From: an uncultured Subdoligranulum sp. | GTDB taxonomy: Bacteria; Bacillota; Clostridia; Oscillospirales; Ruminococcaceae | Reading direction: 5' to 3' | Assembly (NCBI RefSeq): GCF_963931595.1 | Contig: NZ_OZ007030.1 | Span: 1,356,481 to 1,420,480 of the forward strand | DNA: 64,000 nt | Shown here: positions 1-64,000 of the stretch, piece after piece | Numbering within the stretch: position 1 is the stretch's first letter | How the letters are laid out: each line of letters starts with the position of its first letter | Program-made: the position numbers and the translations under genes | Notes under the pieces: model-generated | What the model saw: the letters and a program-made list of their open reading frames with translations, nothing else | Database searches by the model: none | Told to the model about the DNA's origin: nothing

Positions 1-912
1 GTATTCATCCAGCTTCACGATCCGCTGCTTTTCCCGCTCTTCTGCTGTTTCGGAAATCAACAGCACAGTGTCTCCCAGGTCATACTCCAGCACGCTGTAC
101 TTTTCGCTTTGCGCCGCCAGGTTGACTAGCTCCGCCGTGTATGCTCTTGCGGGGCGGCTCGCTTCATCCAGTCTCGCCAGCGCATCCTCCTGCAGCGCAG
201 CTGTGACCGTGTACCGTTCATCCCTCCAAATCTGCGTTATCACCTTATCGCTGTATTGGTGGTTGTCCAGGTAGTTGATCCCGTCCTGCCACAGGTGCAG
301 CCCGTCCTTTCCGATCGGGATCAGCCGGGTATAAAAACCGTAGCTGCTTGTTTTTACCCCCAGACTGCGCAGGTTTAGCCGTTCGATGAAATACGCCCCT
401 TTGTCCATTCCCCGCCGGGTGCGGAAAATCAGGCGCTTTCTGATTGCGTCGATCTCCATCTCTACCCGGTATGTGCTTACGGCCTGCTTCATCACCTCCC
501 ACGCCGTTGTGTCGTCCTCTTTTCGGATCGTTCTTCGCTTCGTAATATCTTCTGCCGTCTCTACTGTCCACCCTGTTCCCTCCAGCGCAAACTCCGCAGC
601 GTCTTGCAGCGTCTGCTCTACGCTCTCGAAACCTTCAAACGGGGTTCCTTCCAGCTCCTCAATATTCAGCGAACAGGAAACCTTCCTCCACTGGCTCGTG
701 GTGGTTTTCTCTACAGCCTTAATAACATACTCCTGGCGATCTGTGCGCACATAGCACTCTGCCTGGAGACTTTGCAGCCAGGGGCCGCTGGTCGGATAGC
801 TAAAGTCCAGCGTTTCGTCTCCGTATTCCAGCGTGCGCTGGATGTGCGGCGACTTGATCCCCGTAAGGCTTCCCAGCTTTTTATGGCTTTTGTCGTACAG
901 CTCCAGCAGCAC
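1..912 (-). CDS. Tail-associated protein, Tal-like (partial)
   Basis: The reading frame is open from a GTG at 912 to the left edge, so at least 304 codons are present and the C-terminus is missing. A GGGAGG site lies about 10 bases upstream of the GTG. The translation has the character of the N-terminal region of phage minor structural or tail endopeptidase proteins (Tal family), which form the hub below the distal tail protein and often carry a host-wall lytic or receptor-binding part further on. It follows tape measure and distal tail genes, the normal place for such a protein. Any lytic domain would lie outside the window. The family call is by order and general character, not by a diagnostic motif. 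Confidence 0.65.
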   Translation of the reverse strand, partial: MLLELYDKSHKKLGSLTGIKSPHIQRTLEYGDETLDFSYPTSGPWLQSLQAECYVRTDRQEYVIKAVEKTTTSQWRKVSCSLNIEELEGTPFEGFESVEQTLQDAAEFALEGTGWTVETAEDITKRRTIRKEDDTTAWEVMKQAVSTYRVEMEIDAIRKRLIFRTRRGMDKGAYFIERLNLRSLGVKTSSYGFYTRLIPIGKDGLHLWQDGINYLDNHQYSDKVITQIWRDERYTVTAALQEDALARLDEASRPARAYTAELVNLAAQSEKYSVLEYDLGDTVLLISETAEEREKQRIVKLDEY

Positions 913-927
913 CCGTTTTACCTCCCT

Positions 928-1629
928 TTACAGCCATAGCGGCGTGTACTCCACCACTATGTCGCAGCTTTCGTTGTCCCACGTGATCGTCTTTTGCGTT
1001 TCGTCCATAGCAGGGAGCGCCCACAGCGTTACGTCCTGCGCCTTGTTCTCCCCGTCCTGTGTGATCAGCCCGGTTTTCCCGTCTATCACGACAGCGTGGC
1101 CTGCTGTCATATTTTCCACGGTCACGTCGTGATTTCCCCACCCCTTCATTGTGAGTTTTTCAATGTTGGTTTGTGGTTTAATCGTCAGCACGCACGCTGT
1201 CGGACGCGATCCCACCCGGTGCAGGGTTGCCTGTGTCTGCCCTATGTATTCCAGTTTCACGGGCGTGTCCTTCATCCACCCGGAAAACACCGCCTGCACC
1301 TTGTACGATTTCGGCGTGATCGTTTTCTCCGGCTTGAATTCTTTCAAGAATCCGGTGTAAGTACCTTTGTACCCATCCAGCGTCAGCTCCACCGGTCCGG
1401 GGAGGCAAAGGCCGTGCAGCGTGGACGAATTCCTCGTGATTTCATTTCTGTTCTCGCCTCTCAGCAGCAGCACAACTGTACATTTCCCGCATTTCTGTAC
1501 CGTTTGGCTCTCTATGGGCATCAGCATCCCCTCCGGCCATTCGTACCCGCTCCCATCCTGCGGCGGTTCAAATTCCACGGTGAGCTGCTTTGCTTTGTAT
1601 CTCCCTATATCCTCGCCGTTGATCTTCAT
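928..1629 (-). CDS. Distal tail (Dit-like) protein
   Basis: A 233-residue protein whose ATG directly follows the tape-measure stop codon. Size, the position between tape measure and the Tal-like gene, and a beta-rich sequence fit a distal tail protein, which forms the ring joining the tail tube to the baseplate. A ribosome site (GGAAAGGAT) lies in the end of the tape-measure gene, so the two are probably translated in tandem. No catalytic motif is seen. It could be another baseplate component of the same size. Confidence 0.6.
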   Translation of the reverse strand: MKINGEDIGRYKAKQLTVEFEPPQDGSGYEWPEGMLMPIESQTVQKCGKCTVVLLLRGENRNEITRNSSTLHGLCLPGPVELTLDGYKGTYTGFLKEFKPEKTITPKSYKVQAVFSGWMKDTPVKLEYIGQTQATLHRVGSRPTACVLTIKPQTNIEKLTMKGWGNHDVTVENMTAGHAVVIDGKTGLITQDGENKAQDVTLWALPAMDETQKTITWDNESCDIVVEYTPLWL

Positions 1630-4600
1630 TTATCTGATCCTTTCCGCTTCATCGGCCAGCGCAGAGGAAACCCGCGACGTTACTTTTGCGCTCAGGTCGT
1701 CCCCGTCCAGCTGATTCACCACGTACACCTCTACACGCATTGCTCTAAGCGCCGCTGTCACTTTGTCGTCCAGCATCTGCTCCAGCTGCGCATAGAACGG
1801 GGCCAGCGGCAGGATTGCCTCCGCTCCCGCTTCTCCGCCAACCATGAGCCGCGATCCGTTTATGCCAAACGCCGTCGGCTTTTGCATGATTCCGCCCGTT
1901 GCATACCAGTCTATACCAAAAGACGGTACACTCGGCGGATTTAGGGAAAAGCTGCCCCGTACATACGGGTGCGGCATTGCCAGGTGTGGTAGGCTCCACG
2001 AAAAATTAAAAAATCCTCTGATCTGGTTTATTGCCGAACTTACCGCATTTTTTGCGTTGTTCATGGCGTTTTGTATCGTGTTTACGATATTCCCAAAACG
2101 TCCGCCTGTCAGGCTGTTTATTGCATCATACGCCCCTTGGTATGTCTGCCTGATCGCCTCCATATAAGCCGCCACAACGCCCCGCAGGCCGCCCCCGTGG
2201 CTATTGTATGCTTGCAGGATAGACGCCAGCCGCTGCTGTGTGTTGCTCTGGATGTTCTGGAGGGCGTTTGCAGCTTGCTGTCTGATTCCTTCCATTTTTG
2301 AAGTTACCGTGTTCAGCATTTCGCCAAACTTCCCGCCGGTTAGTGTGTTCAGCGCGTTGTAGGCCGTGGTGTATCTTTGTTTGATCGTTTCCAGGTACGC
2401 CGCCACAATGCCCGAAACTCCGCCACCGTGGCTTTCGTATGCCTGCTTGATCGCATCCAGCTTCTGCTGGTTATCTTGCTGCACTTCCTGGAGCTTCCCG
2501 GAAACCGTCTGTTTGATTCCCTGCCAAATTTCGCCGCTTTTTGTTTTCACCTCTTCCCACTTTGTGCTGATCGTCTGGCCGATCTCCTGCATCTTCGTCT
2601 GGATGTTCGTTGTCGTCTCTTGCAGGCTCTGCTTCGCTCTGTCAAAGTTCAGCTTTGCCTGATCCGCGAACCTTCCGAACGCCTCTCCAGCGCTTTGTAT
2701 TGCCTCCGACACTTTCGCTTTCAGCCCTTCGAACGCCTGCTTTGCTCCTTCTACTGCGCCGTTTACCGCATTTCTGAACGATTCACAGTTCTGGTACGCA
2801 ATCACCAGGCCCGCAGCAAGTGCCGCAATCACTGTAACCACCCGAATAATGGGGTTTGCGTTCATTACGGCGTTCAGTGCCGCCTGGGCCACTGCCAGTC
2901 CGTTCTGTGCAACCGTAGCGGCCCTGGTTGCCACGGTATGCGCCGTCGTCGCGGCAGTAGATGCAATTTTTGCAGCGTTTTCGCTGGTCAGTGCCGTTAC
3001 CACTGCCGTGATCCCGTTTCTGATATTTTTATACGCTGTTACCGCAGAGGACACCCCTTTTACAAGGCCCGTTACCCCCGCCAGCGCCGGTGCCAGTGCC
3101 GCCGCGTACAGCCCTATGGTTATTACGTTATCCTTCTGGCTATCGTCCAGGCTTTTGAACCATTCCGTTGCACTCTTTACCTTTTCCGTGGCCGCGTCAA
3201 TGAATGGTGCCGCTCGGCTCATAAGTGCGTCGCCCAGTTCTATGCCCGCGTTTTTTGCCTGGTTCAGCGCGATCTGGATCTGATAGCTTGTTGTGTCCAG
3301 TTTCTCCAGTGCCGCGTCCGTTATTCCTGTGCTGGTTCGCATCGTTTCCAGCATTTGGTTAAATCCGTCCGCCCCGTCTTTCATAAGAGAAAGCGCTGCC
3401 GTGCCCGCCTCCACGCTGCCGAACATATCCTTCAGCGACACGTTATTTTTCTGTGCGTAGTCATTCAATATCGCCAGCACATCCGCCAGGCTCATGCCGC
3501 TTTCCATCAGCTCGGAAAAACCTTTTCCGGTTTGCTCTCGCAGCGCCACGTCTGCGTCCGTTCCTGATTTCGACAACTCGTTCAGCATACTTTTTAAGTA
3601 TGTCGATGCTTCTGCTGCATGGATACCGCCAGCCGTGATAATGGCGTACGCGGCAGACAGCTGATCCAGCTGTGTATTTGTGGAGCTTGCAATAGGAATT
3701 ACCGCGCCCATGGCTGACGCCATTTCTCCAACCTCGATTTTGCCCTTGTTCTGCGTCTGGATCAGCATATCCGATATAGTATTTACATCGTAGGCTTTGT
3801 CCCCGTATGCGTTCAAAATCGTGGTCAGCAGGTCCAGGGATTGCCCCGTATCAGCAAAGCCCGCGCGTGCCAGCGCCATATTTGACCGCAGGAAGTCCAC
3901 CGCCTCGCCGGTGCTTCGTCCTGCCGAAATCGCGTTGTACACGTCCTCCGCTATCGTTGCCGCGCTGACGCCCGTTTGGTCGGAAAGGTCCATGATCGCG
4001 GACTTCATGTCCTCGTACCCGACCTCTTGTTCGTCCATGATGGTCTTGGTTTTGGCAAATGCGTCCTCGAAATCCATTGCAGACTTTCCTGCCGCCACTC
4101 CTGTGCCCACCACGGCTGCCGAAATTGCGTTCGCTTTTGGCTGGAGCTTTTCCAGCGATCCCGCTGCGCCGTCCAGCTTGCTTTTGAAATTGTCCAGCGC
4201 CGTGTCGCGCAGCTGCTTGTTCGTCTGCTCCAGGGCCTTTTCCAGTTCCAGGGTTGCCTTTTTGCTGTTGTTTTCTGCGATAGTCGCCTTTTGCAGTTTC
4301 CCCTCTGTGCTTGCGATCTGGCTGTCCAGGTTTTTCTGCTTTTCTTTAAGATCGGCAACCTGTTTTGCCAGCTCTTGTGTGCTTTCGCTGTCCTCGCCGG
4401 TTGCCTTCTTCTGGGCCTCGTATGCTGCCTTTGTGGCCTGGAGCTGCTGCCCCAGTTCTTGCTGCCTGTTTTTCTGATCGTCCAGCGTTTTGGTGAGCCG
4501 TTCCACCTCGGTGTTGTGCAGGCTCGTGATCTGTTTCTGTGCCGTGATTTTTGCTGTCAGCTCCTGCTGCTTCGCTTTCAGCTGATCGGTTGCACTTCCA

Positions 4601-4731
4601 AAAAGTTTTGCCTGCGTGCTCGCCAGGCTGAATTCGCTTGCAAGCAGTTTCGTACTATCGCGGGCAGCTTTCAGCGCCTGCTGGTACGGTGAGCTATTGG
4701 CCGATACTCTGACATTTGCGCCCGCGCTCAT
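1630..4731 (-). CDS. Phage tail tape measure protein (TP901 type)
   Basis: A 1033-residue protein that sets tail length and helps DNA entry. The first 200 residues are strongly coiled-coil (Q, K, E rich with heptads). Residues about 230-480 carry the conserved TP901-type core, with stretches such as DVYNAISAG and LRSNMALARAGF. A hydrophobic Ala-rich region follows near 560-660, and repeated helical segments rich in Gly-Gly near 780-880. Such a length suggests a tail of the order of 150 nm by the usual residue-to-length rule. It lies just downstream of the tail chaperone pair, as in most siphophages. Confidence 0.92.
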   Translation of the reverse strand: MSAGANVRVSANSSPYQQALKAARDSTKLLASEFSLASTQAKLFGSATDQLKAKQQELTAKITAQKQITSLHNTEVERLTKTLDDQKNRQQELGQQLQATKAAYEAQKKATGEDSESTQELAKQVADLKEKQKNLDSQIASTEGKLQKATIAENNSKKATLELEKALEQTNKQLRDTALDNFKSKLDGAAGSLEKLQPKANAISAAVVGTGVAAGKSAMDFEDAFAKTKTIMDEQEVGYEDMKSAIMDLSDQTGVSAATIAEDVYNAISAGRSTGEAVDFLRSNMALARAGFADTGQSLDLLTTILNAYGDKAYDVNTISDMLIQTQNKGKIEVGEMASAMGAVIPIASSTNTQLDQLSAAYAIITAGGIHAAEASTYLKSMLNELSKSGTDADVALREQTGKGFSELMESGMSLADVLAILNDYAQKNNVSLKDMFGSVEAGTAALSLMKDGADGFNQMLETMRTSTGITDAALEKLDTTSYQIQIALNQAKNAGIELGDALMSRAAPFIDAATEKVKSATEWFKSLDDSQKDNVITIGLYAAALAPALAGVTGLVKGVSSAVTAYKNIRNGITAVVTALTSENAAKIASTAATTAHTVATRAATVAQNGLAVAQAALNAVMNANPIIRVVTVIAALAAGLVIAYQNCESFRNAVNGAVEGAKQAFEGLKAKVSEAIQSAGEAFGRFADQAKLNFDRAKQSLQETTTNIQTKMQEIGQTISTKWEEVKTKSGEIWQGIKQTVSGKLQEVQQDNQQKLDAIKQAYESHGGGVSGIVAAYLETIKQRYTTAYNALNTLTGGKFGEMLNTVTSKMEGIRQQAANALQNIQSNTQQRLASILQAYNSHGGGLRGVVAAYMEAIRQTYQGAYDAINSLTGGRFGNIVNTIQNAMNNAKNAVSSAINQIRGFFNFSWSLPHLAMPHPYVRGSFSLNPPSVPSFGIDWYATGGIMQKPTAFGINGSRLMVGGEAGAEAILPLAPFYAQLEQMLDDKVTAALRAMRVEVYVVNQLDGDDLSAKVTSRVSSALADEAERIR

Positions 4732-4740
4732 GGCGTTGTT

Positions 4741-5211
4741 TCACCCCTTATTTTCGTTGTGTCTGATTTCGTATGCTATGTACTCCAGTAACTTCATCAA
4801 GGGTTCCCTTTGTGCGTCGCTGTAGCTTTCCCGCAAAACCCTGATCGCCATCCGTGTCACGGCTTCGATGTTCGCCTTGCACACAGCCCACTGATCCCTT
4901 GTTTCGTCGGTATATCCTGCTTTTGCGTCTTGCTCTTCGTCGTACTTATCGAAAATTGATTTTTCAGCCGGTTCTATCGGCTCCGTTGACAGGATCGCAA
5001 ACTTCGGCAGGACGATCTGCTGCATGGTGAAGTGCAGCATCTTCGCCGCCAGCATCAGGGCTTCTATGCTTTCGCTGTATATTTCTCGCCGGGGGACGTT
5101 GAAAAACGCGGCCAACAGCTGAATATTATCCTGTACTGCTCTCCCTGCTGTTTTCTCTGTCTCAATCCGTCGCATATAGTCACAATAAATGCGGGCTTGC
5201 AGCACCGTCAC
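4741..5211 (-). CDS. Tail assembly chaperone, downstream part (GT-like)
   Basis: A 156-residue frame with a possible GTG start at 5211. The same frame stays open further upstream and overlaps the end of the preceding 107-residue gene, where a slippery heptamer occurs (5277-5283). It may therefore be made mainly as the C-terminal part of a -1 frameshift fusion, like lambda G-GT. The sequence is helical and acidic at its C-terminus. Its place between the major tail protein and tape measure genes supports a chaperone role. If it is translated alone, the GTG has only a weak ribosome site. Confidence 0.65.
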   Translation of the reverse strand: MTVLQARIYCDYMRRIETEKTAGRAVQDNIQLLAAFFNVPRREIYSESIEALMLAAKMLHFTMQQIVLPKFAILSTEPIEPAEKSIFDKYDEEQDAKAGYTDETRDQWAVCKANIEAVTRMAIRVLRESYSDAQREPLMKLLEYIAYEIRHNENKG

Positions 5212-5261
5212 GTTGTCGGCTGTGCTGCAAGCTCCCGCTTTTCTCAGCTCAACCTCTGGGG

Positions 5262-5585
5262 TTAAGCCTCTTTTGTAAAATTTCCCGTGATTGCCTCCAC
5301 GTCTTTGTTGACGCGCTCCATCACGTAATACTCCAGTGCCGCAAACTCTGTGAGAATTTGCGACGGTTCCAGCCCGTACTTTCGGGCCATTACGTCCTCC
5401 ACTGTGAACTGGTCCCCATACACATGGCAGATTGCCTGGGCCATCTGCTCAAAGTGCTTGCGCCGGTAGTTTTTTGCGCTGTCCAGTTCGTCCTGCACGT
5501 CGCAGTAATCCAGGTACGCCTGCGTGTCGATGTGGTCCGGCAGAAAATACTGCTTTTGATTTACCACAATGCTACGTTTTGCCAT
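5262..5585 (-). CDS. Tail assembly chaperone, upstream part (G-like)
   Basis: A 107-residue acidic, helical protein just after the major tail protein gene and before the tape measure region. In siphophages this position holds the tail assembly chaperone, which coats the tape measure during tail assembly and is usually made together with a longer frameshift product. Its last codons contain A AAT TTT in frame (5277-5283), a classical -1 slippery pattern, followed by an open -1 frame that leads into the next gene. Confidence 0.7.
   Translation of the reverse strand: MAKRSIVVNQKQYFLPDHIDTQAYLDYCDVQDELDSAKNYRRKHFEQMAQAICHVYGDQFTVEDVMARKYGLEPSQILTEFAALEYYVMERVNKDVEAITGNFTKEA
5277..5283 (-). promoter_or_regulatory. 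Candidate -1 ribosomal frameshift heptamer
   Basis: On the minus strand the bases read AAATTTT with zero-frame codons AAT TTT, matching X XXY YYZ. A -1 shift here joins the 107-residue gene to the downstream frame without meeting a stop, giving a fusion of roughly 280 residues. The zero-frame stop is 13 bases after the heptamer. I did not establish a stimulatory stem-loop or pseudoknot. Confidence 0.6.
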
Positions 5586-5611
5586 CTGCTCGTCCTCCTA
5601 TCCCTTGTGCC

Positions 5612-6259
5612 TTAGCCTTCCGCGCCAGAAACGGACGCGGGTGGTTCCTGCACTTCGCCGAACCAGTCCCGGATCGCCGTGGCGGCCTCGGTTTCATCCA
5701 CGGCCAGGTTAGCTTCGTCCACTCTGGTTTCAAACAGGTGCTTTTTCTTTCCTTCTACAACGTCCTCCTTGGCGCGCTGGTAAAAGCTGCCTTTTACCGT
5801 GTTCGTCTGGGCCGTTTTGCTTGCTCCTTCGGTTTCGTAGTTCTCCTCGTTGCCCTGCGCAAACTTGCCGCAGTACATCCAAACGAAGTCAAACTTTCCG
5901 TTCAAGCGGCGGGCGCGATAGCCCAGAGCCACCTCGGGCGCTTCATCCTCTGCGGATTTCATCAGAAATCCCTTTACGTATGCCTGCCCGAAAAATGCCG
6001 CTCTATCGGCTGCAGCCAGGCTGTTCAGCTCCAGCTCCACGTCCGTGCCTTCGTAGGTCTGGTTCACGCCCTCCACGCCGTCGTCGCTGTAGATCGTTTC
6101 CGATGTGTACTTGTCGGAAATCTTCGCGGTGATCGCCCGCGCCATTTTTACAGGCGTTTCCGCAGTGTAGCCTTCCGCAGTGTTCTGTGTCACCTTCGCA
6201 AGGTACACGTCACGCAAGCCGCAGTAGCGGCTGCGCACAATGGTTTTTCCTTGTGCCAT
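5612..6259 (-). CDS. Major tail protein
   Basis: A 215-residue protein with the composition and order of a siphophage major tail tube subunit (phi13/TP901-1 type). It lies after the tail terminator gene and before the chaperones. It is acidic, with a mixed alpha/beta pattern and no membrane or enzymatic motifs. It would polymerise around the tape measure to form the tube. Its ATG overlaps the end of the upstream gene by one base, suggesting coupled translation. Confidence 0.82.
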   Translation of the reverse strand: MAQGKTIVRSRYCGLRDVYLAKVTQNTAEGYTAETPVKMARAITAKISDKYTSETIYSDDGVEGVNQTYEGTDVELELNSLAAADRAAFFGQAYVKGFLMKSAEDEAPEVALGYRARRLNGKFDFVWMYCGKFAQGNEENYETEGASKTAQTNTVKGSFYQRAKEDVVEGKKKHLFETRVDEANLAVDETEAATAIRDWFGEVQEPPASVSGAEG

Positions 6260-6609
6260 TATTGGCTCCTTTCTTCATAAAACAAAAACCGTAGCGGGCG
6301 GATATATACTCCCGCCTCGATCCTTGTTTGCTGTTGGTCTGTCCCCTGGTATGCCGCCCCGGCCCCCGTCAGCAGTTGCTTGATCTCCTGGCGCAGGCTT
6401 TCCTGCTCTGTCGTGGAGAAGATTGTCACCTGCAGCCCAGCTGTTTCTACTTCCAGTCCGTCGTCGCTGCTTGCTTCCGGCGTTTCTGTCAAGGGCCACA
6501 GTGTAATGTGCAGGTTCTTGTAGTGTTCGTCGTACCAGCCCTCCTGCACTTGTATGCCTCTCTCTCTGATCGGCTCCAGTGCCTTGTATGCTGTTTCTAT
6601 AACGTCCAT
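6259..6609 (-). CDS. Tail terminator / tail completion protein
   Basis: A 116-residue protein between the HK97 gp10-like gene and the major tail protein gene. That order and size match the tail terminator, which caps the tail tube and joins it to the head connector. Residues such as WPLTETP in the first half and a short helical end are compatible, but no family-specific motif is visible. Assignment is mostly positional. Confidence 0.6.
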   Translation of the reverse strand: MDVIETAYKALEPIRERGIQVQEGWYDEHYKNLHITLWPLTETPEASSDDGLEVETAGLQVTIFSTTEQESLRQEIKQLLTGAGAAYQGTDQQQTRIEAGVYIRPLRFLFYEERSQ

Positions 6610-7062
6610 TTACTTAAACTTTCCCAGGTGCTTGTCCAGCTCTTCCTGGTACTCCTCCTCCGCAATTTTTGTCAGCTGCGGCTCTACAGCTTGTGCTGTC
6701 GGTGTTATGAAATCGCGCGGCGGCATTTTGAGCGTACCCCAGTTTACGAACTTCATGTAAAAGTATTCGCTGTTATCCTCCAACGTCCAGCCAACTTTTG
6801 CAGAGTACCCCTCCCCGTCTTTTTTCGGGTTTTCTTGTGGCACGTTATCAGCCGCCGGGCCGTTCGACGGCTTGCTCGTGGCGCTGCCCGACGTAGAGTG
6901 ATCCCTTGCTCGTGGTATCCTTCGTTCCATTTCGGGCTTTGCAAGGTCTGCGCCACGCTTTACGATCCGCTTGTCCGCCGCCGCTCGTGTTTCATCCCCT
7001 GCCGCCCGCTCCAGTGCCTGGGCAAGTTCTTGCAGCGCCGTTCCGTCCAGCTGAATCTGCAT
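6610..7062 (-). CDS. HK97 gp10-like head-tail protein
   Basis: A 150-residue protein. I choose the ATG at 7062 because a GGGGG ribosome site lies just upstream; a TTG six codons earlier is also in frame. It has the helical N-terminus with LAQALERAA, a central Gly/Ser-rich stretch, and the YFYMKFVNWGT and PPRDFITP segments typical of the HK97 gp10 family. It belongs to the neck between head connector and tail terminator. The stop is adjacent to the next gene's start. Confidence 0.8.
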   Translation of the reverse strand: MQIQLDGTALQELAQALERAAGDETRAAADKRIVKRGADLAKPEMERRIPRARDHSTSGSATSKPSNGPAADNVPQENPKKDGEGYSAKVGWTLEDNSEYFYMKFVNWGTLKMPPRDFITPTAQAVEPQLTKIAEEEYQEELDKHLGKFK

Positions 7063-7089
7063 TATTTCCCCCTGTGTCAACTGTTGACA

Positions 7090-7416
7090 TTACGCAGTGT
7101 AGGACGCCGTGATCCTGATCTTCGCCCCGTCGTTCCTGGCAAAGTCAGCAGTTTGTACTTCAAACTCTTCCCCGTCCATTTCCACGCGGTAGCTTTTGTC
7201 ATGTCGGAAAACATGGCGGCGGATTTCGTTCGCTTTCTCGCATCGGCGCAGCTCCAGGGCGATCTCGCCTTCGCGCAGGATTTCCTGCGACTGTGACTTG
7301 GTCTTTGCTGCATATGTCTGCACGTCGGCCCACGGTGCCCAAATCATTTTTTTGGTTTCTGTCCGGCGCGGCCCCGGCCCGTTTTCGCACTCAAAAATTC
7401 GCACACGCCTATACAC
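7090..7416 (-). CDS. Head closure / head-tail adaptor protein
   Basis: A protein of 108 residues from a GTG at 7416, preceded by GGAGG at a spacing of about 9 bases. The frame is open further upstream but without a better start. The small beta-rich sequence, containing WADVQTYAAKTKSQ and ending near KIRITASY, fits the SPP1 gp16-type stopper that closes the portal after packaging. It overlaps the end of the upstream connector gene by 8 bases. Confidence 0.75.
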   Translation of the reverse strand: MYRRVRIFECENGPGPRRTETKKMIWAPWADVQTYAAKTKSQSQEILREGEIALELRRCEKANEIRRHVFRHDKSYRVEMDGEEFEVQTADFARNDGAKIRITASYTA

Positions 7417-7720
7417 TGGCTTCCGCCTCCTTCCCTTCGTACATTTCAGACAGCAAAATGGAGGATGCCGCGCCCCGCAGCTTGTCTTGTGCTGTCCCGT
7501 ACTTTTCCCGGTTGTCATACAGGTGCTTCACGGTCATTATCGCCAGCAACTGCTGGCGCGGCGTCATTTCGTCCGCGTTAAAGTTCGGGATCAGCTCTCC
7601 CATTGTTTGTGCCGTGGCGTCGATCAGCAGCGGCAGCAGCTCCCTGTCGTCGTCTGCGTAGTCAATTCTGGCATACGCCTTCGCCAAACTCAGGAGTTTG
7701 TGTTTTGTCCCGTCTTTCAC
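7409..7720 (-). CDS. Head-tail connector protein (gp6/gp15-like)
   Basis: A 103-residue mostly helical protein containing LLPLLIDATAQTMGELIP and MTVKHLYDNREKY, features of the phage DNA-packaging / gp6-like connector family that forms the ring below the portal. It comes directly after the major capsid gene, as in HK97-like phages. An 8-base overlap with the following adaptor gene suggests coupled translation. Confidence 0.82.
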   Translation of the reverse strand: MKDGTKHKLLSLAKAYARIDYADDDRELLPLLIDATAQTMGELIPNFNADEMTPRQQLLAIMTVKHLYDNREKYGTAQDKLRGAASSILLSEMYEGKEAEASV

Positions 7721-7730
7721 GGCGTCCTCC

Positions 7731-8933
7731 TTAGCCTGCGGTGGAAACGGTGACCTTTCCCTTAATGATCGCGGACTTGTCCACGGGCTGCACGTCGAAA
7801 CGATCGCGTACTTTGATTGCCAGCTGGTCCTTGTCCCACGCGGTGCCCGCTTCCTTGGAGCTTTCCACGGTCATGTATTCGCGATCAAACAGGGTCACGG
7901 CCTCTTTAAGATCGCCGCAGTAGATCGGGTAGGTGTTGGTGTGCTGGCCGCTGTCAACAGCAGTTTTCAGCACTTTGTTGGACAGCTTGTGGACCGGATA
8001 GCGCCCAAACAGCAGGTCCTGGGTCTTGTCCGCCGGGTTCGGCTGCAAAATGTACCGGCCCTCTTCGTCTTTGAGCTTGTCCAACCAGTTGTAGCCATCC
8101 TGGTTGGTCCACACGCCGCTGGAGGCCGCGATCGCTGGGTCAAGCATCACGTTGAAGATGTCCTTCAAGCTGTCCAGGTCGGATACCTCCACTTCGTGGC
8201 CGCTGGTGATCGTTTCCACACAGGCAATGATCTTTGCGTTTCGGGTTGCACGGGTCTTTTTGGCGATCCACTTCATCAGATACGCCATGATATTTTCAGC
8301 CGTGTCGGACAGCAGCTCCAGGCTTGACAGCAGCTTGCCGCCCTTCTTGGTGATCTTGTAGGCAATGGAGGCGAACTGCGGGGTCTGGGTCTCGTTGAAG
8401 TCGCCGTTTTCTTCCACTTCCTCCCACGGGGTGGTATCGGCCTCTTTTTCGATCACGCGGGAACCGCTCATGGTGGTTACCGGCTCCACGTTTACGTACT
8501 GCTCCAGGTTGTCGTCGGACCGGCGCAGCTCCTTGATCTTGGTCTGAATGTCTTTCGGTACGGTCAAGCCGCCGTCCGCGTCGGTTCCTTCCGTCATGGA
8601 ATCCTTGATGATCTGGCGATCCTCGTCGTTCATTTTGCGGCGGCCAACGGCGGCTCCCAGGGCATTGACAACCGCGCGGCTCAGTCGATCAAACGTCAGC
8701 GGCTTCTTTTCGCCTCCTTCGGGTTCCTTCATCGCTCCTGCCTGGGCCTGGGTCTGGGCGTTCTTCCCCTCCTCGTCCTCCATGGACAGCAGCAGGTTGA
8801 AAGCGCGCTGCATCTTGTCCAGTTCGGCCTTGGCGGCCTCTGCCTTCTCGATCTCGTTGTCGTCCACCAGCTGCTTGACCTCCGCCTTTTTCGCGTTGAT
8901 CGCAGCCAGCTTTTCTCTCAGTTTTTTGTTCAT
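7731..8933 (-). CDS. Major capsid protein, HK97 fold
   Basis: A 400-residue capsid subunit. The first roughly 115 residues are a charged coiled-coil delta domain (AEAAKAELDKMQ and neighbours) that acts as scaffold and is normally removed by the prohead protease. The rest has the HK97 core with a GLTVPKDI segment near the start of the mature protein and IASIAYKITKKGGKLLSSLELL in the middle (written here only as location, around residues 190-215). It follows the ClpP-like protease gene, consistent with a protease/capsid pair. Confidence 0.93.
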   Translation of the reverse strand: MNKKLREKLAAINAKKAEVKQLVDDNEIEKAEAAKAELDKMQRAFNLLLSMEDEEGKNAQTQAQAGAMKEPEGGEKKPLTFDRLSRAVVNALGAAVGRRKMNDEDRQIIKDSMTEGTDADGGLTVPKDIQTKIKELRRSDDNLEQYVNVEPVTTMSGSRVIEKEADTTPWEEVEENGDFNETQTPQFASIAYKITKKGGKLLSSLELLSDTAENIMAYLMKWIAKKTRATRNAKIIACVETITSGHEVEVSDLDSLKDIFNVMLDPAIAASSGVWTNQDGYNWLDKLKDEEGRYILQPNPADKTQDLLFGRYPVHKLSNKVLKTAVDSGQHTNTYPIYCGDLKEAVTLFDREYMTVESSKEAGTAWDKDQLAIKVRDRFDVQPVDKSAIIKGKVTVSTAG

Positions 8934-8954
8934 TGTGTTCTCCTTTTCTTGTTT

Positions 8955-9773
8955 TCAGGTTCCGTAAAGATATAAGTCGCACAGCAGGGCCTGTGCGCGG
9001 CTCTGCCGTTCCTCTGCGGCGTCTGCCGCTTTGGCCTGGTTGTTTTTCGCCGTCACTCTTTCGGCGCTCTGTGCGGCCATTCTGGCCGCTTCCTGGGCTT
9101 CCAGTGCATCCAGCACGTGCTGCGGCACCGCTTTGTATTTTTTATAAAATACAGAGGCAGCCGGGGCCGCAGCCTCTCCGCCGTCGGTAATAATGTCGAA
9201 ATACCTGGCGGCGTTGGAACTGTCTATCCAGGTTTCCGCCGTCATTGCTTGCCGCAGCTCTTCCCTGGTTACGCCTTCCGCTGCTTTTTTCGCGTAAATG
9301 TCGGCGTAGTGATCCCCGACTTTTTCCAGCCTGTCCGCGCAGTCTCTCAGGTATGCGGCGTTCCCTGCGGTCCATGTCCATGGATCGTGGATCATGATTT
9401 CCGCGCCGGTCCCCATGTGGATTTCGTCGCACGCCATCAGGGGCATGGTTGCCGCACTTGCCGCGATTGCTTCCACATACCCCACCCGTTTCCCTTTCCA
9501 TCGGTTGAGGATGTTGTACATTGCTACACCGGCAAAAGCGTCCCCGCCGGGGCTGTTGAAATACAGATTGATCTGCTTGTTTTCCGGCAATTCTGCCAGG
9601 AAGTCCACGATCTGCTGCGGCTCCCTGTCTGCCCCCCACGCTTCGCTGGAGACGATATCGCCGTAAAAGGTCATTTTCGCCGGTTCTTCCTCTTCTCCAT
9701 CCTCCATGTCCAGGTATCCGTACTTTTTCAGCACGCCGTCCCTGTCCCTGGCTTCAAAATCAAGTCTCGGCAC
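8955..9773 (-). CDS. ClpP-like prohead protease
   Basis: A 272-residue serine protease of the S14/ClpP fold. NSPGGD is at residues 73-78, the catalytic serine in AIAASAAT is Ser106, and the catalytic histidine in MIHDP is His129, with an Asp further on in the helical region after 150. It would cut the delta domain of the capsid protein and other head components during maturation. The C-terminal 60 residues are Ala-rich and helical. Its start overlaps the end of the portal gene by 14 bases. Confidence 0.92.
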   Translation of the reverse strand: MPRLDFEARDRDGVLKKYGYLDMEDGEEEEPAKMTFYGDIVSSEAWGADREPQQIVDFLAELPENKQINLYFNSPGGDAFAGVAMYNILNRWKGKRVGYVEAIAASAATMPLMACDEIHMGTGAEIMIHDPWTWTAGNAAYLRDCADRLEKVGDHYADIYAKKAAEGVTREELRQAMTAETWIDSSNAARYFDIITDGGEAAAPAASVFYKKYKAVPQHVLDALEAQEAARMAAQSAERVTAKNNQAKAADAAEERQSRAQALLCDLYLYGT

Positions 9774-11154
9774 TTTCGGTTCCTCCTTTCTTCTCTTCTT
9801 TCGGGCTTACATTGTACTGCGCTCCCATTTGATCAAGCGCGATCATGCCGCCGTTCGTCAGCAGTTTGTCGCCTCCCGGCACTGCTCGCTTGTCCACGTA
9901 TCTGCGGGCCTCGTTCGGTTCGTAAATGGTCCCCTCTACGCCCATTTTCAGAATCTCCATTTGCGTCTTGCTGTCCGTTCTCAGCAGCGCCTTTTCGTTG
10001 AACTTGATCCGTCTCTTGTCTTTCGGCCCGTCCAGCAGTTTGTAGGCCATTTCTTCCTCATACTGCTTTATGTTGTACTGCATGGTTTCGACTTGGAAGG
10101 CGATTGTCTGCTGTTCGCTGTTCGCGTAGCTTCCGCGTTCGTAGTCGTTCAGTTGGTTGGGCTTGATTCCAAAAGCCGCCGCCAGCTGGAGCGCTCCGTA
10201 CTTTTTCAGTTCCAGGTACTGCGCGTCGCTCAGTTTTATGTCCATCGGCGTGAGTTTGAATCCCATCGGGATTGGCAAAATTCTGCCTGCGTTTTTAGGC
10301 CCGTTTGCCATCTCTTCAAAGCTTTCTCGCAGCTTTTCCTTGCCTGCTTTGGACAGATCGCCCGTGTATTCCAGGACAGCGCGCGCCGTCAAGCCATTTT
10401 CGTATAGGTCGTTCAGAAACTCCTGGGACGCAGCCTGTCCGCGTACGGTGGAGGCAAGAACGGACTGTACGCTCTCCCCTACCAGCCCGTTGAATGTGTG
10501 CGACGACTTAAAGTGCATCACTTCGTCAGAATTGAAAATGTACTGCCGGGCCGTGTATTCGTCTGTGTATTCGTACCACAGCCGCCCTTCTCCCGCGAAA
10601 ATTCCCGCATCATCAATTAAAACCCGGACGCGTTTCGACGGCATGATCCACAGGTCTTGCAGGCTTAGGGTCCCCCCGTATTTTTGCTTTTTGAGCTTTC
10701 TCCGCACATAAACATAGGCGTTCCCGTAGTGGTTTCGGTTGTTTTCAACCGCCGTCCAAAATGTTGTCGGCGTCATAAGCGGGTTTGGTCTTACGTCCAG
10801 CAGGTACGCCAGCCTGTCCTCTGCCGGATCAATCTCCAGCGGGCCGTACTGGTCGTAGCTGTAGACTTTGATCGGCATTTTCGCCATCGTTTCCGACAGC
10901 ATTTTTAGGCACGTGAAATAGGTAACATTTTCAACCGCTTTCGGCTGATCCTTCGCCAGCCCCAGCCATTGCAAAAACTTTACGCTTCCCAGGCTCTCCC
11001 ATCCGCTCTCTGCGCGCGTAGAGTTTCTAACGTCTCCTGCCTTCACCGTGACCGCTTCCGTTTCCTCCCGGCATTTTAGTGCTCCATGGGGTCCCGGGGC
11101 GGCCCTCGAAAAGAAACTTGTCACGCCTTTGATAAACCAATGAAATAGATTCAT
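9760..11154 (-). CDS. Portal protein
   Basis: The ATG at 11154 overlaps the terminase stop (ATGA), with a GGAAAGG site just before it, giving 464 residues; a longer reading from 11199 is less likely. The sequence fits the HK97-type portal family: a conserved start near NLFHWF, PNPLMTPTTFW, and LAAAFGIKPNQLNDYERGS-type residues around 350-365. The portal is the ring through which DNA is packaged and ejected. The order terminase, portal, protease, capsid is the canonical one. Confidence 0.92.
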   Translation of the reverse strand: MNLFHWFIKGVTSFFSRAAPGPHGALKCREETEAVTVKAGDVRNSTRAESGWESLGSVKFLQWLGLAKDQPKAVENVTYFTCLKMLSETMAKMPIKVYSYDQYGPLEIDPAEDRLAYLLDVRPNPLMTPTTFWTAVENNRNHYGNAYVYVRRKLKKQKYGGTLSLQDLWIMPSKRVRVLIDDAGIFAGEGRLWYEYTDEYTARQYIFNSDEVMHFKSSHTFNGLVGESVQSVLASTVRGQAASQEFLNDLYENGLTARAVLEYTGDLSKAGKEKLRESFEEMANGPKNAGRILPIPMGFKLTPMDIKLSDAQYLELKKYGALQLAAAFGIKPNQLNDYERGSYANSEQQTIAFQVETMQYNIKQYEEEMAYKLLDGPKDKRRIKFNEKALLRTDSKTQMEILKMGVEGTIYEPNEARRYVDKRAVPGGDKLLTNGGMIALDQMGAQYNVSPKEEKKGGTESAET

Positions 11155-12902
11155 TTTCCCTTTCCTGCTGCTGTGTATTGATTGTACACTTCCATCCACT
11201 GCTCCAGCGCTTCGTCCCCTGTTATTTCGTCATTTCCGCACATTGCTACCTTCCACGCGTCTATGACGGCATCAACCGGGTCTATTCGCTCGGTTTGCAT
11301 TTCCTTGTCAATCTTTACTTCCCCGTAGTTGTTGGTAATCGTTTTGGCGTTCGCCACACTCCAGGTCAGCAGCTCCTCCTCTTTGTTGTACTCAACATTT
11401 CCGGCGTACACCTCCAGCCGGAAATCCTCCGTGGCGTCCGAAAGACTTCTGGCGCTTTGGATAATATCCAGGCACGGCCATCCCTGCGCCTCCAGGTCTG
11501 TTAAAAAGGCGGAGGCGTTGTGTGGATCGTAGCACACCATGCCGATTTTCAGCCCGTACAGCTCCACCATCACGGATAAATACGTCAAAATGTATTTATA
11601 GTCCGTTTTGATTCCGCCCATTGTGTGGGTGACGGTCACCAGGCCGTCCTCCACCCATTTGTCGTATGGGGCGTTGTCGCTTTGCACGTGCTGCTGGAGG
11701 CGCGCTGCCGGTATAAAGCTGTGACTGTGCAGGAAATACTTTCGTACTCCTTCCACTTCAAACGGTATCAAAATCACCACAGTGGTTAAGTCTCCGCCGC
11801 TTGATAGATCAAGCCCAACAAAGCACCGTTTTCCCTTGAAATCTGCCAGCGTTCTATCGCTTCGGCAGGCGTGCCACTTCTCCATGTCCTGGATATATAC
11901 ACGGTTGGACCATTGCACCCACCTGTCAAGCTGTTTCACCAGGAAGTCTCTCAAATCTTCCCCGCCCATCTGTCTTGCAGCCTCTGCGACGGGGATCAGG
12001 TTTTCTAGCGCGTCCTTGTCATACTCTAGCACAGGGTTTGCTTTCAGCCAGTTTTGAGGCTTCCACAGATCGTCCTTTTCGTCCATTTCCGCAATAAAGC
12101 AGAATTGCGCGTCTATGGATGTACCGCCGCGCAGTATCGTCTTGCAGTGCTCATATAGGGCAAAACACGGCGATTTTTGGTCAAACCCTGCCGTAGTGAT
12201 CACCGAAATCAGGGCTGACTTCATTTTCTTTATGCCACCTTCTAGCAGCTTGTACATCTGGTTCGTTTTGTGTGCGTGGTATTCGTCCACAATTCCCAGG
12301 TATGGCCGGTGTCCGTCCAGGCTCTTTGTGTCGCCGGAAATCGCTTTTATTTCTCCGTGCGTGCAAAGGCACTCTATCGTGTGGTTGTGCTCATGTATGC
12401 GGAAAAGCTCGCTCAGATCGGCGTCCGAATTGATGAATTTCGCCACTTCCTCAAATACGATATTCGCCTGATCCTGCTTTGTGGCCGCGCAGAAGATTTT
12501 CGGGTATTGATAGGATGTGAAATTCCCGTAATACGCCGCCAAAATTCCGTTGAGAAAGCTCTTTCCGTTTTGTCGGCCCAGTTGCACGTATGAGGTGCGG
12601 AAACGCCTATATTTTTTTTCTTTTGTTCTCCACCCGTTCAAACTTCCCAGTATAAAACACTGAAAAGGGTACAGAACTACTTGCTGTTGCTCTTCTCCCT
12701 CCGCTATCGTGAGCGTTTCGGCAAATTCCAGTAGATCGTTTGCCTCTTCTACGTCGAAATAGTACCGAAATGCCGCCAGTTTTGAGCGTTCCAGGTCGTC
12801 CAGGTGCCTTTTGCACGCCAGCTTTACAAGTTCACCGGCGATAATTTCCCCTGCCAGTACGTCCTTTGCGTACTGTGTTGTGCGGTCCCTGGTCTTTTTC
12901 AT
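11151..12902 (-). CDS. terL: Terminase large subunit
   Basis: A 583-residue packaging motor. Walker A is GRQNGKS at residues 109-115. Walker B is LGIVDEYHAH at 202-211. The nuclease domain starts near FVGLDLSSGGD at 361-371, with acidic metal-binding residues Asp365 and Asp371. This is the HK97/YmfN-like Terminase_1 type. It cuts and pumps DNA into proheads together with the small subunit. The start overlaps the small-subunit stop by four bases. Confidence 0.95.
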   Translation of the reverse strand: MKKTRDRTTQYAKDVLAGEIIAGELVKLACKRHLDDLERSKLAAFRYYFDVEEANDLLEFAETLTIAEGEEQQQVVLYPFQCFILGSLNGWRTKEKKYRRFRTSYVQLGRQNGKSFLNGILAAYYGNFTSYQYPKIFCAATKQDQANIVFEEVAKFINSDADLSELFRIHEHNHTIECLCTHGEIKAISGDTKSLDGHRPYLGIVDEYHAHKTNQMYKLLEGGIKKMKSALISVITTAGFDQKSPCFALYEHCKTILRGGTSIDAQFCFIAEMDEKDDLWKPQNWLKANPVLEYDKDALENLIPVAEAARQMGGEDLRDFLVKQLDRWVQWSNRVYIQDMEKWHACRSDRTLADFKGKRCFVGLDLSSGGDLTTVVILIPFEVEGVRKYFLHSHSFIPAARLQQHVQSDNAPYDKWVEDGLVTVTHTMGGIKTDYKYILTYLSVMVELYGLKIGMVCYDPHNASAFLTDLEAQGWPCLDIIQSARSLSDATEDFRLEVYAGNVEYNKEEELLTWSVANAKTITNNYGEVKIDKEMQTERIDPVDAVIDAWKVAMCGNDEITGDEALEQWMEVYNQYTAAGKGK

Positions 12903-13465
12903 TTCCCAGCCGCCGCCTTGTCCTTCCTGAATTTCTCAAATTTGTTGGTTTTTGCGGCTTCCTTTGCGGTTGGTGCCACGATCCTGCACCGTTGTGCAAT
13001 CGACAGCCCGAAATCGGCAGCGCCTTGCCTGCATTGTTTCCACGCGCGGTCCTGCTGGATCAGTAGGTCGTTCCGTTCCTGGTTCACGATCTGCCGTTCT
13101 TCCCACACGCTTCCGTCCACGATTTTGTCCGGGTTGTCGTCTACCGTCGGTTTTCTCGGCACTTTTGCCGTGAACGTGATCGGCTGCTTCTCTAACTCCT
13201 TTGTGATCTGTACATATTGCGATTCCGCCACAACCAGACGGCCCAGCGCTTCACAGTCCACATTTGCAAGAACTTCCATTTTCAGCAGTTCCGCCGCCAG
13301 CGCATTGAATCTCTGCTTTTGCGCCTTTGATAGCCAGGACGGGGGCGCTATATTGTCATGTGCTGCAACCAGTTCCCTGTTTTCTCTGTCCTTTATCTCT
13401 GCCTTTGTGAGGTGTTTTTTTCCTTTTGCCACCACAACCGCGGTCGGCTGTCTTTTTCCGGCCAT
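12899..13465 (-). CDS. terS: Terminase small subunit, P27 family
   Basis: A 188-residue protein directly upstream of the large subunit. It carries the P27-type layout: a basic N-terminus, PPSWLSKAQKQRFNALAAEL, a central segment deciding site recognition, and a C-terminal helical region with KFEKFRKDK. It recognises the packaging site in phage DNA and loads the motor. The four-base overlap with terL indicates coupled translation. Confidence 0.88.
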   Translation of the reverse strand: MAGKRQPTAVVVAKGKKHLTKAEIKDRENRELVAAHDNIAPPSWLSKAQKQRFNALAAELLKMEVLANVDCEALGRLVVAESQYVQITKELEKQPITFTAKVPRKPTVDDNPDKIVDGSVWEERQIVNQERNDLLIQQDRAWKQCRQGAADFGLSIAQRCRIVAPTAKEAAKTNKFEKFRKDKAAAGK

Positions 13466-13530
13466 CTGTGGGGCCTCCTTTTTGTATTTTTGTTGCTTTC
13501 CTTCCCGGTTTTCCCTCCTTTGGGGAGTTT

Positions 13531-14028
13531 TCAGTGGGGAGTTTTCTCCAAACTAAAGGGGGGCGCGACTAATCCGGCTCGCTCCAAAACTTTTTTATAG
13601 CCCCCCCTGCTTTCAAAGTATCGCCTCCGCGCCTCCAGCAGCTGCCGCTGCGCCTGCCTCATGCTGGCCCTGTCCTTCTTGTACATGGCCGTTATTGCAG
13701 TGTGTGAGGCGTGAGCCAGGGGGAACAGGTTGAATGGGTCAAGCCGACGATCCCACGCCGTTTCTAACTCTTCGACGTGGTGGACTTCATCAGCTGCCAG
13801 CAGCTTCTCGCCCATACAAAGCGCCCATACATCTATGCCATCATACACAGATATAATAGCCGGGCGTATTGTTCGCCACTCTTTCGACACATAGAACTCC
13901 GCAGCCTTTCGGCTTCTGCACTGCGCGTTGTACTCCGTGTGTCGGCTTCTCTGCTGCTTCTCGCAGCGTGCGCAGCGCTCTGTGTTGGCCGGTATAATCG
14001 CGCCACACCGGCAGTATTTTAATAGCAC
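13531..14028 (-). CDS. HNH endonuclease
   Basis: About 165 residues from a GTG at 14028 with AAGGAG nearby; an ATG at 14067 is the alternative start. The N-terminus has a zinc-knuckle pattern CxC...CxxC. The catalytic region shows DEVHH, then NLFPL, then SHTAIT, an HNH arrangement. Many HK97-like phages have an HNH protein next to the small terminase that helps specific cleavage at cos ends, so a cos-type packaging role is likely but not proven here. Confidence 0.85.
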   Translation of the reverse strand: MLLKYCRCGAIIPANTERCARCEKQQRSRHTEYNAQCRSRKAAEFYVSKEWRTIRPAIISVYDGIDVWALCMGEKLLAADEVHHVEELETAWDRRLDPFNLFPLAHASHTAITAMYKKDRASMRQAQRQLLEARRRYFESRGGYKKVLERAGLVAPPFSLEKTPH

Positions 14029-14125
14029 GATCTCCTTCTCCTGTTCCCTCTGGCCTCCGCCCCGCATGAGCCAGGGCGCTATGACTCGCCCTGGCTCCCG
14101 TTATAGGAGGGCGTACAAACAGCAA

Positions 14126-14151
14126 AACACCGGGCATTTCTGCCCGGTGTT
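14126..14151 (-). terminator. Hairpin terminator before late genes
   Basis: An 11-bp perfect stem (AACACCGGGCA / TGCCCGGTGTT) with a 4-base loop, followed on the minus strand by a T-rich stretch (TTGCTGTTT). It lies between the middle genes and the HNH/terminase late block, so it could separate middle from late transcription or be the target of antitermination. Confidence 0.55.
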
Positions 14152-14275
14152 CCTGCCTGTCCACGCTATCAGTTTATCATGTTGCACTCACCATTAAAAC
14201 CCCAGAAAATCCCCAACCTTTCCCCATTAGCTTTTCTTGGACTATAGGTGATAGCCGCGCGCGGTCGCGCCGTGC

Positions 14276-14653
14276 TTATTCTTCCCGTTCCGCCGGGCCT
14301 GTTTCATCTTCCTTTCGTCCCGCTTTTTGATTTTCCGGCGGGTGTACATTCGCCTCTTCCTCTTCTTCGTACCACTCCTCCAGCTCTGCGGCAGTTACTT
14401 TTCTTCCTGCCTTCAAAACCCTATCCATGAGCGCGTGCCACTTTTCCACATATTGCTGCCCGATATGGATCGGCACAAGCGCGTACAGTATCGCCCCGGC
14501 GTCCTGGATTGCCTCGCGCTCTACCCTCTCGCTTTCTTCCTCCATTGCTTCTTTGATTGCTTGGTACGACGCCACCACCACGACCGCCTGTGATTGTCTG
14601 CCCCTGTCTTTTGTCCTGCGAGGCTGTTTGCTCTTTCCGTAATTCGCTTTCAT
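14276..14653 (-). CDS. Hypothetical phage protein
   Basis: A 125-residue protein with a basic N-terminus, a helical middle including QYVEKWHALMDRVLKAGRK, and a very acidic C-terminus with a run of Glu. I do not recognise a family. It sits between the ArpU-like regulator gene and the late terminator. A GGAGAAAC site precedes the ATG. Confidence 0.6.
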   Translation of the reverse strand: MKANYGKSKQPRRTKDRGRQSQAVVVVASYQAIKEAMEEESERVEREAIQDAGAILYALVPIHIGQQYVEKWHALMDRVLKAGRKVTAAELEEWYEEEEEANVHPPENQKAGRKEDETGPAEREE

Positions 14654-14664
14654 TTGTTTCTCCT

Positions 14665-15195
14665 TTACCAGCGCCTGATCCCATCAATGCCAAACAGCAA
14701 AACGGCCAGTCTTTCGTTCAGCTGCTTGCACCATCTGCCCGGCGAGTTTTTGCCCGTGTTCAATCGTTCCGCTACCTCTTCGGCGGCCATTCCTTCCATG
14801 TACCGCATCCTGTAGGCGTCGAACATATACGCCCGCCCTTTTTGCCTTGTCTCCTTCTCCAGTTCTTCCAGTGCCGCGTCCAGGTGCGCCAGCATCACCG
14901 CCGTGCGGGTTTTGTTCTTTCGTATGGATCGCAGCCACGCCTCCCCCTGTACTTCTGCCCCGTGGAGGCGTGCCACTTCCGCGTTGTCCACCGCCCTGCC
15001 CTCGTACCCCTTCAATGCGCGGTAATTCTCCATCAACAGTGCGGTGTTGTGCAGCGCCTGCTGCTGATCCGTTCGCCTGATCTCTTTCATGGCTTTTTTT
15101 ACTGCCTGCGCGATCACGGCCTCCAGGGCTTCCTGTTCCGCCGGGGCGTTCCCGGACGCAATGGCCTTTAGTGCCTTTTCGGTGTATGTCTCCAT
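14665..15195 (-). CDS. ArpU/RinA-like late transcription regulator
   Basis: A 176-residue helical protein. The C-terminal 50 residues (RMRYMEGMAAEEVAERLN, then a recognition-helix-like segment) resemble a sigma-70 region 4 helix-turn-helix, as in phage ArpU/RinA/YqaQ-type regulators. These are found just upstream of the terminase genes and activate late transcription. Position and fold agree. The DNA target is unknown, and it may act at the region around 14160-14270. Confidence 0.6.
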   Translation of the reverse strand: METYTEKALKAIASGNAPAEQEALEAVIAQAVKKAMKEIRRTDQQQALHNTALLMENYRALKGYEGRAVDNAEVARLHGAEVQGEAWLRSIRKNKTRTAVMLAHLDAALEELEKETRQKGRAYMFDAYRMRYMEGMAAEEVAERLNTGKNSPGRWCKQLNERLAVLLFGIDGIRRW

Positions 15196-15222
15196 CTTCT
15201 CCCCTTCTGGCCGCTTTTGCCT

Positions 15223-15909
15223 TTACTTCTGCGCGGCCCTGGCCATTCTCTCTTCCAGCAGTCTGTCCACTCTTCTTTGCCCAGCCTTTGCGTATGTTTC
15301 CGAAATTTCAAAGCACACATAGCGCCTGCCTGTTTGCACGCAGGCCACCGCCGTGGTGCAGCTTCCGGCGAACGGGTCCACCACCAAATCGCCAGGGACG
15401 CTTGCGTCTGTGATAATTCTTTGAATAAGCGCCACCGGCTTTTGTGATGGGTGTATTTTTTCGCCGTCAGTCTGGATGCTGCCGGACGTGAACCCCCGTT
15501 CTCTCCATACGTTTCTGGCGTGTTTTTTTGTCTGCGGGTCCATGCACCCGTAGAGGATGAATTCATGGCTTGAATTATAGAAATTTCCCGGCCCGCTCAT
15601 TTTGTCCCACACAATCATGTTTTTTACCGGCAGGTACTCTGCAAAAATCGGGTAATAGAAGGCGCAGCCGCGCCAGTCCATGAAAATATAAAACTCTCCC
15701 CTGTCGTTCATCACGCGGCGCAGCTCTCGCGCCAACTGCTTATAGAACGGCTTCGCCACCGCCAGATCGTTGAACTGCCCGTGCTGCCCGTTGTGTGTCA
15801 GTCCCATAAAATACGGCGGATCGGCCACAATTAGCTTTGCGCATCCCGTTGGCAGCTGCGCCAGTCCGTCCAGGCAGTCCAGACAGTTGATCGTGTTCGC
15901 TTCAATCAT
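15223..15909 (-). CDS. DNA methyltransferase, beta class (N6A/N4C)
   Basis: A 228-residue protein from an ATG at 15909 that overlaps the previous stop; a TTG ten codons upstream is less likely. Catalytic motif IV DPPY is at residues 30-33. The SAM-binding motif DPFAGSCTT lies near 178-187. The order (motif IV before motif I) defines the beta class. TRD-like sequence lies between. It probably methylates phage DNA to avoid host restriction or marks sites for packaging or regulation. No cognate restriction enzyme gene is nearby. Confidence 0.88.
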   Translation of the reverse strand: MIEANTINCLDCLDGLAQLPTGCAKLIVADPPYFMGLTHNGQHGQFNDLAVAKPFYKQLARELRRVMNDRGEFYIFMDWRGCAFYYPIFAEYLPVKNMIVWDKMSGPGNFYNSSHEFILYGCMDPQTKKHARNVWRERGFTSGSIQTDGEKIHPSQKPVALIQRIITDASVPGDLVVDPFAGSCTTAVACVQTGRRYVCFEISETYAKAGQRRVDRLLEERMARAAQK

Positions 15910-16342
15910 GTTTTTCTTGCTTTTCTCCTTCGATCTCAATTAAATCCTTGCTTATGAGCATAGGCCCGCCGGGGTCATATTCTCCTTTTTCCCAGGCTTC
16001 GTCGAATCCTTCGCGGTCCCCCATGTAGTCCCCGCCCATCTGCTCCAGTAGCCAAAACGCCGCGTACGCCTGGGCGTCTGCCTCTTCGGGCCATCCCAGT
16101 ATGAGGCAGTCCCCCTGGCTGCTTGTGCTGTCGCACAGCGTCAGCTTCTGCGGGAACGTCTTGTACACTTTGCGCATTTCTTCGCACTCTTGGTCGGACA
16201 GGTCGCAGATTTCGCGCAGCGCCTTCTGCTCTTCCTCCGTGTACCTTTCTTTGAACCCCACCGGCAGCGCGTACTCCCTTTGCCACTCGTTCGTTGCGCG
16301 TTCGACCCTTATGGTTCCAATATACACCCGTTCCTTGCTCAT
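15902..16342 (-). CDS. Hypothetical phage protein
   Basis: 146 residues from the ATG at 16342, which has AGGAGG about 7 bases upstream. The first 40 residues contain VYIGTIRVERATNEW. A tryptophan-containing acidic C-terminus follows. No known family is recognised. It overlaps the ASCH-domain gene upstream (ATGA) and the methyltransferase downstream, so it belongs to the same translationally coupled string. Confidence 0.6.
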   Translation of the reverse strand: MSKERVYIGTIRVERATNEWQREYALPVGFKERYTEEEQKALREICDLSDQECEEMRKVYKTFPQKLTLCDSTSSQGDCLILGWPEEADAQAYAAFWLLEQMGGDYMGDREGFDEAWEKGEYDPGGPMLISKDLIEIEGEKQEKHD

Positions 16343-16755
16343 TCCGGCATCCTCCTTCTTTTGCACCAGCTCTGCGGCGCAACGTAGCACCCCACCGCCT
16401 CCAACGGCAACGGAACCGCCAGTTTCGTGTATCTCGAAATCTCCCACGCAAACAAATGGCTCCTGTCTCCCTGGTACTCCTTCATTTCATGCCAGGGGAC
16501 CCTGGCTGCCCGGCGCAGTTCCAGATCGTCCCGCCGGGCATCGAACCGCCTTATTTTTCGGCATACGAAATGCCCCACGATCTTGCCTCTTCCGCGCCCT
16601 GCCGCCTTCGATTCATACACCCATACCTTTATGGGGTTTTCGTCCGCAATCGGCCTTTCTGTTTTCGGTTTCGTTCTTCTGATCTCCAGAGTTTTCTCCC
16701 TGGCCTCGATCCGCTCCACCCATTCCGGCTTGATTACCATTATATACTCATTCAT
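16339..16755 (-). CDS. ASCH/PUA-like domain protein
   Basis: A 138-residue basic protein. The opening MVIKPEWVERI, then KTLEIRRTKPKT, and a WVYESKAAGRGRGKIVG segment fit the ASCH fold, a small PUA-related beta barrel that binds RNA or modified bases. In phages such genes often sit beside methyltransferase genes, as here. The precise substrate is unknown. Four-base overlaps tie it to both neighbours. Confidence 0.6.
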   Translation of the reverse strand: MNEYIMVIKPEWVERIEAREKTLEIRRTKPKTERPIADENPIKVWVYESKAAGRGRGKIVGHFVCRKIRRFDARRDDLELRRAARVPWHEMKEYQGDRSHLFAWEISRYTKLAVPLPLEAVGCYVAPQSWCKRRRMPE

Positions 16756-16949
16756 TGGTTCCCGCCTTTGTACTTCCTGTTTCGGTTTTTCTTCTCCTGC
16801 TCGTGCGTCTGGTTCATGGGGTCAATGTACTGGAATTTCTTTGTGTACTCTCTCTGCCTTTCCAGCTCTGCTTTATAATCAGCGTAATCTTCGCAGCCTG
16901 CATGGCACCCTATGCGCCTACGTCCGCATTTATGGCACGGTTGCTTCAT
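16752..16949 (-). CDS. Small zinc-knuckle protein
   Basis: 65 residues from an ATG at 16949 preceded by AGGAGA. The N-terminus has CHKCGRRRIGCHAGC, a compact four-cysteine cluster likely to bind zinc, followed by a charged helix. Similar small proteins occur in Firmicutes prophages, with no known function. It overlaps both neighbouring genes. Confidence 0.6.
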   Translation of the reverse strand: MKQPCHKCGRRRIGCHAGCEDYADYKAELERQREYTKKFQYIDPMNQTHEQEKKNRNRKYKGGNQ

Positions 16950-17489
16950 TCTCCTGCACCTCGTTTCCCCAGCTGTCCCACCCTTTGGAAGTCGTGCGTG
17001 CGAAAAGCTCCAGCCTTTTCTGATCTCCCAAAAGCTGCACAATACGACTTCGCGCTTCTTCCGGCTTCTGGCTGTGTCTTTCGATCTGCGATTGTATCAC
17101 GCTGTGTACGCTGTGGCTTTTCACTTTCGGGTGTCCTCGTGTCGCCAGCAGGCACACCTCCGGGTTTTGCCTCGTGTAGCTCCCCAGCCCCCAGAATACC
17201 CCCCCTGCTTGTTTTGCTTTATCCAGCAAAAGCCTAGTGTTTTGTATTCAAATCCCCAGGCGCGGATCGTGTCCAGCGCCTGCTGGAGGTTCGGGAAGGT
17301 TGCCCACATAAACAAAACGCAGTCTTTCCCCGCCAGGCGTTCCACAGGCAGGGCCTTGATCTCTTCCGCCGCCATTGTCTGGTAGTGGTTTGCAGCCGCG
17401 CCGCGTCCTTTCTGTCGATAGCTCCACGGCGGGTCTGCATATATGACGCCGTACCCGCCGGGGCTGTTGTAAATGTCAACTATTGACAT
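16930..17489 (-). CDS. MT-A70 adenine methyltransferase, split by frameshift
   Basis: Two overlapping frames together make one MT-A70 family N6-adenine methyltransferase. The first (17121-17489) starts MSIVDIYNSPGG and holds the catalytic DPPW at residues 19-22. The second (16930-17229) continues with GVFWGLGSYTR, LLATRGHPK, HSQKPEE and GWDSWGNEV, the standard second half. The frames switch at a run of seven G (17199-17205 on the minus strand). With eight or five G the gene would be intact at about 185 residues. The start overlaps the ParB-like gene. The split may be a sequencing error, slippage-based switching or real decay. Confidence 0.8.
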
Positions 17490-18957
17490 TTCCGCTTTCG
17501 CCCCTTTCGTCTTTCCTGGCGTTCGCGTCCTGGCTTCTCCGCTTTTCGCGTTCGTCCTCTTCTTCCGCCGCTCCGTACGGTTTCCAGCATCCCGTGTTGA
17601 TCCATCGGCGGTGCATAGCGGCCAGCAGCGACTTGATCTTGTTCGCCTCCTGCTGGTTTACCATTCCGTCCTCCAGCAAGTTGTCCACGGCGTCGTGCAG
17701 CAGTGTCACCAGCTGTTCGTCCGTCCGCATTGCCTCTTCCTCGGTTGCCTGGCGCGTTTGTACTTCCGCCGCCTGTTCAATCGGCTGCCGTTCAGCCGCC
17801 GGGTTTTTATATTTGTCGCAGGCTGTCACCCGGTCCGATTTCTCGCTGCACTCGCTCCAGTGCAGGCAGGAATAGCACAACGTCCCCGCGTGTTCGGGGT
17901 GCGCGTCATCCAGAAAGCCCTGGTCGGCCTCTGCGCGGCCCTGTGCCGCGTTTTTCTCCTCCGCCCCTGTTGTTTCCTGTTCCTGCCGGTCCTGCGCTTC
18001 TGCGGCCTCCTGGAGGCCATTTTTTACTTCCGCGCAGCACTTCTCGCAGTTCTTCCGCTCGGTGCACCATGCGCAGCACCCTGCACACCCCGACGTTGCC
18101 CCGTCCCGGTAGAACGTGATCAGGTTATCAGCATTGCTGCAGGTGCTTCCCTCTTTTTTCTCGCACGGCCTGGCCGCATACTCTTCCCGCAGCTTTTCCC
18201 TTGCGCTGCTTTCCCTTACCGCCTGCACATCCTTCTTTGTGATCCGATCCCCTTCGCCTTCGCTCTCTTCCTTCATTTCCGCCAGGCTGTGCTGTTCTTC
18301 CTGCGTCAGGCTGGCGGCTGCCGTCGCCGTCGTGAAGTTCAGCTTGCCCTCTTCCATGAGTTCGCGCAGTTCCGGCGTCAGGCTGCGGCTGATTTTCTCC
18401 ATTGCCGCCAGTGTCCCGTCCGCTTCCTGCATGATCGCCGCCATGTGGTCCCGCAGTTTTCCTTCTTTCAAGTTCCGCCCGTAGAAATCAACCCCGGCTT
18501 CCCGCATTTCTTCCAGGCTCTTCTTGATCCCTTCATACTCCTGCACGCGGTCCGCTGCCGTTTTGTCTCTCTGCGTGTTCGCCAGGATCACGGCCAGGCG
18601 TTCCTCTGCCTGTGTTCCTTTCGGGATCACCTGGCAAGTTACCAGTTTGTACTCCGCGTGCCCGCAGTCCACCAGCTTATGGAGCGCCAGCAGCCGCCGC
18701 TCTCCCGACACCAGCCGGTACTCTTCCCCGCCCTCCCGGTTCGGATCGTAAACCACAACCAGGTTGTGGAACAGGCGGCCCGCCACCAGGATGGATCGTG
18801 CCAGATCATCCACCCCTTCCAGGCTGTACTGGTTCAATTCGTTTCTGTAGATGTTGTCGATGTCGATCTCTTTCGTGCGAAAGCGCGCCGACGGCGTAGC
18901 CTTCACGCCCGCCTTGCTTGCTGCGTTCAGCCCGTCCAAAATGCTGCGTCCTGTCAT
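17476..18957 (-). CDS. ParB-like partition/DNA-binding protein
   Basis: A 493-residue protein. The ParB N-terminal fold is at residues 25-130, with the box SGERRL at 84-89. A helix-turn-helix region follows (about 150-240). The C-terminal half is cysteine-rich (CAGCCAWC, CEKCC, CYSCLHW), suggesting a zinc-binding segment not usual in chromosomal ParB. It lies after ParA with a four-base overlap. As a pair they would bind a centromere-like site and segregate the phage genome, or help replication. I saw no parS-like palindrome. Confidence 0.8.
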   Translation of the reverse strand: MTGRSILDGLNAASKAGVKATPSARFRTKEIDIDNIYRNELNQYSLEGVDDLARSILVAGRLFHNLVVVYDPNREGGEEYRLVSGERRLLALHKLVDCGHAEYKLVTCQVIPKGTQAEERLAVILANTQRDKTAADRVQEYEGIKKSLEEMREAGVDFYGRNLKEGKLRDHMAAIMQEADGTLAAMEKISRSLTPELRELMEEGKLNFTTATAAASLTQEEQHSLAEMKEESEGEGDRITKKDVQAVRESSAREKLREEYAARPCEKKEGSTCSNADNLITFYRDGATSGCAGCCAWCTERKNCEKCCAEVKNGLQEAAEAQDRQEQETTGAEEKNAAQGRAEADQGFLDDAHPEHAGTLCYSCLHWSECSEKSDRVTACDKYKNPAAERQPIEQAAEVQTRQATEEEAMRTDEQLVTLLHDAVDNLLEDGMVNQQEANKIKSLLAAMHRRWINTGCWKPYGAAEEEDEREKRRSQDANARKDERGESGNVNS

Positions 18958-19760
18958 TCTTTCGTGTCCTCCTTTTCTCCGCTCCAGGCCATAACCTCCC
19001 AGGCCAGCTTCTCGTAGTCCCGAACCACCCCGCAGCGTGGGCTATAAACCGGCAGCGGCATGGAAGCCGCCGTGTACGATTCTGCGATCACCGCCCGGCG
19101 GATCGTTGCCAGTGTTACTCTGTGCCCCAGGCTGTGCAGGTGCTGCAATACGTCCCGGTGCGCGTTGCTCTTCCCAAACATGCACGGCAAAACCCACATT
19201 TCAAGCCCCTTGTTCAGCTCCCGCAGTTCTTGCAGCTGTTCCTGCACCCGCTGGAGGCCGTCCACCTCAAACCCGCCGGGCTTCACCGGCACGATCCACA
19301 GGTCCGCCGCCACCAGGGCGTTTAGTGCCGCCATATCCAGCAGCAGCCCGCAGTCTATTACCACGTATTTGTAGCGATCCGCCACCGTTTCCAGGCGTTC
19401 CTTGATCCTGTGTACCTGGTCGTTTACCGCGTCCGCCGCCACTTCCATGTTGGCGTCCATGAGCGCCGCAGAGGCCGCGATCACGTCAACGTCAACCGCC
19501 GGGTATTTTTTTACCGGCTGCCAGCTTCTGGTTTGTTTCAGGTCTTCGATTTCAGCCCCGCCGGGTGTCGGCTCCAGCAGCTTTTCCGTTCCCCACTCCA
19601 GCGGATCGTATGCCCCCATAATCTGCGACGCGTTCCCCTGTTGGTCTGCGTCAATCAGCAGCACCGGCCCGGCCATTTCCGCCAGATAGTAGGCCAGCGT
19701 CGTTGCCGTCGTGGTTTTCCCTGTGCCGCCTTTTTGGGCCATGATCGCTATGGTTTTCAT
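18954..19760 (-). CDS. parA: ParA family ATPase
   Basis: 268 residues from the ATG at 19760, with GGAAGGTG upstream. The deviant Walker A KGGTGKTTT lies at residues 10-18, LLIDADQQGN follows near 40, and VVIDCG is a Walker B-like segment. This is the ParA/Soj type that binds DNA non-specifically with ATP and moves a ParB-DNA complex. Its overlap with the ParB-like gene and with the nuclease gene upstream shows a single operon. Confidence 0.9.
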   Translation of the reverse strand: MKTIAIMAQKGGTGKTTTATTLAYYLAEMAGPVLLIDADQQGNASQIMGAYDPLEWGTEKLLEPTPGGAEIEDLKQTRSWQPVKKYPAVDVDVIAASAALMDANMEVAADAVNDQVHRIKERLETVADRYKYVVIDCGLLLDMAALNALVAADLWIVPVKPGGFEVDGLQRVQEQLQELRELNKGLEMWVLPCMFGKSNAHRDVLQHLHSLGHRVTLATIRRAVIAESYTAASMPLPVYSPRCGVVRDYEKLAWEVMAWSGEKEDTKE

Positions 19761-20143
19761 CGTCTTTGCACCTTCCTTTTCTGCATGGAAATATATGCCT
19801 CGATTGTTTGAATCGCCTCTGCTGCCGAATAACATACTTTCACGAAATAGCCCGCTTTCTCCAGCCTGTCCAGCCAGTCCTTCTGGTCTTTCGTTGTTCT
19901 GTTCGGCTTCACCTTCATTTCAATTCGCAGTCCGTGGTATTGCCCGCTCGGCCAGTCCAGGATCAGATCGGGCACACCTGGCCGCAATCCCATCCGCAGC
20001 TGTCTGGCTCCTTCCGCCTTGCTTCTCTTCCCTTCGTTCGGTACGTGGTACAAGTTCAGCAGCTCCGGGTGTGCGTTGCTCATGATCCCGGCCCACTCTA
20101 TCACCGCCTGCTGCTCCCCGTCCTCTGTCTTTTTGGGGATCAC
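19757..20143 (-). CDS. VRR-NUC domain nuclease
   Basis: 128 residues from a GTG at 20143 that overlaps the Rep stop (GTGA), with AAAGGAG upstream. The order E-QQAVIEWA, then RPGVPDLIL, then GLRIEMKV gives the PD-(D/E)xK catalytic set of the VRR-NUC family, small nucleases with Holliday-junction or flap activity common in phage replication modules. It would process recombination or replication intermediates of the phage. Confidence 0.87.
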   Translation of the reverse strand: MIPKKTEDGEQQAVIEWAGIMSNAHPELLNLYHVPNEGKRSKAEGARQLRMGLRPGVPDLILDWPSGQYHGLRIEMKVKPNRTTKDQKDWLDRLEKAGYFVKVCYSAAEAIQTIEAYISMQKRKVQRR

Positions 20144-21423
20144 CGTTTTTTCTCTCCTTTCCGTCTTTCGTTTACAATGCAAGCCCGCGCCGGGCAGGCG
20201 ATCCGTTCCCTTGTGCCTTCCGGCTGCAGCTGTGCTGTTTCCCATCCCGGCACTGTATAGTCAACCGCCAGCACCAGGAACCGCTTGTATCTTCCCAGCT
20301 TTTTCTGTATCGGCTGCGGCAGAGTTTCCAGCAGCTCCGACTTGCCGGTGATCGTCACAACGTCCCCCGCCTGGCATCGTTCGCGCAGCACGGCCCGGAT
20401 ATAGAAATATCCGTTTCTACCATTCCACCGCGCCTCTGCGTCCTCGCACCAATAGCGCGGGTACTTCCGTTCCATTGTCCCGTATATATCCGCCGGGGCC
20501 TTTGCCATTGCCTCCACCTTCCTGCGCCCAAATGCCTGGTGGTTTTTATGCTCCGCCGGGCGGCGCAGGTTTTTGGAGGCCGTCCAGCGCTTCTTGTGTT
20601 TTATGTCCTCTGTGTCGCTGGCGTGCGGCTTTGTGATGTAGTAGGCCAGGCCAGACAGCCCCCGTTCGTCCAGGGTCAGGTACTCCACCGTGTTCTTCCT
20701 TCCCTTGCCCCACAGCTCCAGCACTTCGTCCATCGGCAAGCCGCCATCCAGCACCAGGTGGTAGTGTGTCCTGGTTCTTCTCCCGTTCTTCGTCCAGTCT
20801 GTCACGTAGACGTAGCGTGCCGGGTCAAGCCCTTTTTTCTTCCTGCGGTAGTTCAGCCGCTTTATGTAGTTCTGGAAAATCCGCAGCGCTTCCTCCATTG
20901 TCTGCGGTTCCTCCCTCGGTAAGCAGGTCAACGTCACCCAGTAGTCGCTTGGCCCGAAATTCTCATTGATCCGTCTTTCGCACTCCTTGCGGGAGTTTCT
21001 GTCGTTCAAGTTCCGCTGTGCCTCTCGGTTGCTCCGCTCTTTCGGCAAGTTCCCCGGTAGATGTGTGAAGTCCGGGTATATTTCTACGTCGCACTGGTGC
21101 CCGTGCTTGATCGTCTTTGTGGCATATATGACTTTGCGCTCCCGGTCTATCATTTCCTGGAGCTGCTGCTCTGTCAGCTGATCCAGCGGCAGCTCGTAGG
21201 CGCTCTCGTAGTCGTATGCCTCCCACTTCCCGGTGCTCGCCTTCTTTCTGCCAGTTTTCTTTTGCTGGATAGAGCGCACGCTGTGGGCTTTCTTTTTGTT
21301 CTGCTCTGCCGCGCCGCCGCTTCCTGTTTCCGCTCTCCCAGGTTTTCTTCCGGCGGCTTGCCTGCAACCCTGGGGCGCTGCGCCCCCAGCCCCCAGCGCC
21401 TTCTCTTTCACCTGTTGTGCCAT
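20140..21423 (-). CDS. HUH-type replication initiator (Rep)
   Basis: A 427-residue protein. The first 70 residues are basic and low-complexity. The HUH endonuclease core lies at about 155-270: a YWVTLTC strand (motif 1), the metal-binding HYH at 220-222 in THYHLVLDGG, and a double tyrosine at 261-262 in LAYYITKP (motif 3 with Lys265). These features match rolling-circle replication initiators of the ORF2/G2P group. It should nick an origin and start rolling-circle synthesis. No helicase or DnaC-like loader is visible in the window. Confidence 0.78.
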   Translation of the reverse strand: MAQQVKEKALGAGGAAPQGCRQAAGRKPGRAETGSGGAAEQNKKKAHSVRSIQQKKTGRKKASTGKWEAYDYESAYELPLDQLTEQQLQEMIDRERKVIYATKTIKHGHQCDVEIYPDFTHLPGNLPKERSNREAQRNLNDRNSRKECERRINENFGPSDYWVTLTCLPREEPQTMEEALRIFQNYIKRLNYRRKKKGLDPARYVYVTDWTKNGRRTRTHYHLVLDGGLPMDEVLELWGKGRKNTVEYLTLDERGLSGLAYYITKPHASDTEDIKHKKRWTASKNLRRPAEHKNHQAFGRRKVEAMAKAPADIYGTMERKYPRYWCEDAEARWNGRNGYFYIRAVLRERCQAGDVVTITGKSELLETLPQPIQKKLGRYKRFLVLAVDYTVPGWETAQLQPEGTRERIACPARACIVNERRKGEKKR

Positions 21424-21593
21424 AGTGTGATAGCTGCCTTTCGTCGAAACATTAGTACCTATTACAAGGGCGTCATAGGGGCTTTTGGCCCCCTTTCTGT
21501 TGACGTGCAGCGCGCATCATGGTATATTTTTTACAGGCACCCTGCCTCTGCATCGTGCCGCCCTTATGATCGGGCCAGCGTCAGCCGCCACAG

Positions 21594-21998
21594 CTATACG
21601 ACGCTGGCCCCTTTCTTTGTTATTCTGTTCATTTCCTCCACGGCCCGCTTTCTGCTGGCCGTGCTTTTTATTGTCTGCCGGACCGTGGATATGTACCAGT
21701 CCTCAAACGCCCATCTTTCCTTGTCAGAGGGCACCGCCGTGTTCATTCTTTTCTTCCACTCCTTGTACGCCTCCAGCGCCTTCCCGCTCAACGGCACCAG
21801 GTAGCCGTATCGGGCCGGGTGTCCCCACGGTGCCGCCGGGTCCTTCGTGTGGTCTATCGGTCCGCCGCCAAACGCTCTGCGCCGCTTTCCTTCCCACCTC
21901 CTTAACCACGCCTTATCGTCCCGCAGCGCGCCCCATGCTGCGCGCCTCATGCGCTGTGCACGGCCCTGGCGGCCTCTACAGTCACGACAATGCGGCAT
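21594..21998 (-). CDS. Hypothetical phage protein
   Basis: 134 residues, strongly basic, starting at an ATG with AGGAGA about 8 bases upstream. It has a CRDC pair near the N-terminus and many Trp/Arg residues. I recognise no family. It precedes the Rep gene by about 170 bases, a gap holding a GGGGC-ttttg-GCCCC hairpin that could be part of an origin or a regulatory element. Confidence 0.5.
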   Translation of the reverse strand: MPHCRDCRGRQGRAQRMRRAAWGALRDDKAWLRRWEGKRRRAFGGGPIDHTKDPAAPWGHPARYGYLVPLSGKALEAYKEWKKRMNTAVPSDKERWAFEDWYISTVRQTIKSTASRKRAVEEMNRITKKGASVV

Positions 21999-22063
21999 TG
22001 TTCTTTCTCTCCTATGATCCGCGCCAGCGTCTCGTACAGCCTCTCCACGTTCAGTGCGTTCAT
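21947..22063 (-). CDS. Small ORF, 38 residues
   Basis: An ATG at 22063 with AAGGAGG about 9 bases upstream opens a 38-residue frame (begins MNALNVERLYETLARII) that ends inside the next gene, overlapping it by 52 bases. The strong ribosome site and tight spacing after the preceding stop suggest that it is translated, possibly as a coupling peptide. No homology is recognised. Confidence 0.5.
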   Translation of the reverse strand: MNALNVERLYETLARIIGEKEQCRIVVTVEAARAVHSA

Positions 22064-22078
22064 TGTTTCCGGCCCTCC

Positions 22079-22237
22079 TTATGCCGTTCTTTTCTCTTCC
22101 GGCTCTACCGGCTTTCTGCTTTCCCTCGTGGGCCTGTTTTCCATCGCCACCATGTACCCCAGCACAAACTGGCGGGCGTCTTTCGGCAACCTTGCAAACC
22201 CCTTCACAGTTTCGATCATGATCTCGTTTTTACTCAT
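22079..22237 (-). CDS. Small protein with LPxDARQFVLGYM motif (copy A)
   Basis: 52 residues from the ATG at 22237, with AAAGGAG upstream. It carries GFARLPKDARQFVLGYMVAM in its middle, almost the same as GFEALPPDARQFVLGYMVAR in a 40-residue protein at 24333-24455. The two are paralogues within the early operon. A helical, non-secreted protein is predicted. Function is unknown. Confidence 0.65.
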   Translation of the reverse strand: MSKNEIMIETVKGFARLPKDARQFVLGYMVAMENRPTRESRKPVEPEEKRTA

Positions 22238-22695
22238 TCGTTTCTCCTTTCGTTTCTGTCATACCACCCCGCCAGGTTTCCAGCCTCCGTTACACACGGG
22301 GCTGCCCCGTCCGGCAGCTCCAGGGGCGTTTTCCCCGTATGCAATGTAAAAAGCTCCATGAGCTGCACCTTGTTTTCGTCCGGCTTTCCCCACGCCACTA
22401 CATTCCCCAGGGTGAAGTGTTCCGGCGTCTCCTCTTTTGCCGTGTAGGCTCGGCAGCACTTCCTCTCCCCTCTGATCATGTCCAGGTAGTCGTCTATTGC
22501 CAGGTACAGCTTCTTCCCGTCTACGCTTACCGTCAGCCAGTCCGCAAGCTCCACGCCATCCTCCAGCATATATCCCGGCATGATCCTTTCGTTTCTTGCC
22601 CCGTGCGTGATGTGGTAAAAAATCACGCCGAATTCCGCCGCTTTCGTGTTGTCCCCGCGTACCTTTCCGCACAGCGTTTTAATGATCCCGTTCAT
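22234..22695 (-). CDS. Hypothetical phage protein
   Basis: A 153-residue protein with mixed composition (FGVIFYHITHGARN near 23, then LYLAIDDYLDMIRGE). No conserved enzyme motif is seen. It overlaps the next small gene start and is itself overlapped by the upstream gene end, showing coupled translation within the early operon. Confidence 0.55.
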   Translation of the reverse strand: MNGIIKTLCGKVRGDNTKAAEFGVIFYHITHGARNERIMPGYMLEDGVELADWLTVSVDGKKLYLAIDDYLDMIRGERKCCRAYTAKEETPEHFTLGNVVAWGKPDENKVQLMELFTLHTGKTPLELPDGAAPCVTEAGNLAGWYDRNERRNE

Positions 22696-23123
22696 TCCTG
22701 TATGCCCTCCTTTTCGCTTTTTTCTCTCCAGTCTCCCGGGATCACTTCCCGCCAGGTTCTTCCCTTGCTGTCCTTCAGCGTGTGATCAAAAATCACCGTT
22801 TCGTAGATTGGGAAATGTTCCGGCAGCTGCTCGCCCATGACCGGCTCCATGTTGTCGTGCGCCAGGATCAGCGCCTGCTGCACGGTTTGGATATTCCGCA
22901 GGTAGTACCGGCACGTTACAACGCCACCGGCAAACAGGTCAAACTCCTGGATCATGCGCGGGCTTTCCCAAAATCGCACGCCGTCTGTCACCATAGGAAA
23001 CAGTCCCGCGCGGCACAGTGCCCACGCCGTTCCGTCCTGTATCTTCGGATCAATCCCGTTTGCCTCACAGGCTGCCGCCTGCTTCATAAGCTCCAGAATT
23101 TTCTGCTTTTGCTCCTTTGTCAT
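22692..23123 (-). CDS. Hypothetical phage protein
   Basis: 143 residues from an ATG at 23123 with AAGGAGG at good spacing; the frame is open further upstream but the extra part is Arg-rich and without a ribosome site. Features include a helical N-terminus (KQKILELMKQAAAC) and a tyrosine-containing region CRYYLRNIQTVQQALIL. No family is recognised. Confidence 0.55.
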   Translation of the reverse strand: MTKEQKQKILELMKQAAACEANGIDPKIQDGTAWALCRAGLFPMVTDGVRFWESPRMIQEFDLFAGGVVTCRYYLRNIQTVQQALILAHDNMEPVMGEQLPEHFPIYETVIFDHTLKDSKGRTWREVIPGDWREKSEKEGIQE

Positions 23124-23143
23124 TTGCCATAGCCTCCTTGTTT

Positions 23144-23293
23144 TTATGCGTAAAGCAGCCGCAGCGCCGCAATCAGCGCCGCCATTGCCAAACTTTGCGC
23201 CGCTTTCAGTGCCCAGTACAGCAGCAGCCAAAACGCGGCGTCTACTGTCAGCACCAAAACAATCCGCAGCAGCCTTTCCAGTGCGTTTTTCAT
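23144..23293 (-). CDS. Small membrane protein, 49 residues
   Basis: The ATG at 23293 overlaps the stop of the NUMOD4/HNH gene and has AAGAGG nearby. After a basic start (MKNALERLLR) there is one long hydrophobic segment, residues 11-27, and a second, weaker Ala/Leu-rich one at 31-47. It is probably an inner-membrane peptide. In a phage early region this could be an anti-host or exclusion factor. It is not placed with lysis genes, so a holin role is unlikely. Confidence 0.55.
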   Translation of the reverse strand: MKNALERLLRIVLVLTVDAAFWLLLYWALKAAQSLAMAALIAALRLLYA

Positions 23294-23862
23294 GCCTCTT
23301 TCTCTTCCGCCTCCCATGAATATCTAAATCCGTCCGGCGCGATTCCGGGCCGCTTTTTGTTTTTCCTGTTGCACGCGTCCAGGATTGTCTGGTGACTGCA
23401 ATAGGCCGCCCGGCCCGCCTCCCGTGAGCTTGTGAAAATTGCCACCGTGTCCCCCGTTTGCGGATCAACTTTTAGAATCCGCCGGGCGTCCAGGCTTCCG
23501 TGTGTTTCTCGTCCCAGCTCTCTTTTTGTGACCGGCTGTAAATTCCAGTAGGCCCAGTTGCTTGTCTGGCCGTCCCTATGTTTCAGCGGTGTTCCTTCCG
23601 GCAAGTGCGAAAAATACGTTTCGTGCATTATCGCGGAGGCCGTCTTGCACACCGTTTTTCCGTCCGGCCTTGTCAGCTTATAGTCCCAGTTCCTGCGGTT
23701 CCTGGTTCCGTTCAGCTTGCTGTTCCTTGACTTCCACCGCCTCCATACGGTTCCGTCGATCCGCACATAGTAGCGCCCGCCAAACCCCGGTATATCCATC
23801 TGTTGCGGTACGCTCTCGCGGGCAGTCTGGCTCCCGTCCATGTACCTGTCCCGGCGCGGCAT
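23290..23862 (-). CDS. NUMOD4/HNH homing-type endonuclease
   Basis: A 190-residue protein in three parts. A NUMOD4-like N-terminus has IPGFGGRYYVRIDGTVWR. An HNH core has LKHRDGQTSNWAYWNLQPVT, where His, Asp and Asn match the HNH_3 pattern. A C-terminal NUMOD1-like DNA-binding motif runs from ILKVDPQTGD to the SREAGRAAYCSHQTI helix. Such free-standing homing nucleases spread between phage genomes. The start has only a weak ribosome site and directly follows the upstream stop. Confidence 0.8.
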   Translation of the reverse strand: MPRRDRYMDGSQTARESVPQQMDIPGFGGRYYVRIDGTVWRRWKSRNSKLNGTRNRRNWDYKLTRPDGKTVCKTASAIMHETYFSHLPEGTPLKHRDGQTSNWAYWNLQPVTKRELGRETHGSLDARRILKVDPQTGDTVAIFTSSREAGRAAYCSHQTILDACNRKNKKRPGIAPDGFRYSWEAEEKEA

Positions 23863-23865
23863 ACT

Positions 23866-24240
23866 TCACACCGTTACCTTTCTAAGCGGGCAAGTCTCGC
23901 AGATTTTGTCCAGTTCTTCCTGGTCCCTTGCCTGTTCCGGCTTCGCGCACCTGTTGCAGATTTCCGCCAGGTCGTCGTCCGTCAACCTCTCGTGCCGCAA
24001 TTTATGCAGCGTGACCGCCGCGCACCGTACCAGCGCCCGCTTTCTGGCGCTTTTCAGACACCTTTCGTTCGACAGGTCCACAAGCCGCTCCTCCAACCGC
24101 GCCAGGCTCCCCGCATCCGTCGGTGTGTGTGCGATCTCCCGCCGCTTTGCGTCGGCCAGCAAAATGTCGATCTTTTTCTGCCCTGGATCGTTCAGCAGCG
24201 CCTCCCGCGCTTCCGCTATGATTGCATCATATTTACCCAT
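23866..24240 (-). CDS. Hypothetical protein with C-terminal cysteine cluster
   Basis: 124 residues from an ATG preceded by AGGAGG. A helical N-terminal two-thirds is followed by ICNRC and ICETCPL near the end, a probable zinc-binding pair. It begins right after repeat copy 1. No family is recognised. Confidence 0.55.
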   Translation of the reverse strand: MGKYDAIIAEAREALLNDPGQKKIDILLADAKRREIAHTPTDAGSLARLEERLVDLSNERCLKSARKRALVRCAAVTLHKLRHERLTDDDLAEICNRCAKPEQARDQEELDKICETCPLRKVTV

Positions 24241-24250
24241 CGGTCGTCCT

Positions 24251-24336
24251 CCTGTTTCGGCCTTCCCTGGCCATCATCGGTGGAGCGGATCAGCTCCAGA
24301 CAGGCGGCGGGCATCCGGCCCGCCGGGGCTGCTTAT
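24251..24336 (-). repeat. Triple-hairpin intergenic repeat, copy 1
   Basis: First of three near-identical elements of about 87 bp, each beginning exactly at the stop codon of a small early gene. It contains three short stems: GGCGGGC-n5-GCCCGCC, GGAGC-n6-GCTCC and GGCC-n6-GGCC. Compared with the other copies, the last stem has lost one base pair on both sides, so the pairing is kept. It lies between the 40-residue gene and the gene starting at 24240. Confidence 0.85.
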
Positions 24337-24455
24337 TTCTTTTCCTGCTTGTTCTGGCGTGCTACCATGTAGCCCAGCACAAACTGGCGGGCATCCGGCG
24401 GCAGCGCTTCAAACCCCTGCGTGCTTTCTTTGATCAGCTTCATTTTCTCTTTCAT
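24333..24455 (-). CDS. Small protein with LPxDARQFVLGYM motif (copy B)
   Basis: 40 residues from the ATG at 24455, with GAAAGGAAAG upstream. It shares the core DARQFVLGYMVA and the preceding Gly-Phe and Leu-Pro with the 52-residue protein at 22079-22237, so the two are paralogues. Its stop codon forms the first bases of repeat copy 1. Function is unknown. Confidence 0.65.
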   Translation of the reverse strand: MKEKMKLIKESTQGFEALPPDARQFVLGYMVARQNKQEKK

Positions 24456-24472
24456 CGTGCTTTCCTTTCTGC

Positions 24473-24655
24473 TTATATTCCCTGTTCTCCGTATCGCTTT
24501 GCCTGCCTGGCATATTCAGCAGCCTTTTCCCATGCCGCCTCTTCTTCCGCGTTTCCGGCCCGGCGTGCCCAGTAGGCGTTGCTTTCCAGGTCGTATATAA
24601 CCCTTGCATCCGTCCCCCGTTCGGGCGGCTCCCGGTCCGCTTTCTCTTTCGTCAT
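24473..24655 (-). CDS. Hypothetical small protein
   Basis: 60 residues, charged and helical (NAEEEAAWEKAAEYARQAKR), from an ATG preceded by AAGGAGCAGAGA. Part of the leftward early operon. No recognised family. Confidence 0.55.
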   Translation of the reverse strand: MTKEKADREPPERGTDARVIYDLESNAYWARRAGNAEEEAAWEKAAEYARQAKRYGEQGI

Positions 24656-24665
24656 TCTCTGCTCC

Positions 24666-24902
24666 TTATTTCTCCCTTGCCTCCAGCTCTACGATCCGCA
24701 GCGCCTTTGCGGCTTCCTGGTTATATTCCCCCACTCTTCTTTTTGTGTCGTTCAGCAGCGCCTGTGCGCCCTGCAACCCCGTGCGGCACCCGTATGTCAC
24801 CCACCTGTTTTTTGCTTCGGGCCTCGCCGGGGCCACCACTGCGTGTGTGTAGTTGTGGGTTTTTGATGTTCTGATCAGTTCCCCGTCATAGTAGAATTTC
24901 AT
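24666..24902 (-). CDS. Hypothetical small protein
   Basis: 78 residues starting MKFYYDGELIRTSKTHNYTHAV, a beta-strand pattern, followed by a helical C-terminus. Short phage early proteins of this look are common in Clostridia prophages. No function is known. The ribosome site is GGAAAGGACAG. Repeat copy 2 lies just upstream of it. Confidence 0.55.
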   Translation of the reverse strand: MKFYYDGELIRTSKTHNYTHAVVAPARPEAKNRWVTYGCRTGLQGAQALLNDTKRRVGEYNQEAAKALRIVELEAREK

Positions 24903-24931
24903 TTTTCTGTCCTTTCCCCGGATCGCGTCCG

Positions 24932-25020
24932 GCCTGTTTCGGCCCTCCCTGGGCCATCATCGGTGGAGCGGATCAGCTCCAGACAGGCGGCGGGCGTCCG
25001 GCCCGCCGGGGCTGCTTATT
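24932..25020 (-). repeat. Triple-hairpin intergenic repeat, copy 2
   Basis: Second copy, nearly base-identical to copy 3 across about 80 bp. It starts at the stop codon of the 76-residue gene at 25016-25246 and runs towards the gene that starts at 24902. The same three stems are present: GGCGGGC/GCCCGCC, GGAGC/GCTCC and GGCCC/GGGCC. Confidence 0.88.
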
Positions 25021-25246
25021 TGTATTCGTGGCTCTTTATGCTTCCCTGGATGTAATCTCTTCCCATGAGGTCCTCCAGCGTTGCAAGCGCCTTCTCTACT
25101 TCTCTATAGGCAACGCCGCGTTCCCCGTACTTTTCCAGGTTGTCCGCTGCAAAATCTGAAAGTTTGATCTCTGTGCAGGTCTCGCCGGTGATCTTCTCGC
25201 CGTTTTCGATCTCCACAACGTCATAAGTAAAAACCGCTTTTTTCAT
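25016..25246 (-). CDS. Hypothetical small protein
   Basis: 76 residues from the ATG at 25246 (AAGGAGCGAACA before it); an in-frame start nine codons upstream is less likely. The N-terminus alternates strands (AVFTYDVVEI), then a helix. No family is recognised. Its stop codon is the first part of repeat copy 2. Confidence 0.55.
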   Translation of the reverse strand: MKKAVFTYDVVEIENGEKITGETCTEIKLSDFAADNLEKYGERGVAYREVEKALATLEDLMGRDYIQGSIKSHEYK

Positions 25247-25263
25247 TGTTCGCTCCTTCTCGC

Positions 25264-25491
25264 TTATTGCCATTCGTGGTTTTCAAAATCTTCCAGGGCG
25301 TTCTCTGCCGCCGTGCGCTCCTGCCACTTTCTTTCCTTCTGCTCTTTCTGCGCGTCGATCATTCCCCAGTCCTTGTTTTCCCGTTCTTCCAGCTTGTCCA
25401 GGATTTCCCGGGCGTGCTTGTACTCCTTCTTTGCTGTCTCCGCCTTTTCTTTCAGAAGTCCGTGGATAAATTCCAGTGTTTTGATGTTCAT
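25264..25491 (-). CDS. Hypothetical coiled-coil small protein
   Basis: 75 residues, almost wholly helical and rich in Glu and Lys (for example KEYKHAREILDKLEERENKD). It has a GGAAACAG site before the ATG. It is in the early operon between other small genes. Function is unknown. Confidence 0.55.
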   Translation of the reverse strand: MNIKTLEFIHGLLKEKAETAKKEYKHAREILDKLEERENKDWGMIDAQKEQKERKWQERTAAENALEDFENHEWQ

Positions 25492-25539
25492 ACTGTTTCC
25501 TTTCTCCGGGATCGCGTCCGGCTCTCGATTTTGCAGCCT

Positions 25540-25734
25540 TTATTTTGCCTCGCTGTTGATGTACCCCATCCAGCGACTTTCGCAGCTGGCGAACCCCGCG
25601 CACCCTTCCTCGTACACATCATTCCAGGGCGGGCATTTGAAATTCTTTTCAAAGACTTTCACCATGTTCTTTTTTATGTCTGCCACCGGTTCGCTGAACT
25701 TCATTCCTTTTGTCAATTCTTGAAAAACGGTCAT
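25540..25734 (-). CDS. Hypothetical small protein
   Basis: 64 residues from an ATG with GAAAGGAAAG upstream. It contains two cysteines in GCAGFASC and several aromatic residues. No family is recognised. Repeat copy 3 lies just upstream. Confidence 0.5.
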   Translation of the reverse strand: MTVFQELTKGMKFSEPVADIKKNMVKVFEKNFKCPPWNDVYEEGCAGFASCESRWMGYINSEAK

Positions 25735-25763
25735 TTTTCTTTCCTTTCTCCCCGTCGCTCGGG

Positions 25764-25850
25764 GCCTGTTTCGGCCCTCCCTGGGCCATCATCGGTGGAG
25801 CGGATCAGCTCCAGACAGGCGGCGGGCGTCCGGCCCGCCGGGGTGTTTAT
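25764..25850 (-). repeat. Triple-hairpin intergenic repeat, copy 3
   Basis: Third copy, almost identical to copy 2 except for the few bases next to the stop codon of the preceding gene. It has the same three stems. With copies 1 and 2 it forms a dispersed set, always between a small gene's stop and the next gene's ribosome site, always in the same orientation. Confidence 0.88.
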
Positions 25851-26029
25851 TTTCTTTTGTCGTCCACGATCTCGAAACTCACGCCCTCAATAAAAAGCGT
25901 CGTTCCGTGTCCCGGTAGGAACGCCACCCGGCGTCCTTTCCATTCCGGGTGGTCTCTCCAGTAGTCGTGCCAGATTCCTTTGAAATCGGCCCCGATTCTG
26001 TCAAACTCCGCTCTTGTGATCCTTTCCAT
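25847..26029 (-). CDS. Hypothetical small protein
   Basis: 60 residues from the ATG at 26029, with GGAAGG upstream; a start 14 codons earlier lies within the previous gene's end and lacks a ribosome site. It has WHDYWRDHPEW and GRRVAFLPGHGTTLFIEG segments. No family is recognised. Its stop opens repeat copy 3. Confidence 0.55.
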   Translation of the reverse strand: MERITRAEFDRIGADFKGIWHDYWRDHPEWKGRRVAFLPGHGTTLFIEGVSFEIVDDKRK

Positions 26030-26049
26030 TTCGATCTGCCTTCCTTTCT

Positions 26050-26277
26050 TTAAGCCGTCAGGATCGGGCACATTGAATAGTTGCCCAGCGGGTAGACGCT
26101 TTCAGCTTTGAGGTATTCGCTTGTTTTCTTGCTGATCCGAAATTTTTCTTTTCCCCCGCTGTCGTTCTGCACCGTGATGGTGCAGGCCGTGCGCGCGATC
26201 ACCGTATAGGACCAAACGCAATCGTGATTGCAGATGCTGCGCATGGAATAGGTTTTTCCGGCTTCAAACTTTTTCAT
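26050..26277 (-). CDS. Hypothetical small protein, first gene of early operon
   Basis: 75 residues starting MKKFEAGKTYSMRSICNHDC, with beta-rich character (YTVIARTACTITVQND). Similar first genes occur in Clostridia phages, without known function. It is the first gene behind the strong early promoter at 26333-26361. Confidence 0.6.
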   Translation of the reverse strand: MKKFEAGKTYSMRSICNHDCVWSYTVIARTACTITVQNDSGGKEKFRISKKTSEYLKAESVYPLGNYSMCPILTA

Positions 26278-26332
26278 TTCATTCTCGCTTTCTCCCCGTC
26301 GCTTGGGGCTTCTGTTTCTTACCTTAGTTAAT

Positions 26333-26361
26333 ATTATACTTACCTAAGTTTGCTTTGTCAA
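26333..26361 (-). promoter_or_regulatory. Early leftward phage promoter
   Basis: On the minus strand TTGACA (26356-26361) and TATAAT (26333-26338) are separated by exactly 17 bases, a perfect consensus. The spacer and flanks carry the repeated CTTAG(G/T)TAA half-sites, so the repressor at 26970 probably covers this promoter in the lysogen. It would drive the leftward early genes. Confidence 0.85.
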
Positions 26362-26429
26362 CGGTTTTTCTTGACTAGGTTATATTTTCGCCACAATGCA
26401 CAAAACGTAGTTAATTTTTATATGCAGTA

Positions 26430-26458
26430 TTGCAACTTTCTTTTTTACGTAGTAAAAT
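26430..26458 (+). promoter_or_regulatory. Promoter of the lipoprotein gene
   Basis: TTGCAA (26430-26435), 17-base spacer, TAAAAT (26453-26458). It points at the lipoprotein gene and allows expression in the lysogen. An ACGTAGTAAAAT stretch overlapping the -10 resembles the operator-like motif seen nearby. Confidence 0.55.
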
Positions 26459-26510
26459 TACATCAGTGTTACTTATGATCACGCCCCGCTTTGCGGGAGA
26501 ATGGAGTGTA

Positions 26511-26870
26511 ATGTCAATGAAAAAACTTTTGCCCCTGCTCTTCGTCCCCCTGTTTATGTTCAGCGCCTGCGGCTCTTCCGGCTCCGCTTCCTCCACCTCT
26601 GTTTCTGTTCCGTCCTACACCACCGGCGAAAGTACCGAATACGTCCGCGACAGTCAAAAGTGCATGGCCTACCGCGTTTGTGCTGGCACCGACCTTTCCG
26701 AAGATGAGCTTCTTTCCGTTTTCCACGACGTTACCGCCGACGACGGCTACTACCTGCACACCGTCTGGTTCTACTCTACGTCCGAGTGCTCCGGCTTTTA
26801 CGATGTCGCTATGGTGGAGGAGCTGGAAAGCGGCTCCGATCCCGTTGTCACGCTTGCACCTCAACTGTAA
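26511..26870 (+). CDS. Small lipoprotein of the lysogeny module
   Basis: 119 residues from the ATG at 26511 (GGAG upstream; a second ATG two codons later is possible). It has a typical lipoprotein signal: MKKLLPLLFVPLFMFSAC, with the lipobox FSAC, then a Ser/Gly/Thr linker and an acidic domain with two further Cys. It would be anchored outside the membrane. It lies between early promoter and repressor, on the repressor strand, so it is likely made in the lysogen. In other Gram-positive phages a lipoprotein here blocks superinfection (Ltp of TP-J34), a possible role by analogy. Confidence 0.8.
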   Translation: MSMKKLLPLLFVPLFMFSACGSSGSASSTSVSVPSYTTGESTEYVRDSQKCMAYRVCAGTDLSEDELLSVFHDVTADDGYYLHTVWFYSTSECSGFYDVAMVEELESGSDPVVTLAPQL

Positions 26871-26874
26871 ATAG

Positions 26875-26907
26875 AAAAGGCGGGCTGTATTGGCCCGCCT
26901 TTTTTGT
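26875..26907 (+). terminator. Terminator of the lipoprotein gene
   Basis: AAAAGGCGGGC, a 7-base loop, GCCCGCCTTTTTT: a strong stem with a T run on the plus strand. It separates the lipoprotein unit from the repressor unit. Confidence 0.9.
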
Positions 26908-26916
26908 GCTCTAAAC

Positions 26917-26945
26917 TTGACTAGGTTAATATTTTATGGTAATAT
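26917..26945 (+). promoter_or_regulatory. Repressor promoter
   Basis: TTGACT (26917-26922), 17-base spacer, TAATAT (26940-26945), ending 24 bases before the repressor ATG. The spacer begins with ACTAGGTTAATATTTT, the same motif found at the early promoter region, so autoregulation is likely. Confidence 0.75.
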
Positions 26946-26969
26946 TTTGGTAGGAGGTGATAACTACGT

Positions 26970-27473
26970 ATGGAATCTACGCTTCGGCAGTTTCGTAAAA
27001 CTCTGAAACTGAGTCAGGAGGAAGTCGGCAGGCGCGTTGGCGTTACCGGCGTTGCGATTTCCAGAATTGAAAGCGGGGATCGTCCACTCACTGATCGCAT
27101 GGCCCTTTCGCTTTGTAAGGAGTTCGGCCTTGACTATGTCTGGCTTACAACCGGCCAGGGTGAGATGTTCGCATCCGCCGACGACGCCCTGGGCGGCATC
27201 GTTGACAGCATCATGCAAGGCGACAATGAACTGGCGAAATCTATCTTTAGAGGCTTCGCGCAATTCAGTGAGGACGACTGGCGAAAGCTGCGGGACTTGA
27301 TCGACACGTTCCTGGCCGGTGCCGTTCCTGCCGAAATCATGGAGCAGCGCATGGACGCTATGGCCCGTCAGCGTCTGGAGGACGGCCTGGGAGCTGAAAA
27401 CGCCGCCTTCATGTATGGCTACGCGCTCGGCCTCGGTGAGCGTGACGGCAAAGAAAAAGGCGGCGACCAATAA
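26970..27473 (+). CDS. CI-like phage repressor (XRE family)
   Basis: 167 residues with a TAGGAGGTGAT ribosome site. The N-terminal helix-turn-helix of the XRE/Cro-CI type lies at residues 8-60 (LRQFRKTLKLSQEEVG, then VTGVAISRIESG). The C-terminus is helical and has no peptidase signature, so induction by RecA-driven self-cleavage is not indicated. It would hold the early promoter off in the lysogen. Candidate operators are the TAG(G)TTAATATT-like repeats. Confidence 0.88.
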   Translation: MESTLRQFRKTLKLSQEEVGRRVGVTGVAISRIESGDRPLTDRMALSLCKEFGLDYVWLTTGQGEMFASADDALGGIVDSIMQGDNELAKSIFRGFAQFSEDDWRKLRDLIDTFLAGAVPAEIMEQRMDAMARQRLEDGLGAENAAFMYGYALGLGERDGKEKGGDQ

Positions 27474-27487
27474 GGCCGCCGCCTTTT
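27455..27487 (+). terminator. Terminator overlapping repressor stop
   Basis: AAAGGCGGCG / CGCCGCCTTTTC stem of at least 9 bp; the loop contains the repressor stop codon. The short minus-strand gene that ends at 27488 could share it, so it may work in both directions. Confidence 0.75.
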
Positions 27488-27598
27488 CTATTTGTGCAAT
27501 GTTATCCTCTGCACAAAATTGTACACCCGCCGTAGTATGTCCGCATCTGCGTTTTTCAGCAGCGCCTTAATGGCCCGCCGGTATTCTTCCCCGTTCAT
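27488..27598 (-). CDS. Small helical protein, 36 residues
   Basis: ATG at 27598 with AAGGAGG at 9 bases. The sequence begins MNGEEYRRAIKALLKN and is fully helical, with a Leu/Arg-rich end. Short proteins of this kind often lie beside XRE regulators in Clostridia mobile elements. Function is unknown. It is transcribed leftwards, probably with the XRE gene at 27725-27922. Confidence 0.55.
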   Translation of the reverse strand: MNGEEYRRAIKALLKNADADILRRVYNFVQRITLHK

Positions 27599-27724
27599 GG
27601 GACGTCGCCTCCTTTATTCGACTATACGCCCCATTTTTTCCTTGCGCAATGTTTTTATCTTTTATTTCTCTTTTTTGAGAAATATTCTATCATTTTCTTG
27701 TTTTTCTCTTTTTAGGTGCTATTT

Positions 27725-27922
27725 TTATTTTAATGGGCTGTCAAATAGTTTGCACATCCTTGTGTGGGTAGCTTCCGCGATTTTTTCCAGCTGATCCAGG
27801 CGCGGTACAGTTTGCCCGTTCTCGATCCTGTTTATTGTGCTGCGGCTGATCCCCGTCAACTTCTCCAGCTGCTGGAGCGTCAGCCCCCGCTTTTGCCTGG
27901 CCTCCCACACATATATGCGCAC
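27725..27922 (-). CDS. Small XRE-family regulator
   Basis: 65 residues from a GTG at 27922 with GAGGG upstream; the frame is open further but lacks a better start. Nearly the entire protein is one helix-turn-helix: EARQKRGLTLQQLEKLTG, ISRSTINRIENG, QLEKIAEA. It is divergent from the recombinase gene and may control integration or excision, or act as a Cro-like regulator. Two 10-bp palindromes, GCCGCGCGGC, flank its putative promoter. Confidence 0.8.
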   Translation of the reverse strand: MRIYVWEARQKRGLTLQQLEKLTGISRSTINRIENGQTVPRLDQLEKIAEATHTRMCKLFDSPLK

Positions 27923-27989
27923 AGCAGACCCTCTTTCAAAAAATAATAGCCGCCCCCCTGCGCCAACAGGTGAACGGCCAAAAGAACGC

Positions 27990-28055
27990 GCCGCGCGGCT
28001 TACGCTGCACTCCACGCCCCACAGCAGAGAGTATAGCACAAAAACGCCGCGCGGC
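27990..28055 (-). promoter_or_regulatory. XRE gene promoter with twin palindromes
   Basis: An extended -10 TGCTATACT (28030-28035 for TATACT) points at the XRE gene. Identical palindromes GCCGCGCGGC lie at 27990-27999 and 28046-28055, the second over the -35 region. They are plausible operators for the XRE protein, and the second is only 35 bases from the recombinase start. Confidence 0.4.
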
Positions 28056-28089
28056 ATAGTACCTTTGTACATTTTCGCGGGGTGTTTTT

Positions 28090-29496
28090 ATGTTATACGG
28101 AAACCCACAAAATTATGCCTGGTTCCGCGCCCGCGTCGTCCTGTATATTCGCGTTTCCACGGATGAACAGGCGCGGCATGGCTACAGCCTCGGTGCGCAG
28201 CGTGAGGCGCTGCACGAATTTTGCGACACCTTCCAGTGCCAGATCGTTGCAGAATACAGCGACGACGGCGTGAGCGCCCGCAAGGAAATGCGCCGCCGCC
28301 CTGGCTTGCTGCGTGTTCTGGACGTTGTGAAATCCGGCGGCGTTGACTATGTCCTTTTCATCAAGCTGGACCGCTGGTTCCGCAGTGTCCGGGAATATTA
28401 CCGCGTGCAGGATATTCTCGACGCCGCCGGGTGCGGCTGGAAAGCGATCCTGGAGGACTACGACACCAGCACCACAAACGGACGCCTAAATCTAAATATC
28501 CGCCTTTCTGTTGCCCAGGACGAAAGCGACAGAACGGCGGACCGTATCAAGTTTGTATTTTCCGAACGTGTCAAAAACGGCGGCGCGATCTATGGCACCC
28601 GCTCTCTTCCTTTCGGGCTTGAAACAAAGGATCACCGCGTCCAGGTCATAGAGGACAAGGCCGACGTGGTGCGCGGTATGTTTGACCACTACGAAAGCAC
28701 CACCAGCACGCGGGATACCCGCTTTTGGCTGCGGGATCGTTTCGGCGTCGATCTTCCCTATAATACAATCCGTAATATGCTGCATAACAGTCTATACTGT
28801 GGGGAATATCGCGGCAACAGGTCATACTGTCAGCCCATCATATCCCCGGAACAGTTCCGCCGGGTCCAGGAAATTCTGGCAAGGCAGTCCGCCGGTCACA
28901 CAAGGCAAAGCGTTCACCAGTATGTTTTTACCGGGCTGCTTCGTTGCCCCGTGTGCGGTTGCACCCTCAAAGCCTACCCTCAAAAAGATTATAAATTTAA
29001 TCGCGTGTATCTCCGCTACCGTTGCAGCCAGCACTGGACCGACCACCGCTGCACGTGGAAGTCTACCCCCTGGGAGCCTCGCCTGGAGGATTGGCTGCTG
29101 GATCACATCCAGCCGCAGCTCGACGCCTACCTGGCCCGGTTCGATGTCCAGGAGGAAAAGCGGCGGCGGGCGTCTGTTGACGTTGGCGCGATCCAGCGCA
29201 AGCTGTCCAGGCTGCAGGACCTCTATGTGGACGGCATGATCAGCCGGGCGTCGTACGATGAAAAATACCAGGCTCTGATCTCCCAGCAGGAGGCCGCCCA
29301 GGAAGCGCAGCTTTCAGCGACAGCCGCGCGCGATCTGGAGCCGCTGCGGCAGCTTCTCGCCGGTGACTTCCGCAGCATCTACAGTACCCTGTCCCCTTCC
29401 GAACGGCACACGCTGTGGGCCTCCGTTATAGATCACATTGTGGTAAAGTGCGCCGGGTACGGCCAGTTTGACCTCGACGTTGTTTTTTTACCGTAA
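28090..29496 (+). CDS. Large serine recombinase (phage integrase)
   Basis: 468 residues. The resolvase domain begins VVLYIRVSTDEQ with the nucleophile Ser23; Arg clusters and FIKLDRWFRS follow near 90. The recombinase DNA-binding domain spans about 165-270, the zinc ribbon has CPVCG at 286-290 with Cys321 further on, and a coiled coil lies near 350-400. This set defines large serine integrases, which insert phage DNA at short sites without repeats. The gene stops 20-30 bases before comM sequence, so it sits right at the attachment junction. Only a weak ribosome site precedes the ATG. Confidence 0.95.
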   Translation: MLYGNPQNYAWFRARVVLYIRVSTDEQARHGYSLGAQREALHEFCDTFQCQIVAEYSDDGVSARKEMRRRPGLLRVLDVVKSGGVDYVLFIKLDRWFRSVREYYRVQDILDAAGCGWKAILEDYDTSTTNGRLNLNIRLSVAQDESDRTADRIKFVFSERVKNGGAIYGTRSLPFGLETKDHRVQVIEDKADVVRGMFDHYESTTSTRDTRFWLRDRFGVDLPYNTIRNMLHNSLYCGEYRGNRSYCQPIISPEQFRRVQEILARQSAGHTRQSVHQYVFTGLLRCPVCGCTLKAYPQKDYKFNRVYLRYRCSQHWTDHRCTWKSTPWEPRLEDWLLDHIQPQLDAYLARFDVQEEKRRRASVDVGAIQRKLSRLQDLYVDGMISRASYDEKYQALISQQEAAQEAQLSATAARDLEPLRQLLAGDFRSIYSTLSPSERHTLWASVIDHIVVKCAGYGQFDLDVVFLP

Positions 29497-29530
29497 CATA
29501 CTATTAACACACCGCCCCGCCGGGGACGGG
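29497..29530 (+). other. Right prophage attachment junction in comM
   Basis: Immediately after the recombinase stop, sequence changes into the comM P-loop coding region (CCG CCG GGG ACG GGC AAG AGT, Pro-Pro-Gly-Thr-Gly-Lys-Ser). An in-frame TAA occurs just upstream, so comM is broken here. The crossover must lie within about 29,505-29,525. The exact core cannot be fixed without the left junction, which is outside the window. Confidence 0.75.
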
Positions 29531-30389
29531 CAAGAGTATGCTGGCAAAACGGCTGCCCGGCATTCTACCGCCGCTCACCTACGAGGAATCCCTGGAGACC
29601 AGCGCCATCTACTCGGTGGCCGGCCTTCTGCGCGGCGGGGACGGACTGATCCGGGAACGCCCCTTCCGCAGTCCCCACCACAGCGTCAGCTCCACCGCCA
29701 TCGTAGGCGGCGGCACCTACCCCCGTCCCGGTGAAGTCAGCCTGGCCCACAACGGGGTTCTGTTCCTGGACGAGCTGCCGGAATTTTCCCGGGATACACT
29801 GGAGGTGCTGCGTCAGCCGCTGGAAGACGGCAAAGTCACCGTCAGCCGTGTGCACGGCACGGCATCCTACCCCTGCCAGTTCATGCTGGTGGCTGCCATG
29901 AACCCCTGCAAGTGCGGATATCTGGGCCATCCCACCCGGGAATGCACCTGTACCCCCAGCGCCATTGCCCAGTACCGCCGTCGGATTTCCGGCCCGTTGC
30001 TGGACCGCATCGATCTCCATGTGGAGGCACTGCCTGTGGAATACGATGAACTGGCTGCCCGGCAGGGCGGCGAATCCAGCGCGGCGGTGCGTGCCCGGGT
30101 GATCGCATCCCGCACTTTGCAGCAGGAGCGCTACTGGGACCTGCCCGGTGTACGCTGCAACGCCCAGCTGCCCGGAAGCGCACTGCGCCGGTATTGCCCC
30201 ATGACCCCCGCGGCAGAAACGATTCTGCGCGGTGCCTTTGAGCGGCTGGGGTACAGCGCCCGGGCCTACGACCGCATTCTCCGGGTAGCCCGTACGGCTG
30301 CCGACCTGGATGGCAGCGAGGTACTGGACACCGCTCACCTTTCCGAAGCGCTGCAGTATCGCAGCCTTGACCGCAAATTCAATTTCTGA
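29517..30389 (+). pseudogene. comM: comM/YifB 3' part, split by the prophage
   Basis: The P-loop GTGKSMLAKRLPGILPP is followed by HHSVS, a Walker B-type VLFLDELPEF, CKCGYLGHP and a C-terminal Mg-chelatase-like segment ending with TAHLSEALQYRSLDR. This is the ATPase half of ComM/YifB, a helicase-like protein that helps integration of incoming DNA in transformation. The N-terminal Lon-like half is missing and should lie beyond the left end of the window, past the other phage end. Excision would restore the gene. An internal ATG at 29538 could give a P-loop-less fragment. Confidence 0.9.
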
Positions 30390-30394
30390 ACAGT

Positions 30395-30433
30395 ACAGCC
30401 CCGCAGGCCTGTGGCTTGCGGGGCTGTATTTTA
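30395..30433. terminator. Bidirectional terminator after comM
   Basis: ACAGCCCCGCA and TGCGGGGCTGT form an 11-bp stem, followed by ATTTTAT on the plus strand. It lies between the convergent comM fragment and the glycosyltransferase gene. Confidence 0.85.
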
Positions 30434-31489
30434 TGATTGCTGCTGCAGGATATCCAACAGAGCCCGGGCGCTTTTGCGCCAGCTGTACCGGGCCAGCAGC
30501 TGGGCGGCATCCTGCCTGGGAGGTGCGACATCGTCCACGTAGCCGCGGTTGGTTTTCAGATCAATATATCCGGCGCAATCGCCGTAGATTTCCCGCATGC
30601 ACGGTGTGTCGCTGACATAGATACGCGGCGCACCGCAGGCCACAGCCTCCAGCGGCGGAATGCCGAATCCCTCATACAACGTGGGGAACAGGAAGGCCTT
30701 GCAGTGGTGCATCAGCGCCTTGGCCTCCCCGTCCGAGACATACCCGAGGTACACCACATTGGGCAGGTTTGCCAGCTCCAGACGTTTGGCTTCCGCCTCC
30801 AGGCTGCCGCCGCCCGCGATGGCAAACACCGCATCGGGTTTGTTGCGGGCTGCCCGCAGCACCCAGGGGAAGTTTTTATTCTTGAGCAGATTTGCCATGC
30901 TGAAGTAGTATTCGCCGCGGCGCAGGCGGGGCGATTTCGCGAAGATTCCTTCGTCGGGGGCGATGCGCTGCATCTGCTGCCAGGCGTTGTAAACCACCGA
31001 GATCCGCTCCGGCTGCACACCATAATAGCGGACGATCTCACTTTTGGAGAATTCCGACACGGTAATGATATGCTCCGCCGCGGCCGCAATGCGCCGGTAC
31101 TGGAACCGGTGCCAGGCAGCGCTGAGTCTGCCCCGCAGGTCGGTATAGAAATCCGGCCGCGCCCGGTAGCATACGTCATGCACCACCGCAATGCCCCGGA
31201 ATCCAAACACGGGGATCACGTTGCAGGTGGCCAGACCTTTCGCGCCGCGCTGCCGCAGATATGCGGGGTAATCCCGCTGCTGCCATGCGAGACCTTTCCG
31301 GGTGCCGAATGTGACGGTTTTGATGTTTTCATACACCGGGGCACGCACATCGGGCGGCGTGACCACCTCCACCATGCCGGCCGGCACGATGGCATCCAGC
31401 GCCGAAAGCAACTCGATGGAATAGCGCTGAATGCCTGAAATACGCTGTCCGAAGAAAGAGCCGTCCACAGCCCATACCACTTGTTCCAT
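30431..31489 (-). CDS. Glycosyltransferase, GT4 family
   Basis: 352 residues in the GT-B fold. The N-terminal half has the acceptor-side Rossmann domain (SGIQRYSIELLSAL near residue 18). The C-terminal half has the nucleotide-sugar domain, with GYVSDGEAKALM and PTLYEGFGIPPLEAVACGAP, the EGFGIPPLE motif of family 4 retaining enzymes. It is likely cytoplasmic, adding a sugar to a cell-surface polymer or lipid. It follows the NagZ-like lipoprotein gene by 15 bases, with AGGAG before its ATG. The acceptor is unknown. Confidence 0.85.
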   Translation of the reverse strand: MEQVVWAVDGSFFGQRISGIQRYSIELLSALDAIVPAGMVEVVTPPDVRAPVYENIKTVTFGTRKGLAWQQRDYPAYLRQRGAKGLATCNVIPVFGFRGIAVVHDVCYRARPDFYTDLRGRLSAAWHRFQYRRIAAAAEHIITVSEFSKSEIVRYYGVQPERISVVYNAWQQMQRIAPDEGIFAKSPRLRRGEYYFSMANLLKNKNFPWVLRAARNKPDAVFAIAGGGSLEAEAKRLELANLPNVVYLGYVSDGEAKALMHHCKAFLFPTLYEGFGIPPLEAVACGAPRIYVSDTPCMREIYGDCAGYIDLKTNRGYVDDVAPPRQDAAQLLARYSWRKSARALLDILQQQS

Positions 31490-31504
31490 ATCTTCTCCTA
31501 CCTG

Positions 31505-32743
31505 TCAAGCGGCAGCGTTCAGCCCCGCATAGTGTTCTTTAAAACGCAGAATCCGCGCCACGCTCTCCTCCAGGCGCTCCTCCGGGATGGTGCCGTTCTG
31601 CACCGCCCCGAGTACCGCATCAAACGCTTCCTCCAGTCCGGCCGGCATCAGAAGCAGGTCATTGCCCGCGAGGAATGCCTGCACGGCCGCCTCCCCTGGT
31701 TCATACTGTTCCGTGATGGCACCCATGGCAAGGGAATCGGTGACAAGCAGTGCATCCTCCCCTGCCAGCAATTCACCCCGGAGAAGATCCGTGACCATGG
31801 TTTTGGAAAGCGAAGCCGGCGTATCGCCTGTGCCCATTGCCGGGGCCGCAATATGTCCCACCATGATGGCACGGGGTGCTTCGGTTGTCTGTCCCTCCGC
31901 CGGGAGGAACGGCAGGAATTCACACCGCATCATCTCCGTGCGGGTCTTTTCCGTAGTTGCCAGACCGCTGTGGCTGTCCTGTGCCGTATCGCCATGTCCC
32001 GGGAAATGCTTGAAGGTGGGCAGAATACCTTCCGACTGCAATCCCCGTGCCATGGCCCAGGCCATATTGGCAGCCGCCTCGGGTTCCTTTGAGAACGCCC
32101 GCGCACCGATCACCGTATTGTCCGGATTGGTCCAGACATCCGCCACCGGGGCAAAATCCATGTTGAAACCATATAATTTCAGATAGGCGCCGATGGTCTG
32201 CCCCATTTCCAGCGCCGCTGCATCATTGCCGGTGTTTCCCACCGACAGCGCACTTTCATATTGTGGAAGATCAAACACCGGCTGGTTGGCAAGACGTGCC
32301 ACCCGGCCGCCCTCCTCATCCACAGAAATCAGCAACGGAATTTCACTGGCCTGCTGCAAGGCGGCATTGAAATCCGTGATCTGCTGCGGATCCCGGATAT
32401 TCTTGCCGAACTGACAGATGCCTCCCACCGGGTATTCTTCCAGCGTATGGCGCATTTCCTCCGTCAGCGACTGTACGCCTTCCGCCTTGTCATCGTCTAT
32501 TTCCGCCTGCGGCAGGCTGAAATCCAGCGCGTCCGGGCGCACCATAAAAAGCTGCCCCACCTTCTGGCGCAATGTCATCCGGGAAAGCAGCGGTTCATCG
32601 GCAGGCGTTTTCTCCGTGGCTTCTGAAGTCACTGGCTGGGGTGACGGCGCGGCGGAGGACGGTGCCGATTCCGCCTTGCAGGCACACAACGACCATAGAA
32701 CTGCGAACAATACTGCACCCAGTCGCCGCTTTCTCCTGCGCAT
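31505..32743 (-). CDS. nagZ: Lipoprotein beta-N-acetylhexosaminidase (GH3, NagZ-like)
   Basis: 412 residues. A lipoprotein signal ends at the lipobox LCAC, near residue 22. The GH3 domain follows: MTLRQKVGQLFMV, ISVDEEGGRVARL, KHFPGHGDT with DSH (the His/Asp general acid-base dyad of NagZ enzymes), and the nucleophile Asp in VTDSLAMGAI. It removes GlcNAc from muropeptides or related glycans outside the membrane, a typical Firmicutes arrangement. It has no C-terminal extra domain. Confidence 0.92.
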   Translation of the reverse strand: MRRRKRRLGAVLFAVLWSLCACKAESAPSSAAPSPQPVTSEATEKTPADEPLLSRMTLRQKVGQLFMVRPDALDFSLPQAEIDDDKAEGVQSLTEEMRHTLEEYPVGGICQFGKNIRDPQQITDFNAALQQASEIPLLISVDEEGGRVARLANQPVFDLPQYESALSVGNTGNDAAALEMGQTIGAYLKLYGFNMDFAPVADVWTNPDNTVIGARAFSKEPEAAANMAWAMARGLQSEGILPTFKHFPGHGDTAQDSHSGLATTEKTRTEMMRCEFLPFLPAEGQTTEAPRAIMVGHIAAPAMGTGDTPASLSKTMVTDLLRGELLAGEDALLVTDSLAMGAITEQYEPGEAAVQAFLAGNDLLLMPAGLEEAFDAVLGAVQNGTIPEERLEESVARILRFKEHYAGLNAAA

Positions 32744-32765
32744 CCTGCCGCCCCCTTTGGTTGAT

Positions 32766-32795
32766 ATTATACCATGGGCAATCCCATCAGGGCAA
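32766..32795 (-). promoter_or_regulatory. Promoter of the nagZ-like gene
   Basis: Minus-strand TTGCCC, 18-base spacer, TATAAT with an extended TG motif (TGGTATAAT). It is about 25 bases before the gene. Confidence 0.6.
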
Positions 32796-32803
32796 GCATG
32801 GCA

Positions 32804-32842
32804 GAACAGACAAAGCCTTCGCGCCTGCCCGGCACGAAGGCT
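32804..32842 (-). terminator. Terminator of the Gld-like ABC operon
   Basis: Minus-strand AGCCTTCG / CGAAGGCT stem followed by TTTGTCTGTT, just downstream of the DUF4340 gene stop. Confidence 0.65.
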
Positions 32843-32848
32843 CTGGTT

Positions 32849-33868
32849 TTATTCTTCCTGGTCGGCGTCCGCGTAGTCGTCCTTACCGCCCACCGGATGT
32901 TCCGCCACAATGGTATCCTCTTCCGCCGCCGATTCGGCGGTGGCTTCGGTAGCCTGCAAGCTTTCCCGCGTCACAGCAAAGGCATTCTTGTAGTCGGCGC
33001 TGGCTTCATACACCAGGTCCGGCGCGCCGCTGGAGGCAAGATAGCACAGCGTCGTATCAGCGTCCGCCAGATTTCCGAACCGGACGGTCAGTTCGGAGCC
33101 ATCCGTAAAGGTCGCAGTCACCGTCACGTCCGGCGTGTCCAGGCCATAGGCACTGTCCGCCTGGGGCGCAGTGATGGTCCAGTCCGTCTTCACACCACAG
33201 ACCGTGTTGGCCATTTTCTTCACGGCATCCTGATCGAGGTCGTAGTCGGGATCATCGGTCAGCGTCCAGGTTCCGTCCGTCTGGGTAAAGCCGAGATCGC
33301 CCACCTGCATGGCAGCCACATCGTCTATCGTCTTGTCGGTCAGCGTCTGCGCTTTATAGAGATCCTTAGGATCCTTGCAGAGCCCTGCCAGATTGGTCTG
33401 CGTCACGGTATATACCGTATCGTTTTCATCATAGACGTAATAGATATCCGCCACATCGTTGGCCAGATCCACCGTGAGGGTGCGTGTATTTTCCCCGCTG
33501 GTGATGGAAAACTCCATCAGCGGTGTATCGCTGCGCGCCGGGATCTCGGCCAGTTCCTCCGGCTGAAGCTGACGCGTTGCGGTGAGAGTGGCGAACTTTT
33601 CGATCAGGGACCCGGTCACCTCCTGGTCCAGCGGCAGAGTGGGATCATCCTGCAATACCCAGTCCCCGTCGCCCTGCCGGATCAGCGTTTCTTCCACGCT
33701 GTCATCGCGGTAGGAAACCTGATCGATGGCATCCACAGAAAAATCACACAGCGGGATCTCTGCCTGCTGTTCCCTGCTCTGGGACCATTGCAGCAATACC
33801 AGCAGTACAGCCAGTACCACCACCCCCGCCGCCAACAGCAGCAGCGGCATCATTTTTTTCCGATTCAC
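32849..33868 (-). CDS. DUF4340 membrane-anchored protein
   Basis: 339 residues. One N-terminal membrane helix (LLLLAAGVVVLAVLLVLL) is followed by an extracytoplasmic acidic region of repeated beta segments (for example DGDWVLQDDPTLPLDQ and DGTWTLTDDPDYDLDQ, two related blocks). This repeat layout is typical of DUF4340 proteins encoded with GldG-like ABC components. Its role is unknown; it probably acts outside the membrane with the transporter. It is the last gene of a four-gene leftward operon. Confidence 0.85.
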   Translation of the reverse strand: MNRKKMMPLLLLAAGVVVLAVLLVLLQWSQSREQQAEIPLCDFSVDAIDQVSYRDDSVEETLIRQGDGDWVLQDDPTLPLDQEVTGSLIEKFATLTATRQLQPEELAEIPARSDTPLMEFSITSGENTRTLTVDLANDVADIYYVYDENDTVYTVTQTNLAGLCKDPKDLYKAQTLTDKTIDDVAAMQVGDLGFTQTDGTWTLTDDPDYDLDQDAVKKMANTVCGVKTDWTITAPQADSAYGLDTPDVTVTATFTDGSELTVRFGNLADADTTLCYLASSGAPDLVYEASADYKNAFAVTRESLQATEATAESAAEEDTIVAEHPVGGKDDYADADQEE

Positions 33869-33883
33869 AGGCTGTTCTCCTTT

Positions 33884-35317
33884 TTATCGGCGGCGACGGA
33901 TCAGGCAGATCACGACGCCTGCAATCAGGCTGACAAGGGGCAGCACAAAGATAAACACCAGCCCCAGTCCGATCATGGCCCCGTTGGGCACAGTCAGGCT
34001 TTCGGCGCTCAGGCTCTTGCTGCTGATCACCGCCGTAGTCTGTTCCCCGTTGAACCAGTTGGCCAGACTGCCCAGCATCTGGGCATTGCCGCCCGAAACG
34101 CTCTGGTTCGTGGCGGAGAGCAGTGCATTGGGGCAGTTGATCCAGACCACACGCGCGCCGGTGGAGGAATTTTCCGCTGCCACCGCCACGGCGAAACTGC
34201 CCTCCGGGTCGTCGTCGGATTTTTCCACCGTCTCGGCATTGGCATAGTCCAGCAGCGAATAGGCTGCATCACTGGTGGAAAGCAGCGTGGTCAGCACATA
34301 TTCGCTGTCCTCGCTCTGCACAATGCCCTGGGCGATGGGCATATACACCCGCATACCGCTCGTCATGCCGGCCAGCATCTCACAGCTGTTGATGTTGGGC
34401 ATCAGATAGGTCTGCGGATACCCGTAGGGATAGTTGTCCGCATTGCTCTCCACCAGCAGGCCTGCCTGGCGGGTCATGCCGCAGGCCGCCATCACGGTAT
34501 CCAGCTGCGGCGTATTGATGGTAAAGTCGGTGACCACCAGCAGCTTGCCGCCGCCCTGCACATAGGAGGTCAGCATGGCTGCCTCCGCCTCGGTCACATC
34601 GGCCAGCGGGGCATTGATCACCAGTTCGTCGGCATCCGCCGGGATGGAACCGGCCGTGGTCAGATTGAGCTCTTCCACCGCCACGCCGGCATTGCCCAAC
34701 GTATCGGTAAAGTCGCTTTCCAGCGAGGTTTCCCCGTGCCCGGTCAGCTGGTACATCTTGTAACTGGTGGTGCGGATCACCTTGGCAATGCCTGCGGTCA
34801 GGCAGTTTTCCGCGTCAAACGTGTATTGGTAGGTGCCGTAATTGTAGTAGGCGTCCATGTCCATGGGGTACATGTCGTTGTAGCTGACCACATCATAGTT
34901 GTCCGCCGTGGTGAGCACCACACAGCCGGTGGACGCCCCGTCGTACGTTTCCGCAAAGGTGGGATAGAGCACCGGGTCCCGCTGCTCCCAGGTAAAATGG
35001 CTGCTTTCGTCGGCGTAGCGGTCCAGCAGCCGGGTAATGTTGCTGTCCTCCTGCCCCGAAATGGCAAGGTAATAGGCTGTCACATCGGTCTGCAGTTCAT
35101 GGAGCAGGTTGGTACTTGTCTCGCTGAGGGTAAACAGCGAACTGGTGGATATATCGTACTGGGTGTACTTGCTGGGCAGCGCCCGCACCACCAGATTGAG
35201 CAGGATCAGCGCCGCCAGCAGCACCACCGCCAGCACCGATGCATACAAACCGTTGCGGAATGTTTTTTTGCTGCCGTGCAGGTTCTTCCAATGGATTTTC
35301 CAATTCATCTGCGGCAC
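33884..35317 (-). CDS. GldG-like ABC auxiliary protein
   Basis: 477 residues. A membrane helix lies near residue 30 (VLAVVLLAALILLNLVV). A large extracytoplasmic domain follows, with YQLTGHGETSLESDF, a feature of the ABC_transp_aux/GldG family. A second helix near the C-terminus ends in RRRR. It works with the adjacent ABC-2 permease and ATPase. In Bacteroidetes the homologues serve gliding; in Firmicutes the cargo is unknown. Confidence 0.85.
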   Translation of the reverse strand: MPQMNWKIHWKNLHGSKKTFRNGLYASVLAVVLLAALILLNLVVRALPSKYTQYDISTSSLFTLSETSTNLLHELQTDVTAYYLAISGQEDSNITRLLDRYADESSHFTWEQRDPVLYPTFAETYDGASTGCVVLTTADNYDVVSYNDMYPMDMDAYYNYGTYQYTFDAENCLTAGIAKVIRTTSYKMYQLTGHGETSLESDFTDTLGNAGVAVEELNLTTAGSIPADADELVINAPLADVTEAEAAMLTSYVQGGGKLLVVTDFTINTPQLDTVMAACGMTRQAGLLVESNADNYPYGYPQTYLMPNINSCEMLAGMTSGMRVYMPIAQGIVQSEDSEYVLTTLLSTSDAAYSLLDYANAETVEKSDDDPEGSFAVAVAAENSSTGARVVWINCPNALLSATNQSVSGGNAQMLGSLANWFNGEQTTAVISSKSLSAESLTVPNGAMIGLGLVFIFVLPLVSLIAGVVICLIRRRR

Positions 35318-35321
35318 CTCC

Positions 35322-36185
35322 TCAGTTCCAGCGGCGGCGCTCGAGCGCCTGTCCCGTCAGGAACAGGAACAGCGCGATGACCGACAGATAGTAGACAATC
35401 GCCGGAATGCTGAACATGCCGCCCACAACGTCGTTGAAAGGCTCAAACAGCGCCAGCGCGGAGAGCACACTGTCAAAGGCGGAAAGCAGCCAGGTGGGCC
35501 GCACCACAAACAGTACCGCCAGTACCACACCACCCGTGCAGAAGACCGCACAGCCCGTCGTCAGGCTTTTGCAGAGTACCCCCACCAGGATGGAGGCGAT
35601 CAGCAGCATCACGAGAAACACGATCAACGCCAGCAGGTTGCCGCTGGTGAACATGGTCTGGATACCGTTCATCAGATAGGTCACAATGAGGGCGCCAAAC
35701 GTGGCCAGATAGGCAATGATCTGGTTTTCCGTCAGGGCGGAAATCCAGGTGCCGATGGACAGGCAGGCCGCCCCCAGCAAAAGGTAGGCCAGCAGCGCGC
35801 TGTATGCAGATACCAGAGAGACATTCCCGAATGCCAGCAGGATCAGCGGCATAAAAATCGCCACCACCATGGGCGCCGCGAATACCGCAAACTCTGCGAG
35901 GAATTTGCCCAGCACGATGGCAGGGATACTGACCGGGCTTGTCAGCAGGAGCTGGTCGGTTTTGTTGCGCCGTTCCTCGGCAAAGCTGCGCATGCTGATG
36001 GCCGGCAGCAGGAACAGGAGGATCATGGTGGTGGTATACAATACCGACGCAAAATCCGAGGACGCATACATCAGGTTGCGGTTGGTAAAATACAACCCGA
36101 GGAAAAACAGGCTGACCGCGGCCGTCACATAGCCGATCATGCCGGTAAAATAGGCCCGGGTCTCCCGCTTGAAGATTGCCGCCAT
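35322..36185 (-). CDS. ABC-2 type permease (GldF-like)
   Basis: 287 residues with about six membrane helices (for example GYVTAAVSLFFLGLYF, LLFLLPAISMRSFAEE, AYLLLGAACLSIGTW). The SFAEERRNKTDQLLLTSPVS segment is characteristic of ABC-2 permeases of the Gld/NosY kind. It forms the membrane channel with the ATPase next to it, and the start overlaps closely with the ATPase stop. Confidence 0.88.
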   Translation of the reverse strand: MAAIFKRETRAYFTGMIGYVTAAVSLFFLGLYFTNRNLMYASSDFASVLYTTTMILLFLLPAISMRSFAEERRNKTDQLLLTSPVSIPAIVLGKFLAEFAVFAAPMVVAIFMPLILLAFGNVSLVSAYSALLAYLLLGAACLSIGTWISALTENQIIAYLATFGALIVTYLMNGIQTMFTSGNLLALIVFLVMLLIASILVGVLCKSLTTGCAVFCTGGVVLAVLFVVRPTWLLSAFDSVLSALALFEPFNDVVGGMFSIPAIVYYLSVIALFLFLTGQALERRRWN

Positions 36186-36186
36186 A

Positions 36187-37140
36187 TTACGCTTCCTCCT
36201 TTTCTTCGGGATGTTCCGTCAGCTGCAGGAACACGTCCTCCAGGCTCATGCTCTCGGCGCTCAGGTTCAGCACCGGGCAGTTGGCCCTGGCCAGCGCCAG
36301 CGACAGGGCCCCGCGCAGATCGGTTCCCGCCTCGCTGACTGCCGTAAAGCTGACTTCCCCGCCCTTTTCTGCAGTAACCCGAAGATTGCTCAATCCCGGG
36401 ACGGTGGCGGCCGCTGCCAGCACTGCTTCCCGGCTGCCCTGGGCCGTGGCCGAAATGCTGCCTTTTGCCGCCAGCTTGCCGGCCAGTTCCTCCGGCGTGC
36501 CCTGGGCGATCAGTTTGCCCTGGGCAATGATCAGCACCCGGTCACAGACCGTCTGCACTTCGCTCAAGATATGGCTGGACAGGATCACCGTGTGGGTTTT
36601 GCCCAGATCATGGATCAGCGAACGGATCTCGATCATCTGGGCAGGGTCCAAGCCCACCGTGGGCTCATCCAGAATGATGATCTTCGGTGAGCCCAGCAGC
36701 GCCGCGGCAATGCCAACCCGCTGGCGGTATCCTTTGGACAGATTGCGGATCAGCCGCGCCTCCATCCCCTGCAGCCCGGTCCGGGCGCAGACTTTTTCCA
36801 CGCTGGCGCGCCGCTCCGCCTTCTTGCGGACGCCCTTCAGTTCCGCCACAAAGAGCAGATACTCGGTCACCGTCATGTCCTGATACAGGGGCGGCTGCTC
36901 CGGCAGATACCCGATGCAGGCCTTGGCCGCAGCCGCGTCCTCCACAATATCATGACCGTCAATTTTCACCGTGCCGTCCGAAGCGGACAGATAGCCTGTG
37001 AGAATATTCATCGTCGTGGATTTGCCCGCACCGTTGGGGCCCAGCAATCCATAGATGCAGCCGTCCTCCACGGTGAAGCTGATATCATCCACGGCGGTAT
37101 GCTTTCCGTAACGCTTTGTCAGATGAGTCACTTCGATCAA
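36187..37140 (-). CDS. ABC transporter ATP-binding protein (GldA-like)
   Basis: 317 residues. Walker A is GPNGAGKST at 34-42, the signature is LSKGYRQRVGIAAAL near 134, Walker B is KIIILDEPTVGLDP near 155, and an H-loop follows. A C-terminal regulatory segment of about 90 residues is present, as in drug or polysaccharide exporters of the NatA/CcmA type. First gene of the operon, with AGGAGG before its ATG. Confidence 0.92.
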   Translation of the reverse strand: MIEVTHLTKRYGKHTAVDDISFTVEDGCIYGLLGPNGAGKSTTMNILTGYLSASDGTVKIDGHDIVEDAAAAKACIGYLPEQPPLYQDMTVTEYLLFVAELKGVRKKAERRASVEKVCARTGLQGMEARLIRNLSKGYRQRVGIAAALLGSPKIIILDEPTVGLDPAQMIEIRSLIHDLGKTHTVILSSHILSEVQTVCDRVLIIAQGKLIAQGTPEELAGKLAAKGSISATAQGSREAVLAAAATVPGLSNLRVTAEKGGEVSFTAVSEAGTDLRGALSLALARANCPVLNLSAESMSLEDVFLQLTEHPEEKEEA

Positions 37141-37204
37141 AGTGTTGTCCTCCTTTTGTGGGAATCCATGCAGGCAGCCCCTGACTGCCGTGCATATAGA
37201 GTTG

Positions 37205-37210
37205 ATTATA
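37205..37210 (-). promoter_or_regulatory. Promoter -10 of the Gld-like ABC operon
   Basis: Minus-strand TATAAT about 65 bases before the ATPase gene. The -35 is not clear (CTCACA lies 18 bases upstream). Confidence 0.45.
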
Positions 37211-37298
37211 GCTCCAAATTGTGAAAATTGTGAGACAGTCCGTTTACAGAGTGGAACCGATTTTTTGTTAAGGCCCCTCCTCTCCCGGCGGGACAGGC

Positions 37299-37325
37299 AA
37301 AGCCCGGAGCAAAACTCCGGGCTTT
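37299..37325 (-). terminator. Terminator of asnB
   Basis: AAAGCCCGGAG, short loop, CTCCGGGCTTT: an 11-bp stem just after the asnB stop on the minus strand. Confidence 0.75.
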
Positions 37326-37327
37326 GT

Positions 37328-39175
37328 TCATACCAGTTCCACCCTGTAGGTTTCCAGCCAGTAGTTGAGCTGCAAAAACCAGGCGATGGTCTGCGGTGTA
37401 GTCATCAGCTGTCCATACCACGGCACCGGATTGTCGGCCCCCGAAGCCAGCAGTTTTTCCAGTGCGTCCGCCCGGATGATCCGCAGCAGCGGCGCCGCCG
37501 GGTCTTCCAGCACCTTGGTGAGTTCCGCCGATACCGCCGAGAGATATCCGGGATTCCAGGTTTTAGGATAGGGGCTCTTCTTGCGCCAGAGCACTTCCGG
37601 CGGCAGAACGCCGGTCATGGCCTCCCGCAGCAGCCCCTTTTCCTTGCCCTGGTAATCCTTGAATTCCCACGGCACCGAATAGAGGTATTCCGCAATGCGG
37701 TAATCACAGAAAGGCACGCGCACCTCGAGGCCGTTGTACATACTCATGCGGTCCTTGCGGTCCAATAGCGTCTGCATGAACCAGTGGAAGTTCAGGCTCA
37801 TCATCTGGCGCATCCGCTGTTCCAGCGGGGAAAGCCCCGGCCGCACCGAGGTTTCGGCCAGCGTCTTCTGGTACTGGGCATCCACGAATGCCTCCGGGTC
37901 AATGCCGTCCAGCACGCCGGGTTTGATGAAGCTGGCGCGGTAGGTCGTGGACTGCGCCCAGGGAAATCCGTATTTCTCCCGCACGGTGGGATCCCGGTAC
38001 CACGGGTATCCCCCGAAGATCTCATCGGCGCATTCTCCGGAAAGGGCCACCGTGGCGTGGGGCTTGATATACCGGCAGAAGGCCAGCAGCGAGGCATCCA
38101 CATCCGCCATGCCCGGCAGGTCCCGGGCTTCCACCGCCTGATACAGTGCCGGCACCAGTTCCGGGGTGTCCAGCGTGATCCAGTGATGCTCGGCATGGAG
38201 GAAATCATTCATCATCCGGATAAAAGGCGCATCCGGCCCCGGCTGGAACTTGGTCTGATGGAAGTACCGCTTGTTGTCCTTATAGCCCACCGAGAAGGTT
38301 TTCAGGGTTTTGCCCTGTGCCGTAAACTGGGCATCCGCCACCGCGGAAATCAGGCTGGAATCCAACCCGCCCGACAAAAAAGTGGCCACCGGCACGTCGG
38401 ACACCAGCTGCCGTTCGATGGCATCCATCAGCAGGTCCCGTACCTTATGGGCGGTGGTCGTGAAATCATCGGGATGCTCGTGGTCCACCAGCTGCCAGTA
38501 GCGATGCAACAGAAGCCGGCCACTGTCTGCCTCATAAATGCCGTACTGGCCCGGCAGCAGTTCCCGCACATTCTGGAACACACCGCTGCCCGGTATCCGC
38601 CCGGGCCCCAGCAGCAATATCTCTGCCAATCCGCCGGCATCGATGCGCGGCGGCACCGCCGGGTGCGCCAGCACCGTCTTGATCTCACTGCCGAAGATCA
38701 GGCTGTCCCGGGTCTTGGCATAAAACAGCGGCTTGACGCCGCACCGGTCCCGCGCCAGAAACAGCTTGCCCGCGTGGGCCTCCCATACCGCAAAGGCAAA
38801 AATTCCGTTGAAACGATCCACGCAGGAGGCGCCCCACTCGGCATAGGCATGCAGCAGGACCTCCGTGTCGGAATGTCCGATAAAGGTGTGGCCCCTGTTT
38901 TCCAGAAGGCTGCGCAGTTCCGTTGTATTGTACAGCTCCCCGTTATAGACAAGGGTATAACTCTCCCCCTGCCAGTCCAACTGCATGGGCTGGCAGCCGT
39001 TTTCCAGGTCCACCACCGCCAGCCGCGCATGGATGAGGGCGGCCCGTCCGCTGATGTACATTCCCCGCTGATCCGGTCCGCGCCGCGCCATCGTGCGCTG
39101 CATGGCGCAATAGGCCGCATACTGTCCCTGAATGGCACGCGGGTCACGCCCGATTTGTCCCGCTATTCCACACAT
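37328..39175 (-). CDS. asnB: Asparagine synthase, glutamine-hydrolysing
   Basis: 615 residues from the ATG at 39175, chosen because cleavage of Met exposes Cys2 (MCGIAGQIG), the glutaminase nucleophile; AAGGGGG is the ribosome site. The N-terminal domain has ARRGPDQRG, RLAVVDL and YNGELYN, with SDTEVLLHAY. The C-terminal synthetase domain has the ATP motif FLSGGLDSSLISA, and the RVPFCDYRIAEYLY end. It transfers ammonia from glutamine to aspartate. The ribosome site lies in a hairpin with the upstream leader (see findings). Confidence 0.95.
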   Translation of the reverse strand: MCGIAGQIGRDPRAIQGQYAAYCAMQRTMARRGPDQRGMYISGRAALIHARLAVVDLENGCQPMQLDWQGESYTLVYNGELYNTTELRSLLENRGHTFIGHSDTEVLLHAYAEWGASCVDRFNGIFAFAVWEAHAGKLFLARDRCGVKPLFYAKTRDSLIFGSEIKTVLAHPAVPPRIDAGGLAEILLLGPGRIPGSGVFQNVRELLPGQYGIYEADSGRLLLHRYWQLVDHEHPDDFTTTAHKVRDLLMDAIERQLVSDVPVATFLSGGLDSSLISAVADAQFTAQGKTLKTFSVGYKDNKRYFHQTKFQPGPDAPFIRMMNDFLHAEHHWITLDTPELVPALYQAVEARDLPGMADVDASLLAFCRYIKPHATVALSGECADEIFGGYPWYRDPTVREKYGFPWAQSTTYRASFIKPGVLDGIDPEAFVDAQYQKTLAETSVRPGLSPLEQRMRQMMSLNFHWFMQTLLDRKDRMSMYNGLEVRVPFCDYRIAEYLYSVPWEFKDYQGKEKGLLREAMTGVLPPEVLWRKKSPYPKTWNPGYLSAVSAELTKVLEDPAAPLLRIIRADALEKLLASGADNPVPWYGQLMTTPQTIAWFLQLNYWLETYRVELV

Positions 39176-39184
39176 AAAAAGACC

Positions 39185-39233
39185 CCCTTCTGCCATCGTT
39201 CCTATCAGGAATATGCAGAAAAGGGTCATTATA
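39185..39233 (-). promoter_or_regulatory. asnB leader hairpin and -10
   Basis: A TATAAT (39228-39233) is followed by CCCTTTTCTGC, a small inner stem TTCCT/AGGAA, and GCAGAAGGGGG, which contains the asnB ribosome site. The outer arms pair over about 10 bases, so the site would be closed in the RNA. A -35 is not evident. Confidence 0.4.
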
Positions 39234-39243
39234 GAACCAGACT

Positions 39244-40449
39244 TCAGCGGCTGGCTGCAATCGCGTCGGCAATGCGCTGTGCCACCGCGTCCTTGCTTTG
39301 CAGCGGCAATGCCTCGGTGCCCTGCCCGGTGATCAGGGTTACCACATTGGTGTCCACCCCGAACCCGGCGCCCGGCACCTTCAGATTGTTGGCCACAATC
39401 ATATCCATATGCTTTTTTCGCAGTTTGGCCGTGGAGTTTTCGATGAGATCCCGCGTTTCCATGGAGAATCCGCAGACAAAGAGCTTTTCCGGCTTGTGCT
39501 CGCCCACCCAGGCCAGGATATCCTGGGTGCGTTCCAGGGCCAGCGTCATCTCACCGTCTTTCTTTTTCACCTTGTCCTGTGCCACAGTGGTCGGACGATA
39601 GTCCGCCACCGCCGCTGCCATGACCAGCGCATCGGCATCCATGGCATGCTGCTGCACGGCGGCAAACAGGTCCGCCGCTGTTGTGTAGGGTACCACCTTC
39701 ACAAAGGGCACCGGCGGAAGCGTGCAGCCCGTGGAAGCCAGCAGGGTCACGTCCGCCCCGCGCAGCATGCAGGCCCGGGCCACTGCATAGCCCATCTTGC
39801 CGGTGGAATGGTTGGTGATATACCGCACCGGGTCCATCGGTTCCTGGGTGGCGCCGGCAGAAACCACGATCTTTTTGCCGCGCAGGTCCTTCTCACAGGC
39901 CAGTTCCCGCAGCACATAGTCCACCAGAACGCCTTCCTCTGGCAGCCGCCCCGAGCCCACATCGCCGCAGGCCAGCAGCCCGGAGCCGGAGGGAATGACC
40001 GTAAAGCCGTAGTGTTCCAGCGTTTTCAGATTGTCCTGGGTGATGGGATTTTCCAGCATGTGGGTATTCATGGCCGGAGCCACCAGTTTGGGACAGGTGG
40101 CAGCCAGCGTCACGGTGGTGAGCATATCATCGGCCAGCCCGTGGGCCATCTTGGCAATCACATTGGCGGTGGCCGGCGCAATGAGCATAAGGTCCGCTGC
40201 GTTGGCCAGGGACACATGGGCCACATCATACTGGAAATTGCGGTCGAAGGTATCCACAATGCAGCGCCGGTTGGTCAGCGTTTCAAATACCAGCGGTGCG
40301 ATGAACTCGGTGGCGTGCTTCGTCATCAGCACATGCACATCCGCCCCCATCTTGACCAGCGCATGGGCCACATTGGGCATTTTGTATGCGGCGATGCCCC
40401 CGGTGACCCCGATGACGATCGTCTTTCCTTTGAGCAGCATAGGATTCAC
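39244..40449 (-). CDS. coaBC: Bifunctional CoaBC (PPC decarboxylase/synthase)
   Basis: About 400 residues; start either GTG 40449 or ATG 40440. The N-terminal flavoprotein part (GVTGGIAAYK, then VAHVSLANAADLMLIAPATANVIAK and the PAMNTHM motif, given here as positions 75-130) decarboxylates phosphopantothenoylcysteine. The C-terminal part (VVSAGATQEPMDPVRYI, ITNHSTGKMG, AAAVADY) makes it from phosphopantothenate, Cys and CTP. Both are CoA synthesis steps. It is divergent from coaX, which supplies the preceding step. Confidence 0.95.
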   Translation of the reverse strand: MNPMLLKGKTIVIGVTGGIAAYKMPNVAHALVKMGADVHVLMTKHATEFIAPLVFETLTNRRCIVDTFDRNFQYDVAHVSLANAADLMLIAPATANVIAKMAHGLADDMLTTVTLAATCPKLVAPAMNTHMLENPITQDNLKTLEHYGFTVIPSGSGLLACGDVGSGRLPEEGVLVDYVLRELACEKDLRGKKIVVSAGATQEPMDPVRYITNHSTGKMGYAVARACMLRGADVTLLASTGCTLPPVPFVKVVPYTTAADLFAAVQQHAMDADALVMAAAVADYRPTTVAQDKVKKKDGEMTLALERTQDILAWVGEHKPEKLFVCGFSMETRDLIENSTAKLRKKHMDMIVANNLKVPGAGFGVDTNVVTLITGQGTEALPLQSKDAVAQRIADAIAASR

Positions 40450-40475
40450 AGACCTTTCCCTGTTTGGTTAGGCTT

Positions 40476-40504
40476 ATTATAGCAATTCCCGGTGGGTTTG
40501 TAAA
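40476..40504 (-). promoter_or_regulatory. coaBC promoter
   Basis: Minus-strand TTTACA, 17-base spacer, TATAAT. It is back to back with the coaX promoter, 50 bp away. Confidence 0.7.
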
Positions 40505-40527
40505 TTGCAGTCTTTCCCCGTTTCGGA

Positions 40528-40555
40528 TTGCAAAATTCCTGTAAACTGCTATAAT
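40528..40555 (+). promoter_or_regulatory. coaX promoter
   Basis: TTGCAA (40528-40533), 16-base spacer, TATAAT (40550-40555), 34 bases before the coaX ATG. Confidence 0.7.
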
Positions 40556-40588
40556 GATACCAGTTTTATAGGAATGGAGCCTTTGGAT

Positions 40589-41374
40589 ATGGTACTGGCG
40601 GTCGATATCGGAAATTCCAACATCTGCATCGGGGGTCTTGCGGGAGAAGCGCACCGCCAGGTGCTCTTCACCACCCGTATGGTCACCCGGCCCCGCTGCA
40701 CCGCCGATGAATACGCCGCCGAACTGAAGTTTTTGCTCACCCGGATGGGGGTGGAGCGTTCCGCCTGCGAGGGCGTCATCGTCTGCAGCGTGGTGCCCAG
40801 CCTGACGACACCGCTGGCGGATGCCTGCCACCGTCTGACCGGTAAGAACGCCCTGATCGTCAGCTGTGAACTGGACACCGGGCTGACCTTCCGGGTGGAT
40901 GAGCCCGGACGGGTGGGCCGCGACCGCATTGCCGACGCAGCGGCCGCCGCAGCGCTGTATCCGCTTCCCTGCATGACGGTGGATCTGGGCACTGCCACCA
41001 CCTACAACGTGCTTTCGGCCAAGCGGGAATTCCTGGGCGGTTTCATTGTGCCGGGCGTACAGACCAGCCTGCGTGCCATCAGCGCGGGTACAGCCCAGCT
41101 GCCTCCCATCGCCCCCGAGCCGCCCAGCGACCTGATTGGCCGCAACACCGTGGAGGCCCTGAACAACGGAGCCATGTTCGGCACCGCCGCCATGCTGGAC
41201 GGACTGGCGCAGCGTGTGGAAGCCCAGTTGGGCGCACCTCTTACAGTGGTGGCCACCGGCGGACTGGCGCCCTACATCACGCCCTGCTGCCGCCGTGAAA
41301 TCATCTACGACGCCGACCTTCTGTTCAAAGGATTGGCTCTGCTGTGGGAACGCAATCGCGAACAGCTGACCTGA
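40589..41374 (+). CDS. coaX: Type III pantothenate kinase
   Basis: 261 residues from the ATG at 40589, with GGAG nine bases before. It has the ASKHA-fold signature of CoaX: VLAVDIGNSNICIG at the N-terminus (phosphate loop), GRVGRDRIADA, VDLGTATTYNVL, and the GGFIVPGVQTSL segment. It phosphorylates pantothenate, the first step of CoA synthesis, and is insensitive to CoA feedback. It pairs with the divergent coaBC. Confidence 0.95.
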   Translation: MVLAVDIGNSNICIGGLAGEAHRQVLFTTRMVTRPRCTADEYAAELKFLLTRMGVERSACEGVIVCSVVPSLTTPLADACHRLTGKNALIVSCELDTGLTFRVDEPGRVGRDRIADAAAAAALYPLPCMTVDLGTATTYNVLSAKREFLGGFIVPGVQTSLRAISAGTAQLPPIAPEPPSDLIGRNTVEALNNGAMFGTAAMLDGLAQRVEAQLGAPLTVVATGGLAPYITPCCRREIIYDADLLFKGLALLWERNREQLT

Positions 41375-41382
41375 AATGCAAA

Positions 41383-41420
41383 GGAGACAGCCGGAAAATC
41401 CGGCTGTCTCCTTTTTATTT
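41383..41420. terminator. Terminator between coaX and galK
   Basis: GGAGACAGCCGG / CCGGCTGTCTCC, 12-bp stem with a 5-base AAAAT loop, then TTTTTATTT. It also has an A-rich opposite flank and probably ends both convergent genes. Confidence 0.92.
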
Positions 41421-41465
41421 ATGTATTTATGAAATCCGGCGGAAGCGAAGGAATCCTTCTTGCCC

Positions 41466-42773
41466 TTACAGTTCCGGCGTGACGGGCACGGCGCCATAGT
41501 TGCGGATGTTCAGCACATGGCAGCTGCCTTCCCCGAAGCAGGCATTGATGGTGGCACGGTAGGCATCCACCAGGTCGTTGGGCACGAATGCCTGGATGGT
41601 TCCGGCGAATCCGCCGCCCTGCAGGCGCCAGGCTCCCCGGCCGTTGAGGACTTTCTGGCTCAGTGCCAGTGCCAGCGGCACGCCCTGCTCCTTGGGATTC
41701 TTGATGCTGTAGGCGTTCTGGTTGAACTCAAAGCTGGAATGGCCGCCCTCGATGATGAGCTGCAGGAACCGGTCCATATCGTCCTTCTGGACAGCCTCGC
41801 ACAGTTCCGATGCACGGCGGCAATCGTTGTAGAAATGGATGGAACGCACCACTGCACGGTCCCCCACCGCCTTGCGCAGCTTGGGAATGGCCGCATAGAA
41901 TTCCTCTTCCGGCACTTCCCGCAGCACCTTCTTGCCGAACTGGGCGGCAACACTCTCCATCTCACGGCGGATGGCGGCATAGTCATCGGTCAGGTCCGCG
42001 TGGCTGCCCTTGGTGTCGCTGATGCACATGACAAAGCCATGCTTGGCAAGGTCAATCTCGGTCTGGCCCACCACCGGATGGGCCGGATCCTTGAAATCGA
42101 TGGTGATGACACCGCCCACGGCACAGGCCGTCTGGTCCATCAGGCCGCAGGGCTTGCCGAAGAAAACATTCTCGGCATACTGGCCGATCTGCGCAATGCG
42201 GACCTGGCTGAACTTCTCCAGGTCATTATTATTGTACTCGCCCCGGAAGATCGCACCGATGCAGACCTCAAAGGCCGCCGAACTGGACAGGCCGGATCCC
42301 CGCAGCACATTGCTGGTGGTATAAGCATCAAACCCGCCAACCTTGCCGCCATCGTTGAGAATGCCCACCGCTACACCGCGGATCAGCGCCGCGGAATGCT
42401 CTGCCTCCCGCGGCTGCGGCGTGCGGATGCTCAAATCCACATCATCGATCTTCTCAAAGCCATGGGATTTCACCCGGACAATATTCTCATTATTGGGGGA
42501 AACCACCGCCACAATGTCCAGGTTCACCGAACCCGCCAGCACCACGCCATTGTTATGGTCGGTATGGTTGCCGCCAATTTCGGTACGGCCGGGGGCCGAG
42601 TACAGACGCACCGTGCGGTCAGCGCCGAACTCTGCGGCAAAACGGTCGATCAGCTGGGTATAGCGCTCCCGCTGGGCTGCAACAATTTTCTCGTCCGCGC
42701 CATACAGCTTGGCGAAGGCACCGTCGTACAGGCCCTGCGCAATCTGCTGCTTCAATTCAATGGTATTTGCCAT
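41466..42773 (-). CDS. galK: Galactokinase
   Basis: 435 residues from the ATG at 42773 (GGAAAGGCG upstream). GHMP-kinase features: the galactokinase signature GRTEIGGNHTDHNNG (GRTEIGGNHTDH binds galactose), the ATP loop LRGSGLSSSAAFE, and the C-terminal GGGFAGTIQAFVP. It phosphorylates galactose to enter the Leloir pathway. No galT or galE is next to it. The promoter (42899-42926) faces away from the AraC-type regulator, which may control it. Confidence 0.93.
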   Translation of the reverse strand: MANTIELKQQIAQGLYDGAFAKLYGADEKIVAAQRERYTQLIDRFAAEFGADRTVRLYSAPGRTEIGGNHTDHNNGVVLAGSVNLDIVAVVSPNNENIVRVKSHGFEKIDDVDLSIRTPQPREAEHSAALIRGVAVGILNDGGKVGGFDAYTTSNVLRGSGLSSSAAFEVCIGAIFRGEYNNNDLEKFSQVRIAQIGQYAENVFFGKPCGLMDQTACAVGGVITIDFKDPAHPVVGQTEIDLAKHGFVMCISDTKGSHADLTDDYAAIRREMESVAAQFGKKVLREVPEEEFYAAIPKLRKAVGDRAVVRSIHFYNDCRRASELCEAVQKDDMDRFLQLIIEGGHSSFEFNQNAYSIKNPKEQGVPLALALSQKVLNGRGAWRLQGGGFAGTIQAFVPNDLVDAYRATINACFGEGSCHVLNIRNYGAVPVTPEL

Positions 42774-42898
42774 AGTTCCACTCGCCTTTCCTGTTACCAA
42801 GACCCTTCCCGCGGGCATATAGTCGACATGCACAAAAAGAGCCACGTTCTTTTGGTCAAACAGCCAAATGCCTCGCTGTTTGCACGATTCTTGTACCC

Positions 42899-42926
42899 AG
42901 TATAACAAATTCTGCCGGGAAGTAAA
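42899..42926 (-). promoter_or_regulatory. galK promoter
   Basis: Minus-strand TTTACT, 16-base spacer, TATACT. It gives a leader of about 120 bases before galK. Confidence 0.6.
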
Positions 42927-42970
42927 CATTTTTTTACTGCTGTTTTATGGACTTTTGATGAATGGTTTGC

Positions 42971-42976
42971 TATAAT
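42971..42976 (+). promoter_or_regulatory. AraC-type gene promoter, extended -10
   Basis: TGCTATAAT in the plus direction, about 55 bases before the regulator ATG. The -35 is weak (TGGACT at 17 bases). Confidence 0.5.
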
Positions 42977-43029
42977 AACAACGATGATCGTGTTGCCGCT
43001 TCCGGGCGGCGGCGAATGAGGTGGAAATC

Positions 43030-43887
43030 ATGACCAATCTGAGCAAGCAGTCCTACAAGCAGAGCTATACCGATAATGTCGAATTGTCCATCTTCAACTG
43101 CGGGCATGAATACTGTGTTCCCGGCCACACCTGGGGCCCCGGCGTGCGCGACCACTACCTGATCCATCTGGTGGTGGCCGGTAAAGGAGTTTATCAGGTG
43201 GGAGGCGCCTCCCACACCCTGCAGGAGGGGGATTTATTTCTGGCAAAGCCCAATCAGCTGATCACCTACGTGGCGGATGAAACCGATCCCTGGGAGTATT
43301 ACTGGGTCGGTTTCAACGGCGCCTGTGCCAACAAGCTGGTACAGCAGATGCCTTTCAGCGACCTGCATCCTGTCCACCACTGCAAGGATCCCCAGGCGGC
43401 CCGGGAAGCGCTGTATAACATCTATCTCTCCCGCGGGCCGGAACCCCAGTGCGAGGCGCTGATGACCGGGTATCTGTATATCTTCATGGCCCATCTGATG
43501 AAGGAAGCCCGGGATGCCATGCCCAACGTGGGTTCTTCCAGCAGCCAGTATGTACTTTCCGCCATCAAGTACATCCAGTTCAACTATTCCCATGATATCT
43601 CGGTGGACGACATCGCCAAGGCGGTGGGCGTCAGCCGGAGCCATCTATACCGCGTCTTCATGGCCAATGTGGGCCAAAGCCCCATCGACTATCTGACCAA
43701 CTACCGCATCAGCGAGGCCAGCAGCCTGCTGAAAAATTCCAATCTCTCCATTGCGGAGATTGCCATCTCGGTGGGATTCTTTGACCAGTTCTATTTTTCC
43801 CGTGTATTCAAAAAGGTCAAGGGTGTGCCCCCCAGCAAATATCTTGCCACCCTGGAAAAAGACCCGGGCAAGCTGCCCGACAAATAA
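43030..43887 (+). CDS. AraC family transcriptional regulator
   Basis: 285 residues from the ATG at 43030 (GAGGTGG upstream). The N-terminal cupin-like sensor has HLVVAGKGVYQVGG and LQEGDLFLAKPNQLITY, typical of sugar-binding AraC regulators. The C-terminus has two helix-turn-helix units: ISVDDIAKAVGVSRSHLYRVF and LSIAEIAISVGFFDQFYFSRVFKK (given by position, about 190-260). Divergence from galK suggests control of galactose use. The inducer is unknown. Confidence 0.9.
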   Translation: MTNLSKQSYKQSYTDNVELSIFNCGHEYCVPGHTWGPGVRDHYLIHLVVAGKGVYQVGGASHTLQEGDLFLAKPNQLITYVADETDPWEYYWVGFNGACANKLVQQMPFSDLHPVHHCKDPQAAREALYNIYLSRGPEPQCEALMTGYLYIFMAHLMKEARDAMPNVGSSSSQYVLSAIKYIQFNYSHDISVDDIAKAVGVSRSHLYRVFMANVGQSPIDYLTNYRISEASSLLKNSNLSIAEIAISVGFFDQFYFSRVFKKVKGVPPSKYLATLEKDPGKLPDK

Positions 43888-43896
43888 GGAGTATTC

Positions 43897-45258
43897 ATGG
43901 CATTTACCAAAAATCAGATTCTGACCCTGGAAATCGAGTCCCTTTCCAGTGACGGCAACGGCGTAGCCCACAGCGACGGACAGGCAGTCTTTATTCCGGG
44001 CACGGCTCCGGGCGATACCGCCAGGGTGCGGATCGTCAAGCCGATGAAAAGCTATGCCTTCGGCCGGTTGGAAGAATTGCTGGTACCCGGTCCCGACCGG
44101 ATCGAGCCGGACTGTCCTGTGGCCGGCCCCTGCGGCGGCTGCGGGCTGCGGCATATTTCCTATGAAGCGGAATGCCGTGCCAAGACCCGTTTTGTGCAGG
44201 ACGCCTTTTCCCGCCTGGGCAAACTGGAACTGCCGGTTCTGCCGGTTCTGGGGGCCCCCCAGGCCGACCGCTACCGCAACAAGGTACAGCTGCCGGTGGG
44301 GACCGATGAAAACGGGCACCTGACCACCGGCTTTTTTGCCGGCCGCAGCCACCGCATCATTGCCTGCCCCGACTGCAAACTCCAACCCGCGTGGATGAAC
44401 CAGCTGGCCGCACGGGCCTGTGCCCTCCTTGAGGAGGCCGGCGCCACCGCTTACGAGGAGGAAAGCCACACCGGCCTGGTGCGGCATCTCTTTCTGCGCC
44501 AGGGCTGGCACAGCGGGCAGCGTCTGGTGTGCTTCGTGCTGAACGGCCGCGCACTGCCCGACGAACGCGCCTTATGCGAAACCCTGCAGCGGGAATTTGA
44601 TCTGACCACTGTGCTGATCAACGAGAATACGGTTCGCACCAATGTGATCCTGGGGTCCCGTACCCGCACGGTTTTGGGCCCCGGCGTGATTGAGGACACC
44701 CTGGCCGGTGTGGCGCTGCGTATGGGTGTGCATGAGTTTTACCAGGTCAATACAGCCGCAGCGGAAATTCTGTATGCGCGGGCCCGCAGCTATGCCGCCC
44801 TTCAGCCGGAAGATTTTCTGCTGGACCTGTACTGCGGCATGGGTACCATCGGGCTTTCCATGCTGCCGGACTGCCGCAGGCTGTTGGGCGTGGAGATCGT
44901 GCCCCAGGCGGTGGAGGGCGCCAAAGCCACGGCGGCCCGTCTGGGTCTGCCCTCCGAGAAAGCGGATTTCCGCTGCCAGGATGCCGGTGCTGCGGCAGCC
45001 CAGCTGGCGGCCGAGGGGCAACATCCGGACGTTATTGTCGTGGATCCGCCCCGTAAAGGTTGTGACCTTGCCACCCTGCAGGCGATTGTACAGATGTCTC
45101 CCCGCACGCTGGTCATGGTGAGCTGCAATGCCGCCACCGCCGCCCGGGATACACGCTGGATGACGGAACATGGGTATCAGGCCACCGAAGTGCAGCCTGT
45201 GGACCTGTTCCCCCGCACCCGCCACGTGGAATGCATCGTCAAGCTGATCCGCGTATAA
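43897..45258 (+). CDS. rlmD: 23S rRNA (uracil-C5)-methyltransferase, RlmD/TrmA family
   Basis: 453 residues. A TRAM domain covers residues 3-62, and a four-cysteine iron-sulfur site has Cys73, Cys79, Cys82 and a later Cys near 160 (ACPDC). The methyltransferase core has LDLYCGMGTIGLSM and the catalytic SCNAAT with VVDPPRKGC before it. It methylates a uracil of 23S rRNA (U1939 or U747 type; which one cannot be read from the sequence). It starts nine bases after the AraC gene, so the two may be co-transcribed. Confidence 0.9.
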   Translation: MAFTKNQILTLEIESLSSDGNGVAHSDGQAVFIPGTAPGDTARVRIVKPMKSYAFGRLEELLVPGPDRIEPDCPVAGPCGGCGLRHISYEAECRAKTRFVQDAFSRLGKLELPVLPVLGAPQADRYRNKVQLPVGTDENGHLTTGFFAGRSHRIIACPDCKLQPAWMNQLAARACALLEEAGATAYEEESHTGLVRHLFLRQGWHSGQRLVCFVLNGRALPDERALCETLQREFDLTTVLINENTVRTNVILGSRTRTVLGPGVIEDTLAGVALRMGVHEFYQVNTAAAEILYARARSYAALQPEDFLLDLYCGMGTIGLSMLPDCRRLLGVEIVPQAVEGAKATAARLGLPSEKADFRCQDAGAAAAQLAAEGQHPDVIVVDPPRKGCDLATLQAIVQMSPRTLVMVSCNAATAARDTRWMTEHGYQATEVQPVDLFPRTRHVECIVKLIRV

Positions 45259-45399
45259 CCGGCCCTTCCAATGTTCCGGCACTCCGCATCGGTATGCATT
45301 GTTCAAATTCTTTTTGGCTCCTGTTCACGATTTGCCAACAATTATATGCCATAATAGGGAGCGAAATTACGGGATTCCCCCGAAAAGGTGGTTTGTTCG

Positions 45400-45792
45400 A
45401 TGAAAGCCTGGCTGCAGCGCTTCATGTCCGGCCGCTACGGTTTTGACCGTTTTAGCGGATTTTTATCCAGCTGCTCGCTGATCCTGATCGTGTTGGGGGC
45501 ACTGTTCAGCCCGGTATTGTACTGGCTGGGTCTGCTCCTGCTGATTTACTGCTACTTCCGCATTCTGAGCCGCAACATCCAGAAGCGGTACCGGGAGAAC
45601 CTGAAGTACCTCTCTCTGGAGAGCAAAGTGACCGGTTGGTTTTCCGTCCGGAAAGCACGGTTTCAGAAGCGCCGGCAGTATCACTATTACCGTTGTCCTC
45701 ACTGCGGGCAGCAGCTGCGCGTTCCCCGCGGGCGCGGCAAAATCTCCATCACCTGCCCCAAATGCGCCACCCAGTTCACCAAAAAGAGTTGA
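45400..45792 (+). CDS. Zinc-ribbon membrane protein
   Basis: 130 residues from the ATG at 45400, preceded by AAGGTGG. Two membrane helices (residues about 18-48, LSSCSLILIVLGALF and YWLGLLLLIYCYF) are followed by a basic stretch and a C-terminal zinc ribbon CPHCGQQLRVP...CPKC. Usually found with the DUF5685 and DnaJ genes in Clostridia. Role unknown. Confidence 0.8.
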   Translation: MKAWLQRFMSGRYGFDRFSGFLSSCSLILIVLGALFSPVLYWLGLLLLIYCYFRILSRNIQKRYRENLKYLSLESKVTGWFSVRKARFQKRRQYHYYRCPHCGQQLRVPRGRGKISITCPKCATQFTKKS

Positions 45793-45798
45793 CGGCCG

Positions 45799-46656
45799 AT
45801 GTTTGGATATGTTACCATCTATCGAAAGGGATTGGCAAAAGAAGACCTTGACCGCTATCAGGCTTACTATTGCGGGCTTTGCCAGGCTCTGGGCCGCCGC
45901 TACGGTCTGCCCGGGCGTCTGACACTCAGCTATGATATTACCTTTGTGGCCATTCTGCTGAGTGCCCTGTATGAGCCCCCCACCCGTTTTGGCACCGGGC
46001 GTTGTGCACCGCATCCCATCAAGCCGCGCCCGCGGGCGGACAATTCCTTTCTGGACTATGCTGCCGATATGACCGTTGCCCTCGCCTACTACAACTTTCT
46101 GGATGACTGGCAGGACGATCACCGGCGCGCCAGCCTTCGTCAGGCGAAGAAGCTGGAAAGCTACCTGCCCGGGATCCAGGCGCGATGGCCACGGCAATAC
46201 GGTGTGATCACCGAACAGCTGGCTGCGCTGAACCTGCTGGAAGAAGCCGGTTCCCACGACCTGGATGCCCTGTGCAACGCCTTCGGCACCCTGCTGGGGG
46301 CTGTTTTTGCCTGCCGGGATGACATCTGGGCTCCCACCCTGGAGGCAATGGGACGCGGACTGGGTGGCTTCATCTACCTGATGGATGCATACGATGATCT
46401 GGAAAAGGATCGGCAGAAGGGTCGATACAACGCCCTTTCCCATCTGGCGGACAGGGTATCTCCTGCCGAATATGAAGAACAGTGCCACGAACTGCTCACC
46501 CAGCAGATGGGCCTGTGTGCCCAGCAGTTTTCCCTGCTTCCGATTTTGCAGGATTCTCCGGAGGGGAAGTTATTGTACAACACCATCTATTCCGGCGTGT
46601 GGAGCAAATACGCGCTGGTGAGAAAGCACAGAGAGGGGCGTCATCCGCATGACTGA
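45799..46656 (+). CDS. DUF5685 family protein
   Basis: 285 residues. The N-terminus MFGYVTIYRKGLAKEDLDRYQAYYCGLC (first 28 positions) with the CGLCQALG pair and a helical rest resembling an all-alpha fold (LDDWQDD, LMDAYDDLEKD) identify the family. Acidic DDxxD-like pairs recall prenyl-synthase-type metal binding but this is unproven. It overlaps the DnaJ gene by eight bases and follows the zinc-ribbon gene by six. Confidence 0.8.
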   Translation: MFGYVTIYRKGLAKEDLDRYQAYYCGLCQALGRRYGLPGRLTLSYDITFVAILLSALYEPPTRFGTGRCAPHPIKPRPRADNSFLDYAADMTVALAYYNFLDDWQDDHRRASLRQAKKLESYLPGIQARWPRQYGVITEQLAALNLLEEAGSHDLDALCNAFGTLLGAVFACRDDIWAPTLEAMGRGLGGFIYLMDAYDDLEKDRQKGRYNALSHLADRVSPAEYEEQCHELLTQQMGLCAQQFSLLPILQDSPEGKLLYNTIYSGVWSKYALVRKHREGRHPHD

Positions 46657-47401
46657 TCCATACAGCGTATTGGGCATCGCCCCCGGTGCCGACGATGAGA
46701 CCATCAAAAAAGCCTACCGCCAGAAATGCAAGCAGTATCATCCCGACCTGCACCCCGATGATCCTTCGGCCGAGGAAAAATTCAAGGAAGTGCAGGCCGC
46801 CTACAGCGAGATCATGCGCCGCAAACAAAGCGGCGGATCCACCGGGTACCAGGGTTACCAGCAGCAGAGTTCCGGCAATCCCTACGGTTACCGCCAGAGC
46901 GGTTACGGCACCGGGTATGAGGAAGATCCCTTCGGCGGTTTTGGGTTCGGGCCTTTCGGATTCGGATTTTACGGTACAACCGGCGGCAGCCGCCAGACCT
47001 ACACCACCGGCCAGGAGAGCCCCGAACTCCGCGCCGCAGCCAACTATATCCGCAACGGATTCTATACCGAGGCGATGAATACTCTGAACGGCATCTCCTC
47101 CAACGAGCGCACTGCCCAATGGCATTACTATTGCGCCCTGGCCAACCAGGGGCTTGGCAACAACATCCGCGCCCGGGAGGAAGCCCGCACGGCGGTGTCA
47201 ATGGAGCCCAACAACTACGCCTACCAGAATCTGCTGGACCAGCTGCAAAGTCCCGGGCAGTCCTACACCAGCTATCAGCAACCCTATGCCCAGCCCAGCG
47301 GCAACCCCGGCCGGTTCTGCCTGTCGTTCTGGATGTATCTGGTGGTGTGCAATATCTGCAGCTGGTGCTGCTGCGGCCGTGGCGGCGTATTCTGCTGCTG
47401 A
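46649..47401 (+). CDS. DnaJ-domain protein with C-terminal membrane segment
   Basis: 250 residues. A J domain is at 1-65, with HPD at 31-33. A Gly/Tyr/Gln-rich linker follows (YGYRQSGYG and repeats), then a tetratricopeptide-like helical region (about 130-200), and a C-terminal hydrophobic, cysteine-rich tail (WMYLVVCNICSWCCC). It is a specialised J-protein probably recruiting DnaK to a membrane site, not the general DnaJ. The tail may bind metal. Confidence 0.85.
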   Translation: MTDPYSVLGIAPGADDETIKKAYRQKCKQYHPDLHPDDPSAEEKFKEVQAAYSEIMRRKQSGGSTGYQGYQQQSSGNPYGYRQSGYGTGYEEDPFGGFGFGPFGFGFYGTTGGSRQTYTTGQESPELRAAANYIRNGFYTEAMNTLNGISSNERTAQWHYYCALANQGLGNNIRAREEARTAVSMEPNNYAYQNLLDQLQSPGQSYTSYQQPYAQPSGNPGRFCLSFWMYLVVCNICSWCCCGRGGVFCC

Positions 47402-47475
47402 TCCGAATTGTCTCTTTTCAGGACGGTGCCGCCATGCGGCCCGCCTTTTCTGTTTGTATCTGTTTCCCGATGAAG

Positions 47476-47521
47476 AAGCCCCGGCGGATTCTTTCCCAGA
47501 ATCTGCCGGGGCTATTTGTTT
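47476..47521. terminator. Terminator between DnaJ and DUF4127 genes
   Basis: AGCCCCGGC-GGATTC / GAATC-GCCGGGGCT stem with T-rich flank on the plus strand (ATTTGTTTT). Shared by the two convergent genes. Confidence 0.85.
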
Positions 47522-47537
47522 TACGCTTATGGAGTTT

Positions 47538-49067
47538 TCAGGCCTCTCTGGCAATGGGTTCCGGACACATGGTGGCATCCAGACCGACCTCGAACATGCG
47601 GCGCCAGGGCATCCAGACATGCTGCAGATTCACCCGGGGCGCAATGGAGGACAGCTCCTTGCGGGCAAACTGCTCCAGCTCCTCCCGGACCTTCTCGCTG
47701 ATGATGCCGTTCTGCTCATGTACGTCAAAATAGTTCATGCCGTACTGGCTCAGCGTGCGGGTAACACGCGCCCGTACCAGTCCGCAGTAGCCGGCATCCT
47801 CGAGATACCGTTCCGCCAGGAAGTTCTGATGCGACTGCGTGATGCCAAAATGATAGGCATCCACCCCTTCCGCGATGGCGGTCCCCAGGGTGTTGGCCGA
47901 GGTATTCCAGCCGGCGTATCCGGCCACCTTGTCCAGCAGGCCGGAATGGTTCAGCATGCGGATCAGCAGCAGCTCACCGCCATTGCCGTAGGCGTTGTCG
48001 GCAATGGTCACAATGCGCCCCTCCCGGACCCGTTCTTCCACAAAGTCCACCAGTTCCGGCAGGCTGCGCTCCACGCAGTACCCACGCGCCCGCGAAGGCT
48101 GCTGTACCGCTTCCTCGATCCGTTCCGCCGGCGCCGTGACGGCCAGGATGATATCGGCATTTTCATACGAATCCGTCACCTGGCAGCCCGCCGACAACAG
48201 CTGGTTGCGGATGGTGGTGTCCAGAGAACACCCTTCATAAATCGGGATCACCGACTTAGCGCCCTCCGCCGCATACTTCACATAGACCTTCGGCTTGCAG
48301 CCCGCCATGTGGTTCAACATGCGGGCCAGCAGGGTGAGACCCACCTCATCGGCGCCGGGATACATGAGTACATCCCGCATGAGCCCCTTGCGGGCAATCT
48401 CATCCCGGACGGCCTGCTGGTCCATGGCTGCGTACCCATAGGGTGCAGAGTCATCCTGGGGAATCACCAGCGCATCCAGAATTCCCTGCTCCACCAGTTC
48501 CAGCGCCCGATGGTTGAGCTGCAGATTGCAGGAGCGGCGATCCACATAATCCTTGAGCTTGTCCTGATCAATTTCCTCCAGCATCACCTTGAGTTCCTGG
48601 TCCCCGCAAAGTCCCAGGCGACTGCGGTGCAGGATTTCTCCCGCCCGATGAATCTGTTCGCCGTACTGCTCATAGTAATCCGGCTCCTCATCGTCGCTGG
48701 AATAGTCCGGGCAGCGCATGATCACCTGAAAGCCGTAAATCAGAAGATTCGGATTTTCTTGCTTGAGCTTCCGGATGATATCCAGACGCGGCTCCAGGTC
48801 TTCCGGGCTTGCATGATGGATCCGGGAAGGCACCAGCCCGCCATAGAGCAGCGTATCCAGGGAAAGAACCAGTCCGTCCGCATCACGGCAGGCTTCCAAC
48901 AGAAACCGGTCCACCTTTTCCAAATCGGCGGGCTGCTTTTTGTTGCCCAGCGCCTCGGGAACCACCAGTTCAATCCCATTGTGCCGGAACAAATGCTGGG
49001 GAAACAGGCGGTTACAGGGCCGCTCGTCCAGTGGCAGCAATACCAGCTTCAGCTTTCTGTTCAACAT
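47538..49067 (-). CDS. DUF4127 family protein
   Basis: 509 residues from the ATG at 49067, preceded by GAGGAG. Conserved features are LLPLDERPCN near the start, LDTLLYGGLVPSR, QDDSAPYGYAAMDQQ, YPGADEVGLTLLARM and GWNTSANTLGTAIA, diagnostic of DUF4127. It is cytoplasmic, without signal or membrane part. The last gene of the hexosamine operon, overlapping the glycosidase-like/GNAT gene by seven bases. Function is not known; the context suggests sugar metabolism. Confidence 0.9.
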   Translation of the reverse strand: MLNRKLKLVLLPLDERPCNRLFPQHLFRHNGIELVVPEALGNKKQPADLEKVDRFLLEACRDADGLVLSLDTLLYGGLVPSRIHHASPEDLEPRLDIIRKLKQENPNLLIYGFQVIMRCPDYSSDDEEPDYYEQYGEQIHRAGEILHRSRLGLCGDQELKVMLEEIDQDKLKDYVDRRSCNLQLNHRALELVEQGILDALVIPQDDSAPYGYAAMDQQAVRDEIARKGLMRDVLMYPGADEVGLTLLARMLNHMAGCKPKVYVKYAAEGAKSVIPIYEGCSLDTTIRNQLLSAGCQVTDSYENADIILAVTAPAERIEEAVQQPSRARGYCVERSLPELVDFVEERVREGRIVTIADNAYGNGGELLLIRMLNHSGLLDKVAGYAGWNTSANTLGTAIAEGVDAYHFGITQSHQNFLAERYLEDAGYCGLVRARVTRTLSQYGMNYFDVHEQNGIISEKVREELEQFARKELSSIAPRVNLQHVWMPWRRMFEVGLDATMCPEPIAREA

Positions 49068-51175
49068 GTTTTTACTCCTCCTCGGTATCTGCGCACCGGC
49101 AAAAATCCGAACTTGCCGTAATACTCTTTCAGGATGGTCCAGTCGATACAGACGATATGAGCCCCCAGTGCGCGCAGCTGCAGCAAAGACTGCCGCAGCA
49201 GGAACTCTCCCAGCCGCCGGCCGCGTACCCCGGCGCTGATGCCGATGGGCCCCAGCCCGGAACGCCCCTGCGGATTCACCGAAATCTTGCAGAATCCACA
49301 CACGGCACCGTTTTTCGGGCGGAGCAGCATGATTTCTCCGGGATTTCCCCCGCTCCCCAGGAAGGACTGCATCTCCTCCAGCCAGCGTCCCGGGAACTCC
49401 GCCTGCAAAAAAGCAAACAGGGCGGCTTCCTGCCCCCGCTGCAGCGGCTCCGCCGTATACGAAGTGAATCCGCTCACGTCAAAGGCATCGATCAGGGGAT
49501 CCTGCGTCACATCCGCCTCCAGATCATAGTGCTCATCGACGCACATCTCATAGCCACGGTGTTTAAAGAATGCATGCTTCTCCGGCAGTGGTTCCGGCAC
49601 CCCCGAAAACAGGTTGCATACATCCTGTCCCAGGAAGATTTTGCGGATGCCCAGTTTATTCATGGCCGTTTCAGCTGCCCTGTACAGGCAGCTGCCCCAT
49701 CCCTGTTTCTGGAAGGCAGGATCGACCACCAGCACGCTGATACATCCGGCGCCACCGTAGGGCGGCGCCCCCGGTTCAAACCGCTTGGACACCACCGCTC
49801 CCAACAGGCTGCCGTCCCATCGTTTCAGGCAGAGGGTGGCCGTCTGCAGTATGGCGTGATCGTGGAAGGCCGCCCGCTCCAGACGTTCCCTTCCCAGATC
49901 ATAGCTCTGCGGCAATGCCTTCTGGAGCAGGATATGCAGGGCAGGCAATTCCGCGCCGGTCAGCGGCTGCAAAGCGGTAGAGCGCTGTGCATATCGCCAC
50001 CAGCCATCCCCTTCCAGATAACTCAGATCGAACAGCATGCAGCGGCCGGTCTGGGCAAAACACATCTGAACTGCCTGTGCAATGCGGGCAGGCGCGTCGC
50101 GGTACTGGTCCAGAAAGAGGCCTGCCGTCACCGGCGTGTCGCCCATGACCACCTGCCGGGCCAACCGGGCGGCGCCCTCCACGCTGTACCAGTAGGCGGG
50201 TTTGTCCTGTGCCTCCCGCTCTGTGATTTCCGGGTAATAGCAGCCGGAGAGCAGATTATCCACCAGCGGTGCGTAGCCCGCCTGCTGATACTGTTCCGGC
50301 CGTGCCAAACCGTATTCCTGCGGCAGATACCGGGGAGAAGCCCAGTTGGCTCCCACCTGGTCATACAGCGGGTACCAGGACCCGGTATAGTCCAGCAGCA
50401 CACGCCCCGGGAAACGATGCACGCAGGACTGCATCCGCTCCATAAACCCGCGGATTGCCCTGGCCCGGCTGATGCGGAAAGCATCGAAAAGCGGTCCCGG
50501 CTCCGCCTTGCCTGCCTGAATCCGGTAGACCGATGCGGGCCACCCTGCCGCCGTTCCGGCCAGCTGTTCCACAGCTTGCCGTGTCAGCGGGCCGAAATCC
50601 GAACAGAGCCCCACATAGCGTGCCCGGTCCAGAACCAGTCCCTGAACGGGATACCGGCTCAGCACCTCTCCGGCAATGTCCAGCAGGTACTGCTGCACCT
50701 CGGGATTCATGGGATCCAGGAACAGCTCCCCGAAGTCGTCGATGGAACTGACCGTCTGCAAGGAACCGGCCTGCAGAACCGGGGACACACAAGGTTTGCC
50801 CGCCGCATCCAGTCCATACACCTGCGCCTGCCAGTCCGGGTGCCGTAATGCCGGCATCTCCGGCCTGGGGTCGTTTCGGTTGCCGCCCACAAACACATCC
50901 ATGGCCGCATACAGGGCAATACCTTCCTGCCGGCAGATCTCCAGACACTGGCGCAGATAATCCACGCCCGGCGCAAAGGTCGGATCGTACTCACTGTAGG
51001 ACGGCGCCAATGTGCTGGGATACAGCACATAACCGCTGGTATCCCGTACACTCAACAGGACCGCATCCACACCGGCTTCGGCGCAATGCTGCATGGCCGT
51101 GCGGAACTTCCGGGCATCGGAAATGGTGGCTTTATTGGCCTGGATTTCAATCCAGACGGAATATCCAGGAAGCAT
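49061..51175 (-). CDS. Glycosidase-like/GNAT/GNAT fusion protein
   Basis: 704 residues without a signal peptide. Residues 1-395 have a TIM-barrel glycosidase-like pattern related to GHL10-type proteins (VDAVLLSVRDTSGYVLYPS, YPVQGLVLDRARYVG with Asp183). Residues about 400-555 form one acetyltransferase domain, with the CoA loop VDPAFQKQGWGSCLY at 484-498. Residues about 570-704 form a second, with AGVRGRRLGEFLL at 648-660. Such a protein could cut and acetylate the same amino sugar in the cytoplasm, but neither activity is shown by known catalytic residues. Confidence 0.75.
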   Translation of the reverse strand: MLPGYSVWIEIQANKATISDARKFRTAMQHCAEAGVDAVLLSVRDTSGYVLYPSTLAPSYSEYDPTFAPGVDYLRQCLEICRQEGIALYAAMDVFVGGNRNDPRPEMPALRHPDWQAQVYGLDAAGKPCVSPVLQAGSLQTVSSIDDFGELFLDPMNPEVQQYLLDIAGEVLSRYPVQGLVLDRARYVGLCSDFGPLTRQAVEQLAGTAAGWPASVYRIQAGKAEPGPLFDAFRISRARAIRGFMERMQSCVHRFPGRVLLDYTGSWYPLYDQVGANWASPRYLPQEYGLARPEQYQQAGYAPLVDNLLSGCYYPEITEREAQDKPAYWYSVEGAARLARQVVMGDTPVTAGLFLDQYRDAPARIAQAVQMCFAQTGRCMLFDLSYLEGDGWWRYAQRSTALQPLTGAELPALHILLQKALPQSYDLGRERLERAAFHDHAILQTATLCLKRWDGSLLGAVVSKRFEPGAPPYGGAGCISVLVVDPAFQKQGWGSCLYRAAETAMNKLGIRKIFLGQDVCNLFSGVPEPLPEKHAFFKHRGYEMCVDEHYDLEADVTQDPLIDAFDVSGFTSYTAEPLQRGQEAALFAFLQAEFPGRWLEEMQSFLGSGGNPGEIMLLRPKNGAVCGFCKISVNPQGRSGLGPIGISAGVRGRRLGEFLLRQSLLQLRALGAHIVCIDWTILKEYYGKFGFLPVRRYRGGVKTC

Positions 51176-51190
51176 CCTTTCCTCCTCCGA

Positions 51191-52021
51191 TCAGCCCTTG
51201 ACGGCGCCGCTGACCGCTTCGATATAGTTTTTCTGGCACAGGATAAAGACAATGATGACAGGAATTACCGAGATAATAGCGCCCGCGGCAATATACCCGA
51301 ACTTATAGTTGAAGGAGCCGTTCAGATACTGCAGGGCGGCGGCCAGGGGGTACTTTTCGGGATCCTGCAGCACGATGATGGGCCACAGGAACTCGTTCCA
51401 GCGGCTGATGAAGTCAAAAATGATGACGGTGGAGATGGTGGGCATGATGCCGGGCAGCATGATCTGCCACCAGATCCGCAGTTCCCCTGCCCCGTCAATG
51501 CGGGCGGCCTCGATCAGATCCTTGGGGACGCCCAGATAGCCCTGCCGCATCAGAATGATGCTGAACACCTTGACGGAGCCCACCAGGATCACGCCCGCCA
51601 GGGTATCCAGCAGATGCATGGCCGAAATGGTAAGATAGTTGATGATCATGCCAGCCGCTGCCGGAATGATCATCGAGGCTAGCAGCAAACTGAGCACCAC
51701 ATTCTTGCCCTTGAAGCGCATGCAGGCAAGCGGGTAGGCGCAGAGTGCCGAGAGGATCACGTCCAGCACGATGCTACCCACCGTGATGATCACCGTGTTG
51801 AGCAAGTAGCGCGGCACCGAAAGGAACTCCCAGACGCCCACGTAGTTTTCCACGGTAGGATTTTCCGGGATCAGACTGATATCATAGATGTTCTGGCCGG
51901 AGCGGAAGGATGCCGCCAGCAGCCAGATAAACGGCCCGGCACAGATAATCGCAATGAGGATCAGCATAATATAAGTGAGAACGGCACGAACCATCCGCTG
52001 GCTTTTTGTTCCGTACATCAT
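51191..52021 (-). CDS. Sugar ABC permease (MalG/UgpE type)
   Basis: 276 residues, six membrane helices. The EAA loop EAARIDGAGELRIWWQIMLPGIMP (positions 170-190) docks the ATPase. This is the second of two CUT1 permeases. No ATPase gene is in the operon; such systems often use a shared MsmK-type ATPase coded elsewhere. Start overlaps the other permease by four bases. Confidence 0.93.
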   Translation of the reverse strand: MMYGTKSQRMVRAVLTYIMLILIAIICAGPFIWLLAASFRSGQNIYDISLIPENPTVENYVGVWEFLSVPRYLLNTVIITVGSIVLDVILSALCAYPLACMRFKGKNVVLSLLLASMIIPAAAGMIINYLTISAMHLLDTLAGVILVGSVKVFSIILMRQGYLGVPKDLIEAARIDGAGELRIWWQIMLPGIMPTISTVIIFDFISRWNEFLWPIIVLQDPEKYPLAAALQYLNGSFNYKFGYIAAGAIISVIPVIIVFILCQKNYIEAVSGAVKG

Positions 52022-52974
52022 GCCAACTCCCCCTTTTCGCCCTTACGGCCGTACACAAAGACGACAATGCTGATGATACCGGTGATCAGTGCCTGCACAA
52101 AGCCTACCGTGGCCGCATAACCGAATTCAAAGCTGTTGAAGGCCTTGTAGTAGGAGTAATAGGCGATGACCATCGTGGCGGTGTCGGGGCCGCCCTGGGT
52201 CAGCACGAAGACGGCGTCAAACACGCCCACCGCCGAGATAACCGAGTTCAGGCTGCAGAACCAGATATAGGGTTTGAGCAGCGGCAGCCTGATATGGAAA
52301 AATGCCTGGATCGGCGTGGCGCCGTCCACATAGGCGGCCTCCACAATCTCCTTGGGGATGGACTGAAGACCGGCCAGATACATCATCATATAATAGCCCA
52401 GGCCCTGCCAGACCGTGATGAACATGATACAAAGCATGGCGGTCCGGCTGTCGGTCAAAAATCCCAGGGAGCTGGAGATCACGCCCCAGTTTTTCAGTAC
52501 GGTATTGATCAGGCCGCTGGGATCAAACAGGAAGCCCCACATGATAGAAATGGCCACCATGGAAGTGACCACCGGGATGTAATACATCGTGCGGAACAGT
52601 GTGATGCCCCGCAGCTTCCGGTTGACCAGCACTGCCAGCAGGATGGACAGAATCTGGATCACCGGCACAACCACCACGAACAGGACGGTGTTCACAATCG
52701 CCGCCTGGAAGTTGCGGTCATGGAAGGCCGTGATGAAGTTGTCAAAGCCCACAAACTTCGTCTTGCCCAGTACCGAGTAATCAAAAAACATCAGCGGCAA
52801 ACTGCCCACAATCGGTGCAAATACAAAGATAATGAGCAAAATCAATGCCGGCGCCATGAACAGATACGCCAGAATGGTTTGCCGTGTCTGAAGGCGCATG
52901 GGCCGCCGCTTTTTATTGGAAACAGCTGCCGACGTAGACGTTTTCATTATAGCATCTTCCCCCTTGCTCCGCAA
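52018..52974 (-). CDS. Sugar ABC permease (MalF/UgpA type)
   Basis: 318 residues, with a basic N-terminus and six membrane helices. The EAA loop EAAYVDGATPIQAFFHIRLPLL lies near residues 215-236. It pairs with the following permease for uptake of an oligosaccharide delivered by the binding protein at 53117-54445. Confidence 0.93.
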   Translation of the reverse strand: MRSKGEDAIMKTSTSAAVSNKKRRPMRLQTRQTILAYLFMAPALILLIIFVFAPIVGSLPLMFFDYSVLGKTKFVGFDNFITAFHDRNFQAAIVNTVLFVVVVPVIQILSILLAVLVNRKLRGITLFRTMYYIPVVTSMVAISIMWGFLFDPSGLINTVLKNWGVISSSLGFLTDSRTAMLCIMFITVWQGLGYYMMMYLAGLQSIPKEIVEAAYVDGATPIQAFFHIRLPLLKPYIWFCSLNSVISAVGVFDAVFVLTQGGPDTATMVIAYYSYYKAFNSFEFGYAATVGFVQALITGIISIVVFVYGRKGEKGELA

Positions 52975-53062
52975 ACCGCCAGCTTTCGGCCTTTTTCAAC
53001 GGGGCCTTGCGTTGTAGCAACGATCTGCTGAAATAGGAACCCACAAGGCCCCTTTGAAAAGG

Positions 53063-53093
53063 GCCGCCAGGGATTTCTACGCTCCCTGGCGGC
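53063..53093 (-). promoter_or_regulatory. Stem-loop between binding-protein and permease genes
   Basis: GCCGCCAGGGA / TCCCTGGCGGC, 11-bp stem, followed on the minus strand by CCCTTTT; a second pairing GGGGCCTTG / CAAGGCCCC follows. Such structures in ABC operons commonly protect or partially end the transcript so that binding protein is made in excess. Confidence 0.6.
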
Positions 53094-53116
53094 ATCGGTG
53101 GTTTTCGTGCAGTTGT

Positions 53117-54445
53117 TTATTCGGCAGTCTGAGCCAGAATATCGTTCACAGCCTTTTCACCGTTATCCAGTGCAGTCTGCGTGTCGGTACCATTCTGGAT
53201 GACCGCTTCCTGAATCTGGTTGACGGCATCCTGGATCTCGCTCTGGCCGGCCGTGCCCAGAGAGTAGTCCTTGGAGGTGTCGCTCACCTCAACGGACATC
53301 ATGCGGGCCTGGCCTTCCAGGGTCTCGCTGTCAGAGGTGAAGTAGGGATCCTGGCTGGCCTTGATGGTGGACGGGAAGATGGCCGTCTGCTTGCAGAATT
53401 CCAGCTGGCATTCGTCGCCGGTGATGTAGGCAGCAAACTTGATGGCTTCCTCGTGATGCTTGCTGGCCTCAGGCACGACCAGGTTCATCAGCGCGTTGCG
53501 GGAGAAGCCTTCGCTGCCGGTGAGGGGCGCTGCCACGCCAATGTTGTTGTAGACATCGGGGGCTTCATCCTTGATACGGCTCAGGGAAGAACCGGAAGAG
53601 CTCACGATGGCCAGCTGGCCGGTCTCGAACAGTTTCAGCTCGGTATCCCAGTCACCCCACTTGCTGTTCTTGGGCAGGATATCCTGATCGGTCAGTTCCT
53701 TGAAGCTGTTCAGCAGGTCTACCGTCTCGCTGGTGTTGAACGCTGCTGCGGTGTTGTCATCGTTCAGAATGGGAATGCCCTCTTCAAACAGCAGGTTGAA
53801 GAACTCCGGCGGGTTGTAAAGATAGGCGCCGGTCTTCTCCTTCATCGTCTTGGCGGCGTCGAAAGCTTCACGGTACTGGGTGGGCAGGGTGCTGATATCC
53901 AGGCCGGCCTGCTCAAACAGCGCCTTGTTGTAGAACATGATGTTGGGAGAGGCGTACCAGGGGAAGGCGTAGACGGAATCGCCGATCCGGGCAGAATCGT
54001 ACAGGCTCGGGACGTAGACGCTCTTCTGCTCCTCGGTTGCTTCCTTTTCCAGGTCCACCAGCGCGCCCTTGCCGGCCAGCGTCAGGGTCATCTGGGTGTT
54101 CAGGTTCACCACGTCCGGAGAGGTGCCGCCCGCCGTAGCCGTGACGAGCTTCTGCTGGATAGAATCATAAGGAAGATCCACCCAGTTGATGGTAACGCCC
54201 GGGTTCTCGGCCTCATACTTGTCGATCAGGCCGTTCAGGAAATCGGTGAACGTGGGCTGCAGCGCGATGGTCCAGAACTCCAGCGTGACGGGCTCTGCTG
54301 TTTCGCCGGAAGCGGTCGAACCGGAACCGGAAGCCGCCTCGGAGGCAGCGGTGCTGCTGGCGCTTTGCCCGCAGCCTGCCAAAGAGGTGGCTGCAAGCGC
54401 GGCTGCACACAAACCAGCTGCTGCTTGTTTCCAAATTTTTCTCAT
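53117..54445 (-). CDS. Sugar ABC substrate-binding lipoprotein
   Basis: 442 residues. A lipoprotein signal ends in LAGC with Cys25, then a Ser/Ala/Glu-rich linker to residue 50, then a CUT1-type solute-binding fold (VTLEFWTIALQPTF, VVNLNTQMTLTLAGKGALVDL in position 105-125, YAFPWYASPNIMFYNKALFE). It binds a glycan fragment outside the cell. With GH20 and RpiR neighbours the likely ligand is an N-acetylhexosamine-containing sugar, by context only. Confidence 0.93.
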   Translation of the reverse strand: MRKIWKQAAAGLCAAALAATSLAGCGQSASSTAASEAASGSGSTASGETAEPVTLEFWTIALQPTFTDFLNGLIDKYEAENPGVTINWVDLPYDSIQQKLVTATAGGTSPDVVNLNTQMTLTLAGKGALVDLEKEATEEQKSVYVPSLYDSARIGDSVYAFPWYASPNIMFYNKALFEQAGLDISTLPTQYREAFDAAKTMKEKTGAYLYNPPEFFNLLFEEGIPILNDDNTAAAFNTSETVDLLNSFKELTDQDILPKNSKWGDWDTELKLFETGQLAIVSSSGSSLSRIKDEAPDVYNNIGVAAPLTGSEGFSRNALMNLVVPEASKHHEEAIKFAAYITGDECQLEFCKQTAIFPSTIKASQDPYFTSDSETLEGQARMMSVEVSDTSKDYSLGTAGQSEIQDAVNQIQEAVIQNGTDTQTALDNGEKAVNDILAQTAE

Positions 54446-54479
54446 GTGTTTGTCCTCCTTTTGTTTCTGTTGATATTCT

Positions 54480-54533
54480 TAAACGCTCCCTCCGGGAAAT
54501 TGCCTGTACCTGTTTCTGTTTCGGGAGCGCTTA
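54480..54533 (-). other. Possible stem-loop between GH20 and binding-protein genes
   Basis: Minus-strand CGCTCCC and GGGAGCG can pair across a loop of roughly 37 bases. It is a weak candidate for transcript control. Confidence 0.3.
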
Positions 54534-54535
54534 AT

Positions 54536-56380
54536 TCATAAAACTGCCGGGGTCGCGTTGCATGACCACAGATTGTAGTTCAGGCTGGCGATCTCACTGT
54601 TATCAAAGTAGGCGAAGGGCAACCTTTCGCCTTCCAGCTCCTCGATGGCTGTAAGCGTACCGTCCAGGTAACGCGCCAGGCATTGCCGGGTGTACAGCAA
54701 GCGGCTTCGCAGCCCGCCCAGGCGCAGGTGCTGGACTTCCAGACCGAATACTTTGTTTTCCTGCAGCCACTGCTCCTGCAGCGTATTCTGGAATGTTTCC
54801 AGCCGCTGCACTGTCTGCGGTATGACCGTTTCGGCAAGGTCTTCCAGTGCTTTGTTATCCCGGCTGTCGTAGGCCGTCTTGATCCGTTTGCCAAGGTCTG
54901 CTTTCCGTTCCAGTACCCTGCAAAGATCTTTCTGGGTGCGGAACAGGATGGCGTACTCCCCTGCCCGGGCTTCTATCTGTTCCAGCTGCCCGGCAGCCTT
55001 CGCGTAAAAGTGCTGCACATCCGCGGGAACCAGCGAATCAAAGGTGCCCAGCAAGGGATCGTTGTAGAGCAGAAACTTGCTGGCATTTCCGTGGACCGTC
55101 GGATCCTCGGAGAACCGGCTGGGACGATCCAACTGGAGAAACTCCTGGAACTGGATTCCTGTAAGGATGCGGAATCCCTCTGTCTCTTTCGGAATTCCCC
55201 AGGCCAGCGCCGCATCTGCATACAAGACCGGCAATATGGAGAATACACTTGCCTCGGCGCCGTTATCTCCCCAGGCCGTGATCACCACGGACCGTATTTT
55301 TTCTTCGATGCAGGCCTGCAGAGCATCCCGTCCTGTCTCTATGCTGAAGGCATTGCAGGGGGTAAAACCGCTCCATTTCCAGGCACCGCCTGCAAAGACC
55401 ACCCGGTCGGTCATCTGCTTGTGCTTTTGCAGCATGGCCTTGTACCGTTCTTTGCCCACATGGTAATAGTCCCAGAATCCCAGTTCCACCTGCGGCGGAA
55501 TTTCCGGCCGGCAGCGGGCTTTTGCTCCGGCCGCCGCCTGATCGTAGCTGCCATAGGCCAGGTTGAAAAACATATCGCTCCACATCTGCGGCTGCAGATG
55601 GTGGGACTCGCAAAGGGCCAGAACCCGCTGCAGATGTTGCTGCAATACCTGGATGCGGGGCTGGTAGCCGTTTTGCTCGAGATACTTGCCAGCTCCCACC
55701 AGGGCGGCCTCATCCATGCCTATGTTGACTTTCCGGGTGGTAAAACATTCCGATACCGTCTTCAGCAGCTTATCCAGCAGACGGTACGTCCGCTCATCCC
55801 CGGCCAGCAGGATGTCTTCGGTATCGCGGATCTCATCATACCGCTGGTACCGCATGATCTGGTTGAGGTGGGCCAGCGTCTGCAGATAGGGCCGCAGTTC
55901 CAGGCCCAGGCCGGCCGCATACTGGTCCAGGTCCTTGAGTTCTTCGGGGGTCATGGCACCGCGCTGGTACCCGAAATACGGCTCCCCCGGGATATCTATT
56001 GTGTCCTCCATATAGAGGCCCACAAAGCTGTACCCCATCAAAGCACACAACCGGATCAGTTTTCGCGCCGCTTCCGGACGCAACACTGCATTGCGGGAAA
56101 TATCCACCATCACACCAAAGTCCGGAAAAGTACACCGTCTTTGGATGGTTCCCCCTTCACCGGGGCAGCTGGCCGCCTCCAGCAAGCCGCGTGCCAGATC
56201 CCGCAGATCGTGATACCGAATGGAAATTTTTTCCCGGTCTGCCTCGATGCAGAAACCGGATTCTGCTCCTTCGGAAACATACAGCGTGCGATGGTCTTCA
56301 CTCGGGTTCACCATCGGCAGCAACTCTTGCAGAACCGTTGCCGCACGCGCTGTGTGATCCCCATTGATCCGCCATGCCAT
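54536..56380 (-). CDS. GH20 beta-N-acetylhexosaminidase
   Basis: 614 residues from the ATG at 56380, with GGAGG upstream. There is no signal peptide, so it acts in the cytoplasm. The catalytic domain starts near FPDFGVMVDISRNAVL (85-100) and the catalytic pair Asp223-Glu224 lies in NIGMDEAAL. Further conserved elements are FFNLAYGSYDQ (about 290) and ITAWGDNGAEAS (about 410). It cleaves terminal GlcNAc or GalNAc from an imported oligosaccharide. First gene of the operon, next to the divergent RpiR regulator. Confidence 0.9.
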   Translation of the reverse strand: MAWRINGDHTARAATVLQELLPMVNPSEDHRTLYVSEGAESGFCIEADREKISIRYHDLRDLARGLLEAASCPGEGGTIQRRCTFPDFGVMVDISRNAVLRPEAARKLIRLCALMGYSFVGLYMEDTIDIPGEPYFGYQRGAMTPEELKDLDQYAAGLGLELRPYLQTLAHLNQIMRYQRYDEIRDTEDILLAGDERTYRLLDKLLKTVSECFTTRKVNIGMDEAALVGAGKYLEQNGYQPRIQVLQQHLQRVLALCESHHLQPQMWSDMFFNLAYGSYDQAAAGAKARCRPEIPPQVELGFWDYYHVGKERYKAMLQKHKQMTDRVVFAGGAWKWSGFTPCNAFSIETGRDALQACIEEKIRSVVITAWGDNGAEASVFSILPVLYADAALAWGIPKETEGFRILTGIQFQEFLQLDRPSRFSEDPTVHGNASKFLLYNDPLLGTFDSLVPADVQHFYAKAAGQLEQIEARAGEYAILFRTQKDLCRVLERKADLGKRIKTAYDSRDNKALEDLAETVIPQTVQRLETFQNTLQEQWLQENKVFGLEVQHLRLGGLRSRLLYTRQCLARYLDGTLTAIEELEGERLPFAYFDNSEIASLNYNLWSCNATPAVL

Positions 56381-56443
56381 AATGCCTCGCCTCCTTTGTG
56401 CAGAATACCTCCTGTTTACCTGTGTCTTTCTTTGTTTTTTCCT

Positions 56444-56472
56444 AGTATAATCATCCATTTTCCGGCTTTCAA
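56444..56472 (-). promoter_or_regulatory. Promoter of the hexosamine operon
   Basis: Minus-strand TTGAAA (56467-56472), 17-base spacer, TATACT (56444-56449). The flanks contain several CTTTCA/TGAAAG words that may bind the RpiR regulator. The 440-bp region between this operon and the regulator holds no gene. Confidence 0.7.
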
Positions 56473-56715
56473 TAGATGGCGGCATTTCTGAAAGAAGTTG
56501 CAAAGGATTGAAAGTAGATTCTGTTTTGGGCTTTCCGGTGCGTCGTACTCCGCTGGCGTTTCTGTGCATATTCTCTATTTTTCTTTGAAGTTTCGCCTTA
56601 TTTTTTCGCAAAACATACAGTGTCTTTTTCGAAATTGTCACACTTTTCGATTATTTGTTCAAATCTTTACCTATTTTTTCAACACGCACACCCGCTTTTC
56701 GTGCATATCCATGCA

Positions 56716-56744
56716 TTGTTTTTTTCTTCAGCCCGCCCTATAAT
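56716..56744 (+). promoter_or_regulatory. Promoter of the RpiR regulator
   Basis: TTGTTT (56716-56721), 17-base spacer, TATAAT (56739-56744), about 77 bases before the regulator ATG. Confidence 0.6.
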
Positions 56745-56820
56745 GGTGTTCATACTTCTATAGTTTCGCGTAGTGATTCTTGTCTGTACCCTTTCCCCCT
56801 GCACAAAGGAAGCGAACCTC

Positions 56821-57684
56821 ATGCAATACCGCAGAACGATCCATCGCATCATGGACACTTATAATCAAATGACCCAAGTGGAACGAACTGTGGCCGACTT
56901 TTTCCTGAACAACACTAAGCCGGTGGATCTGGCCTCCAAAAACCTGGCCAAATTGCTCTACGTGTCCGAGGCCACCCTTTCCCGCTTTGCCAAGAAGTGC
57001 GGTTACAAAGGATACCGGGAATTCAGCTATGAATACGAACGGGAACTGAGCGGCAGCGAAGGGGAATCTCCGTCCCCTGCCACAGATTCCCAGGTGGAGG
57101 GTCTCTACAGTCTTCTGATGGAACATACCTTTTCTTCCATTGACTATGCCCAGATGCGCCGGATCGCAGCCATCATGGATGAAAGCCAACGTATCTTCCT
57201 TTTTGGAATGGGGCATTCCGGCCTGGCCGCACAGGATTTTCAGCTTCGGTTCATGCGCCTGGGACTTTGGATTCAGGCAGTTACCGATTCCCAGCTGATC
57301 CAGATCACCTCGGCCCTGGTGGGTCCAGGGGATCTGGTACTTGCATTTACCATGAGCGGCCGCACAGCCGAAATCATGGGCGGCCTGCAGATGGCCAAAG
57401 CGCGTGGAGCCCGTACCGTATTGTTTACCGGCGGGCAGCGCCCCGAAAAGGGCACCAATGCACCTGACGAAGTTGTCCACCTGCTCTCCCTGCGTGAGAT
57501 TGGCGGCGGCCTGCGGATTTCTCCCCAGGTGCCCATGCTGATGCTCATCGACACGCTGTATGTAACCTGCCTGTCCCGCAATACCTATCAGAAAGCTGAA
57601 ATCAGCCGCAGTGTGGATTCCCTGGTTGCCCCCAAAAAGCCCAAGCCCAGTCTTTGGGATCCCGGCGAAGAAAAGGAAATCTGA
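56821..57684 (+). CDS. RpiR/MurR family transcriptional regulator
   Basis: 287 residues from the ATG at 56821, AAAGGAAGCG upstream. The N-terminal helix-turn-helix lies at about 35-60 (LASKNLAKLLYVSEATLSRFAKKCG). The C-terminal SIS domain has FGMGHSGLAAQDFQLRFM and LAFTMSGRTAEIMGGL (phosphosugar binding). Such regulators sense amino-sugar phosphates. It probably controls the divergent GH20-ABC operon. Confidence 0.92.
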   Translation: MQYRRTIHRIMDTYNQMTQVERTVADFFLNNTKPVDLASKNLAKLLYVSEATLSRFAKKCGYKGYREFSYEYERELSGSEGESPSPATDSQVEGLYSLLMEHTFSSIDYAQMRRIAAIMDESQRIFLFGMGHSGLAAQDFQLRFMRLGLWIQAVTDSQLIQITSALVGPGDLVLAFTMSGRTAEIMGGLQMAKARGARTVLFTGGQRPEKGTNAPDEVVHLLSLREIGGGLRISPQVPMLMLIDTLYVTCLSRNTYQKAEISRSVDSLVAPKKPKPSLWDPGEEKEI

Positions 57685-57729
57685 CTACCTGCCAACACCA
57701 TTGATTGTTTCTTATTGTATACAGCGAAA

Positions 57730-57778
57730 CAGGCCCGGCCCGGAGAGAGATTCTCCGGGCCGGGCCTGTTTGACTTTT
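57730..57778 (+). terminator. Terminator of the RpiR gene
   Basis: CAGGCCCGGCCCGGAGA / TCTCCGGGCCGGGCCTG, 17-bp perfect stem, followed by TTTGACTTTT. Confidence 0.93.
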
Positions 57779-58508
57779 ATTCATCTTTTCGAAACGCCAG
57801 GAAGGACCTGCATTCCATGAATCACTTTTTTCTGGGAATATGACAAAACAATGCCAGCATCTTCCCTCCTGTTCCAAAATGGCAGTCATGACCCCCGGCT
57901 AAGCCGGGGCCTTGTGTAAGCCCTAGAAGGGCATCGTACCGGCAAGCCTCTCAAAAAGCATTGAAAAATCTGCCACTCGCATCACTTGCCCTACAGCCCG
58001 TAAGCGGACGCTGTTTATCCAAAATCAACTTTCTTGACAACAGTAAAGTTGTTGCTCTTTTCTCGCTTCACTCGATTCTTGAAGCCGAAGCTTTTTACTC
58101 TCCCCACAGAGTTGGGGTTCTCATTTTGCCAAAGCATACAAGAGGATTCTCCAAAGCCGGAAAACCCATGATTGGATTTTCCAGTTCTGGAGAACCCAAC
58201 GCAACTGAATATGGGAGATTAGTAAGTACCGAAATAAGCAAAACAGCTACTGGCTGAAAAGGAAGATGTGAGTGCCTATTTTGGACTTCCGGTTTGTCAG
58301 TGTTTTCTCTGCAGAGGGCGCTCTCCTTTTCAGCTGTTAACAGAGTGAGGTAAAAAATTGGCAAGCACGGCATCATGCTGGCATACACCGGCAAAATGCC
58401 ACTTGTCAGGGGAATCTTCCCCTGAAGCCCTTCAGCTATTCCATTAAGCGGCGGAAAAAATATGTAATGTACACTTATAGAAAAGGGGTTAAGCTCCGGA
58501 GCCTGTTG
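57779..58508. other. Gene-poor stretch with inverted repeats
   Basis: I find no convincing gene in this stretch. It begins with small stems (CCCGGCTAAGCCGGG at about 57894 and GCCCTAGAAGGGC near 57918) that recall the subterminal hairpins of IS200/IS605-like elements, but no transposase remains. It also holds an imperfect palindrome at 58144-58197. Frames of 98 (plus) and 157 (minus) codons exist but lack ribosome sites and normal composition. Confidence 0.5.
58144..58197. repeat. Imperfect 54-bp palindrome
   Basis: The two halves (outer arms GGATTCTCCA and TGGAGAACCC, inner GGAAAA and TTTTCC) pair over about 20 of 24 positions. It could be a REP-like or miniature mobile element. Confidence 0.6.
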
Positions 58509-58538
58509 TTGACACAAAAGTCGGGGAAATGATATACT
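58509..58538 (+). promoter_or_regulatory. Promoter of the MFS attenuator unit
   Basis: TTGACA (58509-58514), 18-base spacer, TATACT (58533-58538). It drives the leader peptide and MFS gene. Confidence 0.8.
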
Positions 58539-58555
58539 GACACAGTTCAAAAAGA

Positions 58556-58743
58556 AAGGAGGGCGCACAAATGGCTTGGAGATTTTCTAAGATCCAACTG
58601 AAAAAAGGCAATGTTTTGGCCTTTCAGGGGGATAGTGCGCCCTTTTGGAAGGTCAAGATGGCACGTTGATGTGCTTTTGGACGTGAAAAGCTGTGCACTA
58701 TCTCCTTTTACTTGCAGACACCTGTGAGAAAAGGAGATTTTTT
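58556..58743 (+). promoter_or_regulatory. Leader-peptide attenuator of the MFS gene
   Basis: Four RNA segments can pair in exclusive ways. A (58561-58568, GGGCGCAC) overlaps the leader ribosome site and pairs with B (58635-58642, GTGCGCCC, then TTTT). B's GATAGTGC (58631-58638) pairs alternatively with C (58695-58702, GCACTATC). C's TATCTCCTTTT (58699-58709) pairs with D (58729-58738, AAAAGGAGAT), followed by six T: an intrinsic terminator that also hides the MFS ribosome site. A:B allows C:D (off); a ribosome held on the leader favours B:C and frees D (on). Confidence 0.78.
58571..58669 (+). CDS. Leader peptide of the MFS gene (32 residues)
   Basis: ATG preceded by AAAGGAGGGCGCACAA; begins MAWRFSKIQLKKGNVL and ends KMAR. 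It has no domain; its translation is likely the sensor step that decides which hairpins form. Ribosome-targeting drugs that stall it would switch on the downstream MFS gene. Confidence 0.75.
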   Translation: MAWRFSKIQLKKGNVLAFQGDSAPFWKVKMAR

Positions 58744-59832
58744 ATGTTTACTATTAAACGGCAGATTTGCCTCATCTACTCCATAACGGCACTGAGAAGC
58801 CTCCAGTTTGCAGGCGCCTGCTGGGCAGCGCTACTGGCAGCGAGGGGCTTTTCCCTGACCCAGATCGGATTGGCAGAGGCGGTCTTTCACCTCACCAGCC
58901 TTTTATTTGAAGTTCCATCCGGCGTGATTGCCGACGTATTTGGACGTAAACGCTGTATGATCGCCAGCCAATGTATGTCCGCAATGGCCTCCGTTGCCAT
59001 GATGCTTTCTGGCTCTATAGGGGGTGTCTGTATAGCGATGGCACTCAGTGCGTTGGGTTACAATTTTGCTTCCGGGGCCCGAGAAGCACTTGTCTATGAG
59101 AGCCTCAAACAATGCGGTCAGCAAAGTGCCTATGAACGGTTTGCCGTCAATGACACAACTATATGGAGAATCGGAACGGCATTGTCCACGCTGTGCACTG
59201 GAGCCGCACTGTGGATCGGTCCGCGTGCCGCCTACGGCGTGGATTTGACCCTGGCATTGTTGGGGTTGTGGCCAGCCATGCGGCTACAGGAATCTCAAAA
59301 CAGCGAGGGCGCTGACAGCGATATAATGCAGCGCATCTGTGCTGCCGTAAAGGAAAGCGTTGGGTTTGTTGTCCATAGCCCAAAGGTCCTGCAGCTGATG
59401 TTAGGCAACGCTTTGGTAGGATCTGTGGCGACTATGCTGCTCTATCTGCTCCAGGCGCGGCTGCCGGTTATTGGGGGTCCTGACGGCTGGTTGGGCCCGG
59501 TGTTGTTTCTGCTGGGACTGAGCGGCACACTGGGGCTGCAAATTGCCCGCCTTACAGGTCGGCTGCGGTACCGTTTGGTTGTGGTGCTGTGTGGTACCGG
59601 CGTTCTCACAGGAACGCTTCTGGCCGCCACATCTTGGCTCCCTGCGGTGCTGGCTGGTGGATTTCTGGCAGGGACACTGGATGATTTGATGGACGTGTGC
59701 AGCGATGTTGTACTGAACGAAATGGTCCCCTCCTCTCGAAGGGCAACGCTGGTTTCTGTTTCGTCCCTTGTTTTTTCTTTTGCAATGCTGGCTGTCGCTC
59801 CGCTGTTGGGAGCACTTTTCAGCATGACTTGA
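58744..59832 (+). CDS. MFS transporter, drug-efflux type
   Basis: 362 residues from the ATG at 58744, with AAAAGGAG seven bases before. Eleven to twelve membrane helices are likely; the conserved loop 2-3 motif appears as PSGVIADVFGRKRCM near residue 60. The protein resembles small MFS exporters of drugs. Expression is controlled by the attenuator. Its sequence context (isolated, leader-regulated, between repeats and recombinase debris) suggests transfer. The substrate cannot be read from the sequence. Confidence 0.85.
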   Translation: MFTIKRQICLIYSITALRSLQFAGACWAALLAARGFSLTQIGLAEAVFHLTSLLFEVPSGVIADVFGRKRCMIASQCMSAMASVAMMLSGSIGGVCIAMALSALGYNFASGAREALVYESLKQCGQQSAYERFAVNDTTIWRIGTALSTLCTGAALWIGPRAAYGVDLTLALLGLWPAMRLQESQNSEGADSDIMQRICAAVKESVGFVVHSPKVLQLMLGNALVGSVATMLLYLLQARLPVIGGPDGWLGPVLFLLGLSGTLGLQIARLTGRLRYRLVVVLCGTGVLTGTLLAATSWLPAVLAGGFLAGTLDDLMDVCSDVVLNEMVPSSRRATLVSVSSLVFSFAMLAVAPLLGALFSMT

Positions 59833-59863
59833 CGTGATAATACATCTGCTGCAAATCGAATTA

Positions 59864-59927
59864 TTACATCAAAACAGCGAGATAGTCCCTCCTTAAGGGA
59901 GGCGTCTGTCTCGCTGTTTTGATGTAA
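59864..59927. terminator. Long inverted repeat after the MFS gene
   Basis: TTACATCAAAACAGCGAGA and its exact complement, separated by a centre with a second small stem TCCCT-n5-AGGGA. The 19-bp arms give a very stable hairpin. The A-rich 5' and T-rich 3' arms would act as a terminator in both directions; it may also mark the end of a transferred segment. Confidence 0.7.
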
Positions 59928-59950
59928 AAGCAGATTGAAAACTGATGTGT

Positions 59951-60238
59951 TTATCTATTTTCTTTATTGGAAGTGTCTTTCTGTAAAACTCGCCATTGCT
60001 TCTGAGCTTTATTTTTTCCGCAACCATCGCAGGAATATGGCCACTGGAGTTTCCACTCGGTACATTCTTCCAGGGTGATCGTTTTCTCTCGCAATTCTCT
60101 TTTGCGTATTTTCCATTCCTTCAGGTAATCATCCATGAATGTGTTTTGAAACCATAACATGGTGGGATCATGCAACAGCCAGTTATCGTTATCACTGTAT
60201 TCGATTTTGAATTCATGAATGGAGTTATAATGATCCAT
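59951..60238 (-). CDS. Hypothetical protein
   Basis: 95 residues from an ATG at 60238 (the frame is open to 60319 but overlaps the recombinase remnant). It has several Trp residues and CDGCGKNK near the C-terminus. No good ribosome site is seen. It may be a fragment of a longer gene cut when the recombinase element arrived or decayed. Confidence 0.35.
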   Translation of the reverse strand: MDHYNSIHEFKIEYSDNDNWLLHDPTMLWFQNTFMDDYLKEWKIRKRELREKTITLEECTEWKLQWPYSCDGCGKNKAQKQWRVLQKDTSNKENR

Positions 60239-60958
60239 CTGTCGCAGAACTATGGGAGTACTTTCTCCTCTATCTGGTAAAAGAAAAGCGGGTGGGAACC
60301 AGCACCGTTGATCAGGCACGGAAATTTGGCCGCACTTACATACTGCCTGTATGCGGGAACTTACGAATTTCTCGCTTGAATGAGGGTCACCTGCAAAGAG
60401 TGCTCAATCTTTCCGCGCAGAAAGGTTGTCTGCGACAAGATACGCACCGTCCTTCGAAAGGGCCGCTCAGCCTGAAATCCCTGCGCGGATTACGCAACAT
60501 AGAACAGCAATTTGTAAAATGGTGCCGTATCAATGGTTATACCGCCCTGGCACTGGAAGTCGGAGAGACAACCAGCGGGAAAAAAACAGAACGCCGGGCG
60601 AACCTTTGGGCTGAATTCGTTTGCCCGCCGGATTGTTGAGCAACAGCTGGAGCTACTTCACGCCATCGGGATGCCTACAGCCCCGGAAAGCCCTTTGTTT
60701 CCAGTCATAAACCAACAGAGCCGGTATCAATGAAAGTCTTATGCGCACTCTAATGGCATCACAGCCATCAGCTGCTATGAAATGCGCCACACCTTTATCC
60801 CTTTGGCGCAGAACCTGCCGGAAGGAGATCTATGAAGATTGTGTGGTCAATCTGCCAGCATGGATACAGGGGGTGTGTATGCGCATAAACTATGCGATGA
60901 CGATCCCCGCATTGCCGGAGAGGTGGACCAAATTTTAGGGAGGTACCTTGATAATTGA
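60213..60958 (+). pseudogene. Decayed tyrosine recombinase/integrase
   Basis: A SAM-like core-binding domain is readable from about 60213 to 60550 (LVKEKRVGTSTVDQARKFGR, then QFVKWCRINGY). The catalytic part appears later in another frame (CYEMRHTF at about 60776-60800) and, after a stop and shift, CGQSASMDTGGVYAHKL, with the expected catalytic Tyr. At least two frame changes and a stop disable it. It lies 80 bases from tRNA-Tyr, a common integration target, so it is likely the relic of an element. Confidence 0.85.
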
Positions 60959-61004
60959 TAACCACCGAAAGTGGGGTCCTAAACGGGGTCCCCAAACAAA
61001 AAAA

Positions 61005-61038
61005 GCCTCGTAGAATATCGATTCTACGAGGTCTTTTT
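61005..61038 (-). terminator. Terminator of tRNA-Tyr
   Basis: CCTCGTAGAAT / ATTCTACGAGG stem (11 bp, loop of 4), followed on the minus strand by a run of T. It immediately follows the tRNA 3' end. Confidence 0.92.
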
Positions 61039-61123
61039 TGGTGGGAGCTGGTGGATTCGAACCACCGAAGCATTAAGCAGCAGATTTACAGTCTGTCCCC
61101 ATTGGCCACTCGGGAAAGCTCCC
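61039..61123 (-). tRNA. tRNA-Tyr (GTA)
   Basis: 85 bases with an encoded CCA. Acceptor GGGAGCU/AGCUCCC, anticodon GTA in the loop CTGTAAA, a long variable arm and the T arm GGTGGTTCGAATCCACC. Confidence 0.95.
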
Positions 61124-61162
61124 TTATTTTGTTTTGTGCACCGCAGTTCCGAGTGCTTGATT

Positions 61163-61191
61163 ATTATAGCAAAACAAAAAGAGAAATGCAA
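61163..61191 (-). promoter_or_regulatory. Promoter of tRNA-Tyr
   Basis: Minus-strand TTGCAT, 17-base spacer, TATAAT, about 33 bases before the tRNA. Confidence 0.8.
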
Positions 61192-61404
61192 GCCTTTTTT
61201 TGATTTTTTTTACTATTTTTTTGAAGAATTTTATGGCTCAGCAAAACACACGTATCCACGTCATTTATAACGCATTTTGGCATCCTATGTGGTCGTTCAC
61301 TTCGGGTAGCATTCATTGACTTCGTCAGCTTTCGCGCATCGTGGGTCTTTTTGACAAGTAGCCCGGCAAGAAAGCGGTGTCCCCGTAGGCGCCCCGCGGC
61401 CGAC

Positions 61405-61433
61405 TTGCATTTTCTCCGGGAATTGGCTATAAT
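61405..61433 (+). promoter_or_regulatory. Promoter upstream of tRNA-Arg
   Basis: TTGCAT (61405-61410), 17-base spacer, TATAAT (61428-61433), the same form as the tRNA-Tyr promoter. It leaves about 130 bases of leader containing GGAGTCA-tgcc-TGACTCC. The rest of 61192-61569 has no gene. Confidence 0.65.
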
Positions 61434-61569
61434 AACATAGTTGCTCGTGATAAGTCCTATTTCCTTTCACTCTATTAAGCCAGTGGAGTCATGCCTGACT
61501 CCTGAGGTCACGTCGCAATAATCTCCTTGATAAAAAGGTGACTGTCAAAAGCCAAATAAAATTATACCT

Positions 61570-61646
61570 GTCTCTGTAGCTCAGTTGGATAGAGCGACCG
61601 CCTCCTAAGCGGTAGGCCGGAGGTTCAATTCCTCTCAGGGACACCA
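61570..61646 (+). tRNA. tRNA-Arg (CCT)
   Basis: 77 bases with encoded CCA. Acceptor GTCTCTG/CAGGGAC with one G-T pair, anticodon loop CTCCTAA (anticodon CCT), T arm GGAGGTTCAATTCCTCT. Confidence 0.95.
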
Positions 61647-61650
61647 ACTT

Positions 61651-61695
61651 AAAAGCCAGACGTCCTTGTGTAATCAAGGCGCTCTGGCTTTTCCT
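61651..61695 (+). terminator. Terminator of tRNA-Arg
   Basis: AAAAGCCAGA / TCTGGCTTTT, 10-bp stem with an inner CCTTG/CAAGG stem, T-rich end. The following 61696-62050 shows no gene. Confidence 0.8.
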
Positions 61696-62054
61696 ATTCT
61701 GCCGGGGATCCGAACAGCGCAATGTAACCCCCGTTCATTTGAGGAAGATTTTCATTCCCGATTCACCGGCTCCCGCCAGCAAAAATCTCACAGAACTTTT
61801 GTGATAGGTGATCCCCCTTCCCCTGATTGTACAGACGGCGCAAAAAGAACCTCTATGTAAAAGACGTTCTTTTAACAGGCATGGTACTGCTGATACCACG
61901 TCATACTATAACACAGGTATGCAGCCAACTGGCAAGATGCTCTGTTCCCTGTTTGAGGCGAAATTTCTGTTCAAACCATATCGCACCTCTAGGTAGGCGC
62001 CTCGCTGTCTTTCGGAAGGCACTTGCTTTTCCTGATTTATTTCATATAAAGCAC

Positions 62055-62091
62055 GGAATCCCCGCCGGTTCAAGTCTCCATCGGGGATTCC
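62055..62091 (-). terminator. Terminator of the antiporter gene
   Basis: GGAATCCCCG / CGGGGATTCC, 10-bp stem, 14 bases after the antiporter stop on the minus strand; the T run is weak. Confidence 0.6.
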
Positions 62092-62104
62092 CAAAATCAT
62101 AGAT

Positions 62105-63715
62105 TCAGGCCGTCTTGGGCTGCGTCAGGGACTCGGCCAGCACCAGCACATCCCCGGGGTTGATCACCGTCCGCCCCGTCGGGATCATCGTTTCGATGCC
62201 TCGCTTGACAAGGATTACCAGACATCCTTCCGGTACCGGCAATTCAGCCAGCGATTTTCCCGCCCAGCGATCACCGCGTTCCACATTGATCTCGTGCAGC
62301 GAAATATTTTCTCGATCTTCAAACGCACGGGCTGCCAGTACCAGCAGATCGCCGGCCTGCAGTCGGGTGGCTCCGTCCGGGACGATCGTCTCTTTGCCGC
62401 GCACGATCATTGTCACCAGCAGTTCCGGCGGAAGCGCCGCTTCCCGCAGCGTGCATCCGCACCAAGGATGCCCACTTCCCAGATGGATCTTGATGAAATC
62501 CACATCACTCTCTGCCTGATAATCATTAAATGTCTTAGCCACATCCTCGTTATGGTCGATCATGGAGAAATGTCTGGCGGCCTTGGGAAGCAGTGATCCC
62601 TGCAGCGCAATGGAAAACAATACGATGCAGAACACCAGATTGAACAAATTATTGCGCGTCTGCACGCCGCTGAGCACCGCCGAAATGGCAAACACGATGG
62701 AAGCTGCCCCTCGCAACCCGGCCCAGGAGACGATTCCGATCTGTCCCCACCGTGCGCGGAACGGCAGCAGCAGCACTGTAACCACCGCAGGGCGGGCCAC
62801 CAGCGTAAGAAACAGCATAATTCCCAGCGCAGGCAGCAGCAGTTCCGGCAGTTCTGAGGGCGTCACCAGAAGCCCAAGCAGGAAAAAAATGATTACCTGT
62901 GAGACATCAGTGAGTACATCAAAGAAATGAACCAGATACCGCTTTTGGGAAAGACTGGTATTTCCCAGTGTGATGCCGCACAGGTACACGCTGAGATATC
63001 CATTGCCGCCAAGCACCGCGGGCAACGCATAGGCCAGCAGCATGACCGCGAAAAGCAGCACCGTGCGGTTCTGCTGGGACTCGAGAAAACTTTGCCGAAG
63101 CAGCCATACTGCCCCCTTGCCGATCAGGATACCGCACAATACGCCCAGACTGATCTGCTGCAGCAGCACCAGCGGAATGGAGACCTTCTCCCCCGCCATC
63201 AGTGACAGTGTAACGGTAGTCAGCATATAGGACATGGGGTCGTTGGAGCCGGATTCCACCTCGAGCAGGGAGTCGGTATGATATTTGAGCGCCAGTTTGT
63301 TGGTACGCAGAATGTTGAACACAGACGCAGCATCGGTGGACGATATGACTGAACCGATGAGCAAACTTTCCATCCAGGGGAGGCTCAGGGCAAAATGTGC
63401 AAACAAAGCCACCGCACCGGCGGTTCCCGCCACGCCCGCTGTGGAGAGCAGCACCGACTGTGCCAAAACCGGGCGGGCTGCCTGCAGATTGGTACCGAAT
63501 CCACCGTAAAACATAATAAAGATCAGGCAGACCGAACAAATCAGGTTGACGGCGGCATAGTCATTGAACACAATGCGGAACAATCCGTTTTCCCCAAAAC
63601 ACATGCCCAGTGCGATAAAGATCAAGAGTGAAGGCACCGGAATTTTTTCCAGGAAACGACTCATCAGTATGCAGATCAGAACGACCGCACCGGCAAGTAA
63701 AATAGCTTCATTCAC
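62105..63715 (-). CDS. K+/H+ antiporter with TrkA-C domains (CvrA/NhaP2-like)
   Basis: 536 residues from a GTG at 63715, which has GGAGG at 8 bases; a GTG three codons earlier is too close to the site. About 12 membrane helices belong to the CPA1/2 exchanger fold: GSVISSTDAASVFNIL near 120 and EVESGSNDPMSYML near 155 include the ion-binding Asp. Two TrkA-C (RCK_C) domains follow at about 400-465 and 470-530, which bind nucleotide or ions and gate the exchanger. It exports K+ or Na+ for protons across the inner membrane. Confidence 0.9.
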   Translation of the reverse strand: MNEAILLAGAVVLICILMSRFLEKIPVPSLLIFIALGMCFGENGLFRIVFNDYAAVNLICSVCLIFIMFYGGFGTNLQAARPVLAQSVLLSTAGVAGTAGAVALFAHFALSLPWMESLLIGSVISSTDAASVFNILRTNKLALKYHTDSLLEVESGSNDPMSYMLTTVTLSLMAGEKVSIPLVLLQQISLGVLCGILIGKGAVWLLRQSFLESQQNRTVLLFAVMLLAYALPAVLGGNGYLSVYLCGITLGNTSLSQKRYLVHFFDVLTDVSQVIIFFLLGLLVTPSELPELLLPALGIMLFLTLVARPAVVTVLLLPFRARWGQIGIVSWAGLRGAASIVFAISAVLSGVQTRNNLFNLVFCIVLFSIALQGSLLPKAARHFSMIDHNEDVAKTFNDYQAESDVDFIKIHLGSGHPWCGCTLREAALPPELLVTMIVRGKETIVPDGATRLQAGDLLVLAARAFEDRENISLHEINVERGDRWAGKSLAELPVPEGCLVILVKRGIETMIPTGRTVINPGDVLVLAESLTQPKTA

Positions 63716-63787
63716 AAGCAGCACCTCCTTTGGAGTATAAAAAATCGCGCCGCGATATCAACATGGCATCGCAGCGCGATATAAAAG

Positions 63788-63868
63788 TGCGGCTAACAGG
63801 ACTTGAACCTGCACGTCGTGGACACTGGACCCTAAAACCAGCGCGTCTGCCAATTCCGCCATAGCCGC
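63788..63868 (-). tRNA. tRNA-Leu (TAG)
   Basis: 81 bases, CCA not encoded. Acceptor GCGGCTA/TAGCCGC, anticodon loop TTTAGGG with TAG, long variable arm GTGTCCACGACGTGC, T arm GCAGGTTCAAGTCCTGT. Confidence 0.93.
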
Positions 63869-63916
63869 ATAGCACAATTTAGTGTAGCAACTTTGGCAGT
63901 CTTTGTCAATGGCAGG

Positions 63917-64000
63917 TCACTGCGGAATCACACCGTCGGCATCCGCTTCCACCGGGTCGGCGTATACCGCATACCGGCGATCCGTGTGGGTCAGGATTCC
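63917..64000 (-). CDS. 3' end of an unknown gene (partial)
   Basis: The last 27 codons and a TGA of a frame that continues past the right edge. The end reads GILTHTDRRYAVYADPVEA and is acidic. Too short for a family call. It is oriented like the tRNA-Leu and antiporter genes. Confidence 0.45.
   Translation of the reverse strand, partial: GILTHTDRRYAVYADPVEADADGVIPQ

Follow-up and report, generated by a model that had tools for sequence, protein, structure and literature searches.

A putative leader-peptide attenuator family upstream of MFS exporter-like genes in gut Clostridia

The best explanation for the leader region between positions 58509 and 58743 of the window (the whole 64,000-nucleotide stretch of DNA analysed here, from an uncultured Subdoligranulum sp., a Gemmiger-like gut bacterium) is likely to be ribosome-mediated attenuation of the MFS exporter gene that follows it, a reading in which we place considerable confidence. 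Its basis lies in sequence and comparison, namely a leader ORF, conservation of that ORF at the level of amino acids, a constant spacing between the ORF and a downstream RNA segment (B), alternative RNA pairings, and a hairpin (C:D) abutting the MFS gene; what we infer of the mechanism is the stall and where it occurs, the ligand, and which way the response runs. The logic of attenuation is known and the leader family appears to be new: the family, its motif and its link with a clade of MFS genes were found in none of Rfam, Pfam, NCBIfam or the open-access papers searched. To our knowledge, few arrest-peptide families have been described, nearly all of them from model organisms or mobile resistance genes; the present family has a clear motif and a fixed ribosome-to-RNA geometry, and sits on the chromosomes of common gut Clostridia.

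The leader locus and its alternative pairings

The leader is headed by a sigma-70-type promoter (58509 to 58538, on the plus strand, as are all features of the leader) comprising TTGACA, an 18-nucleotide spacer and TATACT, with a TG ahead of the -10 element; it matches 11 of 12 consensus positions, and a consensus scan found this one promoter where 0.2 were expected. It is followed by a leader ORF of 32 codons (MAWRFSKIQLKKGNVLAFQGDSAPFWKVKMAR; 58571 to 58669), identified from the ORF list and from homologues and preceded by AAAGGAGGGCGCAC, a strong ribosome site (GGAGG). A good promoter, a 32-codon ORF and a strong ribosome site had been named in the first-pass annotation, and the consensus scan and ORF list bear them out, coordinates included. 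Four segments of this leader are able to pair in mutually exclusive ways. Segment A (AGGAGGGCGCAC; 58557 to 58568), which is the Shine-Dalgarno region of the leader, pairs with positions 58635 to 58646 of segment B (GGGGATAGTGCGCCCTTTT; 58628 to 58646), as indicated by folding, covariation and a swap test; positions 58628 to 58640 of B may pair with segment C (GTGCACTATCTCC; 58693 to 58705), and C, from 58700 onward, may pair with segment D (58722 to 58738). D forms the 3' arm of the C:D hairpin (58700 to 58738), which together with its T run (to 58743) is terminator-like, and which masks the MFS Shine-Dalgarno sequence AAAGGAG (58730 to 58736), located inside D by sequence and fold. The MFS transporter gene itself (58744 to 59832; 362 amino acids; Pfam MFS_1) starts at 58744 and not at the mechanically called GTG at 58693. 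The putative stall site at codons 12 to 14 (K-G-N; 58604 to 58612) is placed by the conservation of K/N12 and G13, and by the fixed distance to B. The window's own genome carries a single leader of this family.

The whole leader folds at -74.4 kcal/mol, against -52.9 kcal/mol for shuffled sequences (z -5.3), and none of 200 shuffles was equally stable. Folded separately, the stretches A-B, B-C and C-D give -39.3 kcal/mol (z -4.6), -35.7 kcal/mol (z -4.0) and -20.4 kcal/mol (z -8.1); the four complementary segments proposed earlier are upheld by these folds, which beat shuffled sequences, and by the covariation of A:B and B:C in homologues. When segment B was blocked in the computed fold, the full C:D hairpin formed, and when both A and the stall site were blocked, B:C formed together with a shortened C:D. 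With one ribosome blocking codon 14, A and B still paired around it, so that a second ribosome, or steric hindrance, must keep A away. In the window, B:C removes the base of C:D and leaves a 13-pair upper hairpin (-13.5 of the -20.4 kcal/mol) set back from the T run, and the pairing of the MFS Shine-Dalgarno sequence drops partially, from 0.90 to 0.67; in one homologue (L072), B:C removes more of C:D than it does in the window. Given this residual hairpin, and the persistence of A:B around a lone ribosome, the ON state is plausible rather than proven.

The double role that had been ascribed to C:D, as intrinsic terminator and as cover for the MFS ribosome site, accords with the T run and with the presence of AAAGGAG in the 3' arm; a consensus terminator scan left the hairpin unflagged, and its stem contains a bulge. 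The first-pass annotation had further assigned the locus to the logic of translation attenuation. Masking of the MFS Shine-Dalgarno sequence by C:D is consistent with that assignment, whereas the terminator form of the same hairpin suggests that the window switch is at least equally one of transcription attenuation.

Distribution and conservation of the leader family

A protein search with the 32-residue leader as query showed the peptide to recur, at falling identity, in other genera of its own family, and a small upstream ORF of the leader kind stands before 20 of 20 MFS homologues with E < 1e-20, although it is diverged in two (L044, L045). A covariance model, built from 18 leaders and later from 44, recovered some 46 homologues, distributed over at least four Clostridia families (the window's own, f14, f52 and f67); at E 1e-8 or better, leader homologues lie ahead of related MFS genes in numerous genera of the first of these families as well as in the other three. 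A leader of this family is present in 14 of the 35 genomes of the genus. A Gemmiger MAG (L046), whose leader is identical, is the closest relative with a name, and was the sole relative returned by the scan of genome contigs. Across a 348-genome sample of the whole phylum, the covariance model returned one weak chance match outside those families; scans of IMG/VR, by DNA pattern and by MFS alignment, gave no match, and plasmids gave no leader match, the MFS relatives there being distant (<60% identity). Weak covariance-model matches near E 1e-3 (L078-L081, L088-L095, L101) were rejected as chance, as the leader pattern or the MFS gene was absent.

All strong model matches precede a related MFS gene, with one exception (L083). 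In that locus, which belongs to family f52, positions 1501 to 1700 contain an intact leader, segment B and a terminator-like hairpin with no MFS gene behind them, and we propose that it represents an orphan attenuator or a recent deletion. Two faecal records deposited as 'Bacteriophage sp.' (L097 and L098; MT838580 and MT837962) contain the leader together with the beginning of the MFS gene, and are probably bacterial contigs. The two diverged leaders noted above (MLFTWYIPMLSSWKNAFNAAADGITAPFFSL; L044:1262-1354 and L045:1278-1370) share with the rest their W-to-K spacing and a SAPFF-like segment; they come from another family of the order, with 24% identity in the MFS protein and weak leader model scores (E 0.2-0.7).

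The MFS protein matches Pfam MFS_1 at E 5.8e-19 (68.6 bits, cut-off 33.4). Among the curated NCBIfam profiles it reaches 41 of 750 bits for TetA(P) and 21.9 of 800 for Tet(40), both far below the cut-offs; the MefA-type antiporter and HP1165 profiles match as weakly as TetA(P), and relatives with solved structures are remote. The best named profiles would thus describe only a 'drug-efflux-like MFS' protein, and the previous designation as an uncharacterised MFS exporter gene of a gut Firmicute stands. Relatives found with the TetA(P) profile in other Clostridia (L102-L105) have no leader of this kind. In another genome of the same genus (G004), a block comprising leader and MFS gene (94% identical; window 58159-60133; L002/L027) occurs in a different genomic context, where the MFS gene is broken after 167 amino acids and the flanks match window positions 46935-47404 and 61009-61069; the block is perhaps mobile or has undergone rearrangement. 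Shortly past the MFS gene, the window contains an ORF (60292-60639) that is weakly similar to the N-terminal portion of phage integrases and lies near a tRNA gene (61042-61123, minus strand). The Gemmiger MAG is without the window stretch 60490-60681.

The alternative pairings are widely shared among homologues. A:B was paired in 81.8% of cells across 44 homologues, with 25 cells of two-sided change against 11.3 in shuffles, and scored clearly above all slid registers. B:C was paired in 93.5% of cells across 19 distinct sequences of the window's type, with compensatory changes at 7 of the 13 pairs; these amounted to 19 cells, where shuffles gave 5.0. The score was 0.459, compared with a maximum of 0.176 in slid registers. 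These B:C figures somewhat favour the structure because the register of C was picked by best match. A register-free swap test gave -19.6 kcal/mol for B with its own downstream region (C) against -16.2 kcal/mol with that of others, and the corresponding test for A:B gave -14.1 against -12.7 kcal/mol, with none of 5000 permutations as good in either case; as the homologues share descent, these permutation counts, like the covariation counts, overstate independence. Judged by these comparisons, the alternative pairings exceed chance and are kept in evolution. The C:D hairpin has z < -2 in 32 of 44 homologues, includes the MFS Shine-Dalgarno sequence in its 3' arm in 36, and is followed by a run of at least five T in 26. 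In a sister clade of the same genus (L033 and others), C:D is without a T run and is accompanied by a separate terminator-like hairpin, so that the switch there would act on translation, at the ribosome site, alone.

The family also offers natural variants, with long or short ORFs, with or without A:B, and with a terminator or a mask over the ribosome site. Several leaders (L072-L076, L099) have no A:B, and possess B:C and C:D only; no clear B:C was found in L029, L058 or L061. Absence of A:B is confined to long-ORF leaders (7 of 31, against 0 of 13 short-ORF leaders) which fall in two clades, and is only suggestive of ribosome cover substituting for A:B in long-ORF leaders. A prediction is that, when translation is lacking, leaders devoid of A:B would be ON and those with A:B would be held OFF.

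The peptide itself follows the pattern M-x-W-x4-[ILV]-x3-[K/N]-G, with variable synonymous codons. In 43 aligned leaders, Trp3 and Gly13 are invariant, position 12 is occupied by Lys in 35 leaders and by Asn in 8, and position 8 by Leu, Val or Ile; overall, W3, and K/N12 with G13, occur in 43 of 44. The three bases of codon 8 have entropies of 1.92, 0 and 1.91 bits, the second being fixed as T and the first and third near random, and codon 13 always encodes Gly through three codons (GGC, GGT, GGA) with a free third base. As synonymous bases vary at these two codons while the residue is kept, selection appears to act there on amino acids and not on RNA. The Lys12 codon is always AAA, which leaves some room for a nucleotide-level role of AAA-GG at codons 12-13. 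Within segment B, codon 22 (Ser22) is invariably AGT or GGT, and codon 25 (F25) ends without exception in TT, fixed third positions that denote constraint on the RNA; B is also kept as RNA in leaders whose ORF stops at codon 16, before B. These patterns together suggest that codons 3-13 are conserved as peptide, and B as RNA. The distance from ATG to B is 64 nt in 45 of 46 leaders (18 of 18 in the first set), including those with ORFs ending before B. When codon 14 occupies the P site, the front edge of the ribosome should lie at about +55 to +57, and in leaders of the window's type segment B spans +58 onward from the leader start; this fixed distance, with the edge of the footprint at B, fits a stall near codons 13-14, which we infer as its place. 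A peptide under selection at the amino acid level, and pairings that covary, across some 44 homologues, sustain the original proposal of a leader-peptide attenuator with exclusive pairings, which, as had been stated beforehand, an absence of conserved pairing in a covariation analysis would have refuted.

A proposed switch and what it may sense

Under the mechanism that we propose, ribosomes would initiate on the leader ORF at its strong site. In the OFF state, a reading ribosome would cover B, or A would bind B when the leader is unread, and C would be free for D, giving the terminator-like hairpin that would also mask the MFS ribosome site. A ligand-bound ribosome would stall with codons 13-14 in the decoding centre and its front edge just before B, whereas a stall two or three codons further on would cover B. 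Segment A would meanwhile be held by a following or initiating ribosome, the leader site being strong, or its pairing would be barred by sterics. In the ON state, B would pair with C, C:D would lose its base, RNA polymerase would read through, and the MFS gene would be expressed. W3, the hydrophobic residue 8, K/N12 and G13 would act in the exit tunnel as an arrest motif of the nascent chain, by which the ligand is sensed.

That the same switch and peptide pattern recur before related transporter genes suggests that the ribosome senses a compound and turns on a pump, and the fixed residues point to sensing by the nascent chain. The inducer may be a ribosome-targeting antibiotic, which we hold more likely, or a gut compound. 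As a tentative extension, for which we would claim appreciably less than even chances, the leader would be the founding example of a family of ligand-sensing arrest peptides not described before (M-x-W-x4-[ILV]-x3-[K/N]-G), present throughout gut Clostridia and linked to a single clade of MFS exporters; rather than a clinical antibiotic, it would respond to a natural gut compound of microbial, host or dietary origin that is removed by the pump. Sensing of a general slowing of translation has been suggested for some tetracycline genes, and the leader could likewise respond to slow ribosomes, whether slowed by any drug or by starvation, which would free B more often, with no specific ligand. The pairings A:B, B:C and C:D alone could suffice for such a response, and in leaders without A:B the absence of reading ribosomes would by itself favour B:C; we nonetheless regard it as unlikely, because general slowing needs no retention of W3, [ILV]8, K/N12 and G13 alongside varying synonymous positions. 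Amino acid attenuation through charged tRNA, tryptophan above all, with a ribosome waiting at codon 3 and covering A, would account for the presence of W3 in 43 of 44 leaders and for the overlap of a ribosome there with the leader ribosome site, but appears very improbable given that there is a single Trp codon and no amino acid has a run of its codons, that codons 8, 12 and 13 are equally fixed, as far as nine residues on, and that the downstream gene is MFS_1 exporter-like and does not encode a biosynthetic enzyme. Least credible of all is a ligand-binding riboswitch or protein-binding element with an incidental small ORF, which would fit a stable, conserved RNA with alternative folds, but for which Rfam offers no family above chance (at the gathering threshold tRNAs alone matched in the window, with no leader RNA family, and at a permissive threshold the best sub-threshold leader matches had E 2.4 or worse), while among single-stranded columns conservation is highest at ATG, TGG and codons 12-13, all of them read as codons, along with the hydrophobic codon 8, and no conserved aptamer-like core lies outside A, B, C and D.

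If ribosome-mediated attenuation is the true mechanism, then the leader would be a directly testable sensor of some compound, and would probably confer an inducible efflux trait on commensals that is absent from resistance databases. Its variants would, further, serve as natural mutants for dissecting the effect of a stalled ribosome on RNA structure.

Comparison with known attenuators

Attenuation of resistance genes by leader peptides is well known (reviewed in PMC5418344; for mef(E), PMC4335068; for MsrD, PMC10314930). The resistance genes tet(M), tet(O) and tet(S) resemble the present system in their gut and Firmicute setting, and in having both a leader peptide and a hairpin of terminator-like form. 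On direct comparison, the tet(M) leader (MLCMPMVMHKNPSDKSIYHWDFYALLGF) and the upstream regions of tet(O) and tet(S) share no leader motif with it, the covariance model (R2) found no match in the tet(M), tet(O) and tet(S) loci, and the upstream regions of tet(M), tet(O), tet(O/W/32/O) and tet(S) were rejected as members of the same class; four leaders searched against Pfam gave no match. The upstream regions of tet(M), tet(O) and tet(S) (L047:454-477, L048, L049, L050) share a mini-ORF of their own (ATGCGGCAAGGTATTCTTAAATAA; MRQGILK), which is nearly identical in sequence among them, lies before the annotated tet(M) leader and may be a second leader peptide.

TnaC and SpeFL are arrest peptides that detect a small molecule through residues lying deep in the tunnel (compared in PMC10314930). 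Some stop codons directly follow the site of arrest, a layout that recurs at the putative stall site in 15-codon members of the present family; the downstream genes differ, and no sequence relation was seen. The spacing from Trp to the stall in TnaC also differs from the W3-to-G13 spacing of the present leader. In translation attenuators of the ermC and cat type (PMC5418344), likewise, a ribosome on the leader controls a hairpin masking the ribosome site of the resistance gene, a likeness that extends to sister-clade members such as L033, where the mask hairpin has no T run. The peptides are unrelated, and the mask hairpin of the window, unlike theirs, also ends in a T run and is terminator-like.

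The leaders of the macrolide transcription attenuators mef(E)/mel (mefA/msrD) and erm(K)/erm(D) encode MTASMRLR or MTHSMRLR and carry the +x+ motif of macrolide arrest, Arg/Lys-x-Arg/Lys at the stall site (PMC4335068, PMC10314930). The present leader is longer, follows M-x-W-x4-[ILV]-x3-[K/N]-G and has no +x+ at the putative stall site, where residues 12-14 are K/N, G and then mostly N or another uncharged residue. Being neither of the macrolide (+x+), nor the tet(M), nor the trp type, the peptide pattern thus names no class of inducer. In architecture, the present system resembles mef(E)/mel and erm(K)/erm(D): all place a short leader peptide and alternative hairpins before an efflux or resistance gene, all include a hairpin with the form of an intrinsic terminator, which in the known systems is relieved by the stalled ribosome, and mef(E), like the putative exporter gene described here, encodes an MFS protein, in its case a pump.
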